A stretch of DNA of 64,000 bases from Agromyces subbeticus DSM 16689 (GTDB taxonomy: Bacteria; Actinomycetota; Actinomycetes; Actinomycetales; Microbacteriaceae), in the NCBI RefSeq assembly GCF_000421565.1, contig NZ_ATXG01000009.1, forward strand, positions 1-64,000, written 5' to 3'. Shown here in pieces: positions 1 to 64,000 of this stretch. The notes below the pieces were generated by a model. The model was not told the origin of the DNA and did not search any database. It was given only the letters and a program-made list of their open reading frames with translations. Made by a program: the position numbers and the translations under genes. Position 1 is the first letter of the stretch; each line of letters opens with the position of its first letter.

Positions 1-95
1 CGCCTTCTTACGCGGCGGTCTTCGGTGCCGAGGTGTCGGCCGCCGAAGAATGCAGCGCCTTCTTACGCGGCGGTCTTCGGTGCCGAGGTGTCGGC
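1..95. repeat. 40-bp direct repeat at the 3' end of rplT
   Basis: Bases 1-40 and 56-95 are identical. The inner copy holds the last codons and stop of rplT. The outer copy lies just downstream of that stop, so the ribosomal protein is unaffected. The repeat may continue beyond the left edge of the window, and an assembly or contig-end artefact is possible. Confidence 0.85.
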
Positions 96-449
96 AGGGA
101 GGGCCTTCTTGGCCGACTCGACGAGCGCCGCGAACGTGGCGGGCTCGTTGACCGCGAGCTCCGCGAGGATGCGACGGTCGACCTCGATGCCCGCAAGGCC
201 GAGGCCCTGGATCAGTCGGTTGTAGGTGAGGCCGTTCGCACGCGACGCGGCGTTGATGCGCTGGATCCAGAGGCGACGGAAGTCGCCCTTCTTCTGGCGA
301 CGGTCGCGGTATGCGTAGACGAGGGAGTGAGTGACCTGCTCCTTCGCCTTACGGTACAGACGCGAACGCTGGCCGCGGTAACCCTGGGCGCGCTCGAGAA
401 TGACCCGGCGCTTCTTGTGGGCGTTGACCGCCCGCTTCACTCTTGCCAT
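63..449 (-). CDS. rplT: 50S ribosomal protein L20
   Basis: This is the 128-residue L20, an early-assembly protein of the large subunit that binds 23S rRNA. The N-terminus ([15 protein letters not shown]) and the [18 protein letters not shown] core are diagnostic, and the length is usual apart from a short Ala/Pro-rich tail ([10 protein letters not shown]). The gene ends the infC-rpmI-rplT operon, 31 bp after rpmI. A GGAAGAAAC stretch just upstream is a weak ribosome site. In other bacteria L20 represses this operon by binding the mRNA; nothing here shows that directly. Its last codons are duplicated downstream. Confidence 0.98.
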
Positions 450-480
450 GACTCTGTTTCTTCCTTAACGGGTCTGCGGC

Positions 481-675
481 TCAGTGGCCGAGAAGCTTCT
501 TGATGACCTTGGCGTCGGGAGCCGACACGATCTTGTCCTGGTTCAGGCGGGCCTTGCGCTTCGAGGACTTGACCTCGAGGTTGTGGCGCATCCCGGCCTG
601 CTGCTTCTTGATCTTGCCGCTGCCGGTGATCTTGAAGCGCTTCTTGGACCCGGAATGGGTCTTCTGCTTCGGCAT
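481..675 (-). CDS. rpmI: 50S ribosomal protein L35
   Basis: A 64-residue basic protein starting [15 protein letters not shown], typical of L35 in sequence and length. The ATG at 675 is preceded by AAGGAG at 681-690, which rules out the longer in-frame extension upstream. It is the middle gene of infC-rpmI-rplT, 55 bp after infC, so the three are probably co-transcribed. Confidence 0.98.
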
Positions 676-730
676 CTCGTCTTTCTCCTTGGTTCTGCCG
701 CCACGCGAGTGGCGGACGGGTGTGTCTGGC

Positions 731-1351
<621 letters not shown>

Positions 1352-1613
1352 GCGTGTTCTCCTCTACTCAAGCTGATTCGCTCGGTCGGGAGGCGGTTGC
1401 CGCCCGACGACGAAAGGAGAAATCCACGCATTGCGCACGGAATCCCACCGTGCAAATCATGCGGCACCCTGCCTACTCCCCTGTCTTGCGACGTGGGAGC
1501 GGAGTGCAATCGACCCGGTAACCTTGATGAAGCGGTATGCGCGGGTGGGAGAATCTCCACTTTCGTACCGGGGTGAAGCCCCGGAGCCCGAAGTAGTCTA
1601 GCAGAGGAAGTTC
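1352..1613 (-). promoter_or_regulatory. infC leader / intergenic region with hairpins
   Basis: This divergent gap separates infC (minus) from the DUF1844 gene (plus). On the infC side it holds two inverted repeats: 1384-1408 (GTCG, 3-nt bulge, GGCGG / CCGCC, CGAC) and 1435-1453 (GCACGG / CCGTGC, 7-nt loop). A third, CCGGGG / CCCCGG at 1568-1584, lies nearer DUF1844. The infC Shine-Dalgarno follows the first hairpin. The arrangement fits a structured leader for an autoregulated ribosomal operon, but I recognise no known family. TAGTCT at 1594-1599 is a plausible -10 box for the rightward gene. Confidence 0.45.
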
Positions 1614-1964
1614 GTGAACAGTAGTTCAGACGAAACCACGGTCGAGGGCGCCACGCGCGACATCGCCGAGGTACCCGCGGTCGAGATCATCACGACCGCC
1701 GCAGTGCACCTCATGAGCGCGGCCGCCGTCAAGGTCGGACTCGCGGAAGACCCCGAAGAGCAGATCGACCTCGATGAGGCGCGCAAGCTCATCAACGCGC
1801 TCGCGGGTCTCATCACCGCCGGCGCGCCCGAGATCAGCGACATGCACGCTCGGAGCCTTCGCGACGGACTGCGTTCGCTGCAACTCGCGTTCCGCGAGGC
1901 CTCGGTCATTCCCGACCCGATCGGGCAGGGGCCGGGCGAGAAGTGGACCGGCCCGGTCAGCTGA
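1614..1964 (+). CDS. DUF1844 family protein
   Basis: A 116-residue acidic protein with GTG start at 1614 and GAGGAAG 5 nt upstream. The core (EVPAVEIITTAAVHLMSAAA, then the LDEARKLINALAGLI helix) is the DUF1844 signature found beside infC in many actinobacteria. Function unknown. It has no signal peptide or membrane segment. It is transcribed away from infC and meets the Nei gene tail to tail with a 10-bp gap. Confidence 0.85.
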   Translation: MNSSSDETTVEGATRDIAEVPAVEIITTAAVHLMSAAAVKVGLAEDPEEQIDLDEARKLINALAGLITAGAPEISDMHARSLRDGLRSLQLAFREASVIPDPIGQGPGEKWTGPVS

Positions 1965-1974
1965 GCCTCACGGT

Positions 1975-2751
1975 TCAGCGCTGGCAGTTCGGGCACCACC
2001 ACGACTCCCGCAACTCGAGTTCGTTGCGGCCGAGACGACCGTGCTCGATGCGGGTGCCGCAGCGCCGACAGGCTTCTCCGCCGCGGCCGTAGACCCACAG
2101 TTGTCGGCCGCGACGGGTGTCGCCCGTCGTCGTGCGCGCTCGGCGATCGCGATTGGCACGGATGACCCGGCTGGCGAGCGCGACGAGGGGCTCGAGTTCC
2201 ACGTCGGCGACGGCCCGGGTGGGCAGGATGCCGCGGAGGAAGCAGAGCTCGTTGACGTAGACGTTGCCGAGACCGGCGAGATTGCGTTGCTCACCGAGTG
2301 CGACGGCGATGGGCGCCTCTGGCGTGCTCGAGAGTCGCCGCACGGCCTCTTGCGGGTGCCAGTCGGCGCCGAGCAGGTCGGGCCCGAGGTACTCGAGTCG
2401 CGATCGTTCCTCGTCGGCGGGGAACACCTCGAGCGTTCCGAGGTCGAAGCCGACCGCGGCGGCATCGGCAACCTCGATGAGCGCCCGTGCCTGCCACGCC
2501 GGGCGATTCCAGCGCTCGCCCGGTCGGAAGACCCGCCACTCCCCCTCCATCTTGAGATGCGAGTGCACCACGTGAGCGCCGATGCGCATCAAGAGGTGCT
2601 TGCCGCGGCTGCCCACGGAATGCACGGGCTCGCCCGTGAGGTCGACGGTCGCGAAGGCCGGCACCCTGAGCTCGCACCGGGTGACGATGCGGCCGGCGAG
2701 CGCGGCGTCGAGGCGCTGTGCCGCCTGGAAGACGGTGTCACCCTCGGGCAT
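1975..2751 (-). CDS. Fpg/Nei family DNA glycosylase (Nei2 type)
   Basis: Base-excision-repair glycosylase/AP lyase of 258 residues. After Met removal the N-terminus is PEGDTV, with catalytic Pro and Glu as in Nei proteins. The helix-two-turn-helix contains GEQRNLAGLGNVYVNELCF, and a C-terminal zinc finger uses C228, C231, C253 and C256. This resembles mycobacterial Nei2, which acts on oxidised pyrimidines, rather than Fpg. It overlaps the end of lhr by 14 bp, so the two are translationally coupled repair genes. Exact lesion preference cannot be read from sequence. Confidence 0.93.
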   Translation of the reverse strand: MPEGDTVFQAAQRLDAALAGRIVTRCELRVPAFATVDLTGEPVHSVGSRGKHLLMRIGAHVVHSHLKMEGEWRVFRPGERWNRPAWQARALIEVADAAAVGFDLGTLEVFPADEERSRLEYLGPDLLGADWHPQEAVRRLSSTPEAPIAVALGEQRNLAGLGNVYVNELCFLRGILPTRAVADVELEPLVALASRVIRANRDRRARTTTGDTRRGRQLWVYGRGGEACRRCGTRIEHGRLGRNELELRESWWCPNCQR

Positions 2752-5700
2752 CGAAGCGCAGCCCCCGTGGCGTCTCTCGGAATCCGGCTGCGCGCAGCGG
2801 CCGGTCGAGCACGGACCCGAAGACGGGTGCGCCGTTCACCGTCTCGACTCTGAGACGCTCGGAACGACCGCGAGTGAGGGCCGCGGTGAGCACGGTCGCG
2901 GCCGCCGTCAGCGCCTCGTCGTCGTCGGTCAGGATGAGGGCCGTGCGACCACCGCGCTCGAGGTAGAGCACGGCCTCGCCGTCGACGATCGCGACGAACG
3001 CCCCGGCCTTGCGTGCCGGCCGGTGCGTGCCGTCCCCGACGGGGTCGGGCCAGTCGAGCGCAGCGCCGAAGGGATTTGCTGGGTCGGTCGCCGCGAGGGC
3101 GATCGCGTCACCCTTCGGGGCGGCCCGCAGCCGATCGACGGCAGCGCCCGTCGCGAACTGCGCCCCGCCCTGGCCGTCGATGAAGTACCCGCGTCGCACT
3201 CGACCCGAGTCTTCGAATCCCGACAGGGTTCGATAGGCGAGCGCGAACCCGCCGAGGTGGCCCTCGGCCACGACGGAGCCGCGAGTGACGACGCCGTAGC
3301 GCTCGAGCAACGCCTCGCCGAGGGCGTGCGCCCTCGGCGTCGCCGCCGCGCTCGCGAGCGGCAGCACCGACCAGCGCCCGGCGGCATGCGCCGGATTGGC
3401 TCGTGCGGCTGCGGTGCGCCCGGCCTGCACGGTCGCCGCGAGCGACCGGCGCGACAGGGAGCCGGCACGCAACCGTGCGCGGGGGGTGGGCGCCGCCGTC
3501 TTGTGCGCTCCCCCACCGGTGAGCAGGCCGCGAACCGGTGCGAAGGTGTCGTTCGTCACGAGACCGGCCCAGACCAGCCGCCACAGCGCGTCGGCGAGGG
3601 CGCGATCGTCTTCGGAGCCCACGGCTTCGGCCAACTGCCGGAAGAAGAATCCGCCGCCACCGCCGAGCACCGCGATCAATTCGGCCTCGAGCGGGTCGAG
3701 CGGCGCGGCCGCCGGTTGCGGCAGCGTGAGCTCCGCGGCCTCGGCCAGGTGCAGGCTGATCCAGCCGTCATCGCCCGCGAGTGAGCCGGCGCCGGCCCAG
3801 AGCACTTCACCGGCGGCCGTCAACTCGTCGAGCATTCCGGGTCGATAGTCGCTCACCCGAGCGGGCAGCACGTAGGCCTCCCACGCCGACGCCGGAATGC
3901 GAGCGCCCTCGAGCTGCTCGATGACGGCGGCGACGCCGTCGATGCCGGTGAGCCGGCCGCCGACGTGCTGCCACGACGGCAGGAAGCGGGCGAACTCGCG
4001 CGGCTCGACCGGTTCGACCTCGTTGCGGAGCACGGCGAGCGAGCGCCGGCGGATGCGCCGCAGCACACCGGTGTCGCACCACTCCATGCCCGACCCGTGC
4101 GGCAGGAACTCGCCCTCGACCACGCGACGCTCGCCGGTGAGCCGAGCGAGCGCAGCGGATGCCACGGCGTGACCGATGCCGAAGCGCGCGGCGACGGCAT
4201 GGGCCGTGAAGGGCCCGTGCGTGCGCGCGAAGCGGGCGACGAGGTCGCCGAGCGGATCGCGCACGGGCTCGCCGAACACCTCGGGAAGCCCGGGCGGGAT
4301 GGGCACCCCGAGGGCATCGCGCAGCCGGCTGACGTCTTCGACCGCGACGAACCACGACTCGCCGGCGAACCGCACGGTCGCCGCCCGCCGCATCTGCACG
4401 AGCGAGGCGAGCGCCGCCGCGGCATCCGTCTCGTCATCGACGCGAGCGCCCACCTCGTCGGCGGTGAGCGGACCGAGATCGCTCAGCAGGTCGGCCACGC
4501 CCTCGTCGCCACGCGCGACCCGCTCGGGGTGCACGCGCTGCAGCATGCGTTCGACCTCGTCGACGACCTCGAGGTCGAGCAGCTCGCGCAACTCGACCGT
4601 GCCGAGGAGCTCGGCCAGCAGCCCCGGATCAAGCGAGAGGGCGGCCGCCCGCCGCTCGGCGAGCGGTGCGTCGCCCTCGTACATGAAGGCGCCGACATAG
4701 CCGAAGAGCAGGCTCGAGGCGAACGGGCTCGGCGACTCGGTGGTGACGTCGACGAACCGCAGCTCGCGCCGTTCGATGCGCTCGGCGAGCTTGGTGAGGG
4801 CCGGCAGGTCGTAGACGTCTTGCAGGCACTCGCGCACGGCCTCGAGCACGATCGGGAAGTCGGGGAAATCACGGGCGACCTCGAGCAGCTGCGACGCCCG
4901 CTGGCGCTGCTGCCAGAGCGGCGACCGCTTGCCGGGATTGCTGCGCGGCAGGATGAGCGCGCGCGCCGCGCACTCGCGGAACCGTGCCGCGAAGAGCGCC
5001 GACCCGCCGACGTTCGCCGTGACGAGCTCGGTGAGCTCGGCCGGCTCGAACGCGAAGAGCTCGGCGCCCGGAGGATCGTCGCCGGTGTCGGGCATGCGCA
5101 GCACGATGCCGTCGTCGCTCGCCACCGCGTTGGCGTCGACCCCGCTCTGCTCGCGGATGCGGGCGCCGATCGCGAGCGCCCACGGTGCGTGCACGCGCAT
5201 GCCGTACGGCGAATGCAGCACGATGCGCCAGTCGCCGAGCTCGTCACGGAACCGCTCGACCACGAGGTTCGTCGCGTCGGGCACCACCCGCGTCGCAGCG
5301 CGCTGGTCGTCGATGAACTTCACGAGGTTGGTGGCGGCCCGCTCGTCGAGTCCGGCGACGCGACTGCGTGCGAGCGCATCGGCCGTGGGTGCGCCGGCGA
5401 GCTCGGCGATGAACCCGCCGATCGCCGCCCCGAGCTCGACAGGGCGGCCGATGCCGTCGCCGCGCCAGAACGGCAGCCGGCCGGGTTCGCCGAAGGCGGG
5501 CGCCACGAGCACCCGGTCGTGCGTGATCTCTTGGATGCGCCAGCTCGTGGCGCCGAGCGCGAAGACATCGCCGACCCGCGACTCGTAGACCATCTCTTCG
5601 TCGAGCTCGCCGACGCGCCGCCCCGGCCCGGCCTCGCCGACCATGAACACCCCGAACAGGCCGCGGTCGGGAATCGTGCCACCGCTCGTGACGGCGAGCC

Positions 5701-7372
5701 GCTGGGCGCCGCGCCGGCCGGTGATCGTGCCGGCATCGCGATCCCACACGATGCGCGCGCGCAGCTCGCCGAATCGGTCGGACGGATACCGGCCGGCGAG
5801 CAGGTCGAGCGTTGCATCGAAGGCCGAGCGCGGCAGGGTCGCGTAGGGCGCCGCGCGACGCACGAGCTCGAACCACGACTCGACGTCCCAGTCGTCGAGT
5901 GCGGTCGCCGCGATCGTCTGCTGCGCGAGCACGTCGAGCGGATTCGAGGGGATGCGCAGCGCTTCGATGGCACCGCCGATCATGCGCTCGGCGACGACTG
6001 CGGAGTGCAGCACGTCGGCGCGATGCTTCGGGAAGATGAGCCCCTTCGAGACCTCGCCGACCTGGTGACCGGCGCGGCCGAGGCGTTGCAGTCCGCTCGC
6101 GACCGAAGGCGGCGACTCGACCTGCATGACGAGGTCGACCGCCCCCATGTCGATGCCGAGTTCGAGGCTCGAGGTCGCCACGACGCAGCGCAGCCGGCCC
6201 GACTTCAGGTCGGCCTCGACGAGCGCCCGCTCCTCTTTGCTGACCGAGCCGTGGTGCGAGCGGGCGATCACGGCTGGGGCACCTCCCGTGATGCCCGAGG
6301 CACCCACGGCCGCCGCCGGCGCGCGCCGAGTCGGCATCGACACCGCTCGGTCGGGCGACAGGGCGGTCACGTCGCCGAGAACGGCGGATGCCGCGGCATC
6401 CGCCATTTCGGTCTCGGTCTCGGTCTCGGCCTCAAGGCGCTCTGCGTCACCGGCGTCGGGGATCTCGTCGACCACGGCCGTGCGTTCGGCCCACAGCTCG
6501 TTGAGCCGGGCGGTGAGTCGCTCGGCCAGTCGACGCGAATTCGCGAAGACGATCGTGGACCGGTGTGCGAGCACTTCGTCGAGGATCGCCTCTTCGACGT
6601 GCGGCCACACCGAGCCCGAGCTCGACTCGCCGGCGAGGTCGGCGAGATCGTCGACGGGAACCGTGACCCGGAGGTCGAACCGCTTGCCCGACGCGGGCGC
6701 GACGATCGTGACCGCTCGGGTGCCGCCGAGGAAGCGAGCCACCTCTTCGTGCGGGCGCACCGTCGCCGAGAGTCCGATGCGCTGCACCGGCTGCGCCGTG
6801 AGCTCGTCGAGCCGCTCGAGTGAGAGCGCGAGATGCGAACCGCGCTTCGTGCCCGCGAGTGCATGGATCTCGTCGACGATGACCGTCTGCACGCCGCGAA
6901 GCGTCTCGCGCGCCGCGGAGGTGAGCATGAGGAAGAGCGACTCGGGCGTCGTGATCAGGATCTCGGGTGGGCGGGCGACGAGCGAACGTCGCTCGGCCGG
7001 CGGCGTGTCGCCGGAGCGCACGCCGACCGACACCTCCGGCACCTCGAGTCCGTGAGCCGCAGCCGTGCGGGCGATGCCGATGAGGGGCGCCCGCAGGTTG
7101 CGCTCGACGTCGACGCCGAGCGCCTTGAGCGGTGAGAGGTAGATGACCCGCGTGCCGGTGGTGCCGGCGTCGGCACCCTCGTGGTGCAGCCGGTCGATCG
7201 CCCAGAGGAATGCGGCGAGGGTCTTGCCCGACCCGGTCGGCGCCACGACGAGCGAGTGTTCGCCTCGCGCGATCGACTCCCACGCACCCTGCTGCACCGC
7301 CGTGGGTGCGCTGAAGGACTCGGTGAACCACGCCCGTGTCGCGGGCGAGAACGCCTCGAGCGCCTTCGTCAT
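2738..7372 (-). CDS. lhr: ATP-dependent helicase Lhr (large helicase-related protein)
   Basis: Superfamily 2 DNA helicase of 1544 residues, the usual size for full-length Lhr. From the ATG at 7372, Walker A APTGSGKT is at 44-51 and the DEIH box at 167-170, followed by the SAT motif (GLSATV) and the second RecA-like domain (ATSSLELGIDMG, then QRLGRAGH). The rest is the winged-helix and long C-terminal Lhr domain. Lhr unwinds DNA:DNA and RNA:DNA with 3'-5' polarity and is linked to mitomycin and crosslink repair in mycobacteria. A TTG 12 nt upstream is an alternative start. Between the helicase lobes is a low-complexity (ET)n stretch beside a DAAAS motif. Coupled to the Nei2 gene. Confidence 0.96.
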   Translation of the reverse strand: MTKALEAFSPATRAWFTESFSAPTAVQQGAWESIARGEHSLVVAPTGSGKTLAAFLWAIDRLHHEGADAGTTGTRVIYLSPLKALGVDVERNLRAPLIGIARTAAAHGLEVPEVSVGVRSGDTPPAERRSLVARPPEILITTPESLFLMLTSAARETLRGVQTVIVDEIHALAGTKRGSHLALSLERLDELTAQPVQRIGLSATVRPHEEVARFLGGTRAVTIVAPASGKRFDLRVTVPVDDLADLAGESSSGSVWPHVEEAILDEVLAHRSTIVFANSRRLAERLTARLNELWAERTAVVDEIPDAGDAERLEAETETETEMADAAASAVLGDVTALSPDRAVSMPTRRAPAAAVGASGITGGAPAVIARSHHGSVSKEERALVEADLKSGRLRCVVATSSLELGIDMGAVDLVMQVESPPSVASGLQRLGRAGHQVGEVSKGLIFPKHRADVLHSAVVAERMIGGAIEALRIPSNPLDVLAQQTIAATALDDWDVESWFELVRRAAPYATLPRSAFDATLDLLAGRYPSDRFGELRARIVWDRDAGTITGRRGAQRLAVTSGGTIPDRGLFGVFMVGEAGPGRRVGELDEEMVYESRVGDVFALGATSWRIQEITHDRVLVAPAFGEPGRLPFWRGDGIGRPVELGAAIGGFIAELAGAPTADALARSRVAGLDERAATNLVKFIDDQRAATRVVPDATNLVVERFRDELGDWRIVLHSPYGMRVHAPWALAIGARIREQSGVDANAVASDDGIVLRMPDTGDDPPGAELFAFEPAELTELVTANVGGSALFAARFRECAARALILPRSNPGKRSPLWQQRQRASQLLEVARDFPDFPIVLEAVRECLQDVYDLPALTKLAERIERRELRFVDVTTESPSPFASSLLFGYVGAFMYEGDAPLAERRAAALSLDPGLLAELLGTVELRELLDLEVVDEVERMLQRVHPERVARGDEGVADLLSDLGPLTADEVGARVDDETDAAAALASLVQMRRAATVRFAGESWFVAVEDVSRLRDALGVPIPPGLPEVFGEPVRDPLGDLVARFARTHGPFTAHAVAARFGIGHAVASAALARLTGERRVVEGEFLPHGSGMEWCDTGVLRRIRRRSLAVLRNEVEPVEPREFARFLPSWQHVGGRLTGIDGVAAVIEQLEGARIPASAWEAYVLPARVSDYRPGMLDELTAAGEVLWAGAGSLAGDDGWISLHLAEAAELTLPQPAAAPLDPLEAELIAVLGGGGGFFFRQLAEAVGSEDDRALADALWRLVWAGLVTNDTFAPVRGLLTGGGAHKTAAPTPRARLRAGSLSRRSLAATVQAGRTAAARANPAHAAGRWSVLPLASAAATPRAHALGEALLERYGVVTRGSVVAEGHLGGFALAYRTLSGFEDSGRVRRGYFIDGQGGAQFATGAAVDRLRAAPKGDAIALAATDPANPFGAALDWPDPVGDGTHRPARKAGAFVAIVDGEAVLYLERGGRTALILTDDDEALTAAATVLTAALTRGRSERLRVETVNGAPVFGSVLDRPLRAAGFRETPRGLRFDARG
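6409..6432. repeat. hexanucleotide repeat inside lhr
   Basis: Three CGGTCT units and one CGGCCT encode an alternating Glu-Thr run on the minus strand, in a linker between helicase motifs. Unit-number change would not shift the frame. Confidence 0.8.
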
Positions 7373-7428
7373 GACTCCATTCAAGCGGATGCCGCCGACG
7401 TCGCGGCGATTCGCCGGATCGACGCCCG

Positions 7429-8850
7429 CTAGTCGGCGGGCGGCGCCTCAGCCGGGTCGGATGCGGCGAGGGCCCGTGCGACCGCGGCGACGGTACGGCG
7501 CACCTCCGTGGCGTCCGTGCGCCAGTTGCTCACCGAGAACCGCACGACCGTGCGACCGTGCCAGTGCGAGGTCATGGCGAGCACTTCGCCCTCGTTCCAG
7601 AGCCGTTCGCTGAGGGCCGCGGTCGCTTCATCGGTCTCCAGCGCGATGCACACCTGGGTGAACACGACCTCGTTCAGCACCTCGACGCCCGCGAGCTCGC
7701 CGAGGCCGTCGGCGATGCCCCGTGCCGCATCGGCGAGCCCGTCGACCAGCCTGGCCACGCCGTCGCGACCGAGCGACCTGAGCACGGCCCACGTCGGCAC
7801 GCCGCGTGCTCGCCGCGAGAGCTCAGGCACGTTCTCGTGCGGATCGGCACCGACATCGGTCGCCTGCAGGTAGCTCGCGTGCATGCCGAGCGCGCGGCGC
7901 ATGGCCGCGGGATCGCGGACGATCGCGATGCCGCAGTCGTACGGCACGTTCAAGGTCTTGTGCGCATCCGTCGACCACGAGTCGGCGTGCTCGAACCCGA
8001 CCGTCAGCGGCCGGAGTCGCGGTGACGCGGCCGCCCACAGTCCGAAGGCGCCGTCGACGTGCACCCAGGCGCCCGCCGCATGAGCGACCTCGATCGCGGC
8101 CGCGAAGTCGTCGAACGCGCCGGAGTGTATGTTGCCGGCCTGCAGCGCGACGATCGCCGGCCCGGAGCCCGACGCGAGTACGGCTCGCAGCTGCTCGACG
8201 CGGATGCGGCCCTGCTCATCGGCCGGGACCGTGATCGGGCCGCCCAGGCCGAGGTACCGCGCCGCCAGGTCGACCGTGCCGTGTCGCTCCTCGCCGGCGA
8301 TGTACCGCACCCGCGGGGCGCCCGTGAGCCCTTCGGCCTCGACGTCCCGGCCGGCGCGGCGCAGCACTTCGTTGCGCGCGGCGGCCATGCACGAGAACTG
8401 CGCCATCGTCGCCCCGGTCGTGAAGCCGACGTCGCTTTCGGGCGGCAGCCCGAGCAGGTCGAGCAGCCACGTCGCGGCGAGTTCCTCGACCGCGATCGCG
8501 CCCGGCGTGATCGTGCGCAGCCCGGCGTTCTGATCCCATGCCGAGACGAGCCAGTCGGCGCCCAGGGCGACGGGCTGCGTGCCGCCGATGACCCAGCCGT
8601 AGAACCGAGGCGAGCCGATCGCGATGAGTCCGGGTTCGACCGTTTCGGCGAGCCGGGTGATCACCTCGAGATCGGGCTCGCCGCCGTCGGGCAGCACCCG
8701 TCCGAGCCGATCCTTGATCTCGTCGGGCGTGGCATGCGGCGGGATCGGTCGCTCGCCCACCCCTGACAGCCACGCGCGCGCATGGCGACCCGCCGCATCG
8801 ATGACCTCGCCGTAGACCCCATCGCCGGCTGTTGTGACCCCGTCGTCCAT
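7429..8850 (-). CDS. PLP-dependent group II amino-acid decarboxylase
   Basis: A 473-residue fold-type I PLP enzyme of the aromatic-L-amino-acid/glutamate decarboxylase family. Landmarks are GFTTGATMAQFSCMAAAR (phosphate binding), HVDGAFGLWA (Asp contacting the pyridine nitrogen) and STDAHKTLNVPYD (Schiff-base lysine). The N-terminal segment with PHATPDEIKDRL is typical of soluble bacterial members. I chose the ATG at 8850, with CAGGTG upstream, over a start 66 nt further out that adds an Arg-rich stretch. The substrate cannot be fixed. It stands alone 56 bp before lhr. Confidence 0.88.
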   Translation of the reverse strand: MDDGVTTAGDGVYGEVIDAAGRHARAWLSGVGERPIPPHATPDEIKDRLGRVLPDGGEPDLEVITRLAETVEPGLIAIGSPRFYGWVIGGTQPVALGADWLVSAWDQNAGLRTITPGAIAVEELAATWLLDLLGLPPESDVGFTTGATMAQFSCMAAARNEVLRRAGRDVEAEGLTGAPRVRYIAGEERHGTVDLAARYLGLGGPITVPADEQGRIRVEQLRAVLASGSGPAIVALQAGNIHSGAFDDFAAAIEVAHAAGAWVHVDGAFGLWAAASPRLRPLTVGFEHADSWSTDAHKTLNVPYDCGIAIVRDPAAMRRALGMHASYLQATDVGADPHENVPELSRRARGVPTWAVLRSLGRDGVARLVDGLADAARGIADGLGELAGVEVLNEVVFTQVCIALETDEATAALSERLWNEGEVLAMTSHWHGRTVVRFSVSNWRTDATEVRRTVAAVARALAASDPAEAPPAD

Positions 8851-8952
8851 CTCGCACCTGGATTCCGTGCGCCGTGCGCACAACCCGATTGTGCGCCGCG
8901 CGATAGGCGCCGTCAATCTCCCAGTTCCGGCGAGGACGGCAGCGGCGAAGGC

Positions 8953-8988
8953 GATGTCGATGTCGATGTCGATGTCGACGTCGATGTC
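8953..8988. repeat. hexanucleotide tandem repeat (GATGTC)6
   Basis: Six GATGTC units, the fifth being GACGTC, lie between the sseB stop and the decarboxylase start. They are non-coding in the gene model used here. A plus-strand frame would read (Asp-Val)n but has no other sign of being a gene. Confidence 0.85.
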
Positions 8989-8997
8989 GAACGACTG

Positions 8998-9861
8998 CTA
9001 GCCGGCTCGACCGCCGACGAGCTTCACCGTGAGCGAGTCGACCGATGTCGCGATGACATCGTCAGCCGCCCAGCGACGCGCGAGGCGCGCGGTGGTCGCG
9101 TCGAGCTCTTCTCGACTGAGCCCTGCGATCAGTTCGAGTCGCACCACCAGTTCGGGGCCGGCCAGGCGCGCGTCGGGATCACCGGCGAGCAGCGTCACGC
9201 CGAGCACCGCGAGCTCGCGATCGATCGAGCGGCGGAACGCGGCCTCGACATCGCGCGACTCGAACGGCGGCTGCCAGTCGAGCGACTGCGCGACCGCCCA
9301 GACGGCAGGCCGGCGAAGCACGAACTCGCTCGGCGACCCGGGATCGAGGATGACGAGATCGGTGCCGTCATCGGCAGCCGCCAGGGCCACCCGCACGCCA
9401 TCGGCCGGCACGGGTCGGGCGAGCGGGTTCCATCGCGACATCGCCTGCACCGACGCGAACACCGGCAGCACCTTGCGACCGTCGGGCCCCTGCACGGTGA
9501 CGATCGAGAGCTCCTGGCTCTTGTCGACGGCAAGGCCGTGCGCCCCCCTCTCAGCGCCGCCGTCACCGAGCTCGGCGAGCAACGGGATCAGCAGGCGAGC
9601 GCGGGAGAACGCGACGACGACGGCGGCCTGGCCAGCGTCGCCCGAGCGAAAGGCGGTCAGCGCGTTGTCGAGGGCCTCGGGTGCACTGCCGTCGTCGGCG
9701 GCATGCGTGTTCGGCTGGAAGGAACGGCCGGCCCATGGCACGCCGGCCGAATCGGCCGCGGGGTCGAGCGCCCCGGAACCGGGGTTCGACCCACCGACGG
9801 ATGCCGCGGCATCCGTCACCCGGCGGCCCGGCTCGCTGCCGGGATCACTGCGAGGCGACAT
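8998..9861 (-). CDS. SseB family protein
   Basis: A 287-residue protein with an SseB-like core (about residues 60-190: [33 protein letters not shown], then [12 protein letters not shown]). Its role is unclear. The first 55 residues are low-complexity Ala/Gly/Pro and include a DAAAS motif encoded by a perfect GGATGCCGCGGCATCC palindrome. The ATG overlaps the end of hisA by 17 bp, with GAGG upstream inside hisA, so it is the last gene of that unit. No membrane segments. Confidence 0.8.
9799..9814. repeat. GGATGCCGCGGCATCC palindrome (copy in sseB)
   Basis: A perfect 16-bp palindrome, extended to 22 bp by flanking GAC/GTC. An identical 16-mer is at 6386-6401 in lhr, and both encode Asp-Ala-Ala-Ala-Ser. 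Near matches recur through the window. Confidence 0.8.
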
Positions 9862-10591
9862 CCAGTGCCTCGACGAGCGTGAACGCGCCGGCGTAGAGCG
9901 CCTTGCCGACGATGGTGCCCTCGAGACCGAGCGGCACGAGTTCGCGCAACGCGACGATGTCGTCGAGGCTCGAGATGCCGCCCGATGCGACGACCGGCCG
10001 GTGCGTGCGGTCCATCACCTGGCGCAGCAGGTCGATGTTCGGACCCTGCAGCGTGCCGTCCTTCGTGACGTCGGTGACGACGTAGCGCGCGGCGCCCGCC
10101 TCTTCGAGGCGGTCCATGACCTGCCAGAGATCGCCGCCGTCCTGCGTCCAGCCGCGCGCGGCGAGGGTCGTGCCGCGCACGTCGAGGCCGACCGCGATCG
10201 CCTCGCCGTACTGGGCGATCACCGAAGCGGCCCACTCGGGGTTCTCGAGTGCTGCGGTGCCGAGGTTGATGCGCTTGGCGCCGATCTCGAGGGCGTGCTC
10301 GAGCGATTCGTCATCGCGGATGCCGCCGGAGAGTTCGACGTTGACCCCGCGCACCTGCCGGATGACCTTCTTCAGCACGCCGGCGTTGGAGCCGCGGCCG
10401 AAGGCTGCGTCGAGATCGACGAGGTGGATCCACTCGGCGCCCTGGTCGGCCCAGTCGACGGCCGCGTCGACGGGGTCGCCGTAGCTCGTCTCGGTGCCGG
10501 CTTCGCCCTTCGTCAGGCGAACCGCCTTGCCGCCGGCGACGTCGACCGCCGGTAGCAGCACGAGGCGGGGGGTCTTGTTGAATTCACTCAT
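9845..10591 (-). CDS. priA: phosphoribosyl isomerase A (HisA/TrpF, PriA type)
   Basis: A 248-residue (beta/alpha)8 isomerase. It converts ProFAR to PRFAR in histidine synthesis; in actinobacteria the PriA form also does the TrpF step of tryptophan synthesis. Seen here: [15 protein letters not shown] with general acid/base Asp17, the phosphate-binding loops GGI and VASGGIS, and [16 protein letters not shown] with the second catalytic Asp. AGGACAG precedes the ATG. It follows hisH after about 100 bp. No separate trpF is in the window, so dual function is inferred from lineage. Confidence 0.95.
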
Positions 10592-10692
10592 TCACTGTCC
10601 TAGTCGTCGCGGTCGCGCCTTGCGAGTCGGCACAGTCACAGCATCCTAGCCCGACCTCGATCGGAGCGAGATGCACGCGACGTGCTAGCGAC

Positions 10693-11331
10693 TCACTCGA
10701 GGGTGCCGAGCCAGTTGGCGAGCAGACGGATGCCGGCGTCGGCCGACTTCTCGGGGTGGAACTGCGTGGCCGAGAGCGGGCCGTTCTCGACCGCCGCGAG
10801 GAAACGGCCGCCGTGCTCGGCCCAAGTCAGCGCGGGCGCTGGGAATGGCGGCATGACATCGAGCAGCCACTGCTGCGCGGCGAAGGAGTGCACGAAGTAG
10901 AAGCGCTCGTCTTCGATGCCGGCGAACAGGGCGGAGCCCGCGCCTGGCTCCACCGTGTTCCAGCCCATGTGCGGCAGCACCGGCGCGGGAAGCTCGGTCA
11001 CCGTGCCCGGCCATTCGCCGAGACCCTCGGTGTCGACGCCGCGTTCGACACCGCGCTCGAACATCACTTGCATGCCGACGCAGATGCCGAGCACCGGTCG
11101 GCCACCGGCCAGACGCCGATCGATGATCTCTTCGCCGCGAACGGCGTGCAACTGGTCGACCACGGCCCTGAAGGCGCCGACACCGGGCACCACGAGGCCG
11201 TCGGCCTCGAGGGCCGCGGCGCGATCGGCCGTGACGGTCACCTCGGCGCCCGCACGCTCGAGCGCCTTCGCGGCCGAGTGCACGTTGCCCGAACCGTAGT
11301 CGAGCACGACGACGCGCCGGCTGCGGCTCAC
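10693..11331 (-). CDS. hisH: imidazole glycerol phosphate synthase subunit HisH
   Basis: Class I glutamine amidotransferase of 212 residues that passes ammonia to HisF. The triad is visible: nucleophile C84 in LGICVGMQ, and H192 and E194 in QFHPEKS. GTG start, overlapping the hisB stop by 4 nt (GTGA). hisF is not in the window. Confidence 0.96.
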
Positions 11332-11942
11332 AAGGCGCCCTTCGTCGACGGCACGCCCGAGACCAGTGGGTCGAGCGCCTTCGCCAGGCGGAACGCCCGG
11401 GCGAACGCCTTGAACTCGGCTTCGGCGATGTGGTGCGGATCGCGCCCGCCGAGCACGGTCACGTGCACGGTGAGACCCGCGTTGAACGCGATGGCCTCGA
11501 ACACGTGCCGCACCATGGAGCCGGTGAAGTGCCCGCCGATGAGGTGGAACTCGAATCCGGCAGGCTCACCGGTGTGCACCAGGAACGGCCGGCCCGAGAT
11601 GTCGACGACCGCCTGAGCGAGCGCCTCGTCGAGCGGCACCAGCGCGTCGCCGTACCGAGAGATGCCGCGCTTGTCGCCGAGCGCCTGCTTGATGGCCTGT
11701 CCGAGCACGATGCCGACGTCTTCGACCGTGTGGTGCACGTCGATCTCGATGTCGCCGCGCGCCCGAACGGTGAGGTCGGTGAGCGAGTGCTTGGCGAACG
11801 CCGTCAACAGGTGGTCGTAGAAGGGCACGCTCGTCTCGATGTCGCTGACGCCGGTGCCGTCGAGGTCGATCGAGAGGTCGATGCTCGACTCGCTCGTCTC
11901 GCGCTGGACCCGGGCGGTGCGCGATGCGCTCGATGCGGTCAT
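11328..11942 (-). CDS. hisB: imidazoleglycerol-phosphate dehydratase
   Basis: A 204-residue monofunctional HisB without the phosphatase domain of E. coli HisB. It makes imidazole-acetol phosphate using two Mn ions. Metal-binding repeats are visible as [20 protein letters not shown] and the later [19 protein letters not shown]. The ATG overlaps the hisC stop (ATGA). Confidence 0.97.
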
Positions 11943-13039
11943 GACGCCATCTTATTCGCGCCGTTCGGTGCCGAGACGGCGATCGCCTCGAGGAAGGCCG
12001 TGGTCTCCGCCTCGGTGCCGGCCGTCACCCGCAGGTGACCCGGGATGCCGACCTCGCGAATCAGGATGCCGCGCGCGAGCAGGTGCTCGAAGACGGCTCT
12101 CGGATCGTCGACGCCGCCGAAGAGCACGAAGTTCGAGCCGCTGCGATAGGGGTGGAAGCCGAGGCGCGACAGCTCGAGCGAGATGCGCTCGCGCTGTCCG
12201 CGGATCTCGTCGACCATCGCGAGCATCTCGTCGGAGTGCGCGAGGGCGCCGAGCGCCGCCGCCTGGGTGAGTGCCGAGAGGTGGTACGGCAAGCGCACCA
12301 GACGCAAGGCGTCGATCGCTGCCGGGTCGCCGGCCAGGTAGCCCACGCGCGCCCCGGCGAAGGCGAAGGCCTTGCTCATCGTGCGCGAGACGAGGAGTCG
12401 CGGTCGACCGTCGAGCAGCGTGAGGGCGCTCGGGGTGCCGGGTTCGGCGAACTCGAAGTACGCCTCGTCGACGACCACGATGCCGCGCGCCGCATCGGCG
12501 ACCGCTTCGATCGTCTCGATCGAGAGGGGCGTTCCGGTCGGGTTGTTCGGCGCGCAGAGCAGCACGATGTCGGGGTCGTGCTCGAGCACCGCGGCCACCG
12601 CAGTGGCAGCACTCAACTCGAACTCGTCGTCGCGGCCCGCTGAGAGCCACTCGGTGCCCGTGCCGGACGCCAGCAGTCCATACATCGAATACGTGGGCGC
12701 GAAGCCGAGCACTGAGCGCCCCGGGCCGCCATAGGCCTGCAGGATGTGCTGCAGTACCTCGTTCGAACCGTTCGCCGCCCAGATCTGCGCCGCGTCGAGA
12801 CCGTGCCCGAGGTAGTCGGCGAGAGCCTGTCGGAGTTCGCCGAACTCGCGGTCGGGATACCGATTGAGCGTGAGGATGGCGGCGGCGACGCGCGCCACGA
12901 TGTCGTGGGCGACGGCCTCGGGGATCGGATGGGTGTTCTCGTTGACGTTCAACGCGACCGGCACGGCCTTCTGCGGGGCACCGTACGGAGCACGACCGCG
13001 AAGGTCGTCGCGGATGGGGAGGTCTTCGAGACTCGTCAC
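11939..13039 (-). CDS. hisC: histidinol-phosphate aminotransferase
   Basis: A 366-residue class I/II PLP aminotransferase that makes L-histidinol phosphate. Seen: [19 protein letters not shown] and [17 protein letters not shown] with the PLP lysine. First gene of hisC-hisB-hisH. The GTG start has TAGCAT six nt upstream, so this may be a leaderless message driven directly from that -10 box. Confidence 0.96.
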
Positions 13040-13084
13040 CGCTCCATGCTAACGAGCAACCGCGGGGTGATTCTCAGACGTGCG

Positions 13085-13480
13085 TCACGGAACGACGGGC
13101 AGCGCGAGGCGCTGGCCCGGCTCGACGACCGCGTCGTCGAGAGCGTTGAGGCGCATGATCTCGTCGATGACCTCACGCACGTCGGCATGGGGATCGACGG
13201 ACTCGGCGATCGCCCACAGCGAGTCGCCTTGACCGACGGTCACGTACTCGAAGGATGCAGCCTCGAAGGACGAGCCCGCCGAGTCGATATCGGCAGCCGC
13301 GACACCGGAACCGAGCACGGCGATGAACGCCCACACGATGAGCGGCACCGAGGCGAGGCCGGTGAAGACCACGCGGCCGCGCCGTGTGAGACGCAGGCGC
13401 GAACGCGGTGGCGTCATCGTCGCCTCCGCCTGACGAGCCCGTGCGGGCTGGAAGCCGGTCGTTGCGATCGCTGCGCTCAT
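13085..13480 (-). CDS. LysM membrane protein divergent from lexA (SOS cell-division inhibitor candidate)
   Basis: A 131-residue protein with a basic cytoplasmic N-terminus, one membrane segment (about 39-61) and a C-terminal LysM domain (about 77-130: YVTVGQGDSLWAIAESV). The ATG at 13480 has a strong AGGAGG 8 nt upstream, ruling out the longer upstream frame. A small LysM protein divergent from lexA is the arrangement of YneA in Bacillus and Rv2719c in Mycobacterium, which delay division during DNA damage. A LexA-like site at 13545-13560 supports SOS control. Function is inferred from position and architecture. Confidence 0.85.
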   Translation of the reverse strand: MSAAIATTGFQPARARQAEATMTPPRSRLRLTRRGRVVFTGLASVPLIVWAFIAVLGSGVAAADIDSAGSSFEAASFEYVTVGQGDSLWAIAESVDPHADVREVIDEIMRLNALDDAVVEPGQRLALPVVP

Positions 13481-13544
13481 GTCACACCTCCTGTAGGAGT
13501 CGCACCCGACCCTCGGCCGGGAGGGCCGGATGCGAAACTCTGTT

Positions 13545-13560
13545 CCGAATATATCTTCGA
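13545..13560. promoter_or_regulatory. LexA-like box, LysM side
   Basis: CCGAAT-ATAT-CTTCGA matches 9 of 12 informative bases of the actinobacterial SOS box TCGAAC-N4-GTTCGA. It lies 65 bp upstream of the LysM start. Confidence 0.5.
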
Positions 13561-13618
13561 AGAACCGGCATTGCAAGAACCGATCGCCGGAAACTCGCGG
13601 ACCGAATCTCCGACACAC

Positions 13619-13634
13619 TCGAACGAATGTTTGC
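13619..13634. promoter_or_regulatory. LexA box upstream of lexA
   Basis: TCGAAC-GAAT-GTTTGC has one perfect half-site and two mismatches in the other. TTGCCG at 13631-13636, overlapping the box, is a possible -35 element with GATACAGT about 16 nt further on. This is the expected autoregulatory position for LexA. Confidence 0.7.
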
Positions 13635-13736
13635 CGCACGCGCGTGAGGCGGATACAGTTTCGAATATCTGGAAGACAGTCGACCAGACACCACCGACAT
13701 TCGACCGCGAGACGGTCGTTACGAGGGGCGGAGACC

Positions 13737-14426
13737 TTGAGCACCGACATCGACGACGTGCAGGCGGCCGGAAGGCCACGCCGCCGCAAGAGCTTGAGCG
13801 CCAAGCAGATCGCGATCCTCGAGATGATCCAGCGCTCCGTGTCGAGCCGCGGCTACCCGCCGAGCATGCGCGAGATCGGCGATGCGGTGGGCCTCTCCTC
13901 ACTGTCGAGCGTGACGCACCAGCTCAACCAACTCGAACTCGCGGGCTACCTCCGTCGTGATCCCAACCGCCCCCGTGCACTCGAGGTGCTGATCGAGCTG
14001 CCCGGCGTGACCGACCGCACGGTCACCTCATCGACCCCGACCCCGGTCGGTGATGCGGCGATGGTGCCGCTCGTCGGTCGCATCGCGGCCGGAGTGCCGA
14101 TCATGGCCGAGCAGCAGATCGACGAGGTCTTCCCGCTCCCCCGCCAGCTCGTCGGCAAGGGCGAGCTCTTCATTCTCAAGGTCGTCGGCGAGTCGATGAT
14201 CGACGCGGCGATCTGCGACGGCGACTGGGTCGTGGTGCGCTCGCAGCGCACGGCCGAGAACGGCGAGATCGTCGCGGCGATGCTCGACGGCGAGGCGACC
14301 GTCAAAGTGTTCCGTCAGCGCGACGGGCACACCTGGCTACTGCCTCGCAACAGCGCCTTCGAACCCATCGTCGGCGACCACGCCGAGGTGCTGGGCAAGG
14401 TCGTCGCGGTGCTGCGCGCGGTCTGA
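13737..14426 (+). CDS. lexA: LexA repressor
   Basis: SOS repressor of 229 residues. The N-terminal winged helix (about 20-85, [20 protein letters not shown]) binds SOS boxes. The C-terminal S24 domain carries the cleavage bond A118-G119 (GRIAAGVP), nucleophile S153 ([15 protein letters not shown]) and general base K190 (ATVKVF). The TTG start at 13737 has AGGGGCGGAG upstream; longer in-frame readings lack a ribosome site and would run through the operator. Ends 16 bp before the convergent hydrolase gene. Confidence 0.97.
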
Positions 14427-14442
14427 ACGCCGCACCGAGGCG

Positions 14443-15210
14443 CTACGCGGTGAGCTGCGACGTGCGCACCGTCGTCGCGGCCCCGGTCGGCGCGAGGCCG
14501 TGCAGCCAGTCGAGCACCGCGTCCATGAATCCGGCGTGATCGTCGCGGAAGACGGTGTGGCCGGTGCCGGCCACCGTCTCGACGGTCATGCCCTGCATGC
14601 GCAGTTGTCGTGCGACCTTCGCCGTGATGAGCAGGCTCTTCTCCGCCAGCACCACGAGTGTGGGAGCCACGAGGCTCGCGGGCGGCACGAGCCGTCGCGT
14701 GTCGGTGAAGCCGAGGATGGTGCGCTTGTCCCAGTCGCGAAGCGTTGCGAGCTCGATGTCGACGTCGACCGCGCTCCACTTCGGGTTCATGCGCACGAGG
14801 GCGGAGCGACGCGGCCGTGGCGCCATCGCGAAGAACGCCTTGAACGCCCAGCCCTTGACACCCTTCGGGAACGAGAATGCCGGGTCGATGTAGATCGCGG
14901 CACGCGGCGCGAGTCGATCGGCCACGAGGCTGGCCACGAGGCCGCCGAGCGAGTGCCCCATCACGACGTCGGGCGGCCCGTCGAGCAGTGGAACGAGCGT
15001 CTCGACGACGTCGTCGGCCCAGCCCGCCGGCGAATACCGCAGGGCTCGCGGACTGCGTCCGTGACCGGCCAGATCGACGGCCAACACTCGGAATCCGCGG
15101 CCTTCGAGTTCGGCAGTGACCCGATGCCAGGCGCGCGAATCCGACATGATGCCGTGGATGAGGACCGCAGTTCGCGAGCCCCCGCCTGATTCGTGGACCG
15201 CGAGTTGCAT
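14443..15210 (-). CDS. alpha/beta fold hydrolase
   Basis: A 255-residue hydrolase with HGIMSDSRAWH (oxyanion), nucleophile elbow GHSLGG, VVLAEKS acid region and GTGHTVFRDD (catalytic His). No signal peptide. Substrate unknown. I chose the ATG at 15210 because TACGGT stands exactly 6 nt upstream, the leaderless geometry seen at many genes here; an ATG at 15240 would add ten residues. It lies beyond the metE terminator, so it is probably a separate unit. Confidence 0.85.
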   Translation of the reverse strand: MQLAVHESGGGSRTAVLIHGIMSDSRAWHRVTAELEGRGFRVLAVDLAGHGRSPRALRYSPAGWADDVVETLVPLLDGPPDVVMGHSLGGLVASLVADRLAPRAAIYIDPAFSFPKGVKGWAFKAFFAMAPRPRRSALVRMNPKWSAVDVDIELATLRDWDKRTILGFTDTRRLVPPASLVAPTLVVLAEKSLLITAKVARQLRMQGMTVETVAGTGHTVFRDDHAGFMDAVLDWLHGLAPTGAATTVRTSQLTA

Positions 15211-15254
15211 GCGCCGACCGTACGCGTCGTGCCTGAGCATCAGCCCGGCACGAG

Positions 15255-15289
15255 CCGAGCGGATGCCGCGAGCCGCGACATCCGCTCGG
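15255..15289. terminator. long hairpin after metE
   Basis: CCGAGCGGATG-C-CGCG, loop AGC, then CGCG-A-CATCCGCTCGG. The 15-pair stem has one mismatch and lies 65-100 nt beyond the metE stop, before the hydrolase gene. No U-tract follows. It contains an imperfect form of the GGATGCCGCGGCATCC motif. Confidence 0.6.
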
Positions 15290-15397
15290 TCAGACCTACC
15301 CTGCGAGCATCAGAGCGCGAGTTGTGCACACAGGGACACCCGCTCGGTCAGACCTACCCTGCGAGCACCGGTGCGTCGAGCTGTGCACGCACGGCGC
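15282..15397. repeat. 58-bp tandem duplication across the metE stop codon
   Basis: Units 15282-15339 and 15340-15397 are identical over their first 28 bp and clearly related over the rest. The right unit contains the last metE codons and its TAG (15354-15356). The left unit is a decayed extra copy lying downstream. Confidence 0.85.
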
Positions 15398-17699
15398 GCG
15401 TCGCCTCGACGATGTGCCGCAGCGACTCGACCGTCTCGTCGTAGCCGCGGGTCTTCAGCCCGCAGTCGGGGTTCACCCAGAGCCGGGCCGACGGGATCGC
15501 CGCAGCGGCGCGCTCCAGCAGCGTCTGCACTTCATCGGTGCTCGGAACGCGCGGCGAGTGGATGTCGTAGACACCCGGGCCGATGCCGTGGTCGAAGCCG
15601 CTCGTCTCGAGATCGTCGACGACCTCCATGCGGCTGCGGGCCGCCTCGATCGAGGTCACGTCGGCGTCGAGGTTCTTGATCGCGTCGATCACGACGCCGA
15701 ACTCCGAGTAGCAGAGGTGCGTGTGCACCTGAGTCGCCGGTGTCGCCCCACCGGTCGCGAGGCGGAACGAGCCGACCGACCAGTCGAGGTAGGCGGGCTG
15801 CGCCGCGAGCTTGAGCGGCAGCAGCTCGCGGAGTGCCGGCTCGTCGACCTGGATGACGCGGATGCCGGCCGCCTCGAGGTCGGTGATCTCGTCGCGCAGC
15901 GCGAGGGCCACCTGCCGTGCGGTGTCGCCGAGCGGCTGGTCGTCGCGGACGAACGACCACGCGAGGATGGTGACCGGCCCGGTGAGCATGCCCTTCATGG
16001 GCTTCTCGGTGATCGACTGTGCGAAGGCCGACCATTCGACGGTCATCGGTCGCGGACGCGACACGTCGCCCCACAGGATCGACGGGCGCGTGCACCGCGA
16101 TCCGTAGGACTGCACCCAACCGTGCTGGGTGACCGCGAAGCCGTCGAGCAGCTCGGCGAAGTACTGCACCATGTCATTGCGCTCGGGCTCGCCGTGCACC
16201 AGCACGTCGAGGCCGAGCTCCTCCTGCAGTTCGACGACCCGGGCGATCTCCTCGCGCATGAGTCTCGTGTAGTCCTCGCTCGTCAGCGAGCCGTTCACGA
16301 GACGCGCCCGGGCCCGGCGGATCTCGCTCGTCTGCGGGAAGGAGCCGATGGTCGTCGTCGGGAGGGCGGGCAGGTCGAGCACGGCCTGCGCTGCGACGCG
16401 CTCGTCGTAGTCGGCCCGGGTGAAGTCCTGCTCACCAAGAGCGGCGAGCCGCTCGCGCACCGAGGGCACGCGAACGCCGGGTGCGTCGTTGCGGTCGGCG
16501 AGGGCAGCGGATGCCGCGGCGAGCTCGCCCTCGATCGCTGCGCGCCCCTCGACGAGCCCGCGGGCGAGCACGGCGACCTGGCCGACCTTCTGGTCGGCGA
16601 AGGCGAGCCAGCTCACGAGTCGCGCGTCGAGGGCGGTCTCGTCGTCGACGTCGTGCGGCACGTGCAGCAGCGACGTCGAGGTGGCGACCGCGACCGACGC
16701 TGAGAGCCGCTGCACGGCCTCGACCTGCTCGAAGGCGGCATCGAGGTCGCCGCGCCAGATGTTGTGGCCGTCGATGACGCCGGCCACCAGGGTCTTCGAC
16801 GCGAGCGACTCGGCGGTCGCGGCATCGATGCCCTCGGGCAGCGCGCCGCGCACGAGGTCGAGCGAGATCGCGTCGACTGGCGTCGCCGCGAGAGCCGGCA
16901 GGGCGTCGTCGAGCGATCCGTAGGGCGCCGCGACGAAGATCGCGGGGCGTGCCTCGATCGCGCCGAGCGCGTCATAGGCGACGCCGACGGATTCGATCAC
17001 CCGGCCGCGGGCGACGTCGATGCTCTCGCTGACGAGGGCGGGCTCGTCGAGCTGCACCCACTCGGCGCCGGCCGCGGCGAGCTGCTCGAGCAGCTCGACG
17101 TAGACGGGCACGAGGTCGGCGAGCCGGTCGATCGGCTCGAAGCCGGCCGGGGCGCCATCGGCCGCCTTCGCGAGCAGCAGGAACGTGACGGGGCCGACGA
17201 TGACGGGGCGCGTCAGGAAGCCGGCGGCCTTCGCCTCGGCGAATTCGGCGAGGATGCGCTCGGCATGCAGCGAGAACGCGGTGTCGGGCGCGATCTCGGG
17301 CACGAGGTAGTGGTAATTCGAGTCGAACCACTTCGTCATCTCGAGCGGCGCGTCATCGCCGGCGCCGCGCGCGATCGTGAAGTAGCCGCCGAGGTCGACG
17401 CCGCCACGCTCATCGGTGAGCCCGGCGAACCGAGTGGGCACGGCGCCGACGGTGATCGCGGCATCGAGCACCTGGTCGTAGTACGAGAACGACTCCGGAA
17501 TGGCCGAGTCGGTGCGCCCGAGCCCGAGGGCCGCGAGTCGCTCGCGGGTCACGGAGCGGAGCCGCGCGGCCTCCTGCTCGAGTTCGTCGGCGGTGAGCGA
17601 TCCGGCCCAGAACGACTCGACGGCGCGCTTGAGCTCGCGTCGTCGCCCGATGCGGGGGTAGCCGAGGATCGTGCCGTCGGGGAAGGCGGAGGTGGTCAT
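15354..17699 (-). CDS. metE: cobalamin-independent methionine synthase
   Basis: A 781-residue MetE, which transfers a methyl group from 5-methyl-THF-polyglutamate to homocysteine. Two (beta/alpha)8 domains are present. The N-terminus has [21 protein letters not shown]. The C-terminal catalytic domain has [35 protein letters not shown], and zinc ligands in [11 protein letters not shown], then NPDCGLKTR. The ATG overlaps the metF stop (ATGA), so methyl-THF production and use are coupled. The 3' end is partly duplicated downstream. Confidence 0.98.
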
Positions 17700-18679
17700 C
17701 GTGTGGTGTTCCTTTCATGGGCGAGCCGGTCGGCACGGATCCCGAGCCGGTCGACGACGTCGAGCACGGCTTCATGGCGGTTGAAGGTGTACAGGTGGAG
17801 TCCGGGAGCGCCGCCGGCGAGCACGTCGGCGGCGAGCCGGGTTGCGAAGGCGACGCCGAGTTCGATCTGCGCCGCGGCATCCGGTTCGATCTCGAGGTTG
17901 ATCGAGAGTTCGGCGGGCGGTTCGACGCCGGTCAGCTCGGTCAGTCGCGCCAGGCGCGCGGGCGTCGTGACGGGCATGATGCCGGGCAGGATCGGGATGG
18001 TGACCCCGCCGGCGCGTGCGCGTTCGACGAAGCCGAGGTAGTCGTCGGCCCGCCAGAAGAGCTGCGTGATCGCGAGGTTCGCCCCGGCGATCTCCTTCGC
18101 GAGCAGGGTGTCGATGTCTTGACCGACGCCGCGCGAGCGCGGGTGCCCGGTCGGGAACGCCGCGACGGCCACTCGCTCCGGGCGCGGACGTTCGCGAATG
18201 CGCGAGGCGCCAGGGTTGCCGGGCACGCGCACCTGCTCGAACGGCTCGCGCTCCTCCTGCACCCGGTGGATCAGCTGCACGAGCTCGGCGGCGCTGCCGA
18301 GGTCGCCGATGCCGGCGTCGGGGTCGGCATCGGCCGGTGGATCGCCGCGCAGAGCGAGGAAGCTCGTGATGCCGGCGTCGAGGAACTCGCGCACGAGCCG
18401 ATTGGCCTCGACGTGCGAGGAGCCGACGCACGTGAGGTGCGCCATGGGCTCGGCCCTGGTGTGCTCGAGCATGTAGCGGAGCACGGTCAGGGAGCGCTGA
18501 CGCGAGCTGCCCCCGGCACCGAAGGTCACCGAGATGAAGGCCGGGTCGACCTCGGCGAGGCGATCGATCGTACGACCGAGGGCGATCGCGGCTGCGTCGG
18601 TGCGCGGCGGGAACAGCTCGAAGGAGACCGGCACGAACGACGGACAGTCGCCCGGCGGGTCGGAGGCGGTCGCGGCCAT
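17696..18679 (-). CDS. metF: methylenetetrahydrofolate reductase
   Basis: A 327-residue FAD-dependent reductase giving 5-methyl-THF. Seen: [14 protein letters not shown] at the N-terminus, [22 protein letters not shown] and FLALRGDPP (folate/FAD site), then [14 protein letters not shown]. The ATG at 18679 has AGGAG 5 nt upstream; a longer reading adds only an Arg-rich tail. First gene of metF-metE, preceded by a structured leader at 18781-18830. Confidence 0.96.
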
Positions 18680-18780
18680 GGTGCTCCTGCGTGGCAAGCG
18701 GCAACGGCGGAGACACGGCAAGCCGCGCTCCCCCGGCCGGAACGGCGGGTGGGTCTCGCGGGCGGGTGCCGGGCTCGGCG

Positions 18781-18830
18781 GTCGCTCCAGGTGATCGGCG
18801 TGGGCCGATCACTGATCGATCAGGAGCGAC
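18781..18830 (-). promoter_or_regulatory. nested stem-loop between hflX and metF
   Basis: An outer 8-bp stem (GTCGCTCC / GGAGCGAC, ends 18781-18788 and 18823-18830) encloses a perfect 9-bp hairpin (GTGATCGGC / GCCGATCAC at 18791-18812) and a 10-nt palindrome TGATCGATCA. It lies 58 nt past the hflX stop and about 100 nt before metF, both minus strand. It could be an hflX terminator, a metF leader element, or an operator built of TGATCG half-sites. It has no B12 box or SAM-I core. Confidence 0.6.
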
Positions 18831-18887
18831 GATACGCCGCATCGGCGGCGTCGGTGCGTGTATGACGCGAGGTGACGGCGGCGCGGC

Positions 18888-20417
18888 TCAGGCGCCGGTA
18901 TCGGCGGCCACGAAATCGGCCAGCTGACCCGCGAGCTCGGGCGACGCCAGTGCGCGCACGCGGGTACCGGCCTCGGCGTACTCGATCGAGAGCACGCGGC
19001 CGGTCTCGTGCAAGGTCGAGACGATGTCGCCGCGGTCGTAGGGCACGAGCAGGTCGATCTCGACGGCCGGGTCGGGCATCATGCGCGAGATCGCCTCGAG
19101 CACCTCGGGGATTCCCTCGCCCGTGCGCGCCGAGGCGAAGATCGCCGAGGGCGCGAGGCCGCGGAGCACGAGCCGCTCTTCGGCAGTCACGAGGTCGGCC
19201 TTGTTGAAGACGATGAGCTCGGGGATGTCGCGGGCGCCGACCTCGCCGATGACGTCGCGCACCGTGGCGATCTGCCCGGCGGGATCGGGGTGCGCGGCGT
19301 CGACGACGTGCACGATCAGGTCGGAGTCGCCGACCTCTTCGAGCGTCGACCTGAAGGCCTCGACGAGCTGGTGCGGAAGGTTGCGCACGAATCCGACGGT
19401 GTCGGCGATCGTGTAGACGCGGCCGTCGGCGGTGGTGTTGCGGCGCACGGTCGCGTCGAGCGTCGCGAACAACGCGTTCTCGACGAGCACGCCGGCGCCC
19501 GTGATGCGGTTCAGGATGCTCGACTTGCCGGCGTTCGTGTACCCGGCGATCGCGACGGATGGCACGGCGTTGCGCTTGCGATTGGCGCGCTTGGCCTCAC
19601 GGGCCGGCTTCATGCCCGCGATCTGCTTGCGCAGCCTCGCCATGCGCGAGTGGATGCGCCGGCGGTCGAGTTCGATCTTCGTCTCACCCGGACCGCGCGA
19701 ACCCATGCCCGCACCGGCGCCGCCGACCTGGCCACCGGCCTGGCGCGACATCGACTCGCCCCAGCCGCGCAGGCGGGGCAGCAGGTACTCGAGCTGCGCG
19801 AGCTCCACCTGGGCCTTGCCCTCGCGGCTCTTGGCGTGCTGGCTGAAGATGTCGAGGATCACGGCGGTGCGGTCGATGACCTTCACCTTGATCGCATCTT
19901 CGAGTGCACGGCGCTGGCTCGGTGCGAGCTCGGTGTCAGCGACGACGGTGTCGGCGCCGAGCGAGGAGACGATGTGGCGCAGCTCCTCGACCTTGCCGCG
20001 CCCGAGGTAGGTGCTGGGGTCGGGGTTCGGCCGGCGCTGCAGCACACCGTCGAGCACTCGGGCACCCGCCGTCTCGGCGAGGGCGGCGAGTTCGCGCATC
20101 GAGTTCTCGGCCTCGTCTTGCGAGCCCTGCGAGTACACGCCGATGAGCACGACGTTCTCGAGACGCAGCTGCCGGTACTCGACCTCGGTGACGTCTTCGA
20201 GCTCGGTCGAGAGGCCGGCGACGCGGCGCAGGCCGGCCCGCGCCTCGCGATCGTATTGCTCGCCGTCGGTGTCGGAACCGTCGCCGAAGGCCGCGGTGGG
20301 CGTCATCAGCGCCTCGGCGTCGGCGGAACCGAACCGGGTCACGCCCGCCCTGGTCTCCGCGCCCCTGAGCACACGCTCGACCGCGTCGTCTGCAGAGTTC
20401 TGTTCGCCGTCGTTCAT
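18888..20417 (-). CDS. hflX: GTPase HflX
   Basis: A 509-residue ribosome-associated GTPase that splits stalled or stressed ribosomes. The N-terminal HflX domain (GVYSQGSQDEAENSMRELAALAETAG, then RPNPDPSTYLGRGKVEEL) precedes the G-domain with G1 GYTNAGKSS, G3 DTVGF and G4 NKAD. The glycine-rich linker GGQVGGAGAGMGSRGPGE is typical. ATG at 20417 with TAGGGT 7 nt upstream, so probably leaderless. Transcribed away from the methyltransferase gene 42 bp away. Confidence 0.95.
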   Translation of the reverse strand: MNDGEQNSADDAVERVLRGAETRAGVTRFGSADAEALMTPTAAFGDGSDTDGEQYDREARAGLRRVAGLSTELEDVTEVEYRQLRLENVVLIGVYSQGSQDEAENSMRELAALAETAGARVLDGVLQRRPNPDPSTYLGRGKVEELRHIVSSLGADTVVADTELAPSQRRALEDAIKVKVIDRTAVILDIFSQHAKSREGKAQVELAQLEYLLPRLRGWGESMSRQAGGQVGGAGAGMGSRGPGETKIELDRRRIHSRMARLRKQIAGMKPAREAKRANRKRNAVPSVAIAGYTNAGKSSILNRITGAGVLVENALFATLDATVRRNTTADGRVYTIADTVGFVRNLPHQLVEAFRSTLEEVGDSDLIVHVVDAAHPDPAGQIATVRDVIGEVGARDIPELIVFNKADLVTAEERLVLRGLAPSAIFASARTGEGIPEVLEAISRMMPDPAVEIDLLVPYDRGDIVSTLHETGRVLSIEYAEAGTRVRALASPELAGQLADFVAADTGA

Positions 20418-20459
20418 CGTGTTAACCCTAGTTCCCGTGGCTGCGATAGGTTCCCCTGT
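20418..20459. promoter_or_regulatory. back-to-back leaderless promoters hflX / methyltransferase
   Basis: The 42-bp gap holds TAGGGT-N7-ATG leftward (20430-20425) and TAGGTT-N7-ATG rightward (20447-20452). Neither gene has a Shine-Dalgarno. Both -10 boxes place the RNA start at or next to the ATG. Confidence 0.6.
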
Positions 20460-21074
20460 ATGGCCTCCGACCACTATTTCTCCTCTCGACCGGGCGGCGA
20501 GGCCACTCTCCGCACCATCACCGCCCGGCTGGCGGGGCGTGAACTCACGCTCTCGACCGCCGGCGGGGTCTTCAGCCCCGAGCATCTCGACGCCGGCACG
20601 CGCATCCTGCTCGATCGAGCGCCCGCGCCGCCGGCCACCGGCGAGCTGCTCGATCTCGGCACCGGATGGGGTCCGATCGCGATCTCGCTGGCCTTGCGGG
20701 CACCGGATGCCACGGTGTGGGCGGTCGACGTCAACGAGCGCGCCCTCGACCTGGTTCGTCGCAACACGGCTCGCCTCGGCATCACCAACGTCAACGCGGT
20801 GTTGCCCGACGACGTTCCCGCCGACGTGCGATTCGCCGGAATCTGGTCGAACCCGCCGATCCGCGTCGGCAAGGCCGAGCTGCATGCCATGCTCGAGCGC
20901 TGGCTCCCCCGGCTCGACGACGACGCCAGCGCATGGCTCGTCGTGGCGAAACACCTGGGCGCCGAGTCCCTGCAGCGCTGGATCGGCGAGGAACTCGGGC
21001 TCGAGATCGACCGGGCGGCGCAGGAGAAGGGCTTCCGGGTGCTCGAGGTGAGCGCCGCGGAATCCGCTCGCTGA
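20460..21074 (+). CDS. RsmC-like class I SAM methyltransferase
   Basis: A 204-residue methyltransferase corresponding to the C-terminal catalytic half of RsmC/RlmG enzymes. It opens MASDHYFSSRPGGEA and has SAM motif I ELLDLGTGWGPIAI, acidic motif VWAVDVNERALDLVRRN and catalytic SNPPIRVGK, typical of enzymes methylating exocyclic amines of RNA bases. Likely 16S rRNA m2G methylation, but the target is not proven. Leaderless start. Convergent with dapF. Confidence 0.88.
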   Translation: MASDHYFSSRPGGEATLRTITARLAGRELTLSTAGGVFSPEHLDAGTRILLDRAPAPPATGELLDLGTGWGPIAISLALRAPDATVWAVDVNERALDLVRRNTARLGITNVNAVLPDDVPADVRFAGIWSNPPIRVGKAELHAMLERWLPRLDDDASAWLVVAKHLGAESLQRWIGEELGLEIDRAAQEKGFRVLEVSAAESAR

Positions 21075-21110
21075 CGAAACGGCACGCCGGCCGGCGCAGG
21101 CCGAACCGAT

Positions 21111-21992
21111 TCAGGCGAGGCTGAGCACGCCGTCGAACACGAGTTCGGCCGGCCCCGACAGGGCCACGTGCTCACCGTCGTCGGCCTGGAACATGCGCAC
21201 GCCGAGCACGCCGCCGGGCACTTGCACGCGCCACGTGTCGGGCGCCGCCTCGCCGGCCCAGTAGCGCACCGCGAGCGCCGAGGCCACGGCACCGGTGCCG
21301 CACGAGAGCGTCTCGCCCGAGCCGCGTTCGTGCACTCGCATGCGGATGCGCCCGACCCCGCCTTCGACGAGCGGCTCGGCAGGAACCACGAACTCGACGT
21401 TCGCGCCCGCCTCTGGGGCGGGCTCGATCACGGGTTGGTACGCGAGGTCGAGTGCATCGAGCTCTTCGTCGTCGGCGAGGGCGACCACGATGTGCGGATT
21501 GCCGACGTCGATGCCGAGGCCGGGCCTCGCGACAGGCAGGCTCTTGCCCCGCACGACCGGTTCGCCGCCGCTGAGGCGCCACAGTCCAAGATCTGCTTCG
21601 AAGCCCGTCGCCGTGCGACGCACCGTGCGTACGCCGGCGCGCGTGCCGATCGCGATCGATCCATCTGCCGGGATCTCGGCGAGACCCTGGTCGAGCAGGT
21701 AGCTCGTGAACACCCGGATGCCGTTGCCGCACATCTCGGACACCGTTCCGTCGGCGTTCCAGTAGTCCATGAACCACACGGCATCGGGATTCTGGGCGAG
21801 AACCGCTGCGCCGTCGTCGAGGTTCGCCGAGCGCACGGCGCGGATCACGCCGTCGCCGCCCACGCCGAAGCGGCGATCGCACACCGCGGCGATCTGCGTC
21901 GGAGTCAGAGCCGACTCGCCCTCGGGGTCGCTGAAGAGCACGAAATCGTTGCCAGTGCCCTGGCCCTTGGTGAACCGCAGATCGAACGCCAT
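21111..21992 (-). CDS. dapF: diaminopimelate epimerase
   Basis: A 293-residue cofactor-independent racemase converting LL- to meso-DAP for lysine and peptidoglycan. The two catalytic cysteines are visible: C88 in [10 protein letters not shown] and C231 in [18 protein letters not shown]-like KGQGTGNDF starts the fold. TAGACT stands 6 nt before the ATG and overlaps the end of miaA, so a leaderless internal promoter is possible besides read-through from miaA. Confidence 0.97.
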
Positions 21993-21996
21993 CGGA

Positions 21997-22917
21997 TCAG
22001 TCTATGGCCGCGAGCCGGGCCAGTTCCGTGGCACGGGCGGCTGCGTCATCGGCGTCGATCATGACGGCGTGCCGATATCGCTTGAACCAGCTCACCTGAC
22101 GTCGAGCGTAGGTACGGGTGAGCTGCTGCGTCTCGGCGATGGCGTCGGCGCTCGAAAGTCGCCCGCTGAGCTCGCCGAGCGCTTGGGCGTAGCCGATGGC
22201 CCTGCCGGCGGTCACGCCACGCTCGATGCCCCGTGGAATCAGCCCGCGCACCTCGTCGACGAGCCCCTCGCGCCACATCGCCTCGACGCGCGCGTCGAGC
22301 CGCTCGACGAGCGTCGCCCGCTCGCTGCGCAGGTGCACCGTGTGGTGCGGCCGCCAGGCCACGGGCTCGTCGGGAAGGCGGGCCGCCTTCGGCTCTCCGG
22401 TCACCTCGATGACCTCGAGTGCACGAACGAGCCGGCGCCCGTTCTGCGCATCGACGCTCGCAGCGGTGACGGCGTCGAGCTCTCGCAGGCGCGCGTGCAG
22501 CAAGCCGGGCCCCTGCTCGGCCAGCTCGGCCTCGAGACGGGCGCGCACCGCGGCATCGGTGCCCGGAAACCGGAAGTCGTGGATGACCGAGGAGACGTAG
22601 AGACCGGATCCGCCGACGAGCAGCGGCACTGCGCCGCGCCCGAGCACCTCGTCGACGGCCGAGCGCGCCGCAGTCTGATAGGCGGCGACGGATGCCTCGT
22701 CGACGACGTCGAGCACATCGAGCTGGTGGTGCGGCACGCCACGTCGCTCACCGACCGGGAGCTTCGCCGTGCCGATGTCCATGCCGCGGTAGAGCTGCAT
22801 CGCGTCGGCGTTGACGACCTCGGCGGCCCGGCCCGCTCGCGCAAGCCCTTCAGCGAGGTCGAGAGCGAACGCGGACTTGCCGGTGCCGGTCGCCCCGACG
22901 ATCGCGATGAGGCTCAC
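21997..22917 (-). CDS. miaA: tRNA dimethylallyltransferase
   Basis: A 306-residue enzyme adding a dimethylallyl group to A37 of tRNAs reading UNN codons. P-loop [17 protein letters not shown] at the N-terminus, then [17 protein letters not shown] and HHQLDVLD. C-terminal GYAQAL and [14 protein letters not shown] are typical. GTG start at 22917, one base past the miaB TGA; a longer in-frame extension to 23094 lies inside miaB and is not credible. It supplies the substrate of the adjacent MiaB. Confidence 0.96.
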
Positions 22918-22918
22918 G

Positions 22919-24529
22919 TCAGCGCTGGGCGTCGGTGGGGTCGTAGATCGGCATCGTGCCGACGCCGGGGGCGACGAGAGGCTCGGTGCCGCGCGTGCGC
23001 AGCACCGGGAGGCCGAGCGAGACCCGCCCCGCAGCGGACGCACCGGGAGCCGCCGGCACTGCGCAGCTCTCGGCCTGTGCGCGATCCCACGCATCGCCCG
23101 CGCGGGTGCGTCGAATGCGGAGTGGTGAGTCGTCGACCGCGTCGGCGATCAGGTGGAAGGGCGCGGCCTGGGTGACGGTCACGGAGACGACGTCGCCGGG
23201 CCGGGGAAGCTGCGACCCGGCCGGCGCCTCGAAGTGCACCAGCCGGCTGTCTTCGGCGCGCCCGCTCAGTCGGTGCGTCTCTGCGTCTTTGCGGCCGTCG
23301 CTCGTGGAGACGAGCACCTCGACCGGGTGGCCGATGAGGCGCTGGTTCTCTTCCAGGGAGATGTGCTCCTGCAGTGCGATGAGCCGCTCGTAGCGCTCTT
23401 GCACGACCTCTTTCGGCACCTGGTCCTCCATGGTCGCCGCCGGCGTGCCGGGTCGGATGGAGTACTGGAACGTGAATGCCGAGGCGAATCGTGCGGCCTC
23501 GACGACGCGCAGGGTCTCTTGGAAGTCGGCCTCGGTCTCGCCGGGGAAGCCGACGATGATGTCGGTGGAGATCGCGGCGTCGGGGATGCGTGCCCGCACG
23601 CGGTCGAGGATGCCGAGGAACTTCTCTGAACGGTAGGAGCGGCGCATCGCCTTGAGGATGCGGTCGGAGCCTGATTGCAGCGGCATGTGCAACTGCGGCA
23701 TCACGCTCGGCGTCTCGGCCATGGCATCGATGACATCGTCGGTGAAGGCCGCGGGGTGCGGACTGGTGAACCTGATGCGTTCGAGGCCGTCGATCTGGCC
23801 GGCGGCCCGAAGCAGCTTGCCGAAGGCCCGCCGATCACCGAACTCGACGCCGTAGGAGTTGACGTTCTGCCCGAGGAGGGTGATCTCGACGACTCCGTCG
23901 TCGACGAGCGTCTGGATCTCGGCGAGCACGTCGCCCGGGCGGCGATCTTTCTCTTTGCCGCGGAGCGCCGGGACGATGCAGAACGTGCAGGTGTTGTTGC
24001 AGCCCACCGAGATCGACACCCAGCCGCTGGAGACCGAATCGCGCTTGGTCGGCAGGGTCGACGGGAACACCTCGAGGGCGTCGAGGATCTCGAGTTGCGC
24101 CTCGTCGTTGTGGCGCGCGCGCTCGAGCAGGCTCGGGAGCGAGCCCATGTTGTGCGTGCCGAAGACGACGTCGACCCACGGCGCCTTCTCGAGGATGACG
24201 TTCTTGTCTTTCTGGGCGAGACAACCGCCGACGGCGATCTGCATGCCCGCATGACGCCGCTTGACCGACGCGAGGTGGCCGAGGTTGCCGTAGAGCTTGT
24301 TATCGGCGTTCTCGCGCACGGCGCACGTGTTGATCACCACGATGTCGGCCTCGGCCCCGTCGGCGGGAACATAGCCCGCTGCCTCGAGTGAGCCCGAGAG
24401 ACGCTCGGAATCGTGCACGTTCATCTGGCACCCGAAGGTGCGGACCTCGTACGTGCGCGGCGTCATTGCCGCTTCGGCGAGCTGGTCGCGGGGCATCTCG
24501 TGAAGGGAGACGTCGTGAATGGTGCTCAT
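22919..24529 (-). CDS. miaB: tRNA-2-methylthio-N6-dimethylallyladenosine synthase
   Basis: A 536-residue radical-SAM methylthiotransferase acting on i6A37 in tRNA. The auxiliary cluster uses C34 (FGCQMN), C69 (NTCAVRE) and C103 (GGCLAQ). The radical-SAM cluster uses C177, C181 and C184 (GCNNTCTFC). A TRAM domain follows. The last 70 or so residues are an extra, poorly conserved tail. A second ATG at residue 22 is an alternative start. Sits 12 bp after recX and directly before miaA. Confidence 0.96.
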
Positions 24530-24541
24530 GATCGCACCAGT

Positions 24542-25192
24542 TTACGAGCGATCAGCTGCGAGTGCCGCCGACACCGCCTCGCGCACGACGTCGCCGGGGT
24601 ATCCCCGTCGCTGCAGGAAGGCCGAGAGGCGTCGTTCCGCCGTCTGGCGGTCGAGACCCCTGAGCTGTCGAGCGCGGCGTTCGGCGACGGTGCGCGCGTT
24701 CTCGAGCTCGGTCTCGGGATCGAGGTCTTCGACGGCTGCTCGGGCGAGCGAGTTGTCGACACCGCGACGGCCGAGCTCCTGCAAGATGGCCCCGCTGCCG
24801 CGACCGCGGCGCACACCGTGGCTGTGCACGACCTGCTCGGCGAGCCGAGCGTCGTCGAGGTAACCGAGCCGCTCATAACGCTCGAGCCATTCTTCGACCT
24901 CGATGTCATCGAGGCCGTGCTCGACGAGCACTGCCCGCACCTCGGACACCGAGAGCGCCGATCGACGAAGCCTCGACACGACGAGCCGGTCGACGCGCGC
25001 ATCGCGCTCGGCACCCGTCTCGTCTGAACCCGATGCCTCGTGGTCGGGCACCTCTTGGATCGGCGACTCGCGAACTCGCGCCTCACGAACCCGCTCCTCA
25101 CGAACCGGGGTCTCACGACTCCGCGCTGTCGGCTCCTTCGCCCAGGGCAGATAGGTGACCGGGGCGAGCCGCTCGGATGATTCGTCGCTCAT
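24542..25192 (-). CDS. recX: regulatory protein RecX
   Basis: A 216-residue modulator that caps RecA filaments. The helical RecX repeats begin near residue 65 (RLVVSRLRRSALSVSEVRAVL, then RLGYLDDARLAEQVVHS and RRGYPGDVVREAV). The first 60 residues are an acidic/basic low-complexity extension with repeated V-R-E-x-R units, coded by an imperfect nonamer-like repeat near 25065-25120. A GGGGGAG ribosome site precedes the ATG. Follows recA after 74 bp, as usual. Confidence 0.93.
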   Translation of the reverse strand: MSDESSERLAPVTYLPWAKEPTARSRETPVREERVREARVRESPIQEVPDHEASGSDETGAERDARVDRLVVSRLRRSALSVSEVRAVLVEHGLDDIEVEEWLERYERLGYLDDARLAEQVVHSHGVRRGRGSGAILQELGRRGVDNSLARAAVEDLDPETELENARTVAERRARQLRGLDRQTAERRLSAFLQRRGYPGDVVREAVSAALAADRS

Positions 25193-25266
25193 TGCTGGCT
25201 CCCCCCGGTCTTCCTCATCTTCGATGGGTCAGGTTTCGATCGCTCGGATAGCGAGGTTTCGATGCG

Positions 25267-26334
25267 TCAGGCGCCCTTGCGCCCGAGCTTCGGCTCGATG
25301 GACTCGACGTTCGACGGTGCGGCCGCCGTGCCTGCCGGCTGCCCGACGCCGAGCTTGACGAGGATCTTCTGCTCGATATCGGCGGCGATGTCGGGGTTCT
25401 GCAGCAAGAAGTTGCGGGCGTTCTCTTTGCCCTGGCCCAACTGATCGCCGTCGTAGGTGTACCACGCGCCCGACTTCTTGACGATCGCTTGGTCGACGCC
25501 GAAGTCGATCAGGCTACCCTCGCGCGAGATGCCGGTGCCGTACAGGATGTCGAACTCCGCCTGCTTGAACGGCGGCGCCATCTTGTTCTTCACGACCTTG
25601 ACCCGAGTGCGGTTACCCACCGCCTCCGTGCCGTCTTTCATCGTCTCGATACGACGGATGTCGAGTCGTACCGACGCGTAGAACTTCAGCGCCTTGCCAC
25701 CGGCGGTCGTCTCGGGGCTGCCGAAGAAGACGCCGATCTTCTCGCGCAACTGGTTGATGAAGATCATGGTCGTGTTGGTCTGGCTGAGACCACCGGTGAG
25801 CTTGCGGAGCGCCTGCGACATGAGGCGCGCCTGCAGACCCACGTGCGAGTCACCCATCTCGCCCTCGATCTCAGCGCGGGGCACGAGCGCCGCGACGGAG
25901 TCGATGACGATGAGGTCGATCGAGCCCGAGCGCACGAGCATGTCGGCGATCTCGAGCGCCTGCTCACCCGTGTCGGGCTGGGAGACGAGGAGCGCATCGA
26001 TGTCGACGCCGAGCTTCTTCGCGTATTCGGGGTCGAGCGCGTGCTCTGCGTCGATGAATGCCGCGATGCCGCCGGCCTTCTGAGCGTTGGCGATGGCGTG
26101 CAGCGTCAGCGTGGTCTTGCCGGAGGACTCGGGGCCGTAGATCTCGACGATGCGGCCCCGCGGGATGCCCCCGATGCCGAGCGCGATGTCGAGGGCGATC
26201 GAACCGGTGGGGATGACCTCGACGGGAGCGCGATCTTCGCTCCCGAGGCGCATGACCGAGCCCTTGCCGAACTGGCGATCGATCTGCGCGAGTGCTGTCT
26301 CAAGCGATTTCTCGCGGTCTGCTGGTGATGCCAT
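25267..26334 (-). CDS. recA: recombinase RecA
   Basis: A 355-residue strand-exchange ATPase and LexA co-protease. Walker A GPESSGKT at 67-74, [16 protein letters not shown] (Walker B/L1), [20 protein letters not shown] and [15 protein letters not shown] (L2 region) are all intact. No intein. The ATG at 26334 has AAGGAG 7 nt upstream; the frame upstream runs through the promoter. Two LexA-like boxes lie 220-270 bp upstream. Confidence 0.98.
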
Positions 26335-26556
26335 GGTGGGCTCCTTCGATGCTCGATTGCTGCTGCCTCTAGGCTGTCGTTCCACGTTGCGGGCCCCAAT
26401 GGATTGGTGCTGACCCGCGGCGTCTCGCGACAAGGCGTTTGCGGTGTGTTCCGACGCATCGACCGTATGACCGGCCACCGACATCCGACGCCAGACTCGA
26501 CGAGGATGTGGACGGATGCGCTGTTGCTCCTGCTGTTGAGGAGCCTAGCGCAGTCT

Positions 26557-26572
26557 CCGAACACACCTTCGA
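26557..26572. promoter_or_regulatory. LexA box 1 upstream of recA
   Basis: CCGAAC-ACAC-CTTCGA matches TCGAAC-N4-GTTCGA at 10 of 12 positions. A possible minus-strand -10 box (TAGGCT, 26547-26542) begins ten bases downstream. Confidence 0.65.
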
Positions 26573-26587
26573 AGAAACACCCGCGTG

Positions 26588-26603
26588 TCGAACATGCCTT
26601 CGG
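26588..26603. promoter_or_regulatory. LexA box 2 upstream of recA
   Basis: TCGAAC-ATGC-CTTCGG has one perfect half-site and 10 of 12 matches overall. Its centre is 31 bp from box 1, about three helical turns, which puts both on the same face of the DNA. Confidence 0.6.
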
Positions 26604-26628
26604 TTGCGGTATCGAGCAGACCGAACGC

Positions 26629-26874
26629 TCAGATGCCCCGCGGCGGGCGGGACTCCCCCGGTATCGGGCGTCCGGCTCCGTGCCGACGCTCTTCGGGCAC
26701 ATCGGTCGCCTCGCAGAGGGCGAACCACACCTCTCGCGGCCTCGCGCCGGCAGCCAGGGCCTCACGCGCGGTGCGGCCGCCGAGGGAGGTGAGCACGAGG
26801 TCGTTCACGATCACACCGCCGTACCCCGCGCCGAACTCGTCGGCGACGGCGGTCTGGAACTCGCTCAGCTTCAC
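26629..26874 (-). CDS. DUF3046 family protein
   Basis: An 81-residue protein (MKLSEFQTAVADEFGAGYGGVIVNDLVLTSLGGRTAREAL) matching the DUF3046 signature, an actinobacterial family usually found just upstream of recA. GTG start with GAGAGG upstream. No catalytic motif or membrane segment is visible and the role is unknown. The last ten residues are Pro/Arg-rich. Preceded by the clgR terminator, so it may have its own promoter. Confidence 0.85.
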   Translation of the reverse strand: MKLSEFQTAVADEFGAGYGGVIVNDLVLTSLGGRTAREALAAGARPREVWFALCEATDVPEERRHGAGRPIPGESRPPRGI

Positions 26875-26885
26875 CGGTGCCTCTC

Positions 26886-26921
26886 GAAAAGACGATCGGC
26901 CGGTCCGAGGACCGGCCGATC
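26886..26921 (-). terminator. intrinsic terminator of clgR
   Basis: A perfect GATCGGCCGGTCC / GGACCGGCCGATC stem (26894-26921) with a tiny loop, followed on the minus strand by GTCTTTTCG. It is 20 nt past the clgR stop and is the clearest Rho-independent terminator in the window. Confidence 0.85.
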
Positions 26922-26941
26922 TGCGTTGCGTATGGGAGTGG

Positions 26942-27250
26942 TCAGCGGACCATCATGTCGGCGTCGAACTCGGCGACGAGCTCGTCGGGCAGGCTGTCGG
27001 GCACCACTGAGAGGCCCTCGAGCACTGCGATGCGATCGCCGACCTCGTGCATGATCACCGAGATGGGCGTGTCGAGTGCGTCGGCGACGGAAGCGAGGAT
27101 CTCGGAGGAAGCCTCTTTCTGACCGCGCTCCACCTCGCTCAGGTAGCCGAGCGCGACGCTCGCCTTGGACGCGACCTGGCGAAGGGTGCGGCCCTTCTGC
27201 AGGCGGAAGTCCCTCAGCACATCGCCGATCTCCTGTCGAACCAGGACCAT
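26942..27250 (-). CDS. clgR: ClgR-like XRE/Cro-type transcriptional regulator
   Basis: A 102-residue helix-turn-helix protein (IGDVLRDFRLQKGRTLRQVASKASVALGYLSEVERGQKEASSEILASVADAL) matching ClgR, the actinobacterial activator of Clp protease and Lon genes. It has the hydrophobic C-terminal region, here ending ADMMVR; in Streptomyces a C-terminal AA makes ClgR a ClpP substrate, and that exact tail is absent here. AAGGAGG precedes the ATG. A promoter with TTGGAA and TAGACT lies at 27306-27333. Confidence 0.88.
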   Translation of the reverse strand: MVLVRQEIGDVLRDFRLQKGRTLRQVASKASVALGYLSEVERGQKEASSEILASVADALDTPISVIMHEVGDRIAVLEGLSVVPDSLPDELVAEFDADMMVR

Positions 27251-27305
27251 CGGGAACCTCCTTCTCTCTGCCTGCGACTCCGCTGGAGTCGGAAACGGGA
27301 GCGTC

Positions 27306-27333
27306 AGTCTACCCGACTCTCCGTGGCTTCCAA
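27306..27333 (-). promoter_or_regulatory. clgR promoter
   Basis: On the minus strand TTGGAA (27333-27328), a 16-bp spacer, then TAGACT (27311-27306). The predicted RNA start is near 27299, giving a leader of about 50 nt. Confidence 0.55.
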
Positions 27334-27360
27334 TCTAGCGTTGCACACTGGGGCTTTCGT

Positions 27361-27391
27361 GTGAACCTGCCACATGTAACAGGGTGTTCAC
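27361..27391. promoter_or_regulatory. inverted repeat GTGAACCTG...CAGGGTGTTCAC
   Basis: A 31-bp interrupted palindrome (GTGAAC 27361-27366, GTTCAC 27386-27391, with CTG/CAG inside) about 30 bp upstream of the clgR -35 box and 78 nt past the cinA stop. An operator for clgR or a weak cinA terminator are both possible. Confidence 0.4.
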
Positions 27392-27468
27392 GATGACTAT
27401 TCCGCCGTGCGCATTGGGATTTCGATGAACTCGACGAGCGGTCGATGACGGTCGCCGGCAGCCCGGCA

Positions 27469-27969
27469 TCAGTCGCGGGCCAGTCGTTCGAGCACGGCAT
27501 CGAGCGCGGCCAGCACCGACGCGGCCCTGATCTCGCCCCTCGTGCCCTGCAATTCGAGCGACACGACCTCGATCTCGCCCTCGAACGCGACGCCGACATA
27601 CGCGGTTCCGGGTGGCTCGCCGTCTTGCCAGGTGGGGCCGGCGACGCCGGTCGTCGCGATGCCGAGATCGGCCGCGCGGCCGTCGACGGCGAGCACGCGG
27701 CGCACGCCATCGGCCATCTGCCGGGCGACCTCGGGATGCACCGCACCCTCGCGAGCGAGCAACTCGGCCGAGACGCCGAGCACCGATCGCTTCACCGCGG
27801 TGTCGTATGCCACGACACCGCCGTTCACGACGACGGATGCCCCTGGCACGCTCGTGAGCTCGGCGACGACGAGTCCGCCGGTCAGCGACTCGGCCACGGC
27901 GACGCGCAGGCCCCGGTTCGTGAGTTCGGCGACGAGGCGTTCGGCCAGGTCGGCTGCGGCACGAGGCAT
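27469..27969 (-). CDS. CinA C-terminal domain protein (nicotinamide-nucleotide amidohydrolase, PncC)
   Basis: A 166-residue stand-alone PncC domain, which deamidates NMN to nicotinate mononucleotide in pyridine salvage. AESLTGGLVVAELTSVPGAS, GGVVAYDTAVKR and GIATTGVAGPTWQDGEPPGTAYVG are the family signatures. The N-terminal MoCF-like domain of full CinA is absent. I chose the ATG 13 bp past the pgsA stop, with GAGG upstream, over one overlapping pgsA. In operon with pgsA. Confidence 0.93.
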   Translation of the reverse strand: MPRAAADLAERLVAELTNRGLRVAVAESLTGGLVVAELTSVPGASVVVNGGVVAYDTAVKRSVLGVSAELLAREGAVHPEVARQMADGVRRVLAVDGRAADLGIATTGVAGPTWQDGEPPGTAYVGVAFEGEIEVVSLELQGTRGEIRAASVLAALDAVLERLARD

Positions 27970-27982
27970 CCGCCCGCCTCGC

Positions 27983-28585
27983 TCAGCTCGCCTCGCGCGT
28001 GGCACGCGCGAGGCGAATGGCGTCGCGCACGTAGAGCAGCCCCGACCAGAGTGTCAGCACGACGGCAGCCGTCATGAGCACGCCGTTCACCCAGTGCACC
28101 CACTCGCCGAGGACGAGCCACAAGGGAGCGAGTGCGAACGAGATCGCGACCGACTGCACGACCGTCTTGAGCTTGCCGCCGGACGACGCCGGCACGACAT
28201 TGCCACGACGCAGTTCGACGAGTCGCCAGACGGTGATGCCGACCTCGCGCGCCACGATGATCGCGGTGACCCACCACGGCAGTTCGCCGAGGATCGAGAG
28301 GCACACGAGGGCGCCGCTCGTGAGCAGCTTGTCGGCGATCGGATCGAGGATCTTGCCGAGATCGGTGACGAGCCCACGGGATCGAGCGATGTGCCCGTCG
28401 ATGCCGTCGGTGGCGATGGCCAGGATGAAGAGCACCGCCGCAGCCCACCGCAGCCAGCCGTCGGCGCCCGCGTCGGCCAGCAGCATCCAGAAGAGCACCG
28501 GTGCGGCGAGGATGCGCACGACCGTGATCGCGTTCGGAAGGTTCCAGTTCGCCGATCGCGCGGGGCTGCCGGCGGAAGAGGTCAT
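27983..28585 (-). CDS. pgsA: CDP-diacylglycerol-glycerol-3-phosphate 3-phosphatidyltransferase
   Basis: A 200-residue membrane enzyme making phosphatidylglycerol phosphate. The CDP-alcohol phosphotransferase motif is complete: DGIDGHIARSRGLVTDLGKILDPIADK, with all four Asp. Four to six membrane segments are visible. TAGTCT stands 6 nt before the ATG, with GAGG in between. Between ftsK and cinA, the usual actinobacterial order. Confidence 0.95.
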   Translation of the reverse strand: MTSSAGSPARSANWNLPNAITVVRILAAPVLFWMLLADAGADGWLRWAAAVLFILAIATDGIDGHIARSRGLVTDLGKILDPIADKLLTSGALVCLSILGELPWWVTAIIVAREVGITVWRLVELRRGNVVPASSGGKLKTVVQSVAISFALAPLWLVLGEWVHWVNGVLMTAAVVLTLWSGLLYVRDAIRLARATREAS

Positions 28586-28623
28586 GACCTCAGACTACCG
28601 GGCACGGACGGCCGCTTCGCGAT

Positions 28624-31533
28624 TCAGTCGCGGCCCGTGAGACCCCACGCGTCTTCGTCGGAGTCGGACTCCGCCTCGACCTCGGGCAGTCCCTCGCTCG
28701 CCCGGCCGACGGGGTCGTCGTATCGCGCGTCTGGCGCGTCGTAGGCCTCGGTCGATGCCAGGCCGTCGCCGAGCGGGCCGCTCTGGGCTGACGGCGCGGA
28801 TGCTGCGGGAGCTGCTGCACGAGGTGCAGGGGCGCCGGCGGGCTCCTCGCCGCGCAGTCGCGCGAGCACGCCGGCCAGCTGCTCGGCGGTCACGAGCACG
28901 TCGCGCGCCTTCGACCCCTCTGACGGGCCGACGATCTCGCGCGACTCGAGCAGGTCCATGAGACGGCCGGCCTTCGCGAAGCCGACGCGCAGCTTGCGCT
29001 GCAGCATCGACGTCGAACCGAACTGCGTCGACACCACGAGCTCGGCGGCCGCGAGCAGCAGTTCGAGGTCGTCGCCGATGTCGGAGTCGATCTCTTTGCG
29101 CTCGACGGATGCCGCGACATCCTGCCGGTACTCGGGTCGTGCCTGCCGCGTGACGTGCTTGACGACCTTCTCGATCTCGGCCTCGGTGACCCATGCGCCC
29201 TGCACGCGGATCGACTTGGAGGCGCCCATCGGCAGGAACAGCGCGTCGCCCTGGCCGATGAGCTTGTCGGCGCCGGGCTGGTCGAGGATGACGCGCGAGT
29301 CGGTGACACTCGTCACCGCGAAGGCGAGCCGTGACGGCACGTTGGCCTTGATGAGGCCCGTCACGACGTCGACCGACGGCCGCTGGGTTGCGAGCACGAG
29401 GTGGATTCCAGAGGCGCGCGCGAGCTGGGTGATGCGCACGATCGAGTCTTCGACGTCGCGCGGGGCGACCATCATGAGGTCGGCGAGCTCGTCGACCACG
29501 ACGAGCAGGTACGGGTAGGGCTTGAGTTTGCGCTCGGAACCGGCGGGCAGCACGATCTCGCCGCCAACGACGGCCTTGTTGAAGTCGTCGATGTGGCGGA
29601 AGCCGAACGACGCGAGGTCGTCGTACCGCATGTCCATCTCCTTCACGACCCAGGAGAGCGCCTCGGCGGCCTTCTTCGGGTTCGTGATGATGGGGGTGAT
29701 GAGGTGCGGCACGCCCGCATACGGCGCGAGCTCGACGCGCTTGGGGTCGATGAGCACCATGCGCACGTCTGAGGGCTTCGCTCGCATGAGGAGCGAAGTG
29801 ATCATCGAGTTGACGAAGCTCGACTTGCCAGAGCCGGTCGAGCCGGCCACGAGCAGGTGGGGCATCTTCGCGAGGTTCGCGACGACGTAGCCGCCGCCGA
29901 CGTCTTTGCCGACGCCGATCGTCATAGGGTGCTTCGCGTTGACCGCCGCGGTCGAGCGCAGCACGTCGCCGAGGGTCACCGTCTCGCGGTCGGCGTTCGG
30001 GATCTCGACTCCGATCGCGCTCTTGCCGGGAATCGGCGAGAGGATGCGCACCTCGTTGGAGGCGACGGAATAGGCGAGGTTCTTCGAGAGCGCGGTGACG
30101 CGCTCGACCTTCACGCCCGGGCCGAGCTCGATCTCGTACTGCGTGACCGTCGGCCCGCGCGAGAATCCGGTGACCTTCGCGTCGACGCCGAATTGGTCGA
30201 GCACCGCGGTGATCTGTCGCACGACGTCGTCGTTCGCCTGCGAACGGGTCTTCGGCGGCGGTCCGGCGGCGAGGCTCGATGCGGCCGGCAGGTTGTAGGG
30301 CCGGTCGGGCTCGGATGCCGCCTCGGCCTCGAACTCGGACGGCTCCGCCGCAGCGGGCGACACGTCGGCGGGGCCGGCGTCGTCGAAGACGGCCAGCACG
30401 TTCGTCGCGCCCGCGTCGTCGCCGCGCAGCGAGGTGCCACCGCGCGGCACGTCGCCCGTGAACTGCTGCAGTGCGGACTCGGCGCGCGCGAGGTCGCCGA
30501 GCACCTCGGTGTTGTAGCTCGGCTCGCCGACGCCCTCGAGCGGCGTCTCGAAGCTGCCGGCCGCAGAGCCCGGGCCGAAGACCTCGGTGAGTCCCTCGAC
30601 GCCGGGAGCGGCGAACGCCGGGTCTTCTTCGCGGTTCGAGTCGTTGCGCCGCCACCACGGCACGAGGCCGCCGCGGGCGGGCTCGTCATCGCCGTCGGCC
30701 GCCCCCTCGAGCGCATCGATGCCGTCGAGCTCGGTCTGCGCCGTCTTCTTGCGATCGCGCTTCGCCTGCTTGGGACCGACCTCGGTGACGGGCTCGTCGT
30801 GCGTTGCACCGAAGAGCCACTCGTACAGCTCGCGGAAGCGAGCCGGAATGCGGTTCGGCGGTGTCTTGGTGATGATGAGCAACGACAGCAAGAGCAGCAC
30901 GATCACGACGGCGGACGCGCCGGCCTGGGTGATCAGTGCCGTCAGCGGAGCGGCGACCATCCAGCCGAGGATGCCGCCGGCGCGCGCGAGCACCGCCATG
31001 CCCTCGCGCGGCTCGGGCTGGCCGCCGAAGAGATGGCAGAGCGCCGAGACCGTCAGGAGCAGGAGACCCAGGCCGATGCCGATGCGGGTGTTGTCGTGCA
31101 CCGAGCTCGGGTGGCGGAACAGCCACACGGCGAACAGCAGCATCACGACGGGCAGCGCGAACGCCACGCGACCGAACAGGCCGCCGAAGGTCCACGAGTC
31201 GAAGGCCTGCGCGATCGGGTCGTTGATGAAGAACCACTCGACGACGGCGCCGACGATGGCGAGCACGACGATGAAGAAGGGAAGCCCGTCGCGGCGCTCT
31301 TCTTTCGAGAGCGTCTCGGGCCCGAGCGCACGGGCTGCACCGCCGATCACGTGCGCCATGCCCATCCACGCGCGCACGAGGAGGTTCGGCCCATCAGGGG
31401 TCGCCGGGGGCTTCTTCGATGCGGCGGCACGGGTGCTCGCAGCGGGCAGCTTCTTCGTGGGCGCCGTGCGGGCACTCGAAGCACGCGATGGCGTGCCAGC
31501 GGCACGACCGTTCGACCTGGTGCTCGTAGCCAT
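28624..31533 (-). CDS. ftsK: DNA translocase FtsK/SpoIIIE
   Basis: A 969-residue septal DNA pump. A basic Ala/Ser/Lys N-terminus precedes four or five membrane segments (about 75-230), a linker to about 400, the motor with Walker [15 protein letters not shown] and Walker [14 protein letters not shown], and a C-terminal gamma winged helix that reads polar KOPS sites. A 100-residue Ala/Pro-rich tail follows the gamma domain. The ATG at 31533 has TAGCCT exactly 7 nt upstream and no Shine-Dalgarno, so a leaderless message is likely. Confidence 0.96.
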
Positions 31534-31628
31534 GCCCATAAGGCTACGGCCGCGCGCCCACACCGGGCGTCAGCCCGACGCGAGTGTTGACGATCCGTCG
31601 CGGCATCCGCTCGCCCGATCGCCGTGCG

Positions 31629-32117
31629 TCAGCGCAGCGACCGCACCATCGTGTCGCGGCCCGCATGCGTCTCGACGACCGTGAAGCCCTCGGAGCGATA
31701 CAGCGTCTCGGCGAAGTTCCCGTGCTCGACGCTCAGCGTGAGCCGCGAGAACCCGGCGGTGCGTGCGGTGTCGGCGAGGGCCTGCATGAGCGCCCGGCCC
31801 ACGCCCTGCGCGCGCCAGAGCGGCGTCACGCCGATGATCACCTCCGGCACGCCGACGGCGACGAAGCCGTGCGCGGCACCGGCCGCGAAGAGTCGGTACC
31901 ACGCGGCGCCCACTGCCCGCCCGCCGTCGTCGACCGCGATGACACCGCGATCGGCGGGGCGCTGCCACCCCGCGACGTACCCGCGGCAGACGGGGTCGGA
32001 GAGCACCGTGGGTCTCGGCCGGATGCCTCCCGACCGCCAGTTCGCCGCCTCGACCACCATGTCGGCGAGGAACGAGCCGTCATTCGGGAGGGCCGGCCGC
32101 ACGCTGAATGCCGCCAT
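31629..32117 (-). CDS. GNAT family N-acetyltransferase
   Basis: A 162-residue acetyltransferase with the acetyl-CoA loop (VTPLWRAQGVGRALMQALADTARTAG) and C-terminal LYRSEGFTVVE. An N-terminal MAAFSVRPALPNDGSFLADMVVEAANW is common in this group. Substrate unknown. TAGCCT-N7-ATG start. The upstream in-frame reading runs antiframe through the permease gene and is not coding. Confidence 0.85.
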   Translation of the reverse strand: MAAFSVRPALPNDGSFLADMVVEAANWRSGGIRPRPTVLSDPVCRGYVAGWQRPADRGVIAVDDGGRAVGAAWYRLFAAGAAHGFVAVGVPEVIIGVTPLWRAQGVGRALMQALADTARTAGFSRLTLSVEHGNFAETLYRSEGFTVVETHAGRDTMVRSLR

Positions 32118-32167
32118 GTGCCGGAGGCTACGCTCGCCGTGTTTCCGCGATGTTTCGTGTGACGGGG

Positions 32168-33409
32168 TCAGAAGCGGATGGCGTCGATGACCTTCACCCG
32201 CACCGCTCCGAGCGCCGGAAGCAACCCGGCGAGGGCCCCAACCGCGACCGCCGACCCGATGCCGATGAGCGCGGCCTCGACCGGGAACCCGGGCATGTCC
32301 TGGATCTCGGCCCCACCGAGGAGCATGCCCATGAGCGGGCTCCGCACGAGGGCGATCGCGACGCCGACGCCGACGACGCCCGCCACGAACGTGCCGACGA
32401 CGGTCTCCATGAGCACCGAGAAGAACACCCGGCCCGCCGTGGCGCCGAAGGAGCGCCGCACGCCGATCTCGCGGATGCGACCGCGCACCGTCACGAGGGC
32501 GATCGTCAGCAGTCCGAGCGCCCCGAGCAGCAGGATCACGACCGCCACGCCCACCACCAGCAGCTTGATCGGCAGGAACGGGTCTCCCTCCTGCGCGGCG
32601 TAGTCGCTGCGCCATCCGTCGACCGTCGCCCCCTCGCCCAACTCCGCCTTGAAGGCCTGCTTCACCGATTCCGTGAGCTCGACGGCCGAGCCATCGGGAA
32701 TCCACATCTCGTATGACGGTGAGTACGCGCCCATCATCGGATCGGTCGTGGCGGACTGCAGGGGCACGAACGCATCGGTCAGGATCATGGCGGTCGGCTC
32801 GGTGTCCCACTCGCTCTGCGCGGGGGTCACGCCCGTGATCACGCCCGTGGTCGTGCCCCGACCGACGAGTTCGACCGTGGGGTGGCTCGCGAGCGGCGGG
32901 CTGCCGAGGCGAGTCCAGAACGCCTCGTTGACGATCACGGCGGGAGCCAGCCGATCTGCGTCGCGCTCCGAGAACCACGCCCCGTCCATGAGACGCACGC
33001 GGTGCATGACCCCGTAGTCGGGATCGACGACCTGCATCGACACGGGCACCGCGCCATCGGCGAACTGCACCGTGAGACTGCCCCAGCCCGAACGGCTCGC
33101 GTATTCGATGCCATGCCGGTCGAGGGCGGTCTGCCACGCGGTGGCGGCGGCCTCGGTGTCGACCGCGCCGCTGCCGGTGCTCGCGTTGAACGACACGGTC
33201 GCCGGGCGGCCGCCGAACCGCTCCTGCATCTCGCGACCCGCCTGCTCGGCGATCGCGCCGGCCCCGACGACCGTCGCGAGCGCGCAGACGGCGATCGCGA
33301 CGCCGATGAGCGAGAGCAGCACGCGGCCTCGGTGGATGCGCAGCTCTTCCAGGGCTTCGACGACGGTGCTCACCATGCCGGTCGCCGTGCGGGCCGGCCA
33401 GCCGCTCAT
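32168..33409 (-). CDS. MacB-like ABC transporter permease (FtsX family)
   Basis: A 413-residue permease with one N-terminal membrane segment (about 29-52), a large outer MacB-type periplasmic-core domain (about 55-270) and three C-terminal segments (about 282-410) with VTVRGRIREIGVRRSFGATAGRVFFSVLMETVVG, the FtsX signature. With the ATPase and adaptor it forms a MacAB-like tripartite-style exporter of lipids, peptides or antibiotics. ATG overlaps the ATPase stop (ATGA). Confidence 0.92.
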   Translation of the reverse strand: MSGWPARTATGMVSTVVEALEELRIHRGRVLLSLIGVAIAVCALATVVGAGAIAEQAGREMQERFGGRPATVSFNASTGSGAVDTEAAATAWQTALDRHGIEYASRSGWGSLTVQFADGAVPVSMQVVDPDYGVMHRVRLMDGAWFSERDADRLAPAVIVNEAFWTRLGSPPLASHPTVELVGRGTTTGVITGVTPAQSEWDTEPTAMILTDAFVPLQSATTDPMMGAYSPSYEMWIPDGSAVELTESVKQAFKAELGEGATVDGWRSDYAAQEGDPFLPIKLLVVGVAVVILLLGALGLLTIALVTVRGRIREIGVRRSFGATAGRVFFSVLMETVVGTFVAGVVGVGVAIALVRSPLMGMLLGGAEIQDMPGFPVEAALIGIGSAVAVGALAGLLPALGAVRVKVIDAIRF

Positions 33410-34209
33410 GCGACCGCCTCGACGTCGGCATCGGCTTCGGCTATGGCTATGGCTTCGGCATCGGCATCGGCATCGGGTGTCGCCGGCGGGTGCAACGACC
33501 CGACCGGTGCGGATGCGTCAGCAGCGGCATCCGTCGCCTGCAACCGGCCGCTCACGAGCCGGAGGTGCCGATTCGAGCGCGCGGCGATCGCGGGGTCGTG
33601 CGTGATCGTGACGAGCGCTGCGCCGGTCTCTGCGGCGACCGATTCGATGAGCGCCATCACCTCGGCGCCGGTCTCGAGGTCGAGTGCACCCGTCGGCTCG
33701 TCGGCCAGGATGAGCCGCGGGCGCCGCACGAGCGCACGGGCGATGGCGACACGCTGCTGCTCGCCGCCCGAGAGCCGCTCGGGCTTGGTCGTGAGTCGCT
33801 CGCCGAGTCCCACGCGCTCGAGCATCTCGCGGGCGATGCGCTCGCGCCGCCAGAACTCGCGGCCGCCCGAGTACAGCAGGGGTGTCTGCACGTTCTCGAG
33901 GGCCGTGCGCCCCGGCAACAGGTTGAACTGCTGGAACACGAACCCGACCTCACGCCCGCGCAGGCGGTCTCGAGCACCGCTGCCGATGCGACGCACATCG
34001 TGACCGAGGAACGCCAGCTCACCCTCGGTCGGTGCGTCGAGCAGGCCGAGCAGGTTCAGGAGCGTCGACTTGCCCGAGCCCGAACGCCCGACGATCGACA
34101 CCCGGTCGCTCTCGGACACCGTGAGGTCGACGCTCGACAGGATCGTCAGCGGCCGGCCGTCGGGCAGTTCGACGGTGCGACCGACACCGTGCGCCTCGAT
34201 GAGGGTCAT
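33406..34209 (-). CDS. MacB/LolD-type ABC transporter ATPase
   Basis: A 267-residue ATPase with Walker A GRSGSGKSTLLNLLGLLD, Q-loop FVFQQFNLLPG, signature LSGGEQQRVAIARAL, Walker B LILADEPTGALD and switch THDP. The last 22 residues are an Asp/Ala/Glu low-complexity tail encoded by eight hexamers at 33427-33474, absent from typical homologues. Start at 34209, overlapping the adaptor stop (ATGA). Confidence 0.94.
   Translation of the reverse strand: MTLIEAHGVGRTVELPDGRPLTILSSVDLTVSESDRVSIVGRSGSGKSTLLNLLGLLDAPTEGELAFLGHDVRRIGSGARDRLRGREVGFVFQQFNLLPGRTALENVQTPLLYSGGREFWRRERIAREMLERVGLGERLTTKPERLSGGEQQRVAIARALVRRPRLILADEPTGALDLETGAEVMALIESVAAETGAALVTITHDPAIAARSNRHLRLVSGRLQATDAAADASAPVGSLHPPATPDADADAEAIAIAEADADVEAVA
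33427..33474. repeat. hexamer repeat (GGCATC/GGCTTC/GGCTAT)8
   Basis: Eight hexamers in phase encode the D/E/I-A tail of the ABC ATPase. Change in unit number would keep the frame. Confidence 0.8.
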
Positions 34210-35288
34210 TGGGTGACGGTTCCGCACATCATCGCGCCGTCGGGGGTCTGCACGCAGCCCTCCGCGCCGCTCTCGCCAGGCGCGCCCGGCACGAACTGCA
34301 GCACCTGATCGCCCTCGGCGAGCCCATCGACGACCTCGACCCGGGTACCGTCGCTGAGCCCGAGGCGCACGGCCTGCTCGGCACGTTCACCGTCGGGCGT
34401 GATGACCCACACCTTGCCGGTCTCGGCGCCGCCCTCGACCGCGGTGATCGGCACGACGAGCACGTCGGCCGCGCTGCCGGCGGAGATCTTGACCTGTGCC
34501 GAGAGGCCGGGGAAGACGCGGACATCGCCCGGCACTGCGCAGCGCACGGTCGTGCCGCCGGATGCCTCGCCGCCGCTGCCGCCACTCGGTGCACCCGGCG
34601 CGCCGGGCGCCCCTGCGGCCCCGCCTGCGGGGCTGCCACCCGCGCCCGAGAGCGGCGTGGAGATCACGAGACCACCGCAGGTGAACGGCGCCGGGCCGCC
34701 CGCGATCGTCACGAGCGCCTCGGTCGGCGCGCTCGTCAGCCGGTACTGCTGCTCGGGGCTGAGCGTCGCGGTGACGTTGAAGCTCGGCGGGGCGACCTGC
34801 CCGGTGACGTCACCCGTTGCGACCGGCTGCCCGGCGATGACGTCGAGCGACGAGAGCACGCCGGCCGTGGGCGCCAGCACCTTCTCGAAGTGGAATGTGG
34901 TTCGCGGCATCGTCGTCATCGGCAGCCCATCGGGGCCCGTCGACTCGACCGGCTCGGGCTGGTCCTCGACCTTGATGTCGAAGAGCTTCTGCCCCGCCGT
35001 CACCTGCTGCCCCGCCGCGACGAAGATCTCGTCGATCTTGCCCGTGCCCGTCGCCTTCACGGGAGCAGAGGCATCCGCGTTGACGGTGCCGGTGAGCACG
35101 ACGTCGTTGGCGATCGATCCGCGTTCGACGGCGACCTGCGGCTCGACGACGGTGCCGGTCGGCGAGATCGACTCGGCGTCGGCGTCTGCCCGATCGGGGA
35201 AGAACGCGAGCTTCGCGAGTGCGATCGCGATCACCGCCACCAGCACGACTCGAACGATCGGGAAGATCCACTTGCGCCAGACGCCCAC
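34206..35288 (-). CDS. membrane-fusion / HlyD-family efflux adaptor
   Basis: A 360-residue adaptor with an N-terminal membrane anchor (VGVWRKWIFPIVRVVLVAVIAIALAKLAFF), then lipoyl/barrel halves (GSIANDVVLTGTVNADASAPVKATGTGKIDEIFVAAGQQVTAGQKLFDI) and a beta-barrel. Two cysteines flank an Ala/Gly/Pro-rich insert (about 240-275). GTG start at 35288 with AAGGAG 5 nt upstream; a longer reading adds an Arg-rich tail. First gene of adaptor-ATPase-permease. Confidence 0.85.
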   Translation of the reverse strand: MGVWRKWIFPIVRVVLVAVIAIALAKLAFFPDRADADAESISPTGTVVEPQVAVERGSIANDVVLTGTVNADASAPVKATGTGKIDEIFVAAGQQVTAGQKLFDIKVEDQPEPVESTGPDGLPMTTMPRTTFHFEKVLAPTAGVLSSLDVIAGQPVATGDVTGQVAPPSFNVTATLSPEQQYRLTSAPTEALVTIAGGPAPFTCGGLVISTPLSGAGGSPAGGAAGAPGAPGAPSGGSGGEASGGTTVRCAVPGDVRVFPGLSAQVKISAGSAADVLVVPITAVEGGAETGKVWVITPDGERAEQAVRLGLSDGTRVEVVDGLAEGDQVLQFVPGAPGESGAEGCVQTPDGAMMCGTVTQ

Positions 35289-35409
35289 GGCACTCCTTAC
35301 ACGAGGTCGCCCGGCGCGGAGGCCGCCGGGCATCCTCACCACCCTAGGGACTCGGGACGGGCCGCGGAATCCGTCTCAGGGTGGATTCGGGGACATCCCC
35401 GAGCGTGCG

Positions 35410-35476
35410 TGGCGCGACGGCGCGCCAACGACACGACGCGACGCGCGGCCCTTCGGTCGCGCGTCGCGTCGTGTCG
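35410..35476 (-). terminator. tandem hairpins after rnj
   Basis: A perfect 19-bp stem (35429-35447 / 35458-35476, loop GCCCTTCGGT) is followed in the minus direction by a 7-bp stem (TGGCGCG / CGCGCCA, 35410-35427). It starts 27 nt past the rnj stop. No U-tract, a form common in GC-rich actinobacteria. Confidence 0.75.
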
Positions 35477-35502
35477 TCCGGTTCGCTCGGTGCCGGTGCT
35501 GC

Positions 35503-37179
35503 TTACGCCTCGATGATGAGCGGCACGAGCATCGGCCGACGACGCAAGCGCCGGTTCACCCAGCCGCCGAGTACTCGGCGCACGACCTGCGAGAGCGCGT
35601 GCGCGTCGTGCACGCCGCTCTGCGAAGCCTCGGCGAGGGCCGCGATGATCTTCGGCTTGACGTCATCGAAGACGGATGCGTCTTCGGCGAAGCCCCGCGC
35701 ATGGATCTCGGGGCCCGTGATGACCCGGCCGGTCGTCGAATCGACGACGACGATGACCGAGATGAAGCCCTCTTCGGCGAGGATGCGGCGATCTTTCAGA
35801 TCGGCGTCGGTGATCTCGCCGACGGTCGAACCGTCGACGTAGACGAAGCCGAGGTCGAGCTGGCCGGCGACCTTCAGCACGCCGTCGCGCAGGTCGTAGA
35901 CCGACCCGTTCTCGCCGATGAAGGTGTTCTTCGCGGGAATGCCCGTGTCTTGCGCGAGCTTCGCGTTCGCGAAGAGGTGACGGTACTCGCCGTGGATCGG
36001 CAGCACGTTCTTCGGCTTCAGGATGTTGTAGCAGTAGAGCAGCTCGCCGGCCGCCGCGTGACCCGAGACGTGCACCTTGGCATTGGCCTTGTGCACGACG
36101 TTCGCGCCGAGCTTCGTCAGCCCGTCGATCACGCGGTAGACGGCGTTCTCGTTGCCCGGGATGAGGCTCGAGGCGAGGATCACCGTGTCGCCGTCGCCGA
36201 TCTCGATCTGGTGATCGCGGTTGGCCATGCGCGAGAGCACGGCCATCGGCTCGCCCTGCGAACCCGTCGACATGTAGACGATCTGGTCGTCGGGGATGTC
36301 GCCGGCCTTCTTGTAGTCGATGAGCACGCCCTCTGGCACCTTGAGGTAGCCGAGCTCGGCGGCGATCGTCATGTTGCGCACCATGCTGCGGCCGAGGAGC
36401 GCGACCCGGCGGTGGTTCGCCCACGCGGCGTCGAGCACCTGCTGCACGCGGTGCACGTGGCTCGAGAAGCTCGCGACGATGACCCGGCGGGGGGCACGGT
36501 TGATGACCTCGTCGAGCACGGGACCGATCGATCGCTCGAGCGGCGTGAAGCCCGGGACATCGGCATTCGTGGAGTCGACCATGAAGACGTCGACGCCCTC
36601 TTCACCGAGTCGCGCGAACTCGCGCAGGTCGGTCAGGCGGCCGTCGAGCGGCAGCTGATCCATCTTGAAGTCGCCGGTCGCGAGCACGGTGCCGCCGTCG
36701 GTCCTGATCGCCACGGCGAGGGCGTCGGGGATCGAGTGGTTGACGGCGATGAACTCGAGCCGGAACGGGCCGATCTGCTCGTGCCCGCCCTCTTTCACCG
36801 TGAGCGTGTAGGGCTTGATGCGGTGCTCTTTGAGCTTCGCCTCGATGAGCGCGAGCGTGAGCTGCGAGCCGATCAGCGGGATGTCGCCCCGCAGGCGCAA
36901 CAGGTACGGCACGGCGCCGATGTGGTCTTCGTGGCCGTGCGTGAGCACGACGCCGACGATGTCGTCGATGCGGTCCTTCAGGAATCCGAAGTCGGGCAGG
37001 ATCAGGTCGACCCCGGGCTGGTGCTCTTCGGGGAACAGCACGCCGCAGTCGACGATGAGGATCTTGCCGTCGATCTCGTAGCTGGTCATGTTGCGGCCGA
37101 TCTCCCCCAGGCCGCCGATGGGGATGATGCGGAGCGTTCCGGCTTCGAGCGGTGCGGGATCGATGACGACGTCGGGCAT
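35503..37179 (-). CDS. rnj: ribonuclease J
   Basis: A 558-residue metallo-beta-lactamase/beta-CASP ribonuclease with endo- and 5'-3' exonuclease activity in mRNA decay and rRNA maturation. The zinc motif HGHEDH is at 81-86, with later VNHSIPDA, GDFKMDQ, VSGHAAAGEL and HGEYRHL typical of RNase J. AAGGAGGG precedes the ATG at 37179. It follows dapA, a common actinobacterial pair. Confidence 0.97.
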   Translation of the reverse strand: MPDVVIDPAPLEAGTLRIIPIGGLGEIGRNMTSYEIDGKILIVDCGVLFPEEHQPGVDLILPDFGFLKDRIDDIVGVVLTHGHEDHIGAVPYLLRLRGDIPLIGSQLTLALIEAKLKEHRIKPYTLTVKEGGHEQIGPFRLEFIAVNHSIPDALAVAIRTDGGTVLATGDFKMDQLPLDGRLTDLREFARLGEEGVDVFMVDSTNADVPGFTPLERSIGPVLDEVINRAPRRVIVASFSSHVHRVQQVLDAAWANHRRVALLGRSMVRNMTIAAELGYLKVPEGVLIDYKKAGDIPDDQIVYMSTGSQGEPMAVLSRMANRDHQIEIGDGDTVILASSLIPGNENAVYRVIDGLTKLGANVVHKANAKVHVSGHAAAGELLYCYNILKPKNVLPIHGEYRHLFANAKLAQDTGIPAKNTFIGENGSVYDLRDGVLKVAGQLDLGFVYVDGSTVGEITDADLKDRRILAEEGFISVIVVVDSTTGRVITGPEIHARGFAEDASVFDDVKPKIIAALAEASQSGVHDAHALSQVVRRVLGGWVNRRLRRRPMLVPLIIEA

Positions 37180-37268
37180 GGGCCCTCCTTCTGTTGCGGT
37201 GTTCAGTTCGGTGCGGCCATTCAGGACCGCGGATGTCTCATGGAGCGAGCGAGCTCGCGAGTGCGCGT

Positions 37269-38243
37269 CTAGCGCGTGGTGCCCGCCACCTTCGGCAGTG
37301 CTCCGCCGGCGGCGGCGTTGCGGTCGGGGCGGAAGTTGTGGAAATCGGCGCCGGGGATGCCCGTGACGAGGTCGATCTCGTCTTCGATGAGGGCGGCCTC
37401 CCACTCTTCAGGGCCGACGAGGGGCAGGCGCACTCGGGGGCTGCCGATGCGGCCGAGGCCGTGCAGGATGTACTTCGCGGCGACCGTGCCCGGCACGTGC
37501 GTCATCACGGCGCGCACGAGCGGCTCGAGCTGCTGGTGCGCGGCGGTCGCCGTCGCGAGGTCGCCGGCGTTGACCGCGTCGATCATCTGGCGGTAGGGCG
37601 CCGGCGCGATGTTCGCGGTGATGCCGATGAGCCCGGTCGCGCCGATCGAGAGGTGCGGGAGCACGTTCGCGTCGTCACCCGAGAAGTAGAGCAGGTCGGT
37701 CTGGTTCAGCACCCGGCTGACCTCGGAGAAGTCGCCCTTCGCGTCTTTGACCGCGAGGATGTTCGGGTGTTTGGCGAGCCGGAGGATCGTCTCGTACTTG
37801 ATCGGCACGCCGGTGCGCCCGGGGATGTCGTAGAGGATGACTGGAAGGTCGGTCGCGTCGGCGACCATGCGGAAGTGCGTGAGGATGCCGGCCTGGGTCG
37901 GCTTGTTGTAGTACGGCGTGACGATCATGATGCCGTCGGCGCCGGCCTGCTCGCTGTGCTTGTAGAGCTCGATCGCGTGCGCCGTCTCGTTCGAGCCGCC
38001 GCCCGTGATGATCTTCGCGCGGCCCGCGGCGACGTCTTTGCCGACCTCGACGAGCTTGATCTTCTCGGGGTCGGTGAGGGTCGACGTCTCGCCCGTGGTG
38101 CCGGTGACCACGATGCCGTCGGCGCCGGAGGAGATGACATCGTCGATGTGCTTCTCGACCCCGGCCCAGTCGACTTCGCCGTCAGCCGTCATCGGCGTGA
38201 CGAGCGCGACGAGCACTTGTCCGAAGGGATTCTCAGAAGTCAC
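37269..38243 (-). CDS. dapA: 4-hydroxy-tetrahydrodipicolinate synthase
   Basis: A 324-residue (beta/alpha)8 aldolase condensing pyruvate with aspartate semialdehyde, first step of DAP/lysine synthesis. Schiff-base K166 (ILAVKDAKGD), Y138 (ILYDIPGRTG) and GTTGE (48-52) are present. GTG start with GGAGGGC upstream. dapB and dapF are also in the window, at separate loci. Confidence 0.97.
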   Translation of the reverse strand: MTSENPFGQVLVALVTPMTADGEVDWAGVEKHIDDVISSGADGIVVTGTTGETSTLTDPEKIKLVEVGKDVAAGRAKIITGGGSNETAHAIELYKHSEQAGADGIMIVTPYYNKPTQAGILTHFRMVADATDLPVILYDIPGRTGVPIKYETILRLAKHPNILAVKDAKGDFSEVSRVLNQTDLLYFSGDDANVLPHLSIGATGLIGITANIAPAPYRQMIDAVNAGDLATATAAHQQLEPLVRAVMTHVPGTVAAKYILHGLGRIGSPRVRLPLVGPEEWEAALIEDEIDLVTGIPGADFHNFRPDRNAAAGGALPKVAGTTR

Positions 38244-38301
38244 GCCCTCCAGCGTATCGGGTCCGCCGGAAGACGCGGTGCGCGCCGCTGACGCGACGGC
38301 A

Positions 38302-40524
38302 TCAGCACATCGCGAGCTGCTCGACCGCCCGTCCGAGAGTGGGAACGCCGCCGAGGAGCGTCACTCCGGCAACCTGGTGTTCGAGCAACCCGAGCAGGGT
38401 TGGTGCCGGCACGCATTCGGGGCGGGCGAGATATAGAGGGGCACCCGCCGCGCTTGCGAGCGGCCCGCCAGCGAGGGCGTCCGCAAAGCCGAGACCGGTG
38501 GCCATATAGGCGGTGTCGCTCGCACCGAACACCTCGCTCGCGATCGATGCTGCGGTCTCGTACCGATCACGGCCCGCAAGGCGGGTGACATGGCCGTATC
38601 CGAGGGCCGCGGTGAGTCCCTCCTCGATCTCGGAGCCCACGACTGCGTCGCCGCCGACGATGTACACGTCGGTCACGCCGAGGTCGTCGAGCAGGGCGGT
38701 GGTGCCTTGATCGATCGCCGCCGAGCCGTTCACGAGCACCACCGGGGCAGCGAGAAGCCCAGCAGCGGGTCCCGCAGCCAGCGCATCGGGGTAGTCAGCT
38801 CCGGTGGCGATGACCGCGTATCTGCTCGTGCTGTCGTCGAAGGCGTCCCGGATGATCAGCTCGGCCGTTGCGTACCTCGATGCACCGCCGAGCCGCTCAA
38901 TTGAGACCGATGCCCCGACAACCGCACGTAGGTCGTCGATGACGTCGTCGGATACGACGGAGGTGCCGCCGACGATGACGACCCGTTCGGGCTCGAGACG
39001 CCGGATCTCGTCGAGGACTGCCGCTGGCACAGCGTCCTTTCTCGTCATCAGAAGAACCCCGCCGTTGCGTGCGGCGGCCGGCCCCGCGGCCAGCGCATCG
39101 GGAAAGTTCATTCCGTCGGCCAAATACACGACGGGTGCATGCTGCCCGTTCGGTATGAGCGTCTTCGAGACGGAGACGGCAGTCTCGAACCGGTCGGCGC
39201 CTGCGATTCGGCTGATATCGAAGTACCTCGGCTCGAGGATGATCTCGCCGAGATCAATCCGCTCACCCGCCTTGACGACGACATCCGTCCGTTCATAGAA
39301 GTACCGGGCGCCTGCGTAGTACTCGGATCCCACTCCCGAATATGGATCCGCGGCGAACTGCACCGCATAGGTGCCCTCCCGCAACGGAGGCGAGCTGTAG
39401 GTTCCGTCATACGGACTGTTGCCGGCGTCGTGGGCCATGGAGTAGGTCCCGCTGTCCTCGTCCAACAACCACCACGACACACTGACGGAGTCGAGTGGCT
39501 GAGGCGGTCTCGTGGCATCGGCTTGATAGCGGACTTCGGCGTGGGCAAACGCCCACTCGTCCACTTCGGCGTCGACGCCACTCACGTGCTCCCCTCCGGC
39601 GATGGTGATGATCTCTGCACCCGAAATGAACTCTGCGTCATTCCAGTACTCAGGGAAGGCGCCCCCGAACGGAACGAACCTGAGCTTCACATCACCCTCG
39701 AGATTCGGAACCGTGTAGCTCCCATCCTCCTCGATCCAGACGCTCCAGCCAGTCCATCCCCACCCGAATTGGGATAGACGGTGAATCTCGACCTGCCCGT
39801 GCGCTGGGACGACGTCTCCGCGGGACCGCATGGTGACACGGCCGGAGATCGAGCCCAACGGCGTCAAATCGACGTCGAGGACGTTCGCACCTTCCGCGAG
39901 TTCGACCGACGGTTGGATGACGGTCTTCCAACCCGTTCCGCCCGTGAACGTCACCTTGCGCGCCCCTGGCGGTGTCGCCGCCGTCATATAGGAGCCGTCC
40001 GCGGCAGTCACGACCTTCGGAAGGGGGTTGAGGAACTGATCGAACTGAGACGGCAGTGCGACTTCGACCGCAACGCCCGCAAGCGAGCCGCCCCGTCCCG
40101 TGACGCGGCCGCTGAGTGTCGCCCCCTGTCCGAGCCGGACGTCGAGCCGAGTGGAAACTGCAGGCTCGACCAATGCCAGTTCACGGTCGGACGCAGAGTA
40201 CGTATCGCCCCACCACTCGCTCAGCAGCCCGGATGGGCCCGTGTAGCGAAAGCTCACCGGATAGCTGCCCGCGGGGATGGGCAACTCGAACTGCCCCGTT
40301 CCCGGCTCGGCAATGGTCGATGCGACGATGTTGTTCCAGCGGGGGTCATGGACACTGATCTCGACGCGATCCTGCGGACCGAGCAGGGAACCGTCTGGGC
40401 CGGTGATCGTACCCACGAACGCACTGGCGGAGTCGACGGCCGCGGCGGGTGTCGCGATGCCGACGACCGACAGGACCACCGCGAAGAGGCTGGCGAGAAC
40501 GTGCGCAGGGCGTGGGGAGTGCAC
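38302..40524 (-). CDS. secreted protein with three cell-wall-binding repeats (CWB2) and carboxypeptidase-regulatory-like domains
   Basis: A 740-residue exported protein. The signal peptide ends ATPAAAVDS. Beta-sandwich repeats follow (FVGTITGPDGSLLG, LSGRVTGRGGSLAG, ISGRVTMRSRGDV), then three CWB2 repeats in about the last 300 residues (ISRIAGADRFETAVSVS, IERLGGASRYATAELII, VTRLAGRDRYETAASIA). CWB2 anchors surface proteins to wall polymers. Third codon positions carry more A and T than in neighbouring genes, suggesting an accessory or transferred gene. GTG start with GAGG upstream. Partner or ligand unknown. Confidence 0.88.
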   Translation of the reverse strand: MHSPRPAHVLASLFAVVLSVVGIATPAAAVDSASAFVGTITGPDGSLLGPQDRVEISVHDPRWNNIVASTIAEPGTGQFELPIPAGSYPVSFRYTGPSGLLSEWWGDTYSASDRELALVEPAVSTRLDVRLGQGATLSGRVTGRGGSLAGVAVEVALPSQFDQFLNPLPKVVTAADGSYMTAATPPGARKVTFTGGTGWKTVIQPSVELAEGANVLDVDLTPLGSISGRVTMRSRGDVVPAHGQVEIHRLSQFGWGWTGWSVWIEEDGSYTVPNLEGDVKLRFVPFGGAFPEYWNDAEFISGAEIITIAGGEHVSGVDAEVDEWAFAHAEVRYQADATRPPQPLDSVSVSWWLLDEDSGTYSMAHDAGNSPYDGTYSSPPLREGTYAVQFAADPYSGVGSEYYAGARYFYERTDVVVKAGERIDLGEIILEPRYFDISRIAGADRFETAVSVSKTLIPNGQHAPVVYLADGMNFPDALAAGPAAARNGGVLLMTRKDAVPAAVLDEIRRLEPERVVIVGGTSVVSDDVIDDLRAVVGASVSIERLGGASRYATAELIIRDAFDDSTSRYAVIATGADYPDALAAGPAAGLLAAPVVLVNGSAAIDQGTTALLDDLGVTDVYIVGGDAVVGSEIEEGLTAALGYGHVTRLAGRDRYETAASIASEVFGASDTAYMATGLGFADALAGGPLASAAGAPLYLARPECVPAPTLLGLLEHQVAGVTLLGGVPTLGRAVEQLAMC

Positions 40525-40690
40525 GGGGGCCTCACAGAGGGTCAACAGGTTCGGGCCAGCAAAAGCTAGCACGACCGCATACGCAGGAGACCCGCGTCAG
40601 GCCCGGGTACAGGTCACGAACCGGTATCGGATTCCGTTGGCCGGCATGTGCCCATGGCGCGACCATGCCGCCGAGGGGCGCGTTGGACTG

Positions 40691-41296
40691 TCAGGGGCGC
40701 TCGTAGCGGCGGAAGCGGTAACCGACGCCCGTGCGGGAGACGTGGGCCGCGGGGCCGTCGGTCTCGACGAGCCGCCAGCTCATGTCGATCGAGGGGGCGT
40801 AGGCATCGCCCGGGATGTCGAGGTCGAGCTCGGTGACCTCGAGCCGATCGGCCCGGTCGATGAGCCGGGCGAAGAGCTCGCCGCCGCCGATCGCCCAGAT
40901 CCACTCGGGGTCGGATGCCGCGGCCAGCGCCAGCCCGTCGTCGATCGAGCCGGCGCGCGTCGCGCCCTCGGCCGCCCACTCCTCATTACGGGTGACGACG
41001 ATGTTCGCGCGGCCCGGCAGCGGGCGGAATCGCTCGGGCAGCGAGTCCCAGGTCTTGCGTCCCATCACGACGGGGCTGCCGAGCGTGATCTCTTTGAAGT
41101 GGGCCAGGTCTTCGGGCACGTGCCACGGCATTACGCCGCCGGCCCCGATCACGCCGCGGTACGCCTCGGCCCAGATCAGGCCGAGCTTCGGCTGGGCCTG
41201 CGCCGCGGGGCCCGAAGCCGCCGAGGCATCCGAAGCGGCCGAGGCCTTCGAGGCTCCAGCGGCATCCGGGAGCCTCGAGGCATCCGTTTCGCTCAT
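40691..41296 (-). CDS. folA: dihydrofolate reductase with Ala/Ser-rich N-terminal extension
   Basis: NADPH-dependent reduction of dihydrofolate. The DHFR fold begins at about residue 37 ([50 protein letters not shown]) and is complete to residue 201. The first 35 residues are a low-complexity Ala/Ser/Asp extension not needed for the fold. ATG overlaps the thyA stop (ATGA), coupling it to the enzyme that makes its substrate. Confidence 0.94.
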
Positions 41297-42102
41297 ACGG
41301 CGACGGCCGCGCGGATCGGAGGGTGGTGCTGGTAGCCCTCAACGACGAAGTCGCCGTACTCGTAGTCGAAGACCGAGTCGGGCGTGCGCGCGAGGCGCAG
41401 GGTCGGCGGCGCGAACGGCTCGCGCGAGAGCTGCTCGGTCACCTGCTCGACGTGGTTGTCGTAGATGTGGCAGTCGCCGCCGGTCCAGACGAAGTCGCCG
41501 ACCTCGAGCCCGGTCTGCGCCGCGATCATGTGGGTGAGCAGCGCGTACGAGGCGATGTTGAACGGCACGCCGAGGAAGAGGTCGGCGCTGCGCTGGTAGA
41601 GCTGGCACGAGAGCTTGCCATCGGCCACGTAGAACTGGAAGAGCGCGTGGCACGGCGCGAGCGCCATCGAGGGGATGTCGGCGGGATTCCACGCCGAGAC
41701 GATGAGCCGCCGCGAGTCGGGGTTGGTGCGGATCTGCTCGATGACGTCGGAGATCTGGTCGATCTGCTCGCCCGAGGGCGTCGGCCACGAGCGCCACTGC
41801 ACCCCGTAGACGGGACCGAGCTCGCCCGAGGCATCCGCCCATTCGTCCCAGATGGTCACGCCGTGCTCGCGCAGCCAGCCGACGTTCGACGAGCCCTGCA
41901 GGAACCACAGCAGCTCGTAGGCGATCGACTTGAAGTGCACGCGCTTCGTCGTGACGAGCGGGAAACCCTCGGAGAGGTCGAACCGCAACTGACGACCGAA
42001 CACGCTGCGCGTGCCGGTGCCCGTGCGATCGGTCTTGACGGTGCCGTTTTCGAGCACGTCGCGCAGCAGGTCTTCGTACGGAGTTGAGATCGTCTCGGCC
42101 AT
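41293..42102 (-). CDS. thyA: thymidylate synthase
   Basis: A 269-residue ThyA converting dUMP to dTMP with methylene-THF. Nucleophile C151 in [12 protein letters not shown], with [27 protein letters not shown] and [18 protein letters not shown]. The ATG at 42102 has TAGCCT 7 nt upstream, favouring this leaderless start over one 69 nt further out. Operon with folA. Confidence 0.97.
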
Positions 42103-42221
42103 CCCCACAAGGCTAACCCGCACCGGCGACACTTCGGCGAAGGCGAGCGGATGCCGCGGCAGCCGCGTCATCGTCGGTCACACTCCGCACGGGCCGTCGC
42201 GGCCTGCGTACGCTCGACCGC

Positions 42222-42662
42222 ATGGACTGGCTCCCCGCTCTCGCGACCGGCGCAGCCCTTCTCATCGCGACCACGGTGATCGGGCTCGTGTGGCGATCGA
42301 GGCAGGGCGTCGCGAAGCAGGGCTCCGGCGATGTCGTGCGACCCGACGACCTCGGCATCGCCGCGTTCGGCGAGCGAGCCACCCTCGTGCAGTTCACGAC
42401 CGAGTTCTGCGCCCGCTGCCCGGCGACCGGTCGCCTGCTCGCGCAGCTCGCGCACGAACACGACGGTGCGAGCCACGTCGAGGTCGATCTCACGCATCGG
42501 CCCGATCTCGCCGGCCGGTTCCGGGTGACCGAGACGCCGACCACCCTCTTGCTCGATGGCGATGGTGCGATCCGCGCCCGCATCGCCGGCCTCCCCCGCG
42601 CCGCAGCCGTGCGCGAACGTCTCGACGACCTCTTGAGGAGTCCCAGTGCCATCTCATCGTGA
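42222..42662 (+). CDS. membrane-anchored thioredoxin-like protein
   Basis: A 146-residue protein with an N-terminal membrane segment (about 4-24) and a thioredoxin fold whose active site reads FTTEFCARCPATGRL (CxxC = CARC rather than CGPC). VTETPTTLLLDGDG holds the cis-proline. TACGCT-N7-ATG indicates a leaderless start. Its last codons overlap the DUF4395 gene, so the two are coupled. Confidence 0.87.
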   Translation: MDWLPALATGAALLIATTVIGLVWRSRQGVAKQGSGDVVRPDDLGIAAFGERATLVQFTTEFCARCPATGRLLAQLAHEHDGASHVEVDLTHRPDLAGRFRVTETPTTLLLDGDGAIRARIAGLPRAAAVRERLDDLLRSPSAISS

Positions 42663-43158
42663 TCCGTCAGCAGCGGCATCCGTCATCGCACCGGCAGCCG
42701 CACCGGCCGGCGCCCCTGCCGGCATCGACCCGCGAGGCCCACGCTTCGGCGCGGCGATCACCGCGACCCTGCTCCTCGCCACGGTGGTGCTCGCCGTCGC
42801 CGGCGCAGACGCCGTCGCATTCTGGCTGCTCGTCGCCCTCACCGTGCTGTTCGCGTGGGGCGCCTTCGCCGGAGTTCGGCGCCACCCGTACGGGCTCATC
42901 TTCGCGCGACTCGTGCGGCCTCGGCTCGCGCCGCCCGTCGCGCTCGAAGACCCGCGCCCGCCGACCTTCGCGCAGGGCATCGGCTTCGCCGTGACGTTCG
43001 CGGGCGTCATCCTCTCGCTGCTCGGTGTGGAGTACGCCGCGCCGATCGCCGCGGCGATCGCGTTCATCGCGGCATTCCTGAACGCGGCCTTCGACTTCTG
43101 CCTCGGCTGCCAGATCTACCTGCTCCTCGCTCGCGCCCGGATCATCCCGGGAACCTGA
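42646..43158 (+). CDS. DUF4395 membrane protein
   Basis: A 170-residue protein with four membrane segments and the family end FDFCLGCQIYLLLARAR, in which a C-x2-C pair lies at the membrane face. GTG start overlapping the thioredoxin gene by 17 nt, with GAGGAG upstream. Pairing with a thioredoxin suggests electron relay or thiol handling across the membrane, but no function is established. Confidence 0.85.
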   Translation: MPSHRDPSAAASVIAPAAAPAGAPAGIDPRGPRFGAAITATLLLATVVLAVAGADAVAFWLLVALTVLFAWGAFAGVRRHPYGLIFARLVRPRLAPPVALEDPRPPTFAQGIGFAVTFAGVILSLLGVEYAAPIAAAIAFIAAFLNAAFDFCLGCQIYLLLARARIIPGT

Positions 43159-43212
43159 CCGTCGGCGCCGCTCGCCGATAGGCTGGGATCCCGGTTCGAC
43201 GAGGAGGATCAC

Positions 43213-43638
43213 ATGGCAGTCACGAGTGAAGCGACCACCGTCTGGAAGGGCACGCTGTTCGAGGGTTCGGGCGATGTCGCCCTCGACTCATCGGGGCTCG
43301 CCAGCTTCCCGGTGAACTGGAAGGCGCGCTCCGAGGGCGTGGCCGCCACGACCAACCCCGAAGAACTGCTCGCGGCCGCGCACTCCTCGTGCTTCTCGAT
43401 GGCGCTCTCGCTCGGGCTCGCCCAGTCGGGCACCCCGGCAGAGAGCATCCAGACCACCGCCGCCGTCACCTTCGAGGCCGGCAAGGGCGTGCTCGGCAGC
43501 CACCTCCTCGTGAGCGCACGCGTGCCGGGCCTCACCGAAGAGCAATTCGAGGCGCTCGCCGAAGACGCGAAGAAGAACTGCCCGATCTCGCAGGCACTCG
43601 CGGGGGTTCCGATCACGATCGAAGCCGAGCTCGCCTGA
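43213..43638 (+). CDS. OsmC family peroxiredoxin
   Basis: A 141-residue thiol peroxidase for organic hydroperoxides. Catalytic cysteines are in HSSCFSMALSLGL (peroxidatic) and KKNCPISQAL (resolving). GAGGAGG precedes the ATG and TAGGCT at 43179-43184 is a likely -10 box. Followed three bases later by the SDR gene. Confidence 0.93.
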   Translation: MAVTSEATTVWKGTLFEGSGDVALDSSGLASFPVNWKARSEGVAATTNPEELLAAAHSSCFSMALSLGLAQSGTPAESIQTTAAVTFEAGKGVLGSHLLVSARVPGLTEEQFEALAEDAKKNCPISQALAGVPITIEAELA

Positions 43639-43641
43639 TCC

Positions 43642-44544
43642 ATGCGCGTTCTCGTCGCCGGCGCCTCCGGATTCATCGGCACCGCGCTCGTCGGCGCGCT
43701 GACCGCCGAGGGCCACGAGGTCGTGCGTCTCGTGCGACGTCGCGCCCATGAGGCCGATGAGGCCGCGTGGTCGCCGGCGGCCGGCATCATCGATTTCACC
43801 GTGATGGATCGTGTCGACGCGGTCGTGAACCTCTCGGGCGCGTCACTGGCACGACTGCCATGGACGAGGTCGTACCGAGGAGAGATCCTCGACTCGCGCA
43901 TCACGGCGACGCGCACGCTCGCCGATGCCATGCGCAAGGCGAGGCGGGCGCCCGCGGTCTTCCTCAATGCCTCGGCGGTCGGCTACTACGGCGACCGCCC
44001 CGGCGAGCTCCTCACCGAATACTCGAGCCCCGGAACGGGGTTCCTCGCCGAGGTCGTCGGCCGCTGGGAGGCCGCGGCGCAGCTCGCGCCCGAAGAGACC
44101 CGAACGGTCACCTTCCGCACGGGCGTCGTCGTCGGGCACGGCGGCGCGCTGAAACGCGTCGGCACGCTCACGAGGCTCGGCGTCTCGGCGCGATTCGGCA
44201 CCGGCGGCCAGCATTGGCCGTGGGTCGCGCTCGACGACGAGGTCGGCGCGCTCGTGCACCTGCTGCACTCGTCGCTGTCGGGCCCGGTGAACGTGGTCGG
44301 ACCGACGCCGGCCACGGCCGACCGGGTCCTGCGGGCCATGGCGGAGCGGATGCATCGGCCCTACGCCTTCGGTGTCCCCGAGCGCGTGCTCGAACTCGCC
44401 CTGGGGCGTGCAGCTGATGAGCTGCTGCTCGCGAGCCAGAAGGTGCGACCGCAGCGGCTCATCGACGACGGCTACCGCTTTCAGCACGCCACGGTGGAGT
44501 CGGCGCTCGACGCCATGCTCAGCGCCCCGCCCTCGGCGGCCTGA
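43642..44544 (+). CDS. TIGR01777-type NAD(P)-dependent epimerase (SDR39U1/YfcH)
   Basis: A 300-residue extended SDR with VAGASGFIGTALVGAL (nucleotide binding), LSGASL, NASAVGYYGDR with the active-site Tyr, and a C-terminal DUF1731-like domain. Physiological substrate unknown. The downstream region to 44627 is a convergent gap with no other gene. Confidence 0.9.
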   Translation: MRVLVAGASGFIGTALVGALTAEGHEVVRLVRRRAHEADEAAWSPAAGIIDFTVMDRVDAVVNLSGASLARLPWTRSYRGEILDSRITATRTLADAMRKARRAPAVFLNASAVGYYGDRPGELLTEYSSPGTGFLAEVVGRWEAAAQLAPEETRTVTFRTGVVVGHGGALKRVGTLTRLGVSARFGTGGQHWPWVALDDEVGALVHLLHSSLSGPVNVVGPTPATADRVLRAMAERMHRPYAFGVPERVLELALGRAADELLLASQKVRPQRLIDDGYRFQHATVESALDAMLSAPPSAA

Positions 44545-44627
44545 GTACCCTGCCGACGGCGTGCCAGGCCGCGCCCGCGCCACGCGCGCACCCTGCCGCG
44601 CCGCGTCGCCGGCGGGCGGATACCGCG

Positions 44628-45068
44628 TCAGCGCTCGGCGCGCTCCAATTCGATCGCTCGCCGCACAGCCTGCCGTGCGCTGCGGCGATCGCCGGCCGCG
44701 TCGTACGCGAGCCCGAGTCGCAACGCCGCGCGCCACGACTCGGCCTCGGCCTCGGCGGCCGAGATGAACCCGTCGAGTTCGGCCTTGGCCGCACCCCGCT
44801 CGGGCCGCCCGCTCGGCAACAGGGGCAGCTCGAGGTCGAGACCGCCCTCGGCGTCGAGCCGCTTGACGAGTTCGTGGGAACGCACGCCGAACGACAGCTC
44901 TCGCCAGAGCGCCCAGACGGCGATGATCGGCAGCACGACGAGCGCGACGCCCATGGCGATCGCCACGGGCTCGCCCGTGGCCATGAACTGCACCGCACGC
45001 CAGCCGACGAGCGCGATGTAGAGCACGAGCAGCGCGGCCATGATGAGCGCGCCGATCTTCGTGGTCAT
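44628..45068 (-). CDS. small membrane protein with TPR-like C-terminus
   Basis: A 146-residue protein with two membrane segments (about 7-29 and 37-56) and a cytoplasmic helical tail (LDGFISAAEAEAESWRAALRLGLAYDAAGDRRSARQAVRRAIELER) resembling a single tetratricopeptide. ATG overlaps the dapB stop (ATGA). Conserved beside dapB in related genomes to my knowledge; role unknown. Confidence 0.75.
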   Translation of the reverse strand: MTTKIGALIMAALLVLYIALVGWRAVQFMATGEPVAIAMGVALVVLPIIAVWALWRELSFGVRSHELVKRLDAEGGLDLELPLLPSGRPERGAAKAELDGFISAAEAEAESWRAALRLGLAYDAAGDRRSARQAVRRAIELERAER

Positions 45069-45817
45069 CGAGTCGCGCCGGGCAGCCCGAGGTCGAGCAG
45101 CTTGTCGAGCCCGACGGTCACCCCGGTTGCCGCAGGCGCACTGCGCAGGGCGAGCAGGATGCCGGTCTCGTAGGAACGCGACGACAGCGTGGAGTGGGTG
45201 ATCGTGAGCGTCTCGCCGTCGCCGCCGAAGACGACGCGCTGCTCGGCCGCAACGCCCGAGATGCGCAGGCTGTGCACGGGCACGCCGCTGACCAACTGGC
45301 CGCGCGCGCGCTGATCGGCGTGCGGCGCCGCGACCGGCCCGTCGCCGGTGCGGGCGTCGCCGATCAGTTCGGCGGTGCGCACCGCCGTGCCCGACGGCGA
45401 GTCGACCTTGCCCGCGTGGTGCGCCTCGACGATCTCGATCGAGTCGAAGAACGGGGCGGCGAGGGCGGCGAAGGCCGTGCCGAGCACGCTGCCGATCGAG
45501 AAGTTCGGGACGAAGAGCACGGCGCCGGCATCGGCGTGCCCCCGCACGAAGGCGGAGATCTCGGAGATGCGGTCGCTCGACCAGCCGGAGGTGCCGACGA
45601 CGATCGGGATTCCGGCACCGGCGGCGAACTCCACGATCTCGGCGCTCACGCCGGGGTGGGTGACATCGAGGGCGACGTCGGCGCCGAGCATGAGATCGAG
45701 GCTCGATCGCGAGTCGAGTGCCGCATGGAGTTCGAGATCGTCGGACTCCTCGATCAGCCGAACCGCCAGTTGCCCCATCTTGCCCGTGGCTCCGGCCACG
45801 GCGACCCGTATCGTCAC
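45065..45817 (-). CDS. dapB: 4-hydroxy-tetrahydrodipicolinate reductase
   Basis: A 250-residue NAD(P)H reductase, second step of the DAP branch. VAVAGATGKMGQLAVRLI (dinucleotide loop), GTSGWSSDRI, NFSIGSVLG and EAHHAGKVDSPSGTA (catalytic His and Lys) are present. GTG start with TAGGGT 6 nt upstream, so probably leaderless. Confidence 0.96.
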   Translation of the reverse strand: MTIRVAVAGATGKMGQLAVRLIEESDDLELHAALDSRSSLDLMLGADVALDVTHPGVSAEIVEFAAGAGIPIVVGTSGWSSDRISEISAFVRGHADAGAVLFVPNFSIGSVLGTAFAALAAPFFDSIEIVEAHHAGKVDSPSGTAVRTAELIGDARTGDGPVAAPHADQRARGQLVSGVPVHSLRISGVAAEQRVVFGGDGETLTITHSTLSSRSYETGILLALRSAPAATGVTVGLDKLLDLGLPGATR

Positions 45818-45912
45818 GGCTTCACCCTAGCAAGCGCGCAGGGGCGCGGCGGATGCCTCGTGCTGCCTCCCGCCCGTGCCCAGGCCCGGCACGCCCGTCA
45901 TAGTGTGGAGGC

Positions 45913-46395
45913 ATGCTGCGCTTCCGAGACGCCTCCGTGACCGATGCCGATGCGCACGCGCTGCTCGGCGAGTACTTCGCGGAGCGCGCCCTCGGGTTTC
46001 CCGTCTCGCAGGGCGAGTACCGGCCGGCGTGGCCCGATGCCCGCCAGTTCACTCCCCCGGCCGGCGTGTTCATCGTCGCCGTCGACGAGGCGGGTGAGTC
46101 GGTCGGATGCGGCGGGGTTCGGCGCATCCCGTCGCATCCGGGAACCTCGGCGCAGCGCTACGAGCTGAAGCACCTCTGGCTTGCGCCCTCGGCACGCGGT
46201 GCCGGCGAAGGCAGGCGCCTGCTTCAGGAACTCGAGCGGCGCGCCGAAGGCTTCGGCGCGAGCGAGATCGTGCTCGACACGAATGCGAGCCTCGAGGCCG
46301 CCGGCCGGCTTTACCGATCGAGCGGCTACGTCGAGATCGAACCGTACAACGAGAACCCGAACGCGACGCACTGGTTCGGCCGGCGTCTCGGCTGA
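45913..46395 (+). CDS. GNAT family N-acetyltransferase
   Basis: A 160-residue acetyltransferase with LKHLWLAPSARGAGEGRRLLQELERRAEGFGA (acetyl-CoA loop) and LYRSSGYVEIEPYNENPNATHWF. TAGTGT stands 6 nt before the ATG. Substrate unknown. Divergent from dapB, convergent with the phosphatase gene. Confidence 0.87.
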   Translation: MLRFRDASVTDADAHALLGEYFAERALGFPVSQGEYRPAWPDARQFTPPAGVFIVAVDEAGESVGCGGVRRIPSHPGTSAQRYELKHLWLAPSARGAGEGRRLLQELERRAEGFGASEIVLDTNASLEAAGRLYRSSGYVEIEPYNENPNATHWFGRRLG

Positions 46396-46456
46396 AGCCG
46401 CGATCGGCAACGGTCCACTGGGCTCGTCGACGGCCGCCTCGACGCGCGGACTCGCG

Positions 46457-47059
46457 TCAGAGCGCGTAGGGCTCGGGCAGGCCCGTGCGCAGCTCGGGCG
46501 GCAGGTGGGCGATGTCGTTGTGGGCGACGAGGCTCCACGGCCGGCCGGGCTTCTGCGTGAGCACGGTGAGGGCGCAGTTCGCCTGATTCAGCGACACCCA
46601 GCGCCACTCGGGCGCGCCGAGCACCTCGCGCACGAACCACGCGATCACGAAGTTGTGGGTGATGAGCAGGTCGTGCCGGTCTTCGCGGTGCGAGCGCAGG
46701 AACTCGGCTGCCGCGTCGGCCATCTGCGCACTGCCGGCCTCGATCTCGGCCTCGGTCACCGACCCGAAGAAGGGGTCGTACGCCTTCGGAGTCTCTGGCG
46801 CGGGCCCGGAGGGGATGCAGTCGAAGAGCAGCGCAGAGGGCTCGGGATGCAGCGCCGGCATCTTGGCCGCGATGATCTCGGCCGTCTCGGTCGCGCGTTG
46901 CAGTGGCGAATGCCAGGCGTGGTCGAACGGCACTCCACCGAGTCGTTCGGCGAGAAGCTCGGCCTGACGCCGACCGCGCGGTGACAGGGGTCCATCGGGC
47001 AGGCCGTGCTCGGCATCGAGCTGCTCGCCGTGCCGGACGAGGTAGAGATGGTGTGCCAC
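46457..47059 (-). CDS. histidine phosphatase family protein
   Basis: A 200-residue phosphoglycerate-mutase-like phosphatase: YLVRHGEQLDAEHGLPDGPLSPRGRRQAELLAERL with nucleophile His, SPLQRATETA, and LLITHNFVIAW with the second His. GTG start with AGAGGA upstream. Substrate unknown. 37 bp after the M16 peptidase. Confidence 0.9.
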   Translation of the reverse strand: MAHHLYLVRHGEQLDAEHGLPDGPLSPRGRRQAELLAERLGGVPFDHAWHSPLQRATETAEIIAAKMPALHPEPSALLFDCIPSGPAPETPKAYDPFFGSVTEAEIEAGSAQMADAAAEFLRSHREDRHDLLITHNFVIAWFVREVLGAPEWRWVSLNQANCALTVLTQKPGRPWSLVAHNDIAHLPPELRTGLPEPYAL

Positions 47060-47096
47060 TGGTATCGGATCCTCTGGTGCAGGGCGGGTGCCGCGA

Positions 47097-48482
47097 TCAG
47101 GCGACGACGGGCGTCGTGGCGACGGCGTCGGCCGCCCCGGTAAAGACCGACTCCTCGATCGCGCCGACGGCGACGAGCGAGAACGGTCGGGCGGCGAGAT
47201 CGGCCGCGAGGTGCTGCACGTCGGCGGCGGCGACGAGTGCGATGCGGCGCAGGGCCTCGTCGAGGTCGGCGAACTCGCCGAGCGTCAACTCGGCGCGGCC
47301 GAGCCGGGACATGCGCGTGTCGGAGTCTTCGAGTGCAAGCGCCGAGGCGCCCGCGAGCTGCCCCGCAGCCCGGCGCAACTCGTCGGCGGTGACGCCGTGC
47401 TCGGCGAGCCGCTCGAGTTCGTCGCGCATGAGCGACGCGACGGTGCCGGCCTTGGCGGGGGCGCACCCCGCATACATGCCGAAGAGGCCGGCGTCGGAGT
47501 AGCCCGGCGCGAAGGAGTAGACCGAGTAGGCGAGGCCGCGGCGCTCGCGCACCTGCTGGAACAACCGTGACGACATGCCGGATCCGAAGATCGCGTTCAG
47601 CACGCTCATCGTGGGTCGTCGATCGTCGGTCGCGACGAGGCCGGGCACGCCGAGCAGGAGGTTCACCTGTTCGGTCGGCCGTGAGACCACGGTGACGGCG
47701 GCACCGGCTTCGAGTGGCGAGGGCGCGGTCGAGCGTCGCTCCACCGGCACTCCGGGGGCGGCCGGATCCCAACCGGCGGTCGCGAGCGCGCGATCGAGCT
47801 CGGCGAGCAGCAGGTCGTGATCGACCGCGCCGGCGACCGTGACGACGAGGTCTTGCGGGCGATAGTTCGCCCGGTAGTGCTCCCACACGCCGTCGCGGGT
47901 CGCGCTGCGGATGGTCGCCGGGCTGCCGCCGATCGGCCGACCGAGCGGGTGCGGGCCGAGCACGGCCTCGAAGAAGCGCTCGTTCGCCACGTCACCCGGG
48001 TCGTCGCCCGCCATCGAGAGCTCTTCGAGGATCACGCCTCGCTCGCTCTCGAACTCGTCGGGGTCGAGCAGCGACGAGGTGAACATGTCGGCCAGCACGG
48101 CGACCGCCATGGGCAGATCGCGGTCTTGCACCTTGGCGTAGTAGCAGGTGTACTCCTTCGCGGTGAGCGCGTTGTGCTCGCCGCCCACGGCATCGAAGGA
48201 GATCGCGATGTCGAGGGCCGAGCGCGTGCTCGTGCCCTTGAAGAGCAGATGCTCGAGGAAGTGGGTCGAACCGTACGTCGCTGGCCGCGCGGCATCCGCT
48301 CGCTGCTCGTCGCGCGAGCCGACGGCGACCCAGAACCCGATGGTCGCGCTGCGGCTACCGGGCACCTGCTCGCTCAGCACCCGTACGCCCGATGGGAGCA
48401 CGCTGCGCCGAACTCGCGCGTCGCCGGCGGCCGTGAACGAGAGTTCGGCCTGGCCGAGTGGGAGGTCGACAGCGCCGTTCAT
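47097..48482 (-). CDS. M16 family zinc peptidase (mitochondrial-processing-peptidase-like)
   Basis: A 461-residue zinc peptidase with the inverted motif HFLEHLLFKG (HxxEH), distal Glu in the following helix (ERGVILEELSMAGDD) and the second half-domain (FGSGMSSRLFQQVRERRGLAYSVYS). In actinobacteria it commonly follows pnp; the gene upstream here is instead an aldo/keto reductase. TAGGCT-N7-ATG start rules out the longer upstream reading. Confidence 0.93.
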   Translation of the reverse strand: MNGAVDLPLGQAELSFTAAGDARVRRSVLPSGVRVLSEQVPGSRSATIGFWVAVGSRDEQRADAARPATYGSTHFLEHLLFKGTSTRSALDIAISFDAVGGEHNALTAKEYTCYYAKVQDRDLPMAVAVLADMFTSSLLDPDEFESERGVILEELSMAGDDPGDVANERFFEAVLGPHPLGRPIGGSPATIRSATRDGVWEHYRANYRPQDLVVTVAGAVDHDLLLAELDRALATAGWDPAAPGVPVERRSTAPSPLEAGAAVTVVSRPTEQVNLLLGVPGLVATDDRRPTMSVLNAIFGSGMSSRLFQQVRERRGLAYSVYSFAPGYSDAGLFGMYAGCAPAKAGTVASLMRDELERLAEHGVTADELRRAAGQLAGASALALEDSDTRMSRLGRAELTLGEFADLDEALRRIALVAAADVQHLAADLAARPFSLVAVGAIEESVFTGAADAVATTPVVA

Positions 48483-48553
48483 CCGGATCAGCCTATGCCA
48501 CCGGCGTCGGGAATGCTCGGCCGACGCGGTGCAGGTTCGGAGCCGCCGCCGGA

Positions 48554-49645
48554 TCAGTCGGAGGCGCGGTCGAGCTCGACGATCTCCGAACGCTGCAGTT
48601 CGACGGATGCCGCGGCGATCAGCGCGTCGACCTGATCGGGCCGGCTCGCACTGACCACCGGCGCGACGACCGTGGGCTTGGCGAGGAGCCACGCGAGGGC
48701 GATCGTCGCCGGCTGCACGCCGTGGGCGAATGCGACCTGATCGATCGCGGCCAGCACGCGGTGCCCGCGCCGCCCGAGGTGGCGCGCCTGACGCTCGCCG
48801 CGCGCATCGTGACGCACCTCGGCACGCCGACGCACGTTGCCGCCGAGGAACCCGTTCGCGAGACCGAAGTACGGCAGCACCGCGAGCCCCTGGGCGTGCG
48901 CGACGAGTTCGGGCGCACCTTCGAAGGGGCGTCGTTCCATGAGGTTGTACTTCGTGGTGAGCGCCTGGAAGCGCGGCAGCCCGTTGGCGGCGAGCACGCG
49001 CGCCTCGATCAGTCGTTCGGGAGCGAAGTCGGCGGCGCCGATGGCCCGCACCTTGCCGGCCGAGATGAGGGCGTCGACGGCGCCGAGGCTCTCTTCGAGG
49101 GGCACCGCCGCGTCGTCGCCGTGGAAGTAGAGCAGGTCGATGCGTTCGATGCCGAGACGTGACAGCGAGTCGTCGACGGCCGCGGCGATGTCGACCGGCG
49201 ACAGGCCCCGGTGATCGGGGTGGTGCCCGACCTTCGTCGCGACGGTCATGCGATCACGCGTGCCGCGCGACGACATCCACATGCCGATGATCGACTCGCT
49301 GCGGCCCGCGGCGTAGCTGTCGGCGGTGTCGATGAGCGAGCCGCCGATGCCGGCGAATCGATCGAGCACGTCGAAGGCCTGCTCGGTGCTGAGCGTCCAA
49401 CCGAAGGTGCTGGCACCGAGGGCGAGGGGATGCACGTCGATTCCGGTGTCGCCGATGGGCACTCGGTGGGGCATGAGGATGGGCCCCGAGATCGGGTTCG
49501 AGATCAGCACGTCGACGCGCGAGCCGTCGACGGCCGGAGCGGCGAGGGCCTCGGCAGCGTTCTCGCGCGACGGATCTTCGGCGAGCGCGAGGGCAGCGCC
49601 GGCCGCGTTCGCGGTGTGCGGCTGGTAGACGTGTCGTCGGGCCAT
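48554..49645 (-). CDS. aldo/keto reductase
   Basis: A 363-residue NADPH oxidoreductase. The barrel begins at about residue 58 (MPHRVPIGDTGIDVHPLALGASTFGW). DTADSYAAGRSE holds catalytic Asp and Tyr, ATKVGHH the Lys region, and FHGDDAAVP replaces the usual LHRPD-like strand. The first 57 residues are an atypical extension with no recognisable domain. The ATG at 49645 has GGAGG upstream and TAGTCT is a possible -10 box, so the extension is probably real. Divergent from tetR. Confidence 0.88.
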   Translation of the reverse strand: MARRHVYQPHTANAAGAALALAEDPSRENAAEALAAPAVDGSRVDVLISNPISGPILMPHRVPIGDTGIDVHPLALGASTFGWTLSTEQAFDVLDRFAGIGGSLIDTADSYAAGRSESIIGMWMSSRGTRDRMTVATKVGHHPDHRGLSPVDIAAAVDDSLSRLGIERIDLLYFHGDDAAVPLEESLGAVDALISAGKVRAIGAADFAPERLIEARVLAANGLPRFQALTTKYNLMERRPFEGAPELVAHAQGLAVLPYFGLANGFLGGNVRRRAEVRHDARGERQARHLGRRGHRVLAAIDQVAFAHGVQPATIALAWLLAKPTVVAPVVSASRPDQVDALIAAASVELQRSEIVELDRASD

Positions 49646-49774
49646 CTCTCCCCTCCTCCCCAGGATTGACTCCGAGACTACGTGGCGGGGTCGCGAGAAC
49701 CGCGGAACGGCGGGTGAACTGTTATCGAATCGTTTGCAGCGCCCCGCTCGCCTCGGCGACGCTGATGCGGCCGC

Positions 49775-49803
49775 TTGCACTCGACTGAACAACTGTTTAG
49801 CAT
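49775..49803 (+). promoter_or_regulatory. tetR promoter with overlapping operator
   Basis: TTGCAC (49775-49780), 17-bp spacer, TAGCAT (49798-49803). A palindrome CTGAACA-AC-TGTTTAG (49785-49800) fills the spacer and the start of the -10 box. The RNA start would coincide with the ATG at 49811. Confidence 0.65.
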
Positions 49804-49810
49804 CATGAAC

Positions 49811-50536
49811 ATGCGTTCAGCCTCAACCGAAGACGTCACCGCGGCCGCGCGAATTCGCGACGCGGCGATCACGCGATTCGGCGAGCACGGCTACGACGGC
49901 ACGAGCCTGCGCGACATCGCCCGCGATGCCGGAGTCAGCGCTGCCCTCGTGATGCATCACTTCGGCTCCAAAGACGGCTTGCGCCAGGCCTGCGACGAAT
50001 GGCTCGTCGCCGAGCTCATGGGCGAGAAGGCGAAGAGCTCGGCACCGGCGATCGCCGATTCCCTGCGCGGCTGGCTCGACTCGCCCGAGCAGTTCCGGCC
50101 GTTCATCGACTACTTCGCGACCATGCTCGCAGCCGGTGGCGACGGCGGAAACCGGCTCTTCGACCGACTGCTCCGCGAGACGGCCGCGATGCTCGACGAC
50201 GGGGTCGCGAACGGCACGATGCAACCGAGTGCCGACCCCGAGATGCGCGCGATCATGATCACCCTCAACGGGCTCGCTCCATTGCTGCTCCGCGACCAAC
50301 TCACGCGAGTGCTCGGCTCGTCGATCGCGAGCGTCGCCGGCATCCGGCGCATGACCGTGCCGACGCTCGAGCTCTACACGCACGGGCTCTATACGGACTC
50401 GAGCGTGCTCGACGCGGCTCGCATCGCCCTCGAGGGCACGGTCGAAACGGGCGGCACCCTGCGCTCCGACAAGGGGCCCGGCAATCCGAATCAAGACCCC
50501 GACCCTCCGCGCAGCGTGCTCGATCACTCACCCTGA
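49811..50536 (+). CDS. TetR family transcriptional regulator
   Basis: A 241-residue repressor with an N-terminal helix-turn-helix (IRDAAITRFGEHGYDGTSLRDIARDAGVSAALVMHHFGSKDGLRQACDEWL) and a helical effector domain. TAGCAT-N7 places the start at 49811; an ATG at 49805 is the alternative. The palindrome in its promoter is probably its own operator. It precedes the ABC genes by 50 bp on the same strand, so it likely controls that exporter. Confidence 0.93.
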   Translation: MRSASTEDVTAAARIRDAAITRFGEHGYDGTSLRDIARDAGVSAALVMHHFGSKDGLRQACDEWLVAELMGEKAKSSAPAIADSLRGWLDSPEQFRPFIDYFATMLAAGGDGGNRLFDRLLRETAAMLDDGVANGTMQPSADPEMRAIMITLNGLAPLLLRDQLTRVLGSSIASVAGIRRMTVPTLELYTHGLYTDSSVLDAARIALEGTVETGGTLRSDKGPGNPNQDPDPPRSVLDHSP

Positions 50537-50586
50537 CGGTGCTGCACTGCGGCATCCGTCGACGACTCGACTCGACAAGGACTGGA

Positions 50587-51522
50587 ATGACCGCATCTGC
50601 AACGCCCGCTATCACGACGCGCGGGCTCGTCAAGCGCTACGGATCGCGAACCGCGCTCCACGGCATCGACCTCGACATCGCGCGGGGCAACGTCTTCGGT
50701 GTCATCGGCCCGAACGGCGCCGGCAAGACCACGACGATGCGCCTGCTCCTCGACATCATCCGCCCGAGCGGCGGTGAGCTGCGGGTGCTCGGGGAATCGC
50801 CACGGTCGGGCGGTGCTGCGCTCCGCCAGCGCATCGGCTACCTGCCCGGCGAACTGCATCTCGCAACCCGGGCACGCGGGCGGGACTTCCTCGCCCACTA
50901 CGCCGAGATCTCCGGGCCCGTGCGGCTCGGCGTCGTCGACTCGCTCGCCGAGCGCCTCGGACTCGAGCTCGGCCGCCCGGTGCGCAGCCTCTCGAAGGGC
51001 AACAAGCAGAAGCTCGGCCTCGTGCAGGCCTTCATGCACGAACCGGAATTGCTCGTGCTCGATGAACCGACGAGCGGCCTCGACCCGCTCGTGCAGCAGG
51101 AGTTCCTGACGATGCTTCGCGAGGCGAAGGAGCGCGGGCAGACCGTGTTCCTGAGCTCGCACGTGCTGAGCGAGATCCAGCAGGCCGCCGACGAGGTCGC
51201 GGTGCTGCGCGCCGGTCGCATTGTGCAGGTCTCGACCGTCGCGCAGCTGCGGGAGAGCGCAGTGCGCCGGGTTCGCGTCGTCGTGCCCGAGCCATCGGCG
51301 GCACTGGTCGCAGACACGCTCGAGCGGCTGCCGGGCATCACCGGCGTGCGCCGCGTCGCAGACCGACCGCGCGCGGCCGCATTCGAGGCGCAGCTCGACG
51401 CGCATGTCGACACCTTTGTGAAAGCCGTCGGCCGCCATGAGCTCATCGACCTGACGATCGAGGAGCCCGAGCTCGAGCAAGCCGTGCTCGGTCTCTACAA
51501 CGGTGCGGGGGGCGAACGATGA
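50587..51522 (+). CDS. ABC-2 type multidrug exporter ATPase
   Basis: A 311-residue ATPase with GPNGAGKTTTMRLLL, QRIGYLPGE, LSKGNKQKLGLVQAF, LLVLDEPTSGLDP and SSHVLSE. A C-terminal regulatory domain (about 215-311) is of the DUF4162 kind. AAGGA precedes the ATG. Translationally coupled to the permease by ATGA. Confidence 0.95.
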   Translation: MTASATPAITTRGLVKRYGSRTALHGIDLDIARGNVFGVIGPNGAGKTTTMRLLLDIIRPSGGELRVLGESPRSGGAALRQRIGYLPGELHLATRARGRDFLAHYAEISGPVRLGVVDSLAERLGLELGRPVRSLSKGNKQKLGLVQAFMHEPELLVLDEPTSGLDPLVQQEFLTMLREAKERGQTVFLSSHVLSEIQQAADEVAVLRAGRIVQVSTVAQLRESAVRRVRVVVPEPSAALVADTLERLPGITGVRRVADRPRAAAFEAQLDAHVDTFVKAVGRHELIDLTIEEPELEQAVLGLYNGAGGER

Positions 51523-52316
51523 GCCGGGTGCTCCCCCTGTTCCGCCGCAGTCTCGCCGACTCCTGGCGTGGGCTGCTCGGCTGGACGGCCGGCGTCGCAG
51601 CGGCGCTGCTGCTCTACCTGCCGCTCTACCCCTCGCTCGGCGGCGGTGGCCAGCTGCAGAGCATGATCGACTCGATGCCGCCCGAACTCGTGAAGACGCT
51701 CGGCTACGACGCGATCGGCACCGGCGCGGGGTACGCGCAGTCGACGTTCTTCGCGCTCGTCGGCTTCGTGCTGCTCACGATCGCGGGCGTCGGCTGGGGC
51801 ACCGGTGCGATCGCGAACGATGAGGAGAACGGCCAGCTCGAGCTGACGATCGCCCACGGTGTCTCGCGCGGGCAGGTGCTCGCTGAACGCAGCGCCGCTG
51901 TTCTCGTCAAGCTCGCCTGGCTCGGGCTCGTCGCGGTCGTGCTCGTCGCGGTACTGAACGGGCCGTCGGAGCTCGACATCCAGTTCGGCGCCCTCGTCGC
52001 GACGGCGGCGGCGCTCGTCGGACTCACCGCGCTGTCGGCCTCAGCGTCGATCATGGTCGGCGCGGTCTCGGGCCGCCGCAGCTGGGCGCTCGGAGCGGGT
52101 GCCGGCGTCGCCGTGCTGGGGTACGTCTCGAACGCGATCGGCAACCAGACCGACGACCTCGCCTGGCTCCACGACTGGTCGCCGTACTCCTGGGCGTTCG
52201 CCGGCGACCCGCTGACGAACGGCTGGGACTGGCAGATGTGGATGCTGCTCGCCGGAGTCGCGCTCTTCCTGGTCGTCGGATGGCTCGTCTTCCGACGACG
52301 TGACCTGACGGTCTGA
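51519..52316 (+). CDS. ABC-2 type exporter permease
   Basis: A 265-residue permease with six hydrophobic segments, beginning LPLFRRSLADSWRGLLGWTAGVAAALLLYLPLYPSL and ending LFLVVGWLVFRRRDLTV. NDEENGQLELTIAHGVSRGQVLAER between segments 2 and 3 is the family coupling region. Its final 13 codons and stop are repeated immediately downstream. Substrate unknown; drug export is inferred from the TetR neighbour. Confidence 0.92.
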   Translation: MSRVLPLFRRSLADSWRGLLGWTAGVAAALLLYLPLYPSLGGGGQLQSMIDSMPPELVKTLGYDAIGTGAGYAQSTFFALVGFVLLTIAGVGWGTGAIANDEENGQLELTIAHGVSRGQVLAERSAAVLVKLAWLGLVAVVLVAVLNGPSELDIQFGALVATAAALVGLTALSASASIMVGAVSGRRSWALGAGAGVAVLGYVSNAIGNQTDDLAWLHDWSPYSWAFAGDPLTNGWDWQMWMLLAGVALFLVVGWLVFRRRDLTV

Positions 52317-52365
52317 CCGGCAGGATGGCTCGTCTTCCGACGACGTGACCTGACGGTCTGACCGG
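52278..52365. repeat. 43-bp tandem duplication across the ABC permease stop
   Basis: 52278-52320 and 52323-52365 are identical and only two bases apart. The first contains the last permease codons and TGA (52314-52316). Short repeats follow: TCTGACCGG twice, then CGGCCGGGT twice, to about 52399. Confidence 0.95.
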
Positions 52366-52482
52366 TCTGACCGGCCAGGTCGGCCGGGTCGGCCGGGTCG
52401 CACGAGCGAGGGGACGGATGCCGCAGCGCGCGCCGCGGCATCCGTCATCGTCTTCGGTCGTCTCGAATGCGTTGCCGGTCCG
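52366..52482. terminator. convergent gap with inverted repeat
   Basis: GACGGATGCCGC (52416-52427) and GCGGCATCCGTC (52435-52446) form a 12-bp stem around a 7-nt loop between the convergent ABC permease and CitE genes. It is a looped form of the GGATGCCGCGGCATCC motif and may end transcripts from both sides. Confidence 0.55.
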
Positions 52483-53298
52483 TCAGGAGCCGGCGCGCCG
52501 CAGCAACGCCGCGGCCTGGCGCAGCACCGGGGCATCGACCATGTCGCCGCGGAATGCGAAGACCCCAGGGTGCTGCGCCGCCGCGTCGGTGACCGCCCGC
52601 GCCCACTCGAGCTGCTCGGGGTCGGGCCGGTACGCCGCGCGCACGACCTCGACCTGGGTCGGGTGGATGCACGCCGTTGCCGCGAAGCCGACCGCCACGG
52701 CGTCTTCGGCCTCGGCTCGGAGTCCGTCGACGTCGCCGATCTCGAGGTGCACGGTGTCGATCGCGGCGATGTCGTGAGCGGCCGCCGCGAGACACACCTG
52801 GGACCTGGCGTGCCTCGCGACGTCGCGGTAGCGGCCGTCTGGGAATCGGCTCGAGGAGCCGCCGAGCGACGCCACGAGGTCTTCGGCGCCCCACATGAGC
52901 GCCGACACGTTCGGGAGGGCGGCGACCTCGCTCGAGGCGAGCACGCCGCGCGCGGTCTCGCACAGCGCGATGACCTCGAACTCGGCGAGACCGACGAGAT
53001 CGGCCGTGCCCTCGCACTTCGCGAGCATCACGGTGCGGTAGTCGGAACGGGCGATTGCCGCCAGGTCGTCGGCGAGGTGCGGGCCCGAGGCGGGATTCAC
53101 CCGCACGATCACGCGCTCGGGGTCGAGCGGGGTCTCGAGCAGGGCGCGCCGCGCGTCGTGCTTCGCATCGTCGCCGACGGCGTCTTCGAGGTCGAGGATC
53201 ACGGCGTCGGCGCGCTCGAGCGCCTTCGCGTAGCGATCGGGTCGGTCGGCCGGGCAGAAGAGCAGCGCGGGGCCGAACCGGAACGGCGGATGCGTCAT
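52483..53298 (-). CDS. HpcH/HpaI-CitE family beta-hydroxyacyl-CoA lyase
   Basis: A 271-residue CitE-like (beta/alpha)8 lyase: LLFCPADRPDRYAKALERADAVILDLEDAV, VIVRVN, CETARGVLASSEVAALPNVSALMWGAEDL and ACIHPTQVEVV. The mycobacterial counterpart in the same gene order (Rv2498c) is reported as a lyase used in leucine and itaconate breakdown, making a final HMG-CoA or citramalyl-CoA cleavage plausible here. ATG overlaps the MaoC stop. Last gene of the operon. Confidence 0.9.
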   Translation of the reverse strand: MTHPPFRFGPALLFCPADRPDRYAKALERADAVILDLEDAVGDDAKHDARRALLETPLDPERVIVRVNPASGPHLADDLAAIARSDYRTVMLAKCEGTADLVGLAEFEVIALCETARGVLASSEVAALPNVSALMWGAEDLVASLGGSSSRFPDGRYRDVARHARSQVCLAAAAHDIAAIDTVHLEIGDVDGLRAEAEDAVAVGFAATACIHPTQVEVVRAAYRPDPEQLEWARAVTDAAAQHPGVFAFRGDMVDAPVLRQAAALLRRAGS

Positions 53299-53846
53299 CC
53301 GTTCGTCTCGATGCCCGCTGCCCGCTCGGCCCGCTCGGCGACGGCGATCGCGGCCTGGCGTTCGCCCGCCTCGCGGAACCACACGAGCACCGATCGCGTC
53401 GCGTGAGCGACCTCGACGCCGTCTTGATTGCGGCCGGTGTGCCGCAGTGTCACGATGCCCTGCCCGGGCCGCGACGCCGATGGCCGCGTCTCGAGCACGG
53501 TGCTCTCGCTGTAGAGCGTGTCGCCGTGGAACAGCGGCGCCGGGAACGCGACCTCGGTGAAGCCGAGGTTCGCGACGATCGTGCCCTGCGTGAGCTGGGC
53601 GACGGATGCCCCGACGATCGTCGCGAGGGTGAACATCGAGTTCACGAGCCGCTGGCCGAACGGCTGGGTGGCCGACCATGCCGCATCGAGGTGCAGCGCC
53701 TGCGTGTTCATCGTGAGCGTCGTGAAGAGCACATTGTCGGTCTCGGTGACCGTGCGCCCCGGCCGGTGCAGGTAGCGCGTGCCGGGTTCGAACTCCTCGA
53801 ACCAGAGACCGCGCTCCACGACCTCGCGCATCGGGACATCCGTCAT
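53295..53846 (-). CDS. MaoC family dehydratase
   Basis: A 183-residue hot-dog hydratase: FEEFEPGTRYLHRPGRTVTETDNVLFTTLTMNTQALHLDAAWS (catalytic Asp/His region), FGQRLVNSMFTLATIVG and FHGDTLYSESTV. By position it would hydrate 3-methylglutaconyl-CoA (or mesaconyl/itaconyl-CoA) ahead of the CitE-like lyase. GGAGGT precedes the ATG. 9 bp after the dehydrogenase. Confidence 0.92.
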   Translation of the reverse strand: MTDVPMREVVERGLWFEEFEPGTRYLHRPGRTVTETDNVLFTTLTMNTQALHLDAAWSATQPFGQRLVNSMFTLATIVGASVAQLTQGTIVANLGFTEVAFPAPLFHGDTLYSESTVLETRPSASRPGQGIVTLRHTGRNQDGVEVAHATRSVLVWFREAGERQAAIAVAERAERAAGIETNG

Positions 53847-53855
53847 GGCGACCTC

Positions 53856-55028
53856 CTACTCGAGCCCGAGCTCACGTGCGATGACCATGAGCTGCACTTC
53901 GTTGGTGCCCTCGCCGATCTCGAGGATCTTCGAGTCACGGTAGTGCCTCGCCACGAGACTCTCGTTCATGAACCCCATGCCGCCGAAGATCTGCGTGGCA
54001 TCGCGTGCGTTGAGCATGGCGGCATCGCTCGCGACGAGCTTCGCGATCGCGGCCTCCTTCTTGAACGGGAGGCCGGCGTCGACGCGACGGGCCGCGTCGT
54101 GCCAGGCGAGCCGGGAGGTGTGCACGCGCGCCTGCATCTGGGCGATCGTGAACGCGATGTACTGGTGCGAGGCGATGGGCACTCCGAAGACGTTGCGCGT
54201 CTTGGCGTAGGCGACGGCCTCGTCGAGGCAGCCCTGCGCGGCGCCCGTCGCGAGGGCGGCGATCGCCACGCGCCCCTCGTCGAGCGCACGAAGGAAGTTG
54301 GCGAAGCCGCGGCCCCGCTCGCCGAGCAGGTTGGCAGCGGGCACCCGCACGTCGTCGAACGTGAGCGGGTGCGTGTCCGAGGCGCGCCACCCCGACTTGT
54401 CGTACCCCGGCGCAACGGTGAATCCGGGAGTGCCGTTCGGCACGATGATCGTCGACAGCTCCTTGGAGACCGAGCCGTCGGGGCGTGTGCGCTCCCCCGT
54501 CACGGCGGTCACGGTGACGAAGCTCGTGATCGGTGTGCCCGAGTTGGTGATGAACTGCTTCGAGCCGTTGACGACCCACTCGTCGCCGTCGAGCACTGCC
54601 GTCGTGCGGGTGGCGCCGGCATCGGAACCCGCCTCCGATTCCGTGAGGCCGAACCCGGCGAGCGCGCGACCGGCGACGAGGTCGGGCAGGCGCTCGGCCT
54701 TCTGCTCCTCGGTTCCATGACGGAAGATCGGCATGGCTCCCAGCCCGACGGCGGCCTCGAGGGTGATCGCGATCGACTGGTCGACGCGGGCGAGGGCTTC
54801 GATCGCGAGTCCGAGCGCCATGTAGTCGCCGCCCTGGCCACCGTACTGCTCGGGGAACGGGAGGCCGAAGAGGCCGAGTTCGCCCATCTGGGCGACGACG
54901 TCCATCGACAGGGTGTGGCTGCGGTCGGCCTCGTACGACTGCGGAGCGACCACGGTGTCGGCGAACTCGCAGACCATGTCGTACAGCTGGACTTCCTCGG
55001 GACTCAGGTCGTGCATCATGTTCCTCAT
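53856..55028 (-). CDS. acyl-CoA dehydrogenase (probable isovaleryl-CoA dehydrogenase)
   Basis: A 390-residue FAD enzyme with AGFGLTESEAGSDAGATRTTAV (acyl/FAD site), FITNSGTP, GGMGFMNESLVARHYRDSKILEIGEGTNEVQ. E373 in EGT is the SCAD-type catalytic position; a second Glu in ALDEGRVAIAA sits near the G-helix position used by isovaleryl-CoA dehydrogenase. Leucine-pathway role is inferred from the neighbouring carboxylase, MaoC and CitE genes, the order of fadE19 in mycobacteria. ATG overlaps the carboxylase stop. Confidence 0.92.
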   Translation of the reverse strand: MRNMMHDLSPEEVQLYDMVCEFADTVVAPQSYEADRSHTLSMDVVAQMGELGLFGLPFPEQYGGQGGDYMALGLAIEALARVDQSIAITLEAAVGLGAMPIFRHGTEEQKAERLPDLVAGRALAGFGLTESEAGSDAGATRTTAVLDGDEWVVNGSKQFITNSGTPITSFVTVTAVTGERTRPDGSVSKELSTIIVPNGTPGFTVAPGYDKSGWRASDTHPLTFDDVRVPAANLLGERGRGFANFLRALDEGRVAIAALATGAAQGCLDEAVAYAKTRNVFGVPIASHQYIAFTIAQMQARVHTSRLAWHDAARRVDAGLPFKKEAAIAKLVASDAAMLNARDATQIFGGMGFMNESLVARHYRDSKILEIGEGTNEVQLMVIARELGLE

Positions 55029-57136
55029 TCCTGGTGGGACGGGTGTGCGACGGCGCCCTCGTGAGGGCCGTCGGTCGACGTGGGCTCGGATGCCGCGGGG
55101 CGCGGCTCGATGCGTGCGACCGCCTGGTCACGGGCGACGAGGTCGCCGACGGCGACGCTGAGCCGCACCGTGCCATCGACCGCGGCGACGACGCGGTGCT
55201 CCATCTTCATCGCCTCGATCGCGACGATGGCGTCGCCGGCCTCGACGGCGTCGCCGTCGACGGCGAACACAGCGGTGACCGTGCCCGGCATCGGGGCGCG
55301 CAGCTCGGGGTCGGCGGCGAGGCCGCCCCCGCGCTCGGCCGCGGCGCGACGCTGCTCAGCGTGCGTGCGGCGGTCGATGCGGATGAGCGCGGCCGATGCG
55401 CCGTCGTGATGCACCCAGACGGCACCGTCGGCGCCGACCCGCACGACGGTGTCGCCGGCATCGGCATCGGCGTCTGCGCCGACGGAGACCACGTCGTCGG
55501 GCGGCGTCACGACTGGTCGAACGTCGAGCGGATGATCGCGCGGAGCGAGCAGCACCGCGCTGCGGCGCACGGCGCCCGGACGCCAGCCCGTGGCCGACTG
55601 CCAGGTGCTCGGCCCGGCGGCGGTCGACGCAGCGGAGGTCGACGAGCGCCGGCCGATGGTCTGTTCTGACACGAAGGCGCGCGCGGCCGCGTCGAGGAGC
55701 GCGGGCGGCAGCTCGACATGGTCGACCTCGGGCATGCGGTCGATGAGTCCGGTGTCGAGGTCACCCGAGCGCACGGCGGGGTCGGCGAGCAGGCGCCGGA
55801 GGAAGGCGATGTTCGTATCGACGCCGAGCACGACGGTGTCGGCGAGCGCGCGATCGAGTCGCTCGAGTGCCTGCGCACGGTCGGTGCCGAACGCGATGAC
55901 CTTGGCGATCATCGGGTCGTAGTGGGCGGTGATCTCGAGCCCCTCGTCGATTCCAGCATCGACGCGAACCCCCTCGCCGACCGGAGCTCGCCATGCAAGC
56001 ACCTCACCCGTCGATGGAAGGAAGCCGCGGTGCGGCGTCTCGGCGTAGACACGTGCCTCGATCGCGTGCCCGCGGAGTTCGATCTGCTCCTGGGTCAGGG
56101 CGAGCGGCTCGCCCGCGGCGATGCGGAGCTGCTGTTCCACGAGGTCGACGCCGGTGACGAGCTCGGTGACGGGGTGCTCGACCTGGAGCCGGGTGTTCAT
56201 CTCGATGAAGAAGAACTCGTCGGGGGCGACATCCGACACCAGGAACTCGACCGTGCCTGCCCCGAGGTAGTCGACACTGCGGGCGGCATCGCACGCGGCC
56301 TGCCCGATGCGCGCACGAGTCGCGGCATCGAGCAGCGGTGAGGGCGACTCCTCGATGACCTTCTGGTGTCGGCGCTGCAGGGAGCATTCGCGCTCGCCGA
56401 GGTGCACGACGGTGCCGTGCGCATCGGCGAGCACCTGCACCTCGATGTGACGCGGTCGCTCGATGAGCCGCTCGATCAGCAGCGTGTCGTCGCCGAAGGC
56501 GGCGAGTGCGATGCGCCGTGCGGCCGGCAGGGCAGCCTCGAGTTCGGCGGCATCGCGGGCGATCTGCATGCCCTTGCCTCCGCCACCGGCAGAGGGCTTC
56601 ACGAGCACCGGGAAGCCGACGGCTCCGGCGGCCTCGAGCAGCGCAGCATCATCGAGGGTCGGGTCTGCCACTCCAGGTACCGTCGGCACCCCCGACCGTT
56701 CGACGTGGTGTTTCGCGCGGATCTTGTCGCCCATGACCTCGAGCGCCTCGATGCCAGGGCCCACGAACACGAGCCCCGCGTCTCGGCAGGCCCGCGCGAA
56801 CCCGGCGTGCTCCGAGAGGAAGCCGTAGCCGGGGTGCACCGCCTCGGCGCCCGTCTCGAGGGCGGCGGCGATGATGCGCTCGGGGTCGAGATAGCTCTCG
56901 GTCGCGGGCGCCGGCCCGATGCGCACGGCCTCGTCGGCGAGCCGTACGTGCGGCGCGTCGGCGTCGGCATCGGAGTACACGGCGATCGAGCGGATGCCGA
57001 GGCGCCGCAGCGTTCGGATGACGCGAACGGCGATCTCGCCGCGGTTGGCGACGAGCACCCGGTCGAAGGGGCGCGGCGCAGAACTGCGCGGCTTCGGCCC
57101 CGATGCACGATCGGGCGAGCTCTTGAGCGTGACCAT
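55025..57136 (-). CDS. acyl-CoA carboxylase alpha chain (biotin carboxylase plus BCCP; methylcrotonyl-CoA type)
   Basis: A 703-residue fusion. The biotin carboxylase part (about 24-470: FDRVLVANRGEIAVRVIRTLRRLG, ATP-grasp GGGGKGMQIARDA, EMNTRLQVEHPVTE) is joined through an Ala/Asp-rich linker to a C-terminal biotinyl domain with AIEAMKMEHRV. With the carboxyltransferase at 62173 it would carboxylate 3-methylcrotonyl-CoA. ATG at 57136 with GAGAGG upstream. Operators at 57173 and 57199 stand just before it. Confidence 0.94.
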   Translation of the reverse strand: MVTLKSSPDRASGPKPRSSAPRPFDRVLVANRGEIAVRVIRTLRRLGIRSIAVYSDADADAPHVRLADEAVRIGPAPATESYLDPERIIAAALETGAEAVHPGYGFLSEHAGFARACRDAGLVFVGPGIEALEVMGDKIRAKHHVERSGVPTVPGVADPTLDDAALLEAAGAVGFPVLVKPSAGGGGKGMQIARDAAELEAALPAARRIALAAFGDDTLLIERLIERPRHIEVQVLADAHGTVVHLGERECSLQRRHQKVIEESPSPLLDAATRARIGQAACDAARSVDYLGAGTVEFLVSDVAPDEFFFIEMNTRLQVEHPVTELVTGVDLVEQQLRIAAGEPLALTQEQIELRGHAIEARVYAETPHRGFLPSTGEVLAWRAPVGEGVRVDAGIDEGLEITAHYDPMIAKVIAFGTDRAQALERLDRALADTVVLGVDTNIAFLRRLLADPAVRSGDLDTGLIDRMPEVDHVELPPALLDAAARAFVSEQTIGRRSSTSAASTAAGPSTWQSATGWRPGAVRRSAVLLAPRDHPLDVRPVVTPPDDVVSVGADADADAGDTVVRVGADGAVWVHHDGASAALIRIDRRTHAEQRRAAAERGGGLAADPELRAPMPGTVTAVFAVDGDAVEAGDAIVAIEAMKMEHRVVAAVDGTVRLSVAVGDLVARDQAVARIEPRPAASEPTSTDGPHEGAVAHPSHQE

Positions 57137-57172
57137 CCGCGCCTCTCTGCGACGAAGTCCGCGCGCCATCCA

Positions 57173-57214
57173 GTTAGCGCGCACTAACTGGAATATACGT
57201 TAGCGGTCGCTAAC
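57173..57214. promoter_or_regulatory. paired TetR-type operators, site set A
   Basis: GTTAGCG-CG-CACTAAC (57173-57188) and the perfect palindrome GTTAGCG-GT-CGCTAAC (57199-57214), centres 26 bp apart, stand 37-78 bp upstream of the carboxylase start. The same dual arrangement occurs at 60698-60739 and 63837-63880. Confidence 0.85.
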
Positions 57215-57243
57215 TGAAATGACAAGCATCGGCCGAGGCGCAG

Positions 57244-58884
57244 CTACCGGCCGACCTTGCCGAACAGCGCCGCGATCGGGGCGAGCACCGTGGGCCGAGC
57301 CGCGACCCACGCCGCCGCGATCGCCACGAGCGACGCGACGAAGATCCAGAAGCCCAGCCAGTCATCGGCGTCGCGAGCCGCGTACATGTGATTCAGGTTG
57401 CGCAGCAGCCCCGTCGTGAACACCAGCACCACGTGCACCACGATGAAGGCGACGAAGTACAGCATCACCGGGAAGTGCACGGCGCGCGCCCACTCGACGG
57501 GGTAGATGCGGTTGAGCGTGGTCGCCTGCTTCGGCCACAACCCCGACATGCGCACCCCGGTCAGCGCGGCGAGCGGGGCCGCGATGAAGATCGTCGCGAA
57601 GTAGGCGAGCACCTGCAGGCTGTTGTAATTGACCCAGCCGTTCTCGAGCGGCCACTCGAGCGACAGGTACTGCAGACCCGCCGAGATCGCGTTCGGCAGG
57701 TACTCCCAACTCGTCGGCACGACGCGCATCCACTGCCCGGTCGCGAACAGGAGCACGACGAAGACGAGGCCGTTCACGAGCCACAGGATGTCGAGCGCCT
57801 GGTGGAACCACAGCGTCAGGCTGATCTTGCCCCGCCCGTTCTTCGACCATCGCGGCGTCCAGTAGGCCGCCGGCCGCTTCTCGGCGCGCACCTGAAGGCC
57901 CGAGCGGATGATGAGCACGATCAGGAAGGCGTTGAAGAAGTGCTGCCAGCCGAGCCAGGCCGGCAGCCCCACCGGCGCGTTCTGCGGCAGGTGCGTCTCG
58001 CCGGGGTAGCTCGCGAGGAAGTCCTGCATGAAGTCCAGCCCGATGAACCACCGCGTGAGCTGCACGACGATGGTCGCGGCGCCGATGATCGCGAGTACAC
58101 CGACGACGGATGCCCCGGCCCACTGCTTCGGCGAGAGCGGGCCACGGCGCGTGGGAGCGGATGGAGGGAGCACGCTCGCCGGAGCCGCCGTCGTAGTGGC
58201 GGGAGACGGCGCCTTCGGTGTCGGGAGCGGCCCCGGTGCAGCGGCCGCCGGTGCAGCCGCTGCGGCGGGTGCAGGGGCCGCGGCGTTGGCAGGGGCAGCG
58301 GCTGTGGCAGGTGGTGCTGCCGCTGCTGCTGCGACAGCCCCGGGGATCGTCGGCAACGGTGTCGCAGCTTCGACCGGCGCCGGCGATGCTGTGGCCGGCA
58401 CGACTCTCGCGGCCGGCCAGGGGTCTCCCCCGACGACCCGCGGCAGCCCGCGGCGAACCGCGCGCGCGTGCGGCGTGCCGGGCGCGGTAGCGGGTGCCGA
58501 GGGCACGGCCGTCGGTTCCGCACCGGCGGACGCGCCGGTCGATCGGTCGGGACCACTCGGCGGTGCCGCGACGTCAGCCGCGACATCCGTGACCTCGACA
58601 CCAGCGGGAAGCGCCTCACCGGCAGGCGGCCATGCCTCACCGCCCGCGACCCGCGGAAGCCCCCTGCGAACGCTCGATGCGGGCGCCACACCCGCGGAGG
58701 TCGCTGGTGTGGCCGGAGCCGTCACTGCGGCAACCGGAGCCGAGGCAGCTCGCGCCGCTTCCGCAGGAGCAGGAGATGCAGCTGCAGCTGCAGGGATCTC
58801 GGGCGCCTCACCGGCAGGCGGCCAGGCAGCACCGCCGCGCTCGCGAGGAAGTCCGCGGCGGAGGTTCCGCGCGTGAGCGGCCAC
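57244..58884 (-). CDS. cytochrome b561-like membrane protein with N-terminal RRGLPR repeats, in etf operon
   Basis: A 546-residue protein. The C-terminal part (about 270-546) has five or six membrane segments with histidines suited to haem ligation ([38 protein letters not shown]), like cytochrome b/b561 subunits of dehydrogenases. The first 260 residues are an Ala/Pro-rich tail with three RRGLPRxxGGxxWP units (starting near residues 9, 73 and 143). GTG start 3 nt after etfA. It may take electrons from ETF to quinone; this is inference. Confidence 0.78.
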
Positions 58885-58887
58885 TGG

Positions 58888-59874
58888 TCACCGCTTCCGC
58901 TCGGCGAGGGCGCTGACCAATTGCGGCACGACGGTGAAGACATCGCCGACGATGCCGAGATCGGCGACCTCGAAGATCGGCGCGTCGGGGTCTTTGTTCA
59001 CGGCGATGATGTGCTTGGCCGTCTGCATGCCGGCACGGTGCTGGATCGCGCCGGAGATGCCGAGCGCGATGTAGAGCTGCGGTGAGACCGAGACGCCGGT
59101 CTGCCCCACTTGATGGCTCGCCGGAATGTAGCCGGCGTCGACCGCGGCGCGTGATGCACCGACCGCGGCGCCGAGCGCGTCGGCGAGCTCTTCGACGAGC
59201 GCGAACTGCTCGGCCGAACCGAGGCCGCGGCCGCCGGAGACGACGCGCTTCGCCCCGCGCAGTTCGGGCCGGCTCGACGTCTCGGCAACGGCTTCGACCG
59301 ACTCGATGACCGCTGACGCCGCGCCCGAGGCCGACACCTCGAGCGACTCGAGCGCCACCGCCTGCGCCTCGGCACGCGCGTCGACGGCGCCCTGGCGCAC
59401 GGTCATGACGATCGGCCCGAAGGTGGCCGCGGAAGCCACCGTGTAGGCACCGCCGTAGACGGAGTGGTGGACGAGGATGCCCTCGTCGTCGCGGGAGACG
59501 CCGATGACGTCGACGGCGATCGCGGCGCCGGTGCGAGCGGCGAAGCGGCCAGCGACATCGCGGCCGTCGATCGAGTTCGGGATGAGCACGGCGTCGGGCG
59601 CGACGGCTGCCACGGCAGCTGCGAGGCAATCGACGTGCGGGATCGTGAGCTGCGTCCGCATCGAGTCCGTCTCGACGACGAGCACCCTCGCCGCCCCGCG
59701 CTCAGCAGCCTGTTCGGCGATCGTGCCTGCCTCGCCAGGAGCGACGACCGCGAGCGCGACCGGCGTGCCGATGAGGGCTGCGGCGCCGAGGAGGCCGGAA
59801 GCACTCGTTGCGAGTTCGCCGTTCGGCGAGGTCTCGAGGAGCACGAGGATCGAATCCGCGGGGTGGTCGGGCAT
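58888..59874 (-). CDS. etfA: electron transfer flavoprotein alpha subunit
   Basis: A 328-residue ETF alpha carrying FAD: C-terminal [73 protein letters not shown], then [28 protein letters not shown] precedes the ATG, 10 bp after etfB. Accepts electrons from acyl-CoA dehydrogenases such as the one at 53856. Confidence 0.96.
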
Positions 59875-59884
59875 GGTGTTCCTC

Positions 59885-60661
59885 TCAGACGAGTCGATTC
59901 TCGACCAGGTACTCGGCGATCCTCGTGCCGCCGTCGCCCTCATCGGTGACCTTCAGCCCTGCTGCACGCGCAGGCTTCTCGGCGATGGCGGTCATGATCG
60001 ACATGGCGACCGACAGGTCGTGCGGCTCAACCCCGAGATCAGCGGCGGTCAGCGTCTCGAAGGGCTTCTTCTTGGCCGCCATGATGCCCTTGAAGTTCGG
60101 GAACCGAGCGCTGGGCATCGCCTCGGTGATCGAGACCACGGCCGGCAGCGTGGCGCTGACCCGCATGGTGGCGTCATCGGCGCTGCGGGTGCCCGAGACC
60201 GAGTCGGCCGTGATCTCGATCGAGGAGAGGGCAGTCGCGTTGGGCACGTCGAGCAGCTCCGCCAGCATGGCGGGGAGCACGCCGCCGCTGCCGTCGGTCG
60301 ACAGGTTGCCGGCGATGACGAGGTCGAACCCCGTTCGGCGGATGGCGGCGGCGAGAACGCGGGCGGTGAGGCCGAGGTCGGCTCCGGCGAGGCCCGGATC
60401 GGCGATGTGCACGGCCGCGGCCGCTCCCATCGCGAGACCTTTGCGGATCGTCGGAGCGGCGGTCTCGGGCGCCATCGACATGACGACGACTTCTGCATCG
60501 TCATGAGCGTCGGCGAAGGAGAGCGCCACCTCGAGGGCGCGCTCACCGATCTCATCGAGCACCGCCTCGCTCGCAGCACGGTCGGCGAGCCCCGTCTCGA
60601 GGTCGAGCTTGCGGTCGCCGTAGGTGTCGGGGACCTCTTTCACGAGGACGATGATCTTCAT
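59885..60661 (-). CDS. etfB: electron transfer flavoprotein beta subunit
   Basis: A 258-residue ETF beta: MKIIVLVKEVPDTYGDRKLD, then ALSFADAHDDAEVVVMSMAPETAAPTIRKGLAMGA and the KGIMAAKKKPFETL recognition-loop region. First gene of etfB-etfA-cytochrome b. ATG at 60661 with a GAGAGCGG stretch upstream and two operators 37-78 bp upstream. Confidence 0.95.
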   Translation of the reverse strand: MKIIVLVKEVPDTYGDRKLDLETGLADRAASEAVLDEIGERALEVALSFADAHDDAEVVVMSMAPETAAPTIRKGLAMGAAAAVHIADPGLAGADLGLTARVLAAAIRRTGFDLVIAGNLSTDGSGGVLPAMLAELLDVPNATALSSIEITADSVSGTRSADDATMRVSATLPAVVSITEAMPSARFPNFKGIMAAKKKPFETLTAADLGVEPHDLSVAMSIMTAIAEKPARAAGLKVTDEGDGGTRIAEYLVENRLV

Positions 60662-60697
60662 CGGACCGCTCTCTGCGACAGTGCTCGCGGGCTCACA

Positions 60698-60739
60698 GTT
60701 AGTGTTCACTAACTGGATCCGATGTTAGTTGCGGCTAAC
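60698..60739. promoter_or_regulatory. paired TetR-type operators, site set B
   Basis: Perfect GTTAGTG-TT-CACTAAC (60698-60713) and GTTAGTT-GC-GGCTAAC (60724-60739), centres 26 bp apart, upstream of etfB. Same spacing and same distance to the start codon as site set A. Confidence 0.85.
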
Positions 60740-60779
60740 TGAATTGGCAAGAGCCGCGCGCCACGACGCGCGACGCGAC

Positions 60780-61343
60780 TCACGTGCCCCGCGCCAGAGC
60801 ACCCGTCAGCGTGTCGATGCCGAATTCGAACGCCCGATCGACCTCGCCGCCCAGGCGGAACGCACCCGAGAGCTCCATGCCGACGAATCCGTTGAGCCAG
60901 GCCGTCACCGTGCGGGCGGCGTCGAGCGCGCGCTCCTCGCCCGCGAGCTCGCCCGCGAGGCGGACCACCGTGGCGCTGGCCCGCGCGAGCGACTCGGGGT
61001 CGAGGTCGACGTCGACCCCCGGCGCGAAGACGAGTCCGAAGGCGACGGGCCGCTCGCGGGCGAACGATCGAGCCTCGCGCGCGAGCGCCGCCAGCGCTGC
61101 CCGCGGGTCGGGCTCGCCATCGACGGCCGCATCGAGGCGGTCGCCGAGATCGCGAACGGTCGCCTCTGCGACGAGGGCGATGAGTTCGCGCCGATTGCTG
61201 ACCCGCTTGTAGAGCGACGGGGCGCGCACGCCGACCCGATCAGCGACGGCTTGCATCGTGAGGCCGGAGAGGCCGGCCGATTCGAGCAGCGAGCGCCCGG
61301 CGTCGATGATCTCGGCGAGCGAGGTTCGGTGGGGTGTTGGCAT
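60780..61343 (-). CDS. TetR family regulator (WHG-domain type) divergent from MBL-fold gene
   Basis: A 187-residue repressor: IDAGRSLLESAGLSGLTMQAVADRVGVRAPSLYKRVSNRRELIALVAEATV, then a TetR C-terminal domain with AWLNGFVGMELSGAFRLGGEVDRAFEFGIDTL. GAGGA precedes the ATG. Twin palindromes at 61367 and 61389 lie between it and the divergent hydrolase gene, so it likely represses both. It is a different operator class from the GTTAG sites. Confidence 0.92.
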   Translation of the reverse strand: MPTPHRTSLAEIIDAGRSLLESAGLSGLTMQAVADRVGVRAPSLYKRVSNRRELIALVAEATVRDLGDRLDAAVDGEPDPRAALAALAREARSFARERPVAFGLVFAPGVDVDLDPESLARASATVVRLAGELAGEERALDAARTVTAWLNGFVGMELSGAFRLGGEVDRAFEFGIDTLTGALARGT

Positions 61344-61366
61344 CAGGTCCTCCGGCTCGAGCGTAA

Positions 61367-61403
61367 GCTATTGACCGTAGCCATGATAGCTATGTACCAT
61401 AGC
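61367..61403. promoter_or_regulatory. twin operators of the TetR / MBL pair
   Basis: GCTAT-TGACC-GTAGC (61367-61381) and GCTAT-GTACC-ATAGC (61389-61403), both 15 bp, have centres 22 bp apart, two helical turns. Confidence 0.75.
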
Positions 61404-61440
61404 CATCGGCACCCGACACCCCGCAACGGCAAGGACTCAG

Positions 61441-62166
61441 ATGAAGCTCGGCCCCTCCCTCCACCGCATCGGCTCCGACATCGTGGCCGTCTACCTCGTC
61501 GACACCGCAGCGGGCGTCACCGTGATCGACGCCGGCCTCGCCGGTCACTGGCCAGAACTCGTTGCCGAACTCGAGGCGATGGGCCGCTCGCTCGACGACG
61601 TCCGCGGCGTCGTGCTCACCCACGGCGACTCCGACCACATCGGTTTCGCCGAGCGGCTGCACCGTGAGCACGGTGTACCCGTCTACGTCCACGAGGCCGA
61701 CGCGGCGCGAGCTCGAGGCGAAGTGACCTCGAAGCCCGAGTGGGGTCGCCTCAAGATCGGCCCGACGGCTCGATTCCTCTGGTACGCGCTCCGCAAGAAC
61801 GGACTGCGCACGACGCCGCTCACCGAGGTCGTCGCCGTCCATGACGGCGACGTGCTCGACCTTCCCGGCACGCCGCGCGTGATCGGCCTCCCCGGTCACT
61901 CCCCCGGCAGCATCGCGATCCACGTGCCGGTCGCCGACGCCGTGTTCGTCGGCGACGCGCTCACCACGAGGCACGTGCTCACGGGCGCGAGCGGTCCACA
62001 GCCGGCGCCGTTCACCGACGACCCCGCCGAGGCGCTCACCTCGCTCCATCGGCTCGAGGGCATCGCCGCCACCTGGGTGCTGCCCGGGCACGGCGCGCCG
62101 TGGAATCGCGGCGTCGACGAAGCGGTGCGCGAGGTCAGCGCTGCGGCTGCGGCATCGGGATCGTGA
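61441..62166 (+). CDS. MBL fold metallo-hydrolase
   Basis: A 241-residue metallo-beta-lactamase-fold enzyme: VVLTHGDSDHIGFAERL (HxDxDH, with Asp for the second His of the usual HxHxDH), VIGLPGHSPGSIAIH, VFVGDAL and WVLPGHGAPW. AAGGA precedes the ATG. Controlled with the divergent TetR gene. Substrate unknown; the Gly-Asp variant of the metal motif is seen in some hydroxyacylglutathione-hydrolase-like enzymes. Confidence 0.88.
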   Translation: MKLGPSLHRIGSDIVAVYLVDTAAGVTVIDAGLAGHWPELVAELEAMGRSLDDVRGVVLTHGDSDHIGFAERLHREHGVPVYVHEADAARARGEVTSKPEWGRLKIGPTARFLWYALRKNGLRTTPLTEVVAVHDGDVLDLPGTPRVIGLPGHSPGSIAIHVPVADAVFVGDALTTRHVLTGASGPQPAPFTDDPAEALTSLHRLEGIAATWVLPGHGAPWNRGVDEAVREVSAAAAASGS

Positions 62167-62172
62167 GCCGGC

Positions 62173-63780
62173 TCACATCCTGAAGAGGCCGAACGCCGGC
62201 TCGGGCAGCGGCGTGCGGCTCGCGAGCTCGAGCGCCATCGCGAGCACCGTGCGGGTGTCGGCCGGATCGATGATGCCGTCGTCCCAGAGCCGTGCCGTCG
62301 AGTGGTACGGGCTGCCCTGGTCGTCGTACTGCGCCCGGATCGGGGCCTTGAACGCCTCGGCCGCGGCATCCGACCACTGTTCGCCCTTCACCGCGAGCTG
62401 GTCGCGCTTCACGGTCGAGAGCACGGATGCCGCCTGCTCGCCGCCCATCACCGAGATACGTGCGTTCGGCCACATCCAGAGGAACCGCGGTGAGTACGCA
62501 CGGCCGCACATCGAGTAGTTGCCGGCGCCGAACGACCCGCCGATCACGACGGTGAACTTGGGCACACGGGTGGTCGCCACAGCGGTGACCATCTTCGCGC
62601 CGTGCTTCGCGATGCCGCCCGCCTCGGCATCACGCCCCACCATGAAGCCCGAGATGTTCTGCAGGAAGACGAGCGGGATGCCCCGCTGGTCGCAGAGCTC
62701 GATGAAGTGGGCACCTTTCATGGCCGATTCGCTGAACAGCACACCGTTGTTCGCGACGATGCCGACCGGGTGCCCGTCGAGGTGCGCGAAGCCCGTGACG
62801 AGGGTGTCGCCGTACTCGCGCTTGAACTCGGCGAACTCGCTGCCGTCGACGAGCCGCGCGATCACCTCGCGCACGTCGTACGGCTCCTGCACGTCGACGG
62901 GCACCGCCGAGGTGAGGCCCGCCGGATCGACCGCCGGTGGTCGCGGCTCTCGCACTGCCCAGGCCCGCAGTTGCTGCTCGGGCAGCGTCGCGACCATGTC
63001 GCGCACGATCTCGAGGGCGTGCTCGTCGTCGTCGGCGAGGTGGTCGGTGACACCCGAGATGCGGGAATGCAGCTCGCCGCCGCCGAGCTCTTCAGGCGTG
63101 ACGACCTCGCCGATCGCCGCCTTCACGAGCGGCGGACCGCCGAGGAAGATCGTGCCCTGGTTGCGCACGATCACGGACTCGTCGCTCATCGCCGGCACAT
63201 AGGCGCCGCCGGCGGTGCACGAGCCGAGCACGGCGGCGAGTTGCGGGATGCGAGCGGCAGAGAGCTGCGCCTGGTTGAAGAAGATTCGACCGAAGTGCTC
63301 GCGATCGGGGAAGACCTCGTCTTGCAGCGGCAGGAACGCGCCGCCCGAGTCGACGAGGTAGATGCACGGCAAGCGGTGCTCCCTGGCGACCTCCTGCGCG
63401 CGCAGGTGCTTCTTCACCGTCATCGGATAGTACGTGCCGCCCTTCACGGTGGCGTCGTTGCACACCACCATGACCGGGCGCCCGTGCACGAGGCCGACGC
63501 CCGTGATGATGCCGGCACCGGGCGAGTCGCCGCCGTAGAGCCCGTCGGCCGCGAGCGGCGAGAGCTCGAGGAACGGGCTGCCCTCGTCGAGCAGACGGTC
63601 GACCCGGTCGCGCGGCAGCAGCTTGCCGCGTGCGACGTGACGCTCACGGCTGCCCTCGGGACCGCCGAGCGCTGCGGCTGCGACGCGGGATCGGAGTTCA
63701 GCGACGAGCTCGGCGAGTGCTGCGGCGTTCGTGCGTGCCCGCTCGCTCGAGGGATCGATGGCCGTGTGCAGGATTCCCAT
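62173..63780 (-). CDS. acyl-CoA carboxylase beta chain (methylcrotonyl-CoA carboxyltransferase type)
   Basis: A 535-residue carboxyltransferase: [83 protein letters not shown], then [31 protein letters not shown]. This pattern fits MCC-beta/AccD1 better than propionyl-CoA carboxylase. Partner of the alpha chain at 55025. Operators at 63837 and 63865 lie upstream. Convergent with the MBL gene. Confidence 0.93.
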
Positions 63781-63836
63781 CCGGTCCGCCTGTCTTCGTC
63801 GACGGCGCGCCCTCTTGTGAACGACGCCGGATTTCG

Positions 63837-63880
63837 GTTAGTGTGCACTAACTCGATCCCCGATGTTAGCGAGCACTCAC
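63837..63880. promoter_or_regulatory. paired TetR-type operators, site set C
   Basis: Perfect GTTAGTG-TG-CACTAAC (63837-63852) and GTTAGCG-AG-CACTCAC (63865-63880), centres 28 bp apart, between the carboxyltransferase and the divergent tetR. The second ends 4 bp before the tetR ATG. Confidence 0.83.
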
Positions 63881-63884
63881 CGAC

Positions 63885-64000
63885 ATGGCAAGCACACTCG
63901 GCGCGGCCGACCCGGTTCCCGCTTCGGCTTCAACTGCGGCTTCGGCTGCGGCTTCGGCTCCGGCCTCGGCTCCGACCCTCACCGAGCGCAGCCGTCAGAA
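63885..64000 (+). CDS. TetR family regulator, 5' part only (candidate repressor of the GTTAG regulon)
   Basis: The first 38 codons are visible. After an Ala/Ser-rich leader (coded by GCTTCG-like hexamers, about 63921-63972) the frame reaches PTLTERSRQ, the usual lead-in to a TetR helix-turn-helix. There is no Shine-Dalgarno. The gene runs off the window. Its place across operator set C makes it the prime candidate to bind the three paired sites. Low certainty because the DNA-binding domain itself is not seen. Confidence 0.6.
   Translation, partial: MASTLGAADPVPASASTAASAAASAPASAPTLTERSRQ

Follow-up and report, generated by a model that had tools for sequence, protein, structure and literature searches.

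The window, defined here as the whole 64,000-nucleotide stretch of DNA analysed from the soil bacterium Agromyces subbeticus DSM 16689, ends in a set of minus-strand genes whose products resemble enzymes of leucine breakdown. The gene nearest the end, accD (62173..63780), encodes a carboxyltransferase of the methylcrotonyl-CoA carboxylase beta type with AccD1 of M. tuberculosis as its best match (866 bits). The biotin carboxylase and biotin carrier are encoded together by accA (55025..57136, with alternative in-frame starts up to 57184), for which the best matches were two chains named biotin carboxylase and then methylcrotonyl-CoA carboxylase alpha. Downstream of accA are genes for an acyl-CoA dehydrogenase (53856..55028), taken from its context to act on isovaleryl-CoA, a MaoC-like hydratase in the position of Rv2499c (53295..53846) and a CitE-like lyase (52483..53319). 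The lyase is closest to structures of Rv2498c, whose reported substrate in leucine breakdown is (R)-HMG-CoA (PMC6689899). A preliminary description of this DNA had proposed a complete pathway from isovaleryl-CoA onward, and the gene content bears this out, as the predicted enzymes of the locus would reach acetyl-CoA and acetoacetate. In one relative (L108), a CoA-transferase gene lies inside the corresponding operon.

Three further minus-strand genes lie between accA and accD. These are etfB (59885..60661) and etfA (58888..59871), the only recognised ETF pair in the genome, and cytB (57244..58884), which encodes a protein with a membrane cytochrome b in its C-terminal half and a long Ala/Pro-rich N-terminal tail containing three RRGLPRxxGGxxWP repeats. 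A TetR-type gene, tetR2 (60780-61343), is situated upstream of etfB. A second TetR-family gene, here called bkaR, is divergent from accD on the plus strand and encodes a protein of 225 aa; it occupies 63885..64000 of the window and ends at contig position 64562, although translation may actually begin at a more internal codon.

Three promoters in this region each carry two 16-bp palindromes, designated O1 and O2, to which no strand was assigned. In the accA promoter, both O2 (57173..57188) and O1 (57199..57214) match GTTAGNGNNCNCTAAC with 0 mismatches. In the etfB promoter, O2 (60698..60713) has 0 mismatches and O1 (60724..60739) has two (GTTAGTTGCGGCTAAC), while in the accD promoter O2 (63837..63852), which is common to the divergent bkaR, has 0 mismatches and O1 (63865..63880) has one (GTTAGCGAGCACTCAC). 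A pattern scan recovered all six palindromes at the positions given in the preliminary description, in three promoters and with spacings of 26, 26 and 28 bp.

With three mismatches allowed, 12 matches were found in the window, which is an ordinary count given a mean of 8.7 in 100 shuffled sequences, 15 of which reached 12. Scanning of the 4.3-Mb genome with up to two mismatches was similarly uninformative (25 matches versus 62 for the reversed pattern), and further genome-wide targets drawn from this list were dropped. At no more than one mismatch, all matches in the genome fell among the six window sites. Additional copies had been predicted at bkd, mutase and acyl-CoA synthetase genes, and none was present anywhere in the genome at this setting. 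The exact pattern GTTAG-N5-7-CTAAC occurred five times in the genome, each time with N6 and always within one 6.7-kb stretch of the window (reversed control, one match); the chance of five random genomic sites sharing one such stretch is approximately 3e-11. The bkd operon adjoins the window (contig C9, about 65458-69079), upstream of accD and on the same strand, where it faces its own Lrp-type gene. No such operator accompanies the bkd operon, as the 26 kb scanned contained the six window sites only, although bkd may be co-regulated in some other way.

The best solved relative of the divergent TetR was 4g12 (185 bits over 205 residues), which headed 136 PDB matches, with the next unrelated entry at 95 bits. 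This structure is Fad35R of M. tuberculosis, the protein also known as BkaR or Rv2506 (PMC3920632), and its recognition helix is nearly identical to that of the Agromyces protein. The ranking of PDB matches thus identifies the TetR as a putative ortholog of Rv2506/MSMEG_4718. Comparison with NCBIfam NF050111 (SACE_7040 family) gave 240.7 bits, just below the cut-off of 250. In mycobacteria, BkaR is described as a dimer that recognises a core of 16 bp, GTTA(N)T(N4)A(N)TAAC, with two copies lying in the bkaR promoter of every species examined in that study, and the accD1-accA1-fadE19-hydratase-citE-bkdABC operon was derepressed in a bkaR deletion strain (PMC3920632). The outer GTTA/TAAC was present in five of the six window sites and the full published core in two of the six. 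The mycobacterial sites reported as positive by EMSA vary at the same inner positions (PMC3920632), and on the 16-bp palindrome the regulator-operator set would be classed as BkaR-type. Binding of Fad35R to DNA is reportedly weakened by palmitoyl-CoA and tetracycline (PMC4418694). For the Agromyces protein, we propose an acyl-CoA from the leucine pathway as the ligand.

The position of the palindromes relative to candidate promoter elements was the same at all three window promoters, with O1 filling a 17-bp spacer between the -35 and -10 hexamers and its edge forming the -10 box. Read on the minus strand, these hexamers are TTGTCA (57220-57225) and TAACGT (57197-57202) for accA, TTGCCA (60745-60750) and TAACAT (60722-60727) for etfB, and TTGCCA (63886-63891) and TAACAT (63863-63868) for accD. 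O2 is located 26-28 bp after O1, near the predicted transcription start. Alignment of accD promoters from the family showed a -35-like hexamer in the same place, ending five bases before O1, in 23 of 27, and the last bases of O1 formed TAACNT at the -10 position in 24 of 27; these counts omit L106, in which only O2 was recognised. With O1 inside the spacer and its edge serving as the -10 box, the sequence suggests that repression probably works by keeping RNA polymerase off the promoter.

We therefore regard it as highly probable that the locus is the BkaR regulon of Agromyces, with promoter-embedded repression, release by acyl-CoA and three co-induced units. A BkaR dimer would bind each 16-bp palindrome, and occupancy of O1 and O2 would shut out RNA polymerase. 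During leucine breakdown, a pathway acyl-CoA would free BkaR from the DNA, such that three units, accD, accA-acyl-CoA dehydrogenase-maoC-citE and etfB-etfA-cytB, would be induced together, probably with bkaR itself alongside accD. ETF would then reoxidise the acyl-CoA dehydrogenase, and the cytochrome encoded by cytB, a predicted diheme cytochrome b, would most likely pass the electrons on to menaquinone. This interpretation draws on the sites, promoter register, conservation, similarity between the TetR and BkaR, and gene linkage, and from these we infer binding, repression, start sites, ligand and electron path. The combination of regulator, operators and pathway put forward in the preliminary description is supported as an inference and agrees with the mycobacterial BkaR regulon, which that description did not name.

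The ETF-cytochrome cassette has a variable position. The genes etfB-etfA-cytB lie between tetR2 and accA, with operators on both sides, in the window species and in seven of 20 extended relatives (L196, L197, L198, L200, L203, L204 and L211). Upstream of etfB in these seven, the pair is kept in four (two by relaxed scan) and a single recognisable site is present in three. For the other extended relatives, the cassette follows acyl-CoA dehydrogenase-maoC-citE in six, a less similar acyl-CoA dehydrogenase is nearby in six and the contig was too short in one. Across 100 genomes of the family, ETF exceeded the cut-off in 25, and cytB was present in all 25 of these versus 21 of the 75 others (Fisher, 2.9e-11). 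In 17 of the 28 genomes with a BkaR match no ETF exceeded the cut-off, indicating that the pathway does not always include ETF and that leucine breakdown in those genomes must use another acceptor.

The only domain detected in CytB was PF01292 (cytochrome b561/Ni-hydrogenase cytochrome b; 34.8 bits, cut-off 30.1), and the domain search revealed no Fe-S or CCG domain. No solved relative of the whole protein was found by sequence at E 0.01, and Foldseek returned no significant match for the membrane half. The RRGLPR repeats are not universal, as a loose pattern was detected in seven of 30 family loci and several ETF-linked proteins were without it; among the matches listed, which are the closest relatives only, 76 of 80 loci had the repeats. 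The genome also contains a cytB paralogue without ETF at C6:83738. It is about an even chance, in our estimation, that CytB represents a third kind of ETF:menaquinone oxidoreductase, found in Micrococcales and unrelated to the other two, namely an FdnI-like diheme cytochrome b with no Fe-S or flavin of its own that catches ETF by RRGLPRxxGGxxWP repeats along a disordered N-terminal tail, with ETF and CytB under BkaR control in a group of Agromyces species.

Alternatively, the cytochrome may serve another donor rather than acting as the ETF oxidase, with ETF electrons leaving by an unrecognised route, a reading that we consider possible but do not favour. Paralogues of cytB without ETF, such as that on C6 and those in the 21 ETF-less family genomes, fit this alternative, as does the other acceptor that must exist in BkaR genomes lacking ETF. 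In addition, Fe-S clusters are reported to lie between the heme of the known EtfD and ETF (PMC13083937), and none was seen in CytB. However, cytB lies just downstream in 32 of 35 ETF operons (the exceptions being G018, G038 and one of three operons in G064), and among the best 80 matches listed etfB-etfA is upstream of cytB in 73, with six of the other seven cut by a contig end and one (L282) without etfB-etfA. There were no Fer4_ETF_QO (PF05187) matches for ETF-QO in this genome or in any of the 100 family genomes, using a search that gave matches in three of 14 named control genomes. No EtfD was recognised in the Agromyces genome when sought via the CCG domain, and the one CCG protein encoded there is an FAD-linked oxidase with FAD-oxidase and Fer4 (Fe-S) domains. 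These linkages and absences argue against this alternative.

BkaR matches were called at E 1e-25 or better in the 100 family genomes, giving 29 matches in 28 genomes. The helix motif SGPA(V/L)Y(R/K)HF was found in 27 of the 29 proteins, with those of L062 and L075 unmatched by the patterns, and accD was the divergent neighbour of the TetR gene in 27 of the 29 loci. At least one palindrome was located upstream of the TetR gene in 28 of 29 loci, and a pair 24-30 bp apart, most often 26, was present in 22 of 29. The GTTAG-N6-CTAAC pattern by itself had matches in 67 of the 100 genomes, many in the form GTTAGG....CCTAAC, which we take to resemble DtxR-type iron boxes. The abundance of such matches indicates that the palindrome alone is unspecific, and pairs and their position were therefore used instead. 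Operator pairs were detected in 37 of 60 Agromyces genomes, whereas the reversed pattern gave none in these 60, and all 30 of the pairs fetched (one per genome) were directly upstream of accA (21), accD (7) or etfB (2). The usual order in Agromyces is tetR2-[pair]-accA, and the same order was observed in G079. In one family genome, G060, an operator pair lies next to a TetR gene other than bkaR, near tetR2, and there is no BkaR match at 1e-25. In addition, the Rv0575c-Rv0576 palindrome fits the consensus given in the preliminary description exactly and yet was reported as unbound by M. tuberculosis BkaR (PMC3920632). Taken together, these two cases mean that the motif by itself is no proof of BkaR control.

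The same two cases would fit a regulator other than both TetRs, for example one encoded elsewhere, as the owner of the palindromes, with BkaR binding a different element. This is very unlikely, as the sites track the bkaR/accD promoter in nearly all family loci and a palindrome of this type, at the corresponding position, has been published as the BkaR operator (PMC3920632). The least likely alternative, repression of the etfB and accA promoters by TetR2 with BkaR confined to accD, has in its favour that tetR2 borders the pair in many Agromyces loci and in G079 and that the G060 pair is also near it, but the 3' end of tetR2 rather than its promoter points towards the pair, most pairs in the family are located at bkaR/accD and lack a neighbouring tetR2 match, and tetR2 as the operator regulator was judged unlikely given a conserved element of its own in the promoter that it shares with a divergent MBL gene (GCTATTG ... 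TAGCCAT ... GCTA(T/C)GTA ... TAGCC, in 21 of 21 aligned sequences). BkaR is retained as the candidate repressor of all three units.

We read the locus as an established regulon that is new to this lineage and carries a new branch, with the etfBA-cytochrome unit as the more novel element. The switch itself is known, while the reach of the operators to the ETF carrier and the unusual membrane partner of this carrier look new. Among the papers listed by searches of the open-licence PMC literature, none dealt with such a pairing of ETF with a cytochrome b, which is weak evidence of novelty. These findings would add the Agromyces family to the mycobacteria and their close relatives as bearers of a BkaR regulon for leucine, with twin operators embedded in the promoters, and they hint at a route by which Micrococcales that have ETF and lack ETF-QO may pass electrons from acyl-CoA to respiration.

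In comparison with the mycobacterial BkaR regulon (Rv2506/MSMEG_4718, also Fad35R), the Agromyces locus shares a divergent TetR gene, two 16-bp palindromes in the common promoter and the accD-accA-acyl-CoA dehydrogenase-hydratase-citE genes, as described for mycobacteria (PMC3920632). However, the Agromyces genes form three separate units that are each preceded by an operator pair; etfBA-cytB is an addition, the bkd operon lacks the operator whereas bkdABC belongs to the mycobacterial regulon, and no thiolase, scoAB or fadD35 target was seen in Agromyces. CytB resembles EtfD (Rv0338c, MSMEG_0690), an ETF:menaquinone oxidoreductase, in its proposed role and membrane b heme but differs in having no Fe-S or CCG domain. 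EtfD has a repeat-bearing disordered tail, which its authors predict to contact ETF (PMC13083937); the tail of CytB also bears repeats but is N-terminal. Such tails in two unrelated proteins would suggest a common mode of catching ETF. With ETF-QO of the mitochondrial/proteobacterial type, CytB has only the proposed role in common. CytB may resemble FdnI and HyaC, which serve formate dehydrogenase N and hydrogenase 1 as cytochrome b subunits, and it has the PF01292 domain of this type; it differs from them in that its partner would be a soluble flavoprotein and in its long, repeat-bearing tail.

A pair of GTTAGTGAACACTAAC-type palindromes, with copies 26 bp apart, was located in genome G060 (locus L163, 7154-8508) between a divergent gene and a TetR gene unlike BkaR, the repressor candidate encoded beside accD. 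This indicates that the same operator may be used by a regulator other than BkaR. A different motif was found between tetR2, the second TetR gene of the window, and the divergent MBL gene (61344-61440), where alignment showed a conserved block, GCTATTG ... TAGCCAT ... GCTA(T/C)GTA ... TAGCC, in all 21 aligned sequences. This block differs from the GTTAG-type palindromes of the BkaR regulon and, judged from sequence, tetR2 and MBL are a second small gene pair under putative TetR control. The bkd operon has a divergently oriented neighbour of the Lrp/AsnC type (contig positions 69207-69704; L016, 5708-6205), and this gene is likely to regulate the keto-acid dehydrogenase separately.

An electron-transfer flavoprotein (ETF) above the Pfam cut-off was absent from 17 of 28 BkaR genomes (G079, locus L106, and 16 other family genomes). 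Acyl-CoA dehydrogenase was present at the locus in 16 of these 17, while the contig of the remaining genome, G022, stops too early to show it. In G006, a second accA-maoC-citE-etfB-etfA-cytB cluster adjoins an inverted etfB-etfA-cytB copy (L134), and the locus scan detected no GTTAG operators at this second cluster. The long Ala/Pro-rich tail of cytB (57244-58884, minus strand) carries RRGLPRxxGGxxWP repeats in the N-terminal half, with at least one unit in 76 of 80 close relatives among the matches listed; this is a possible ETF-docking motif.

Within the leucine operon of G028, a domain scan identified a CoA-transferase (PF01144; L108, 5959-7418) flanked by maoC and acyl-CoA dehydrogenase. 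Similar gaps occur in L109 and L110; the PF01144 scan covered L108. The L108 CoA-transferase fits with acetoacetate use and with the scoAB targets of mycobacterial BkaR.
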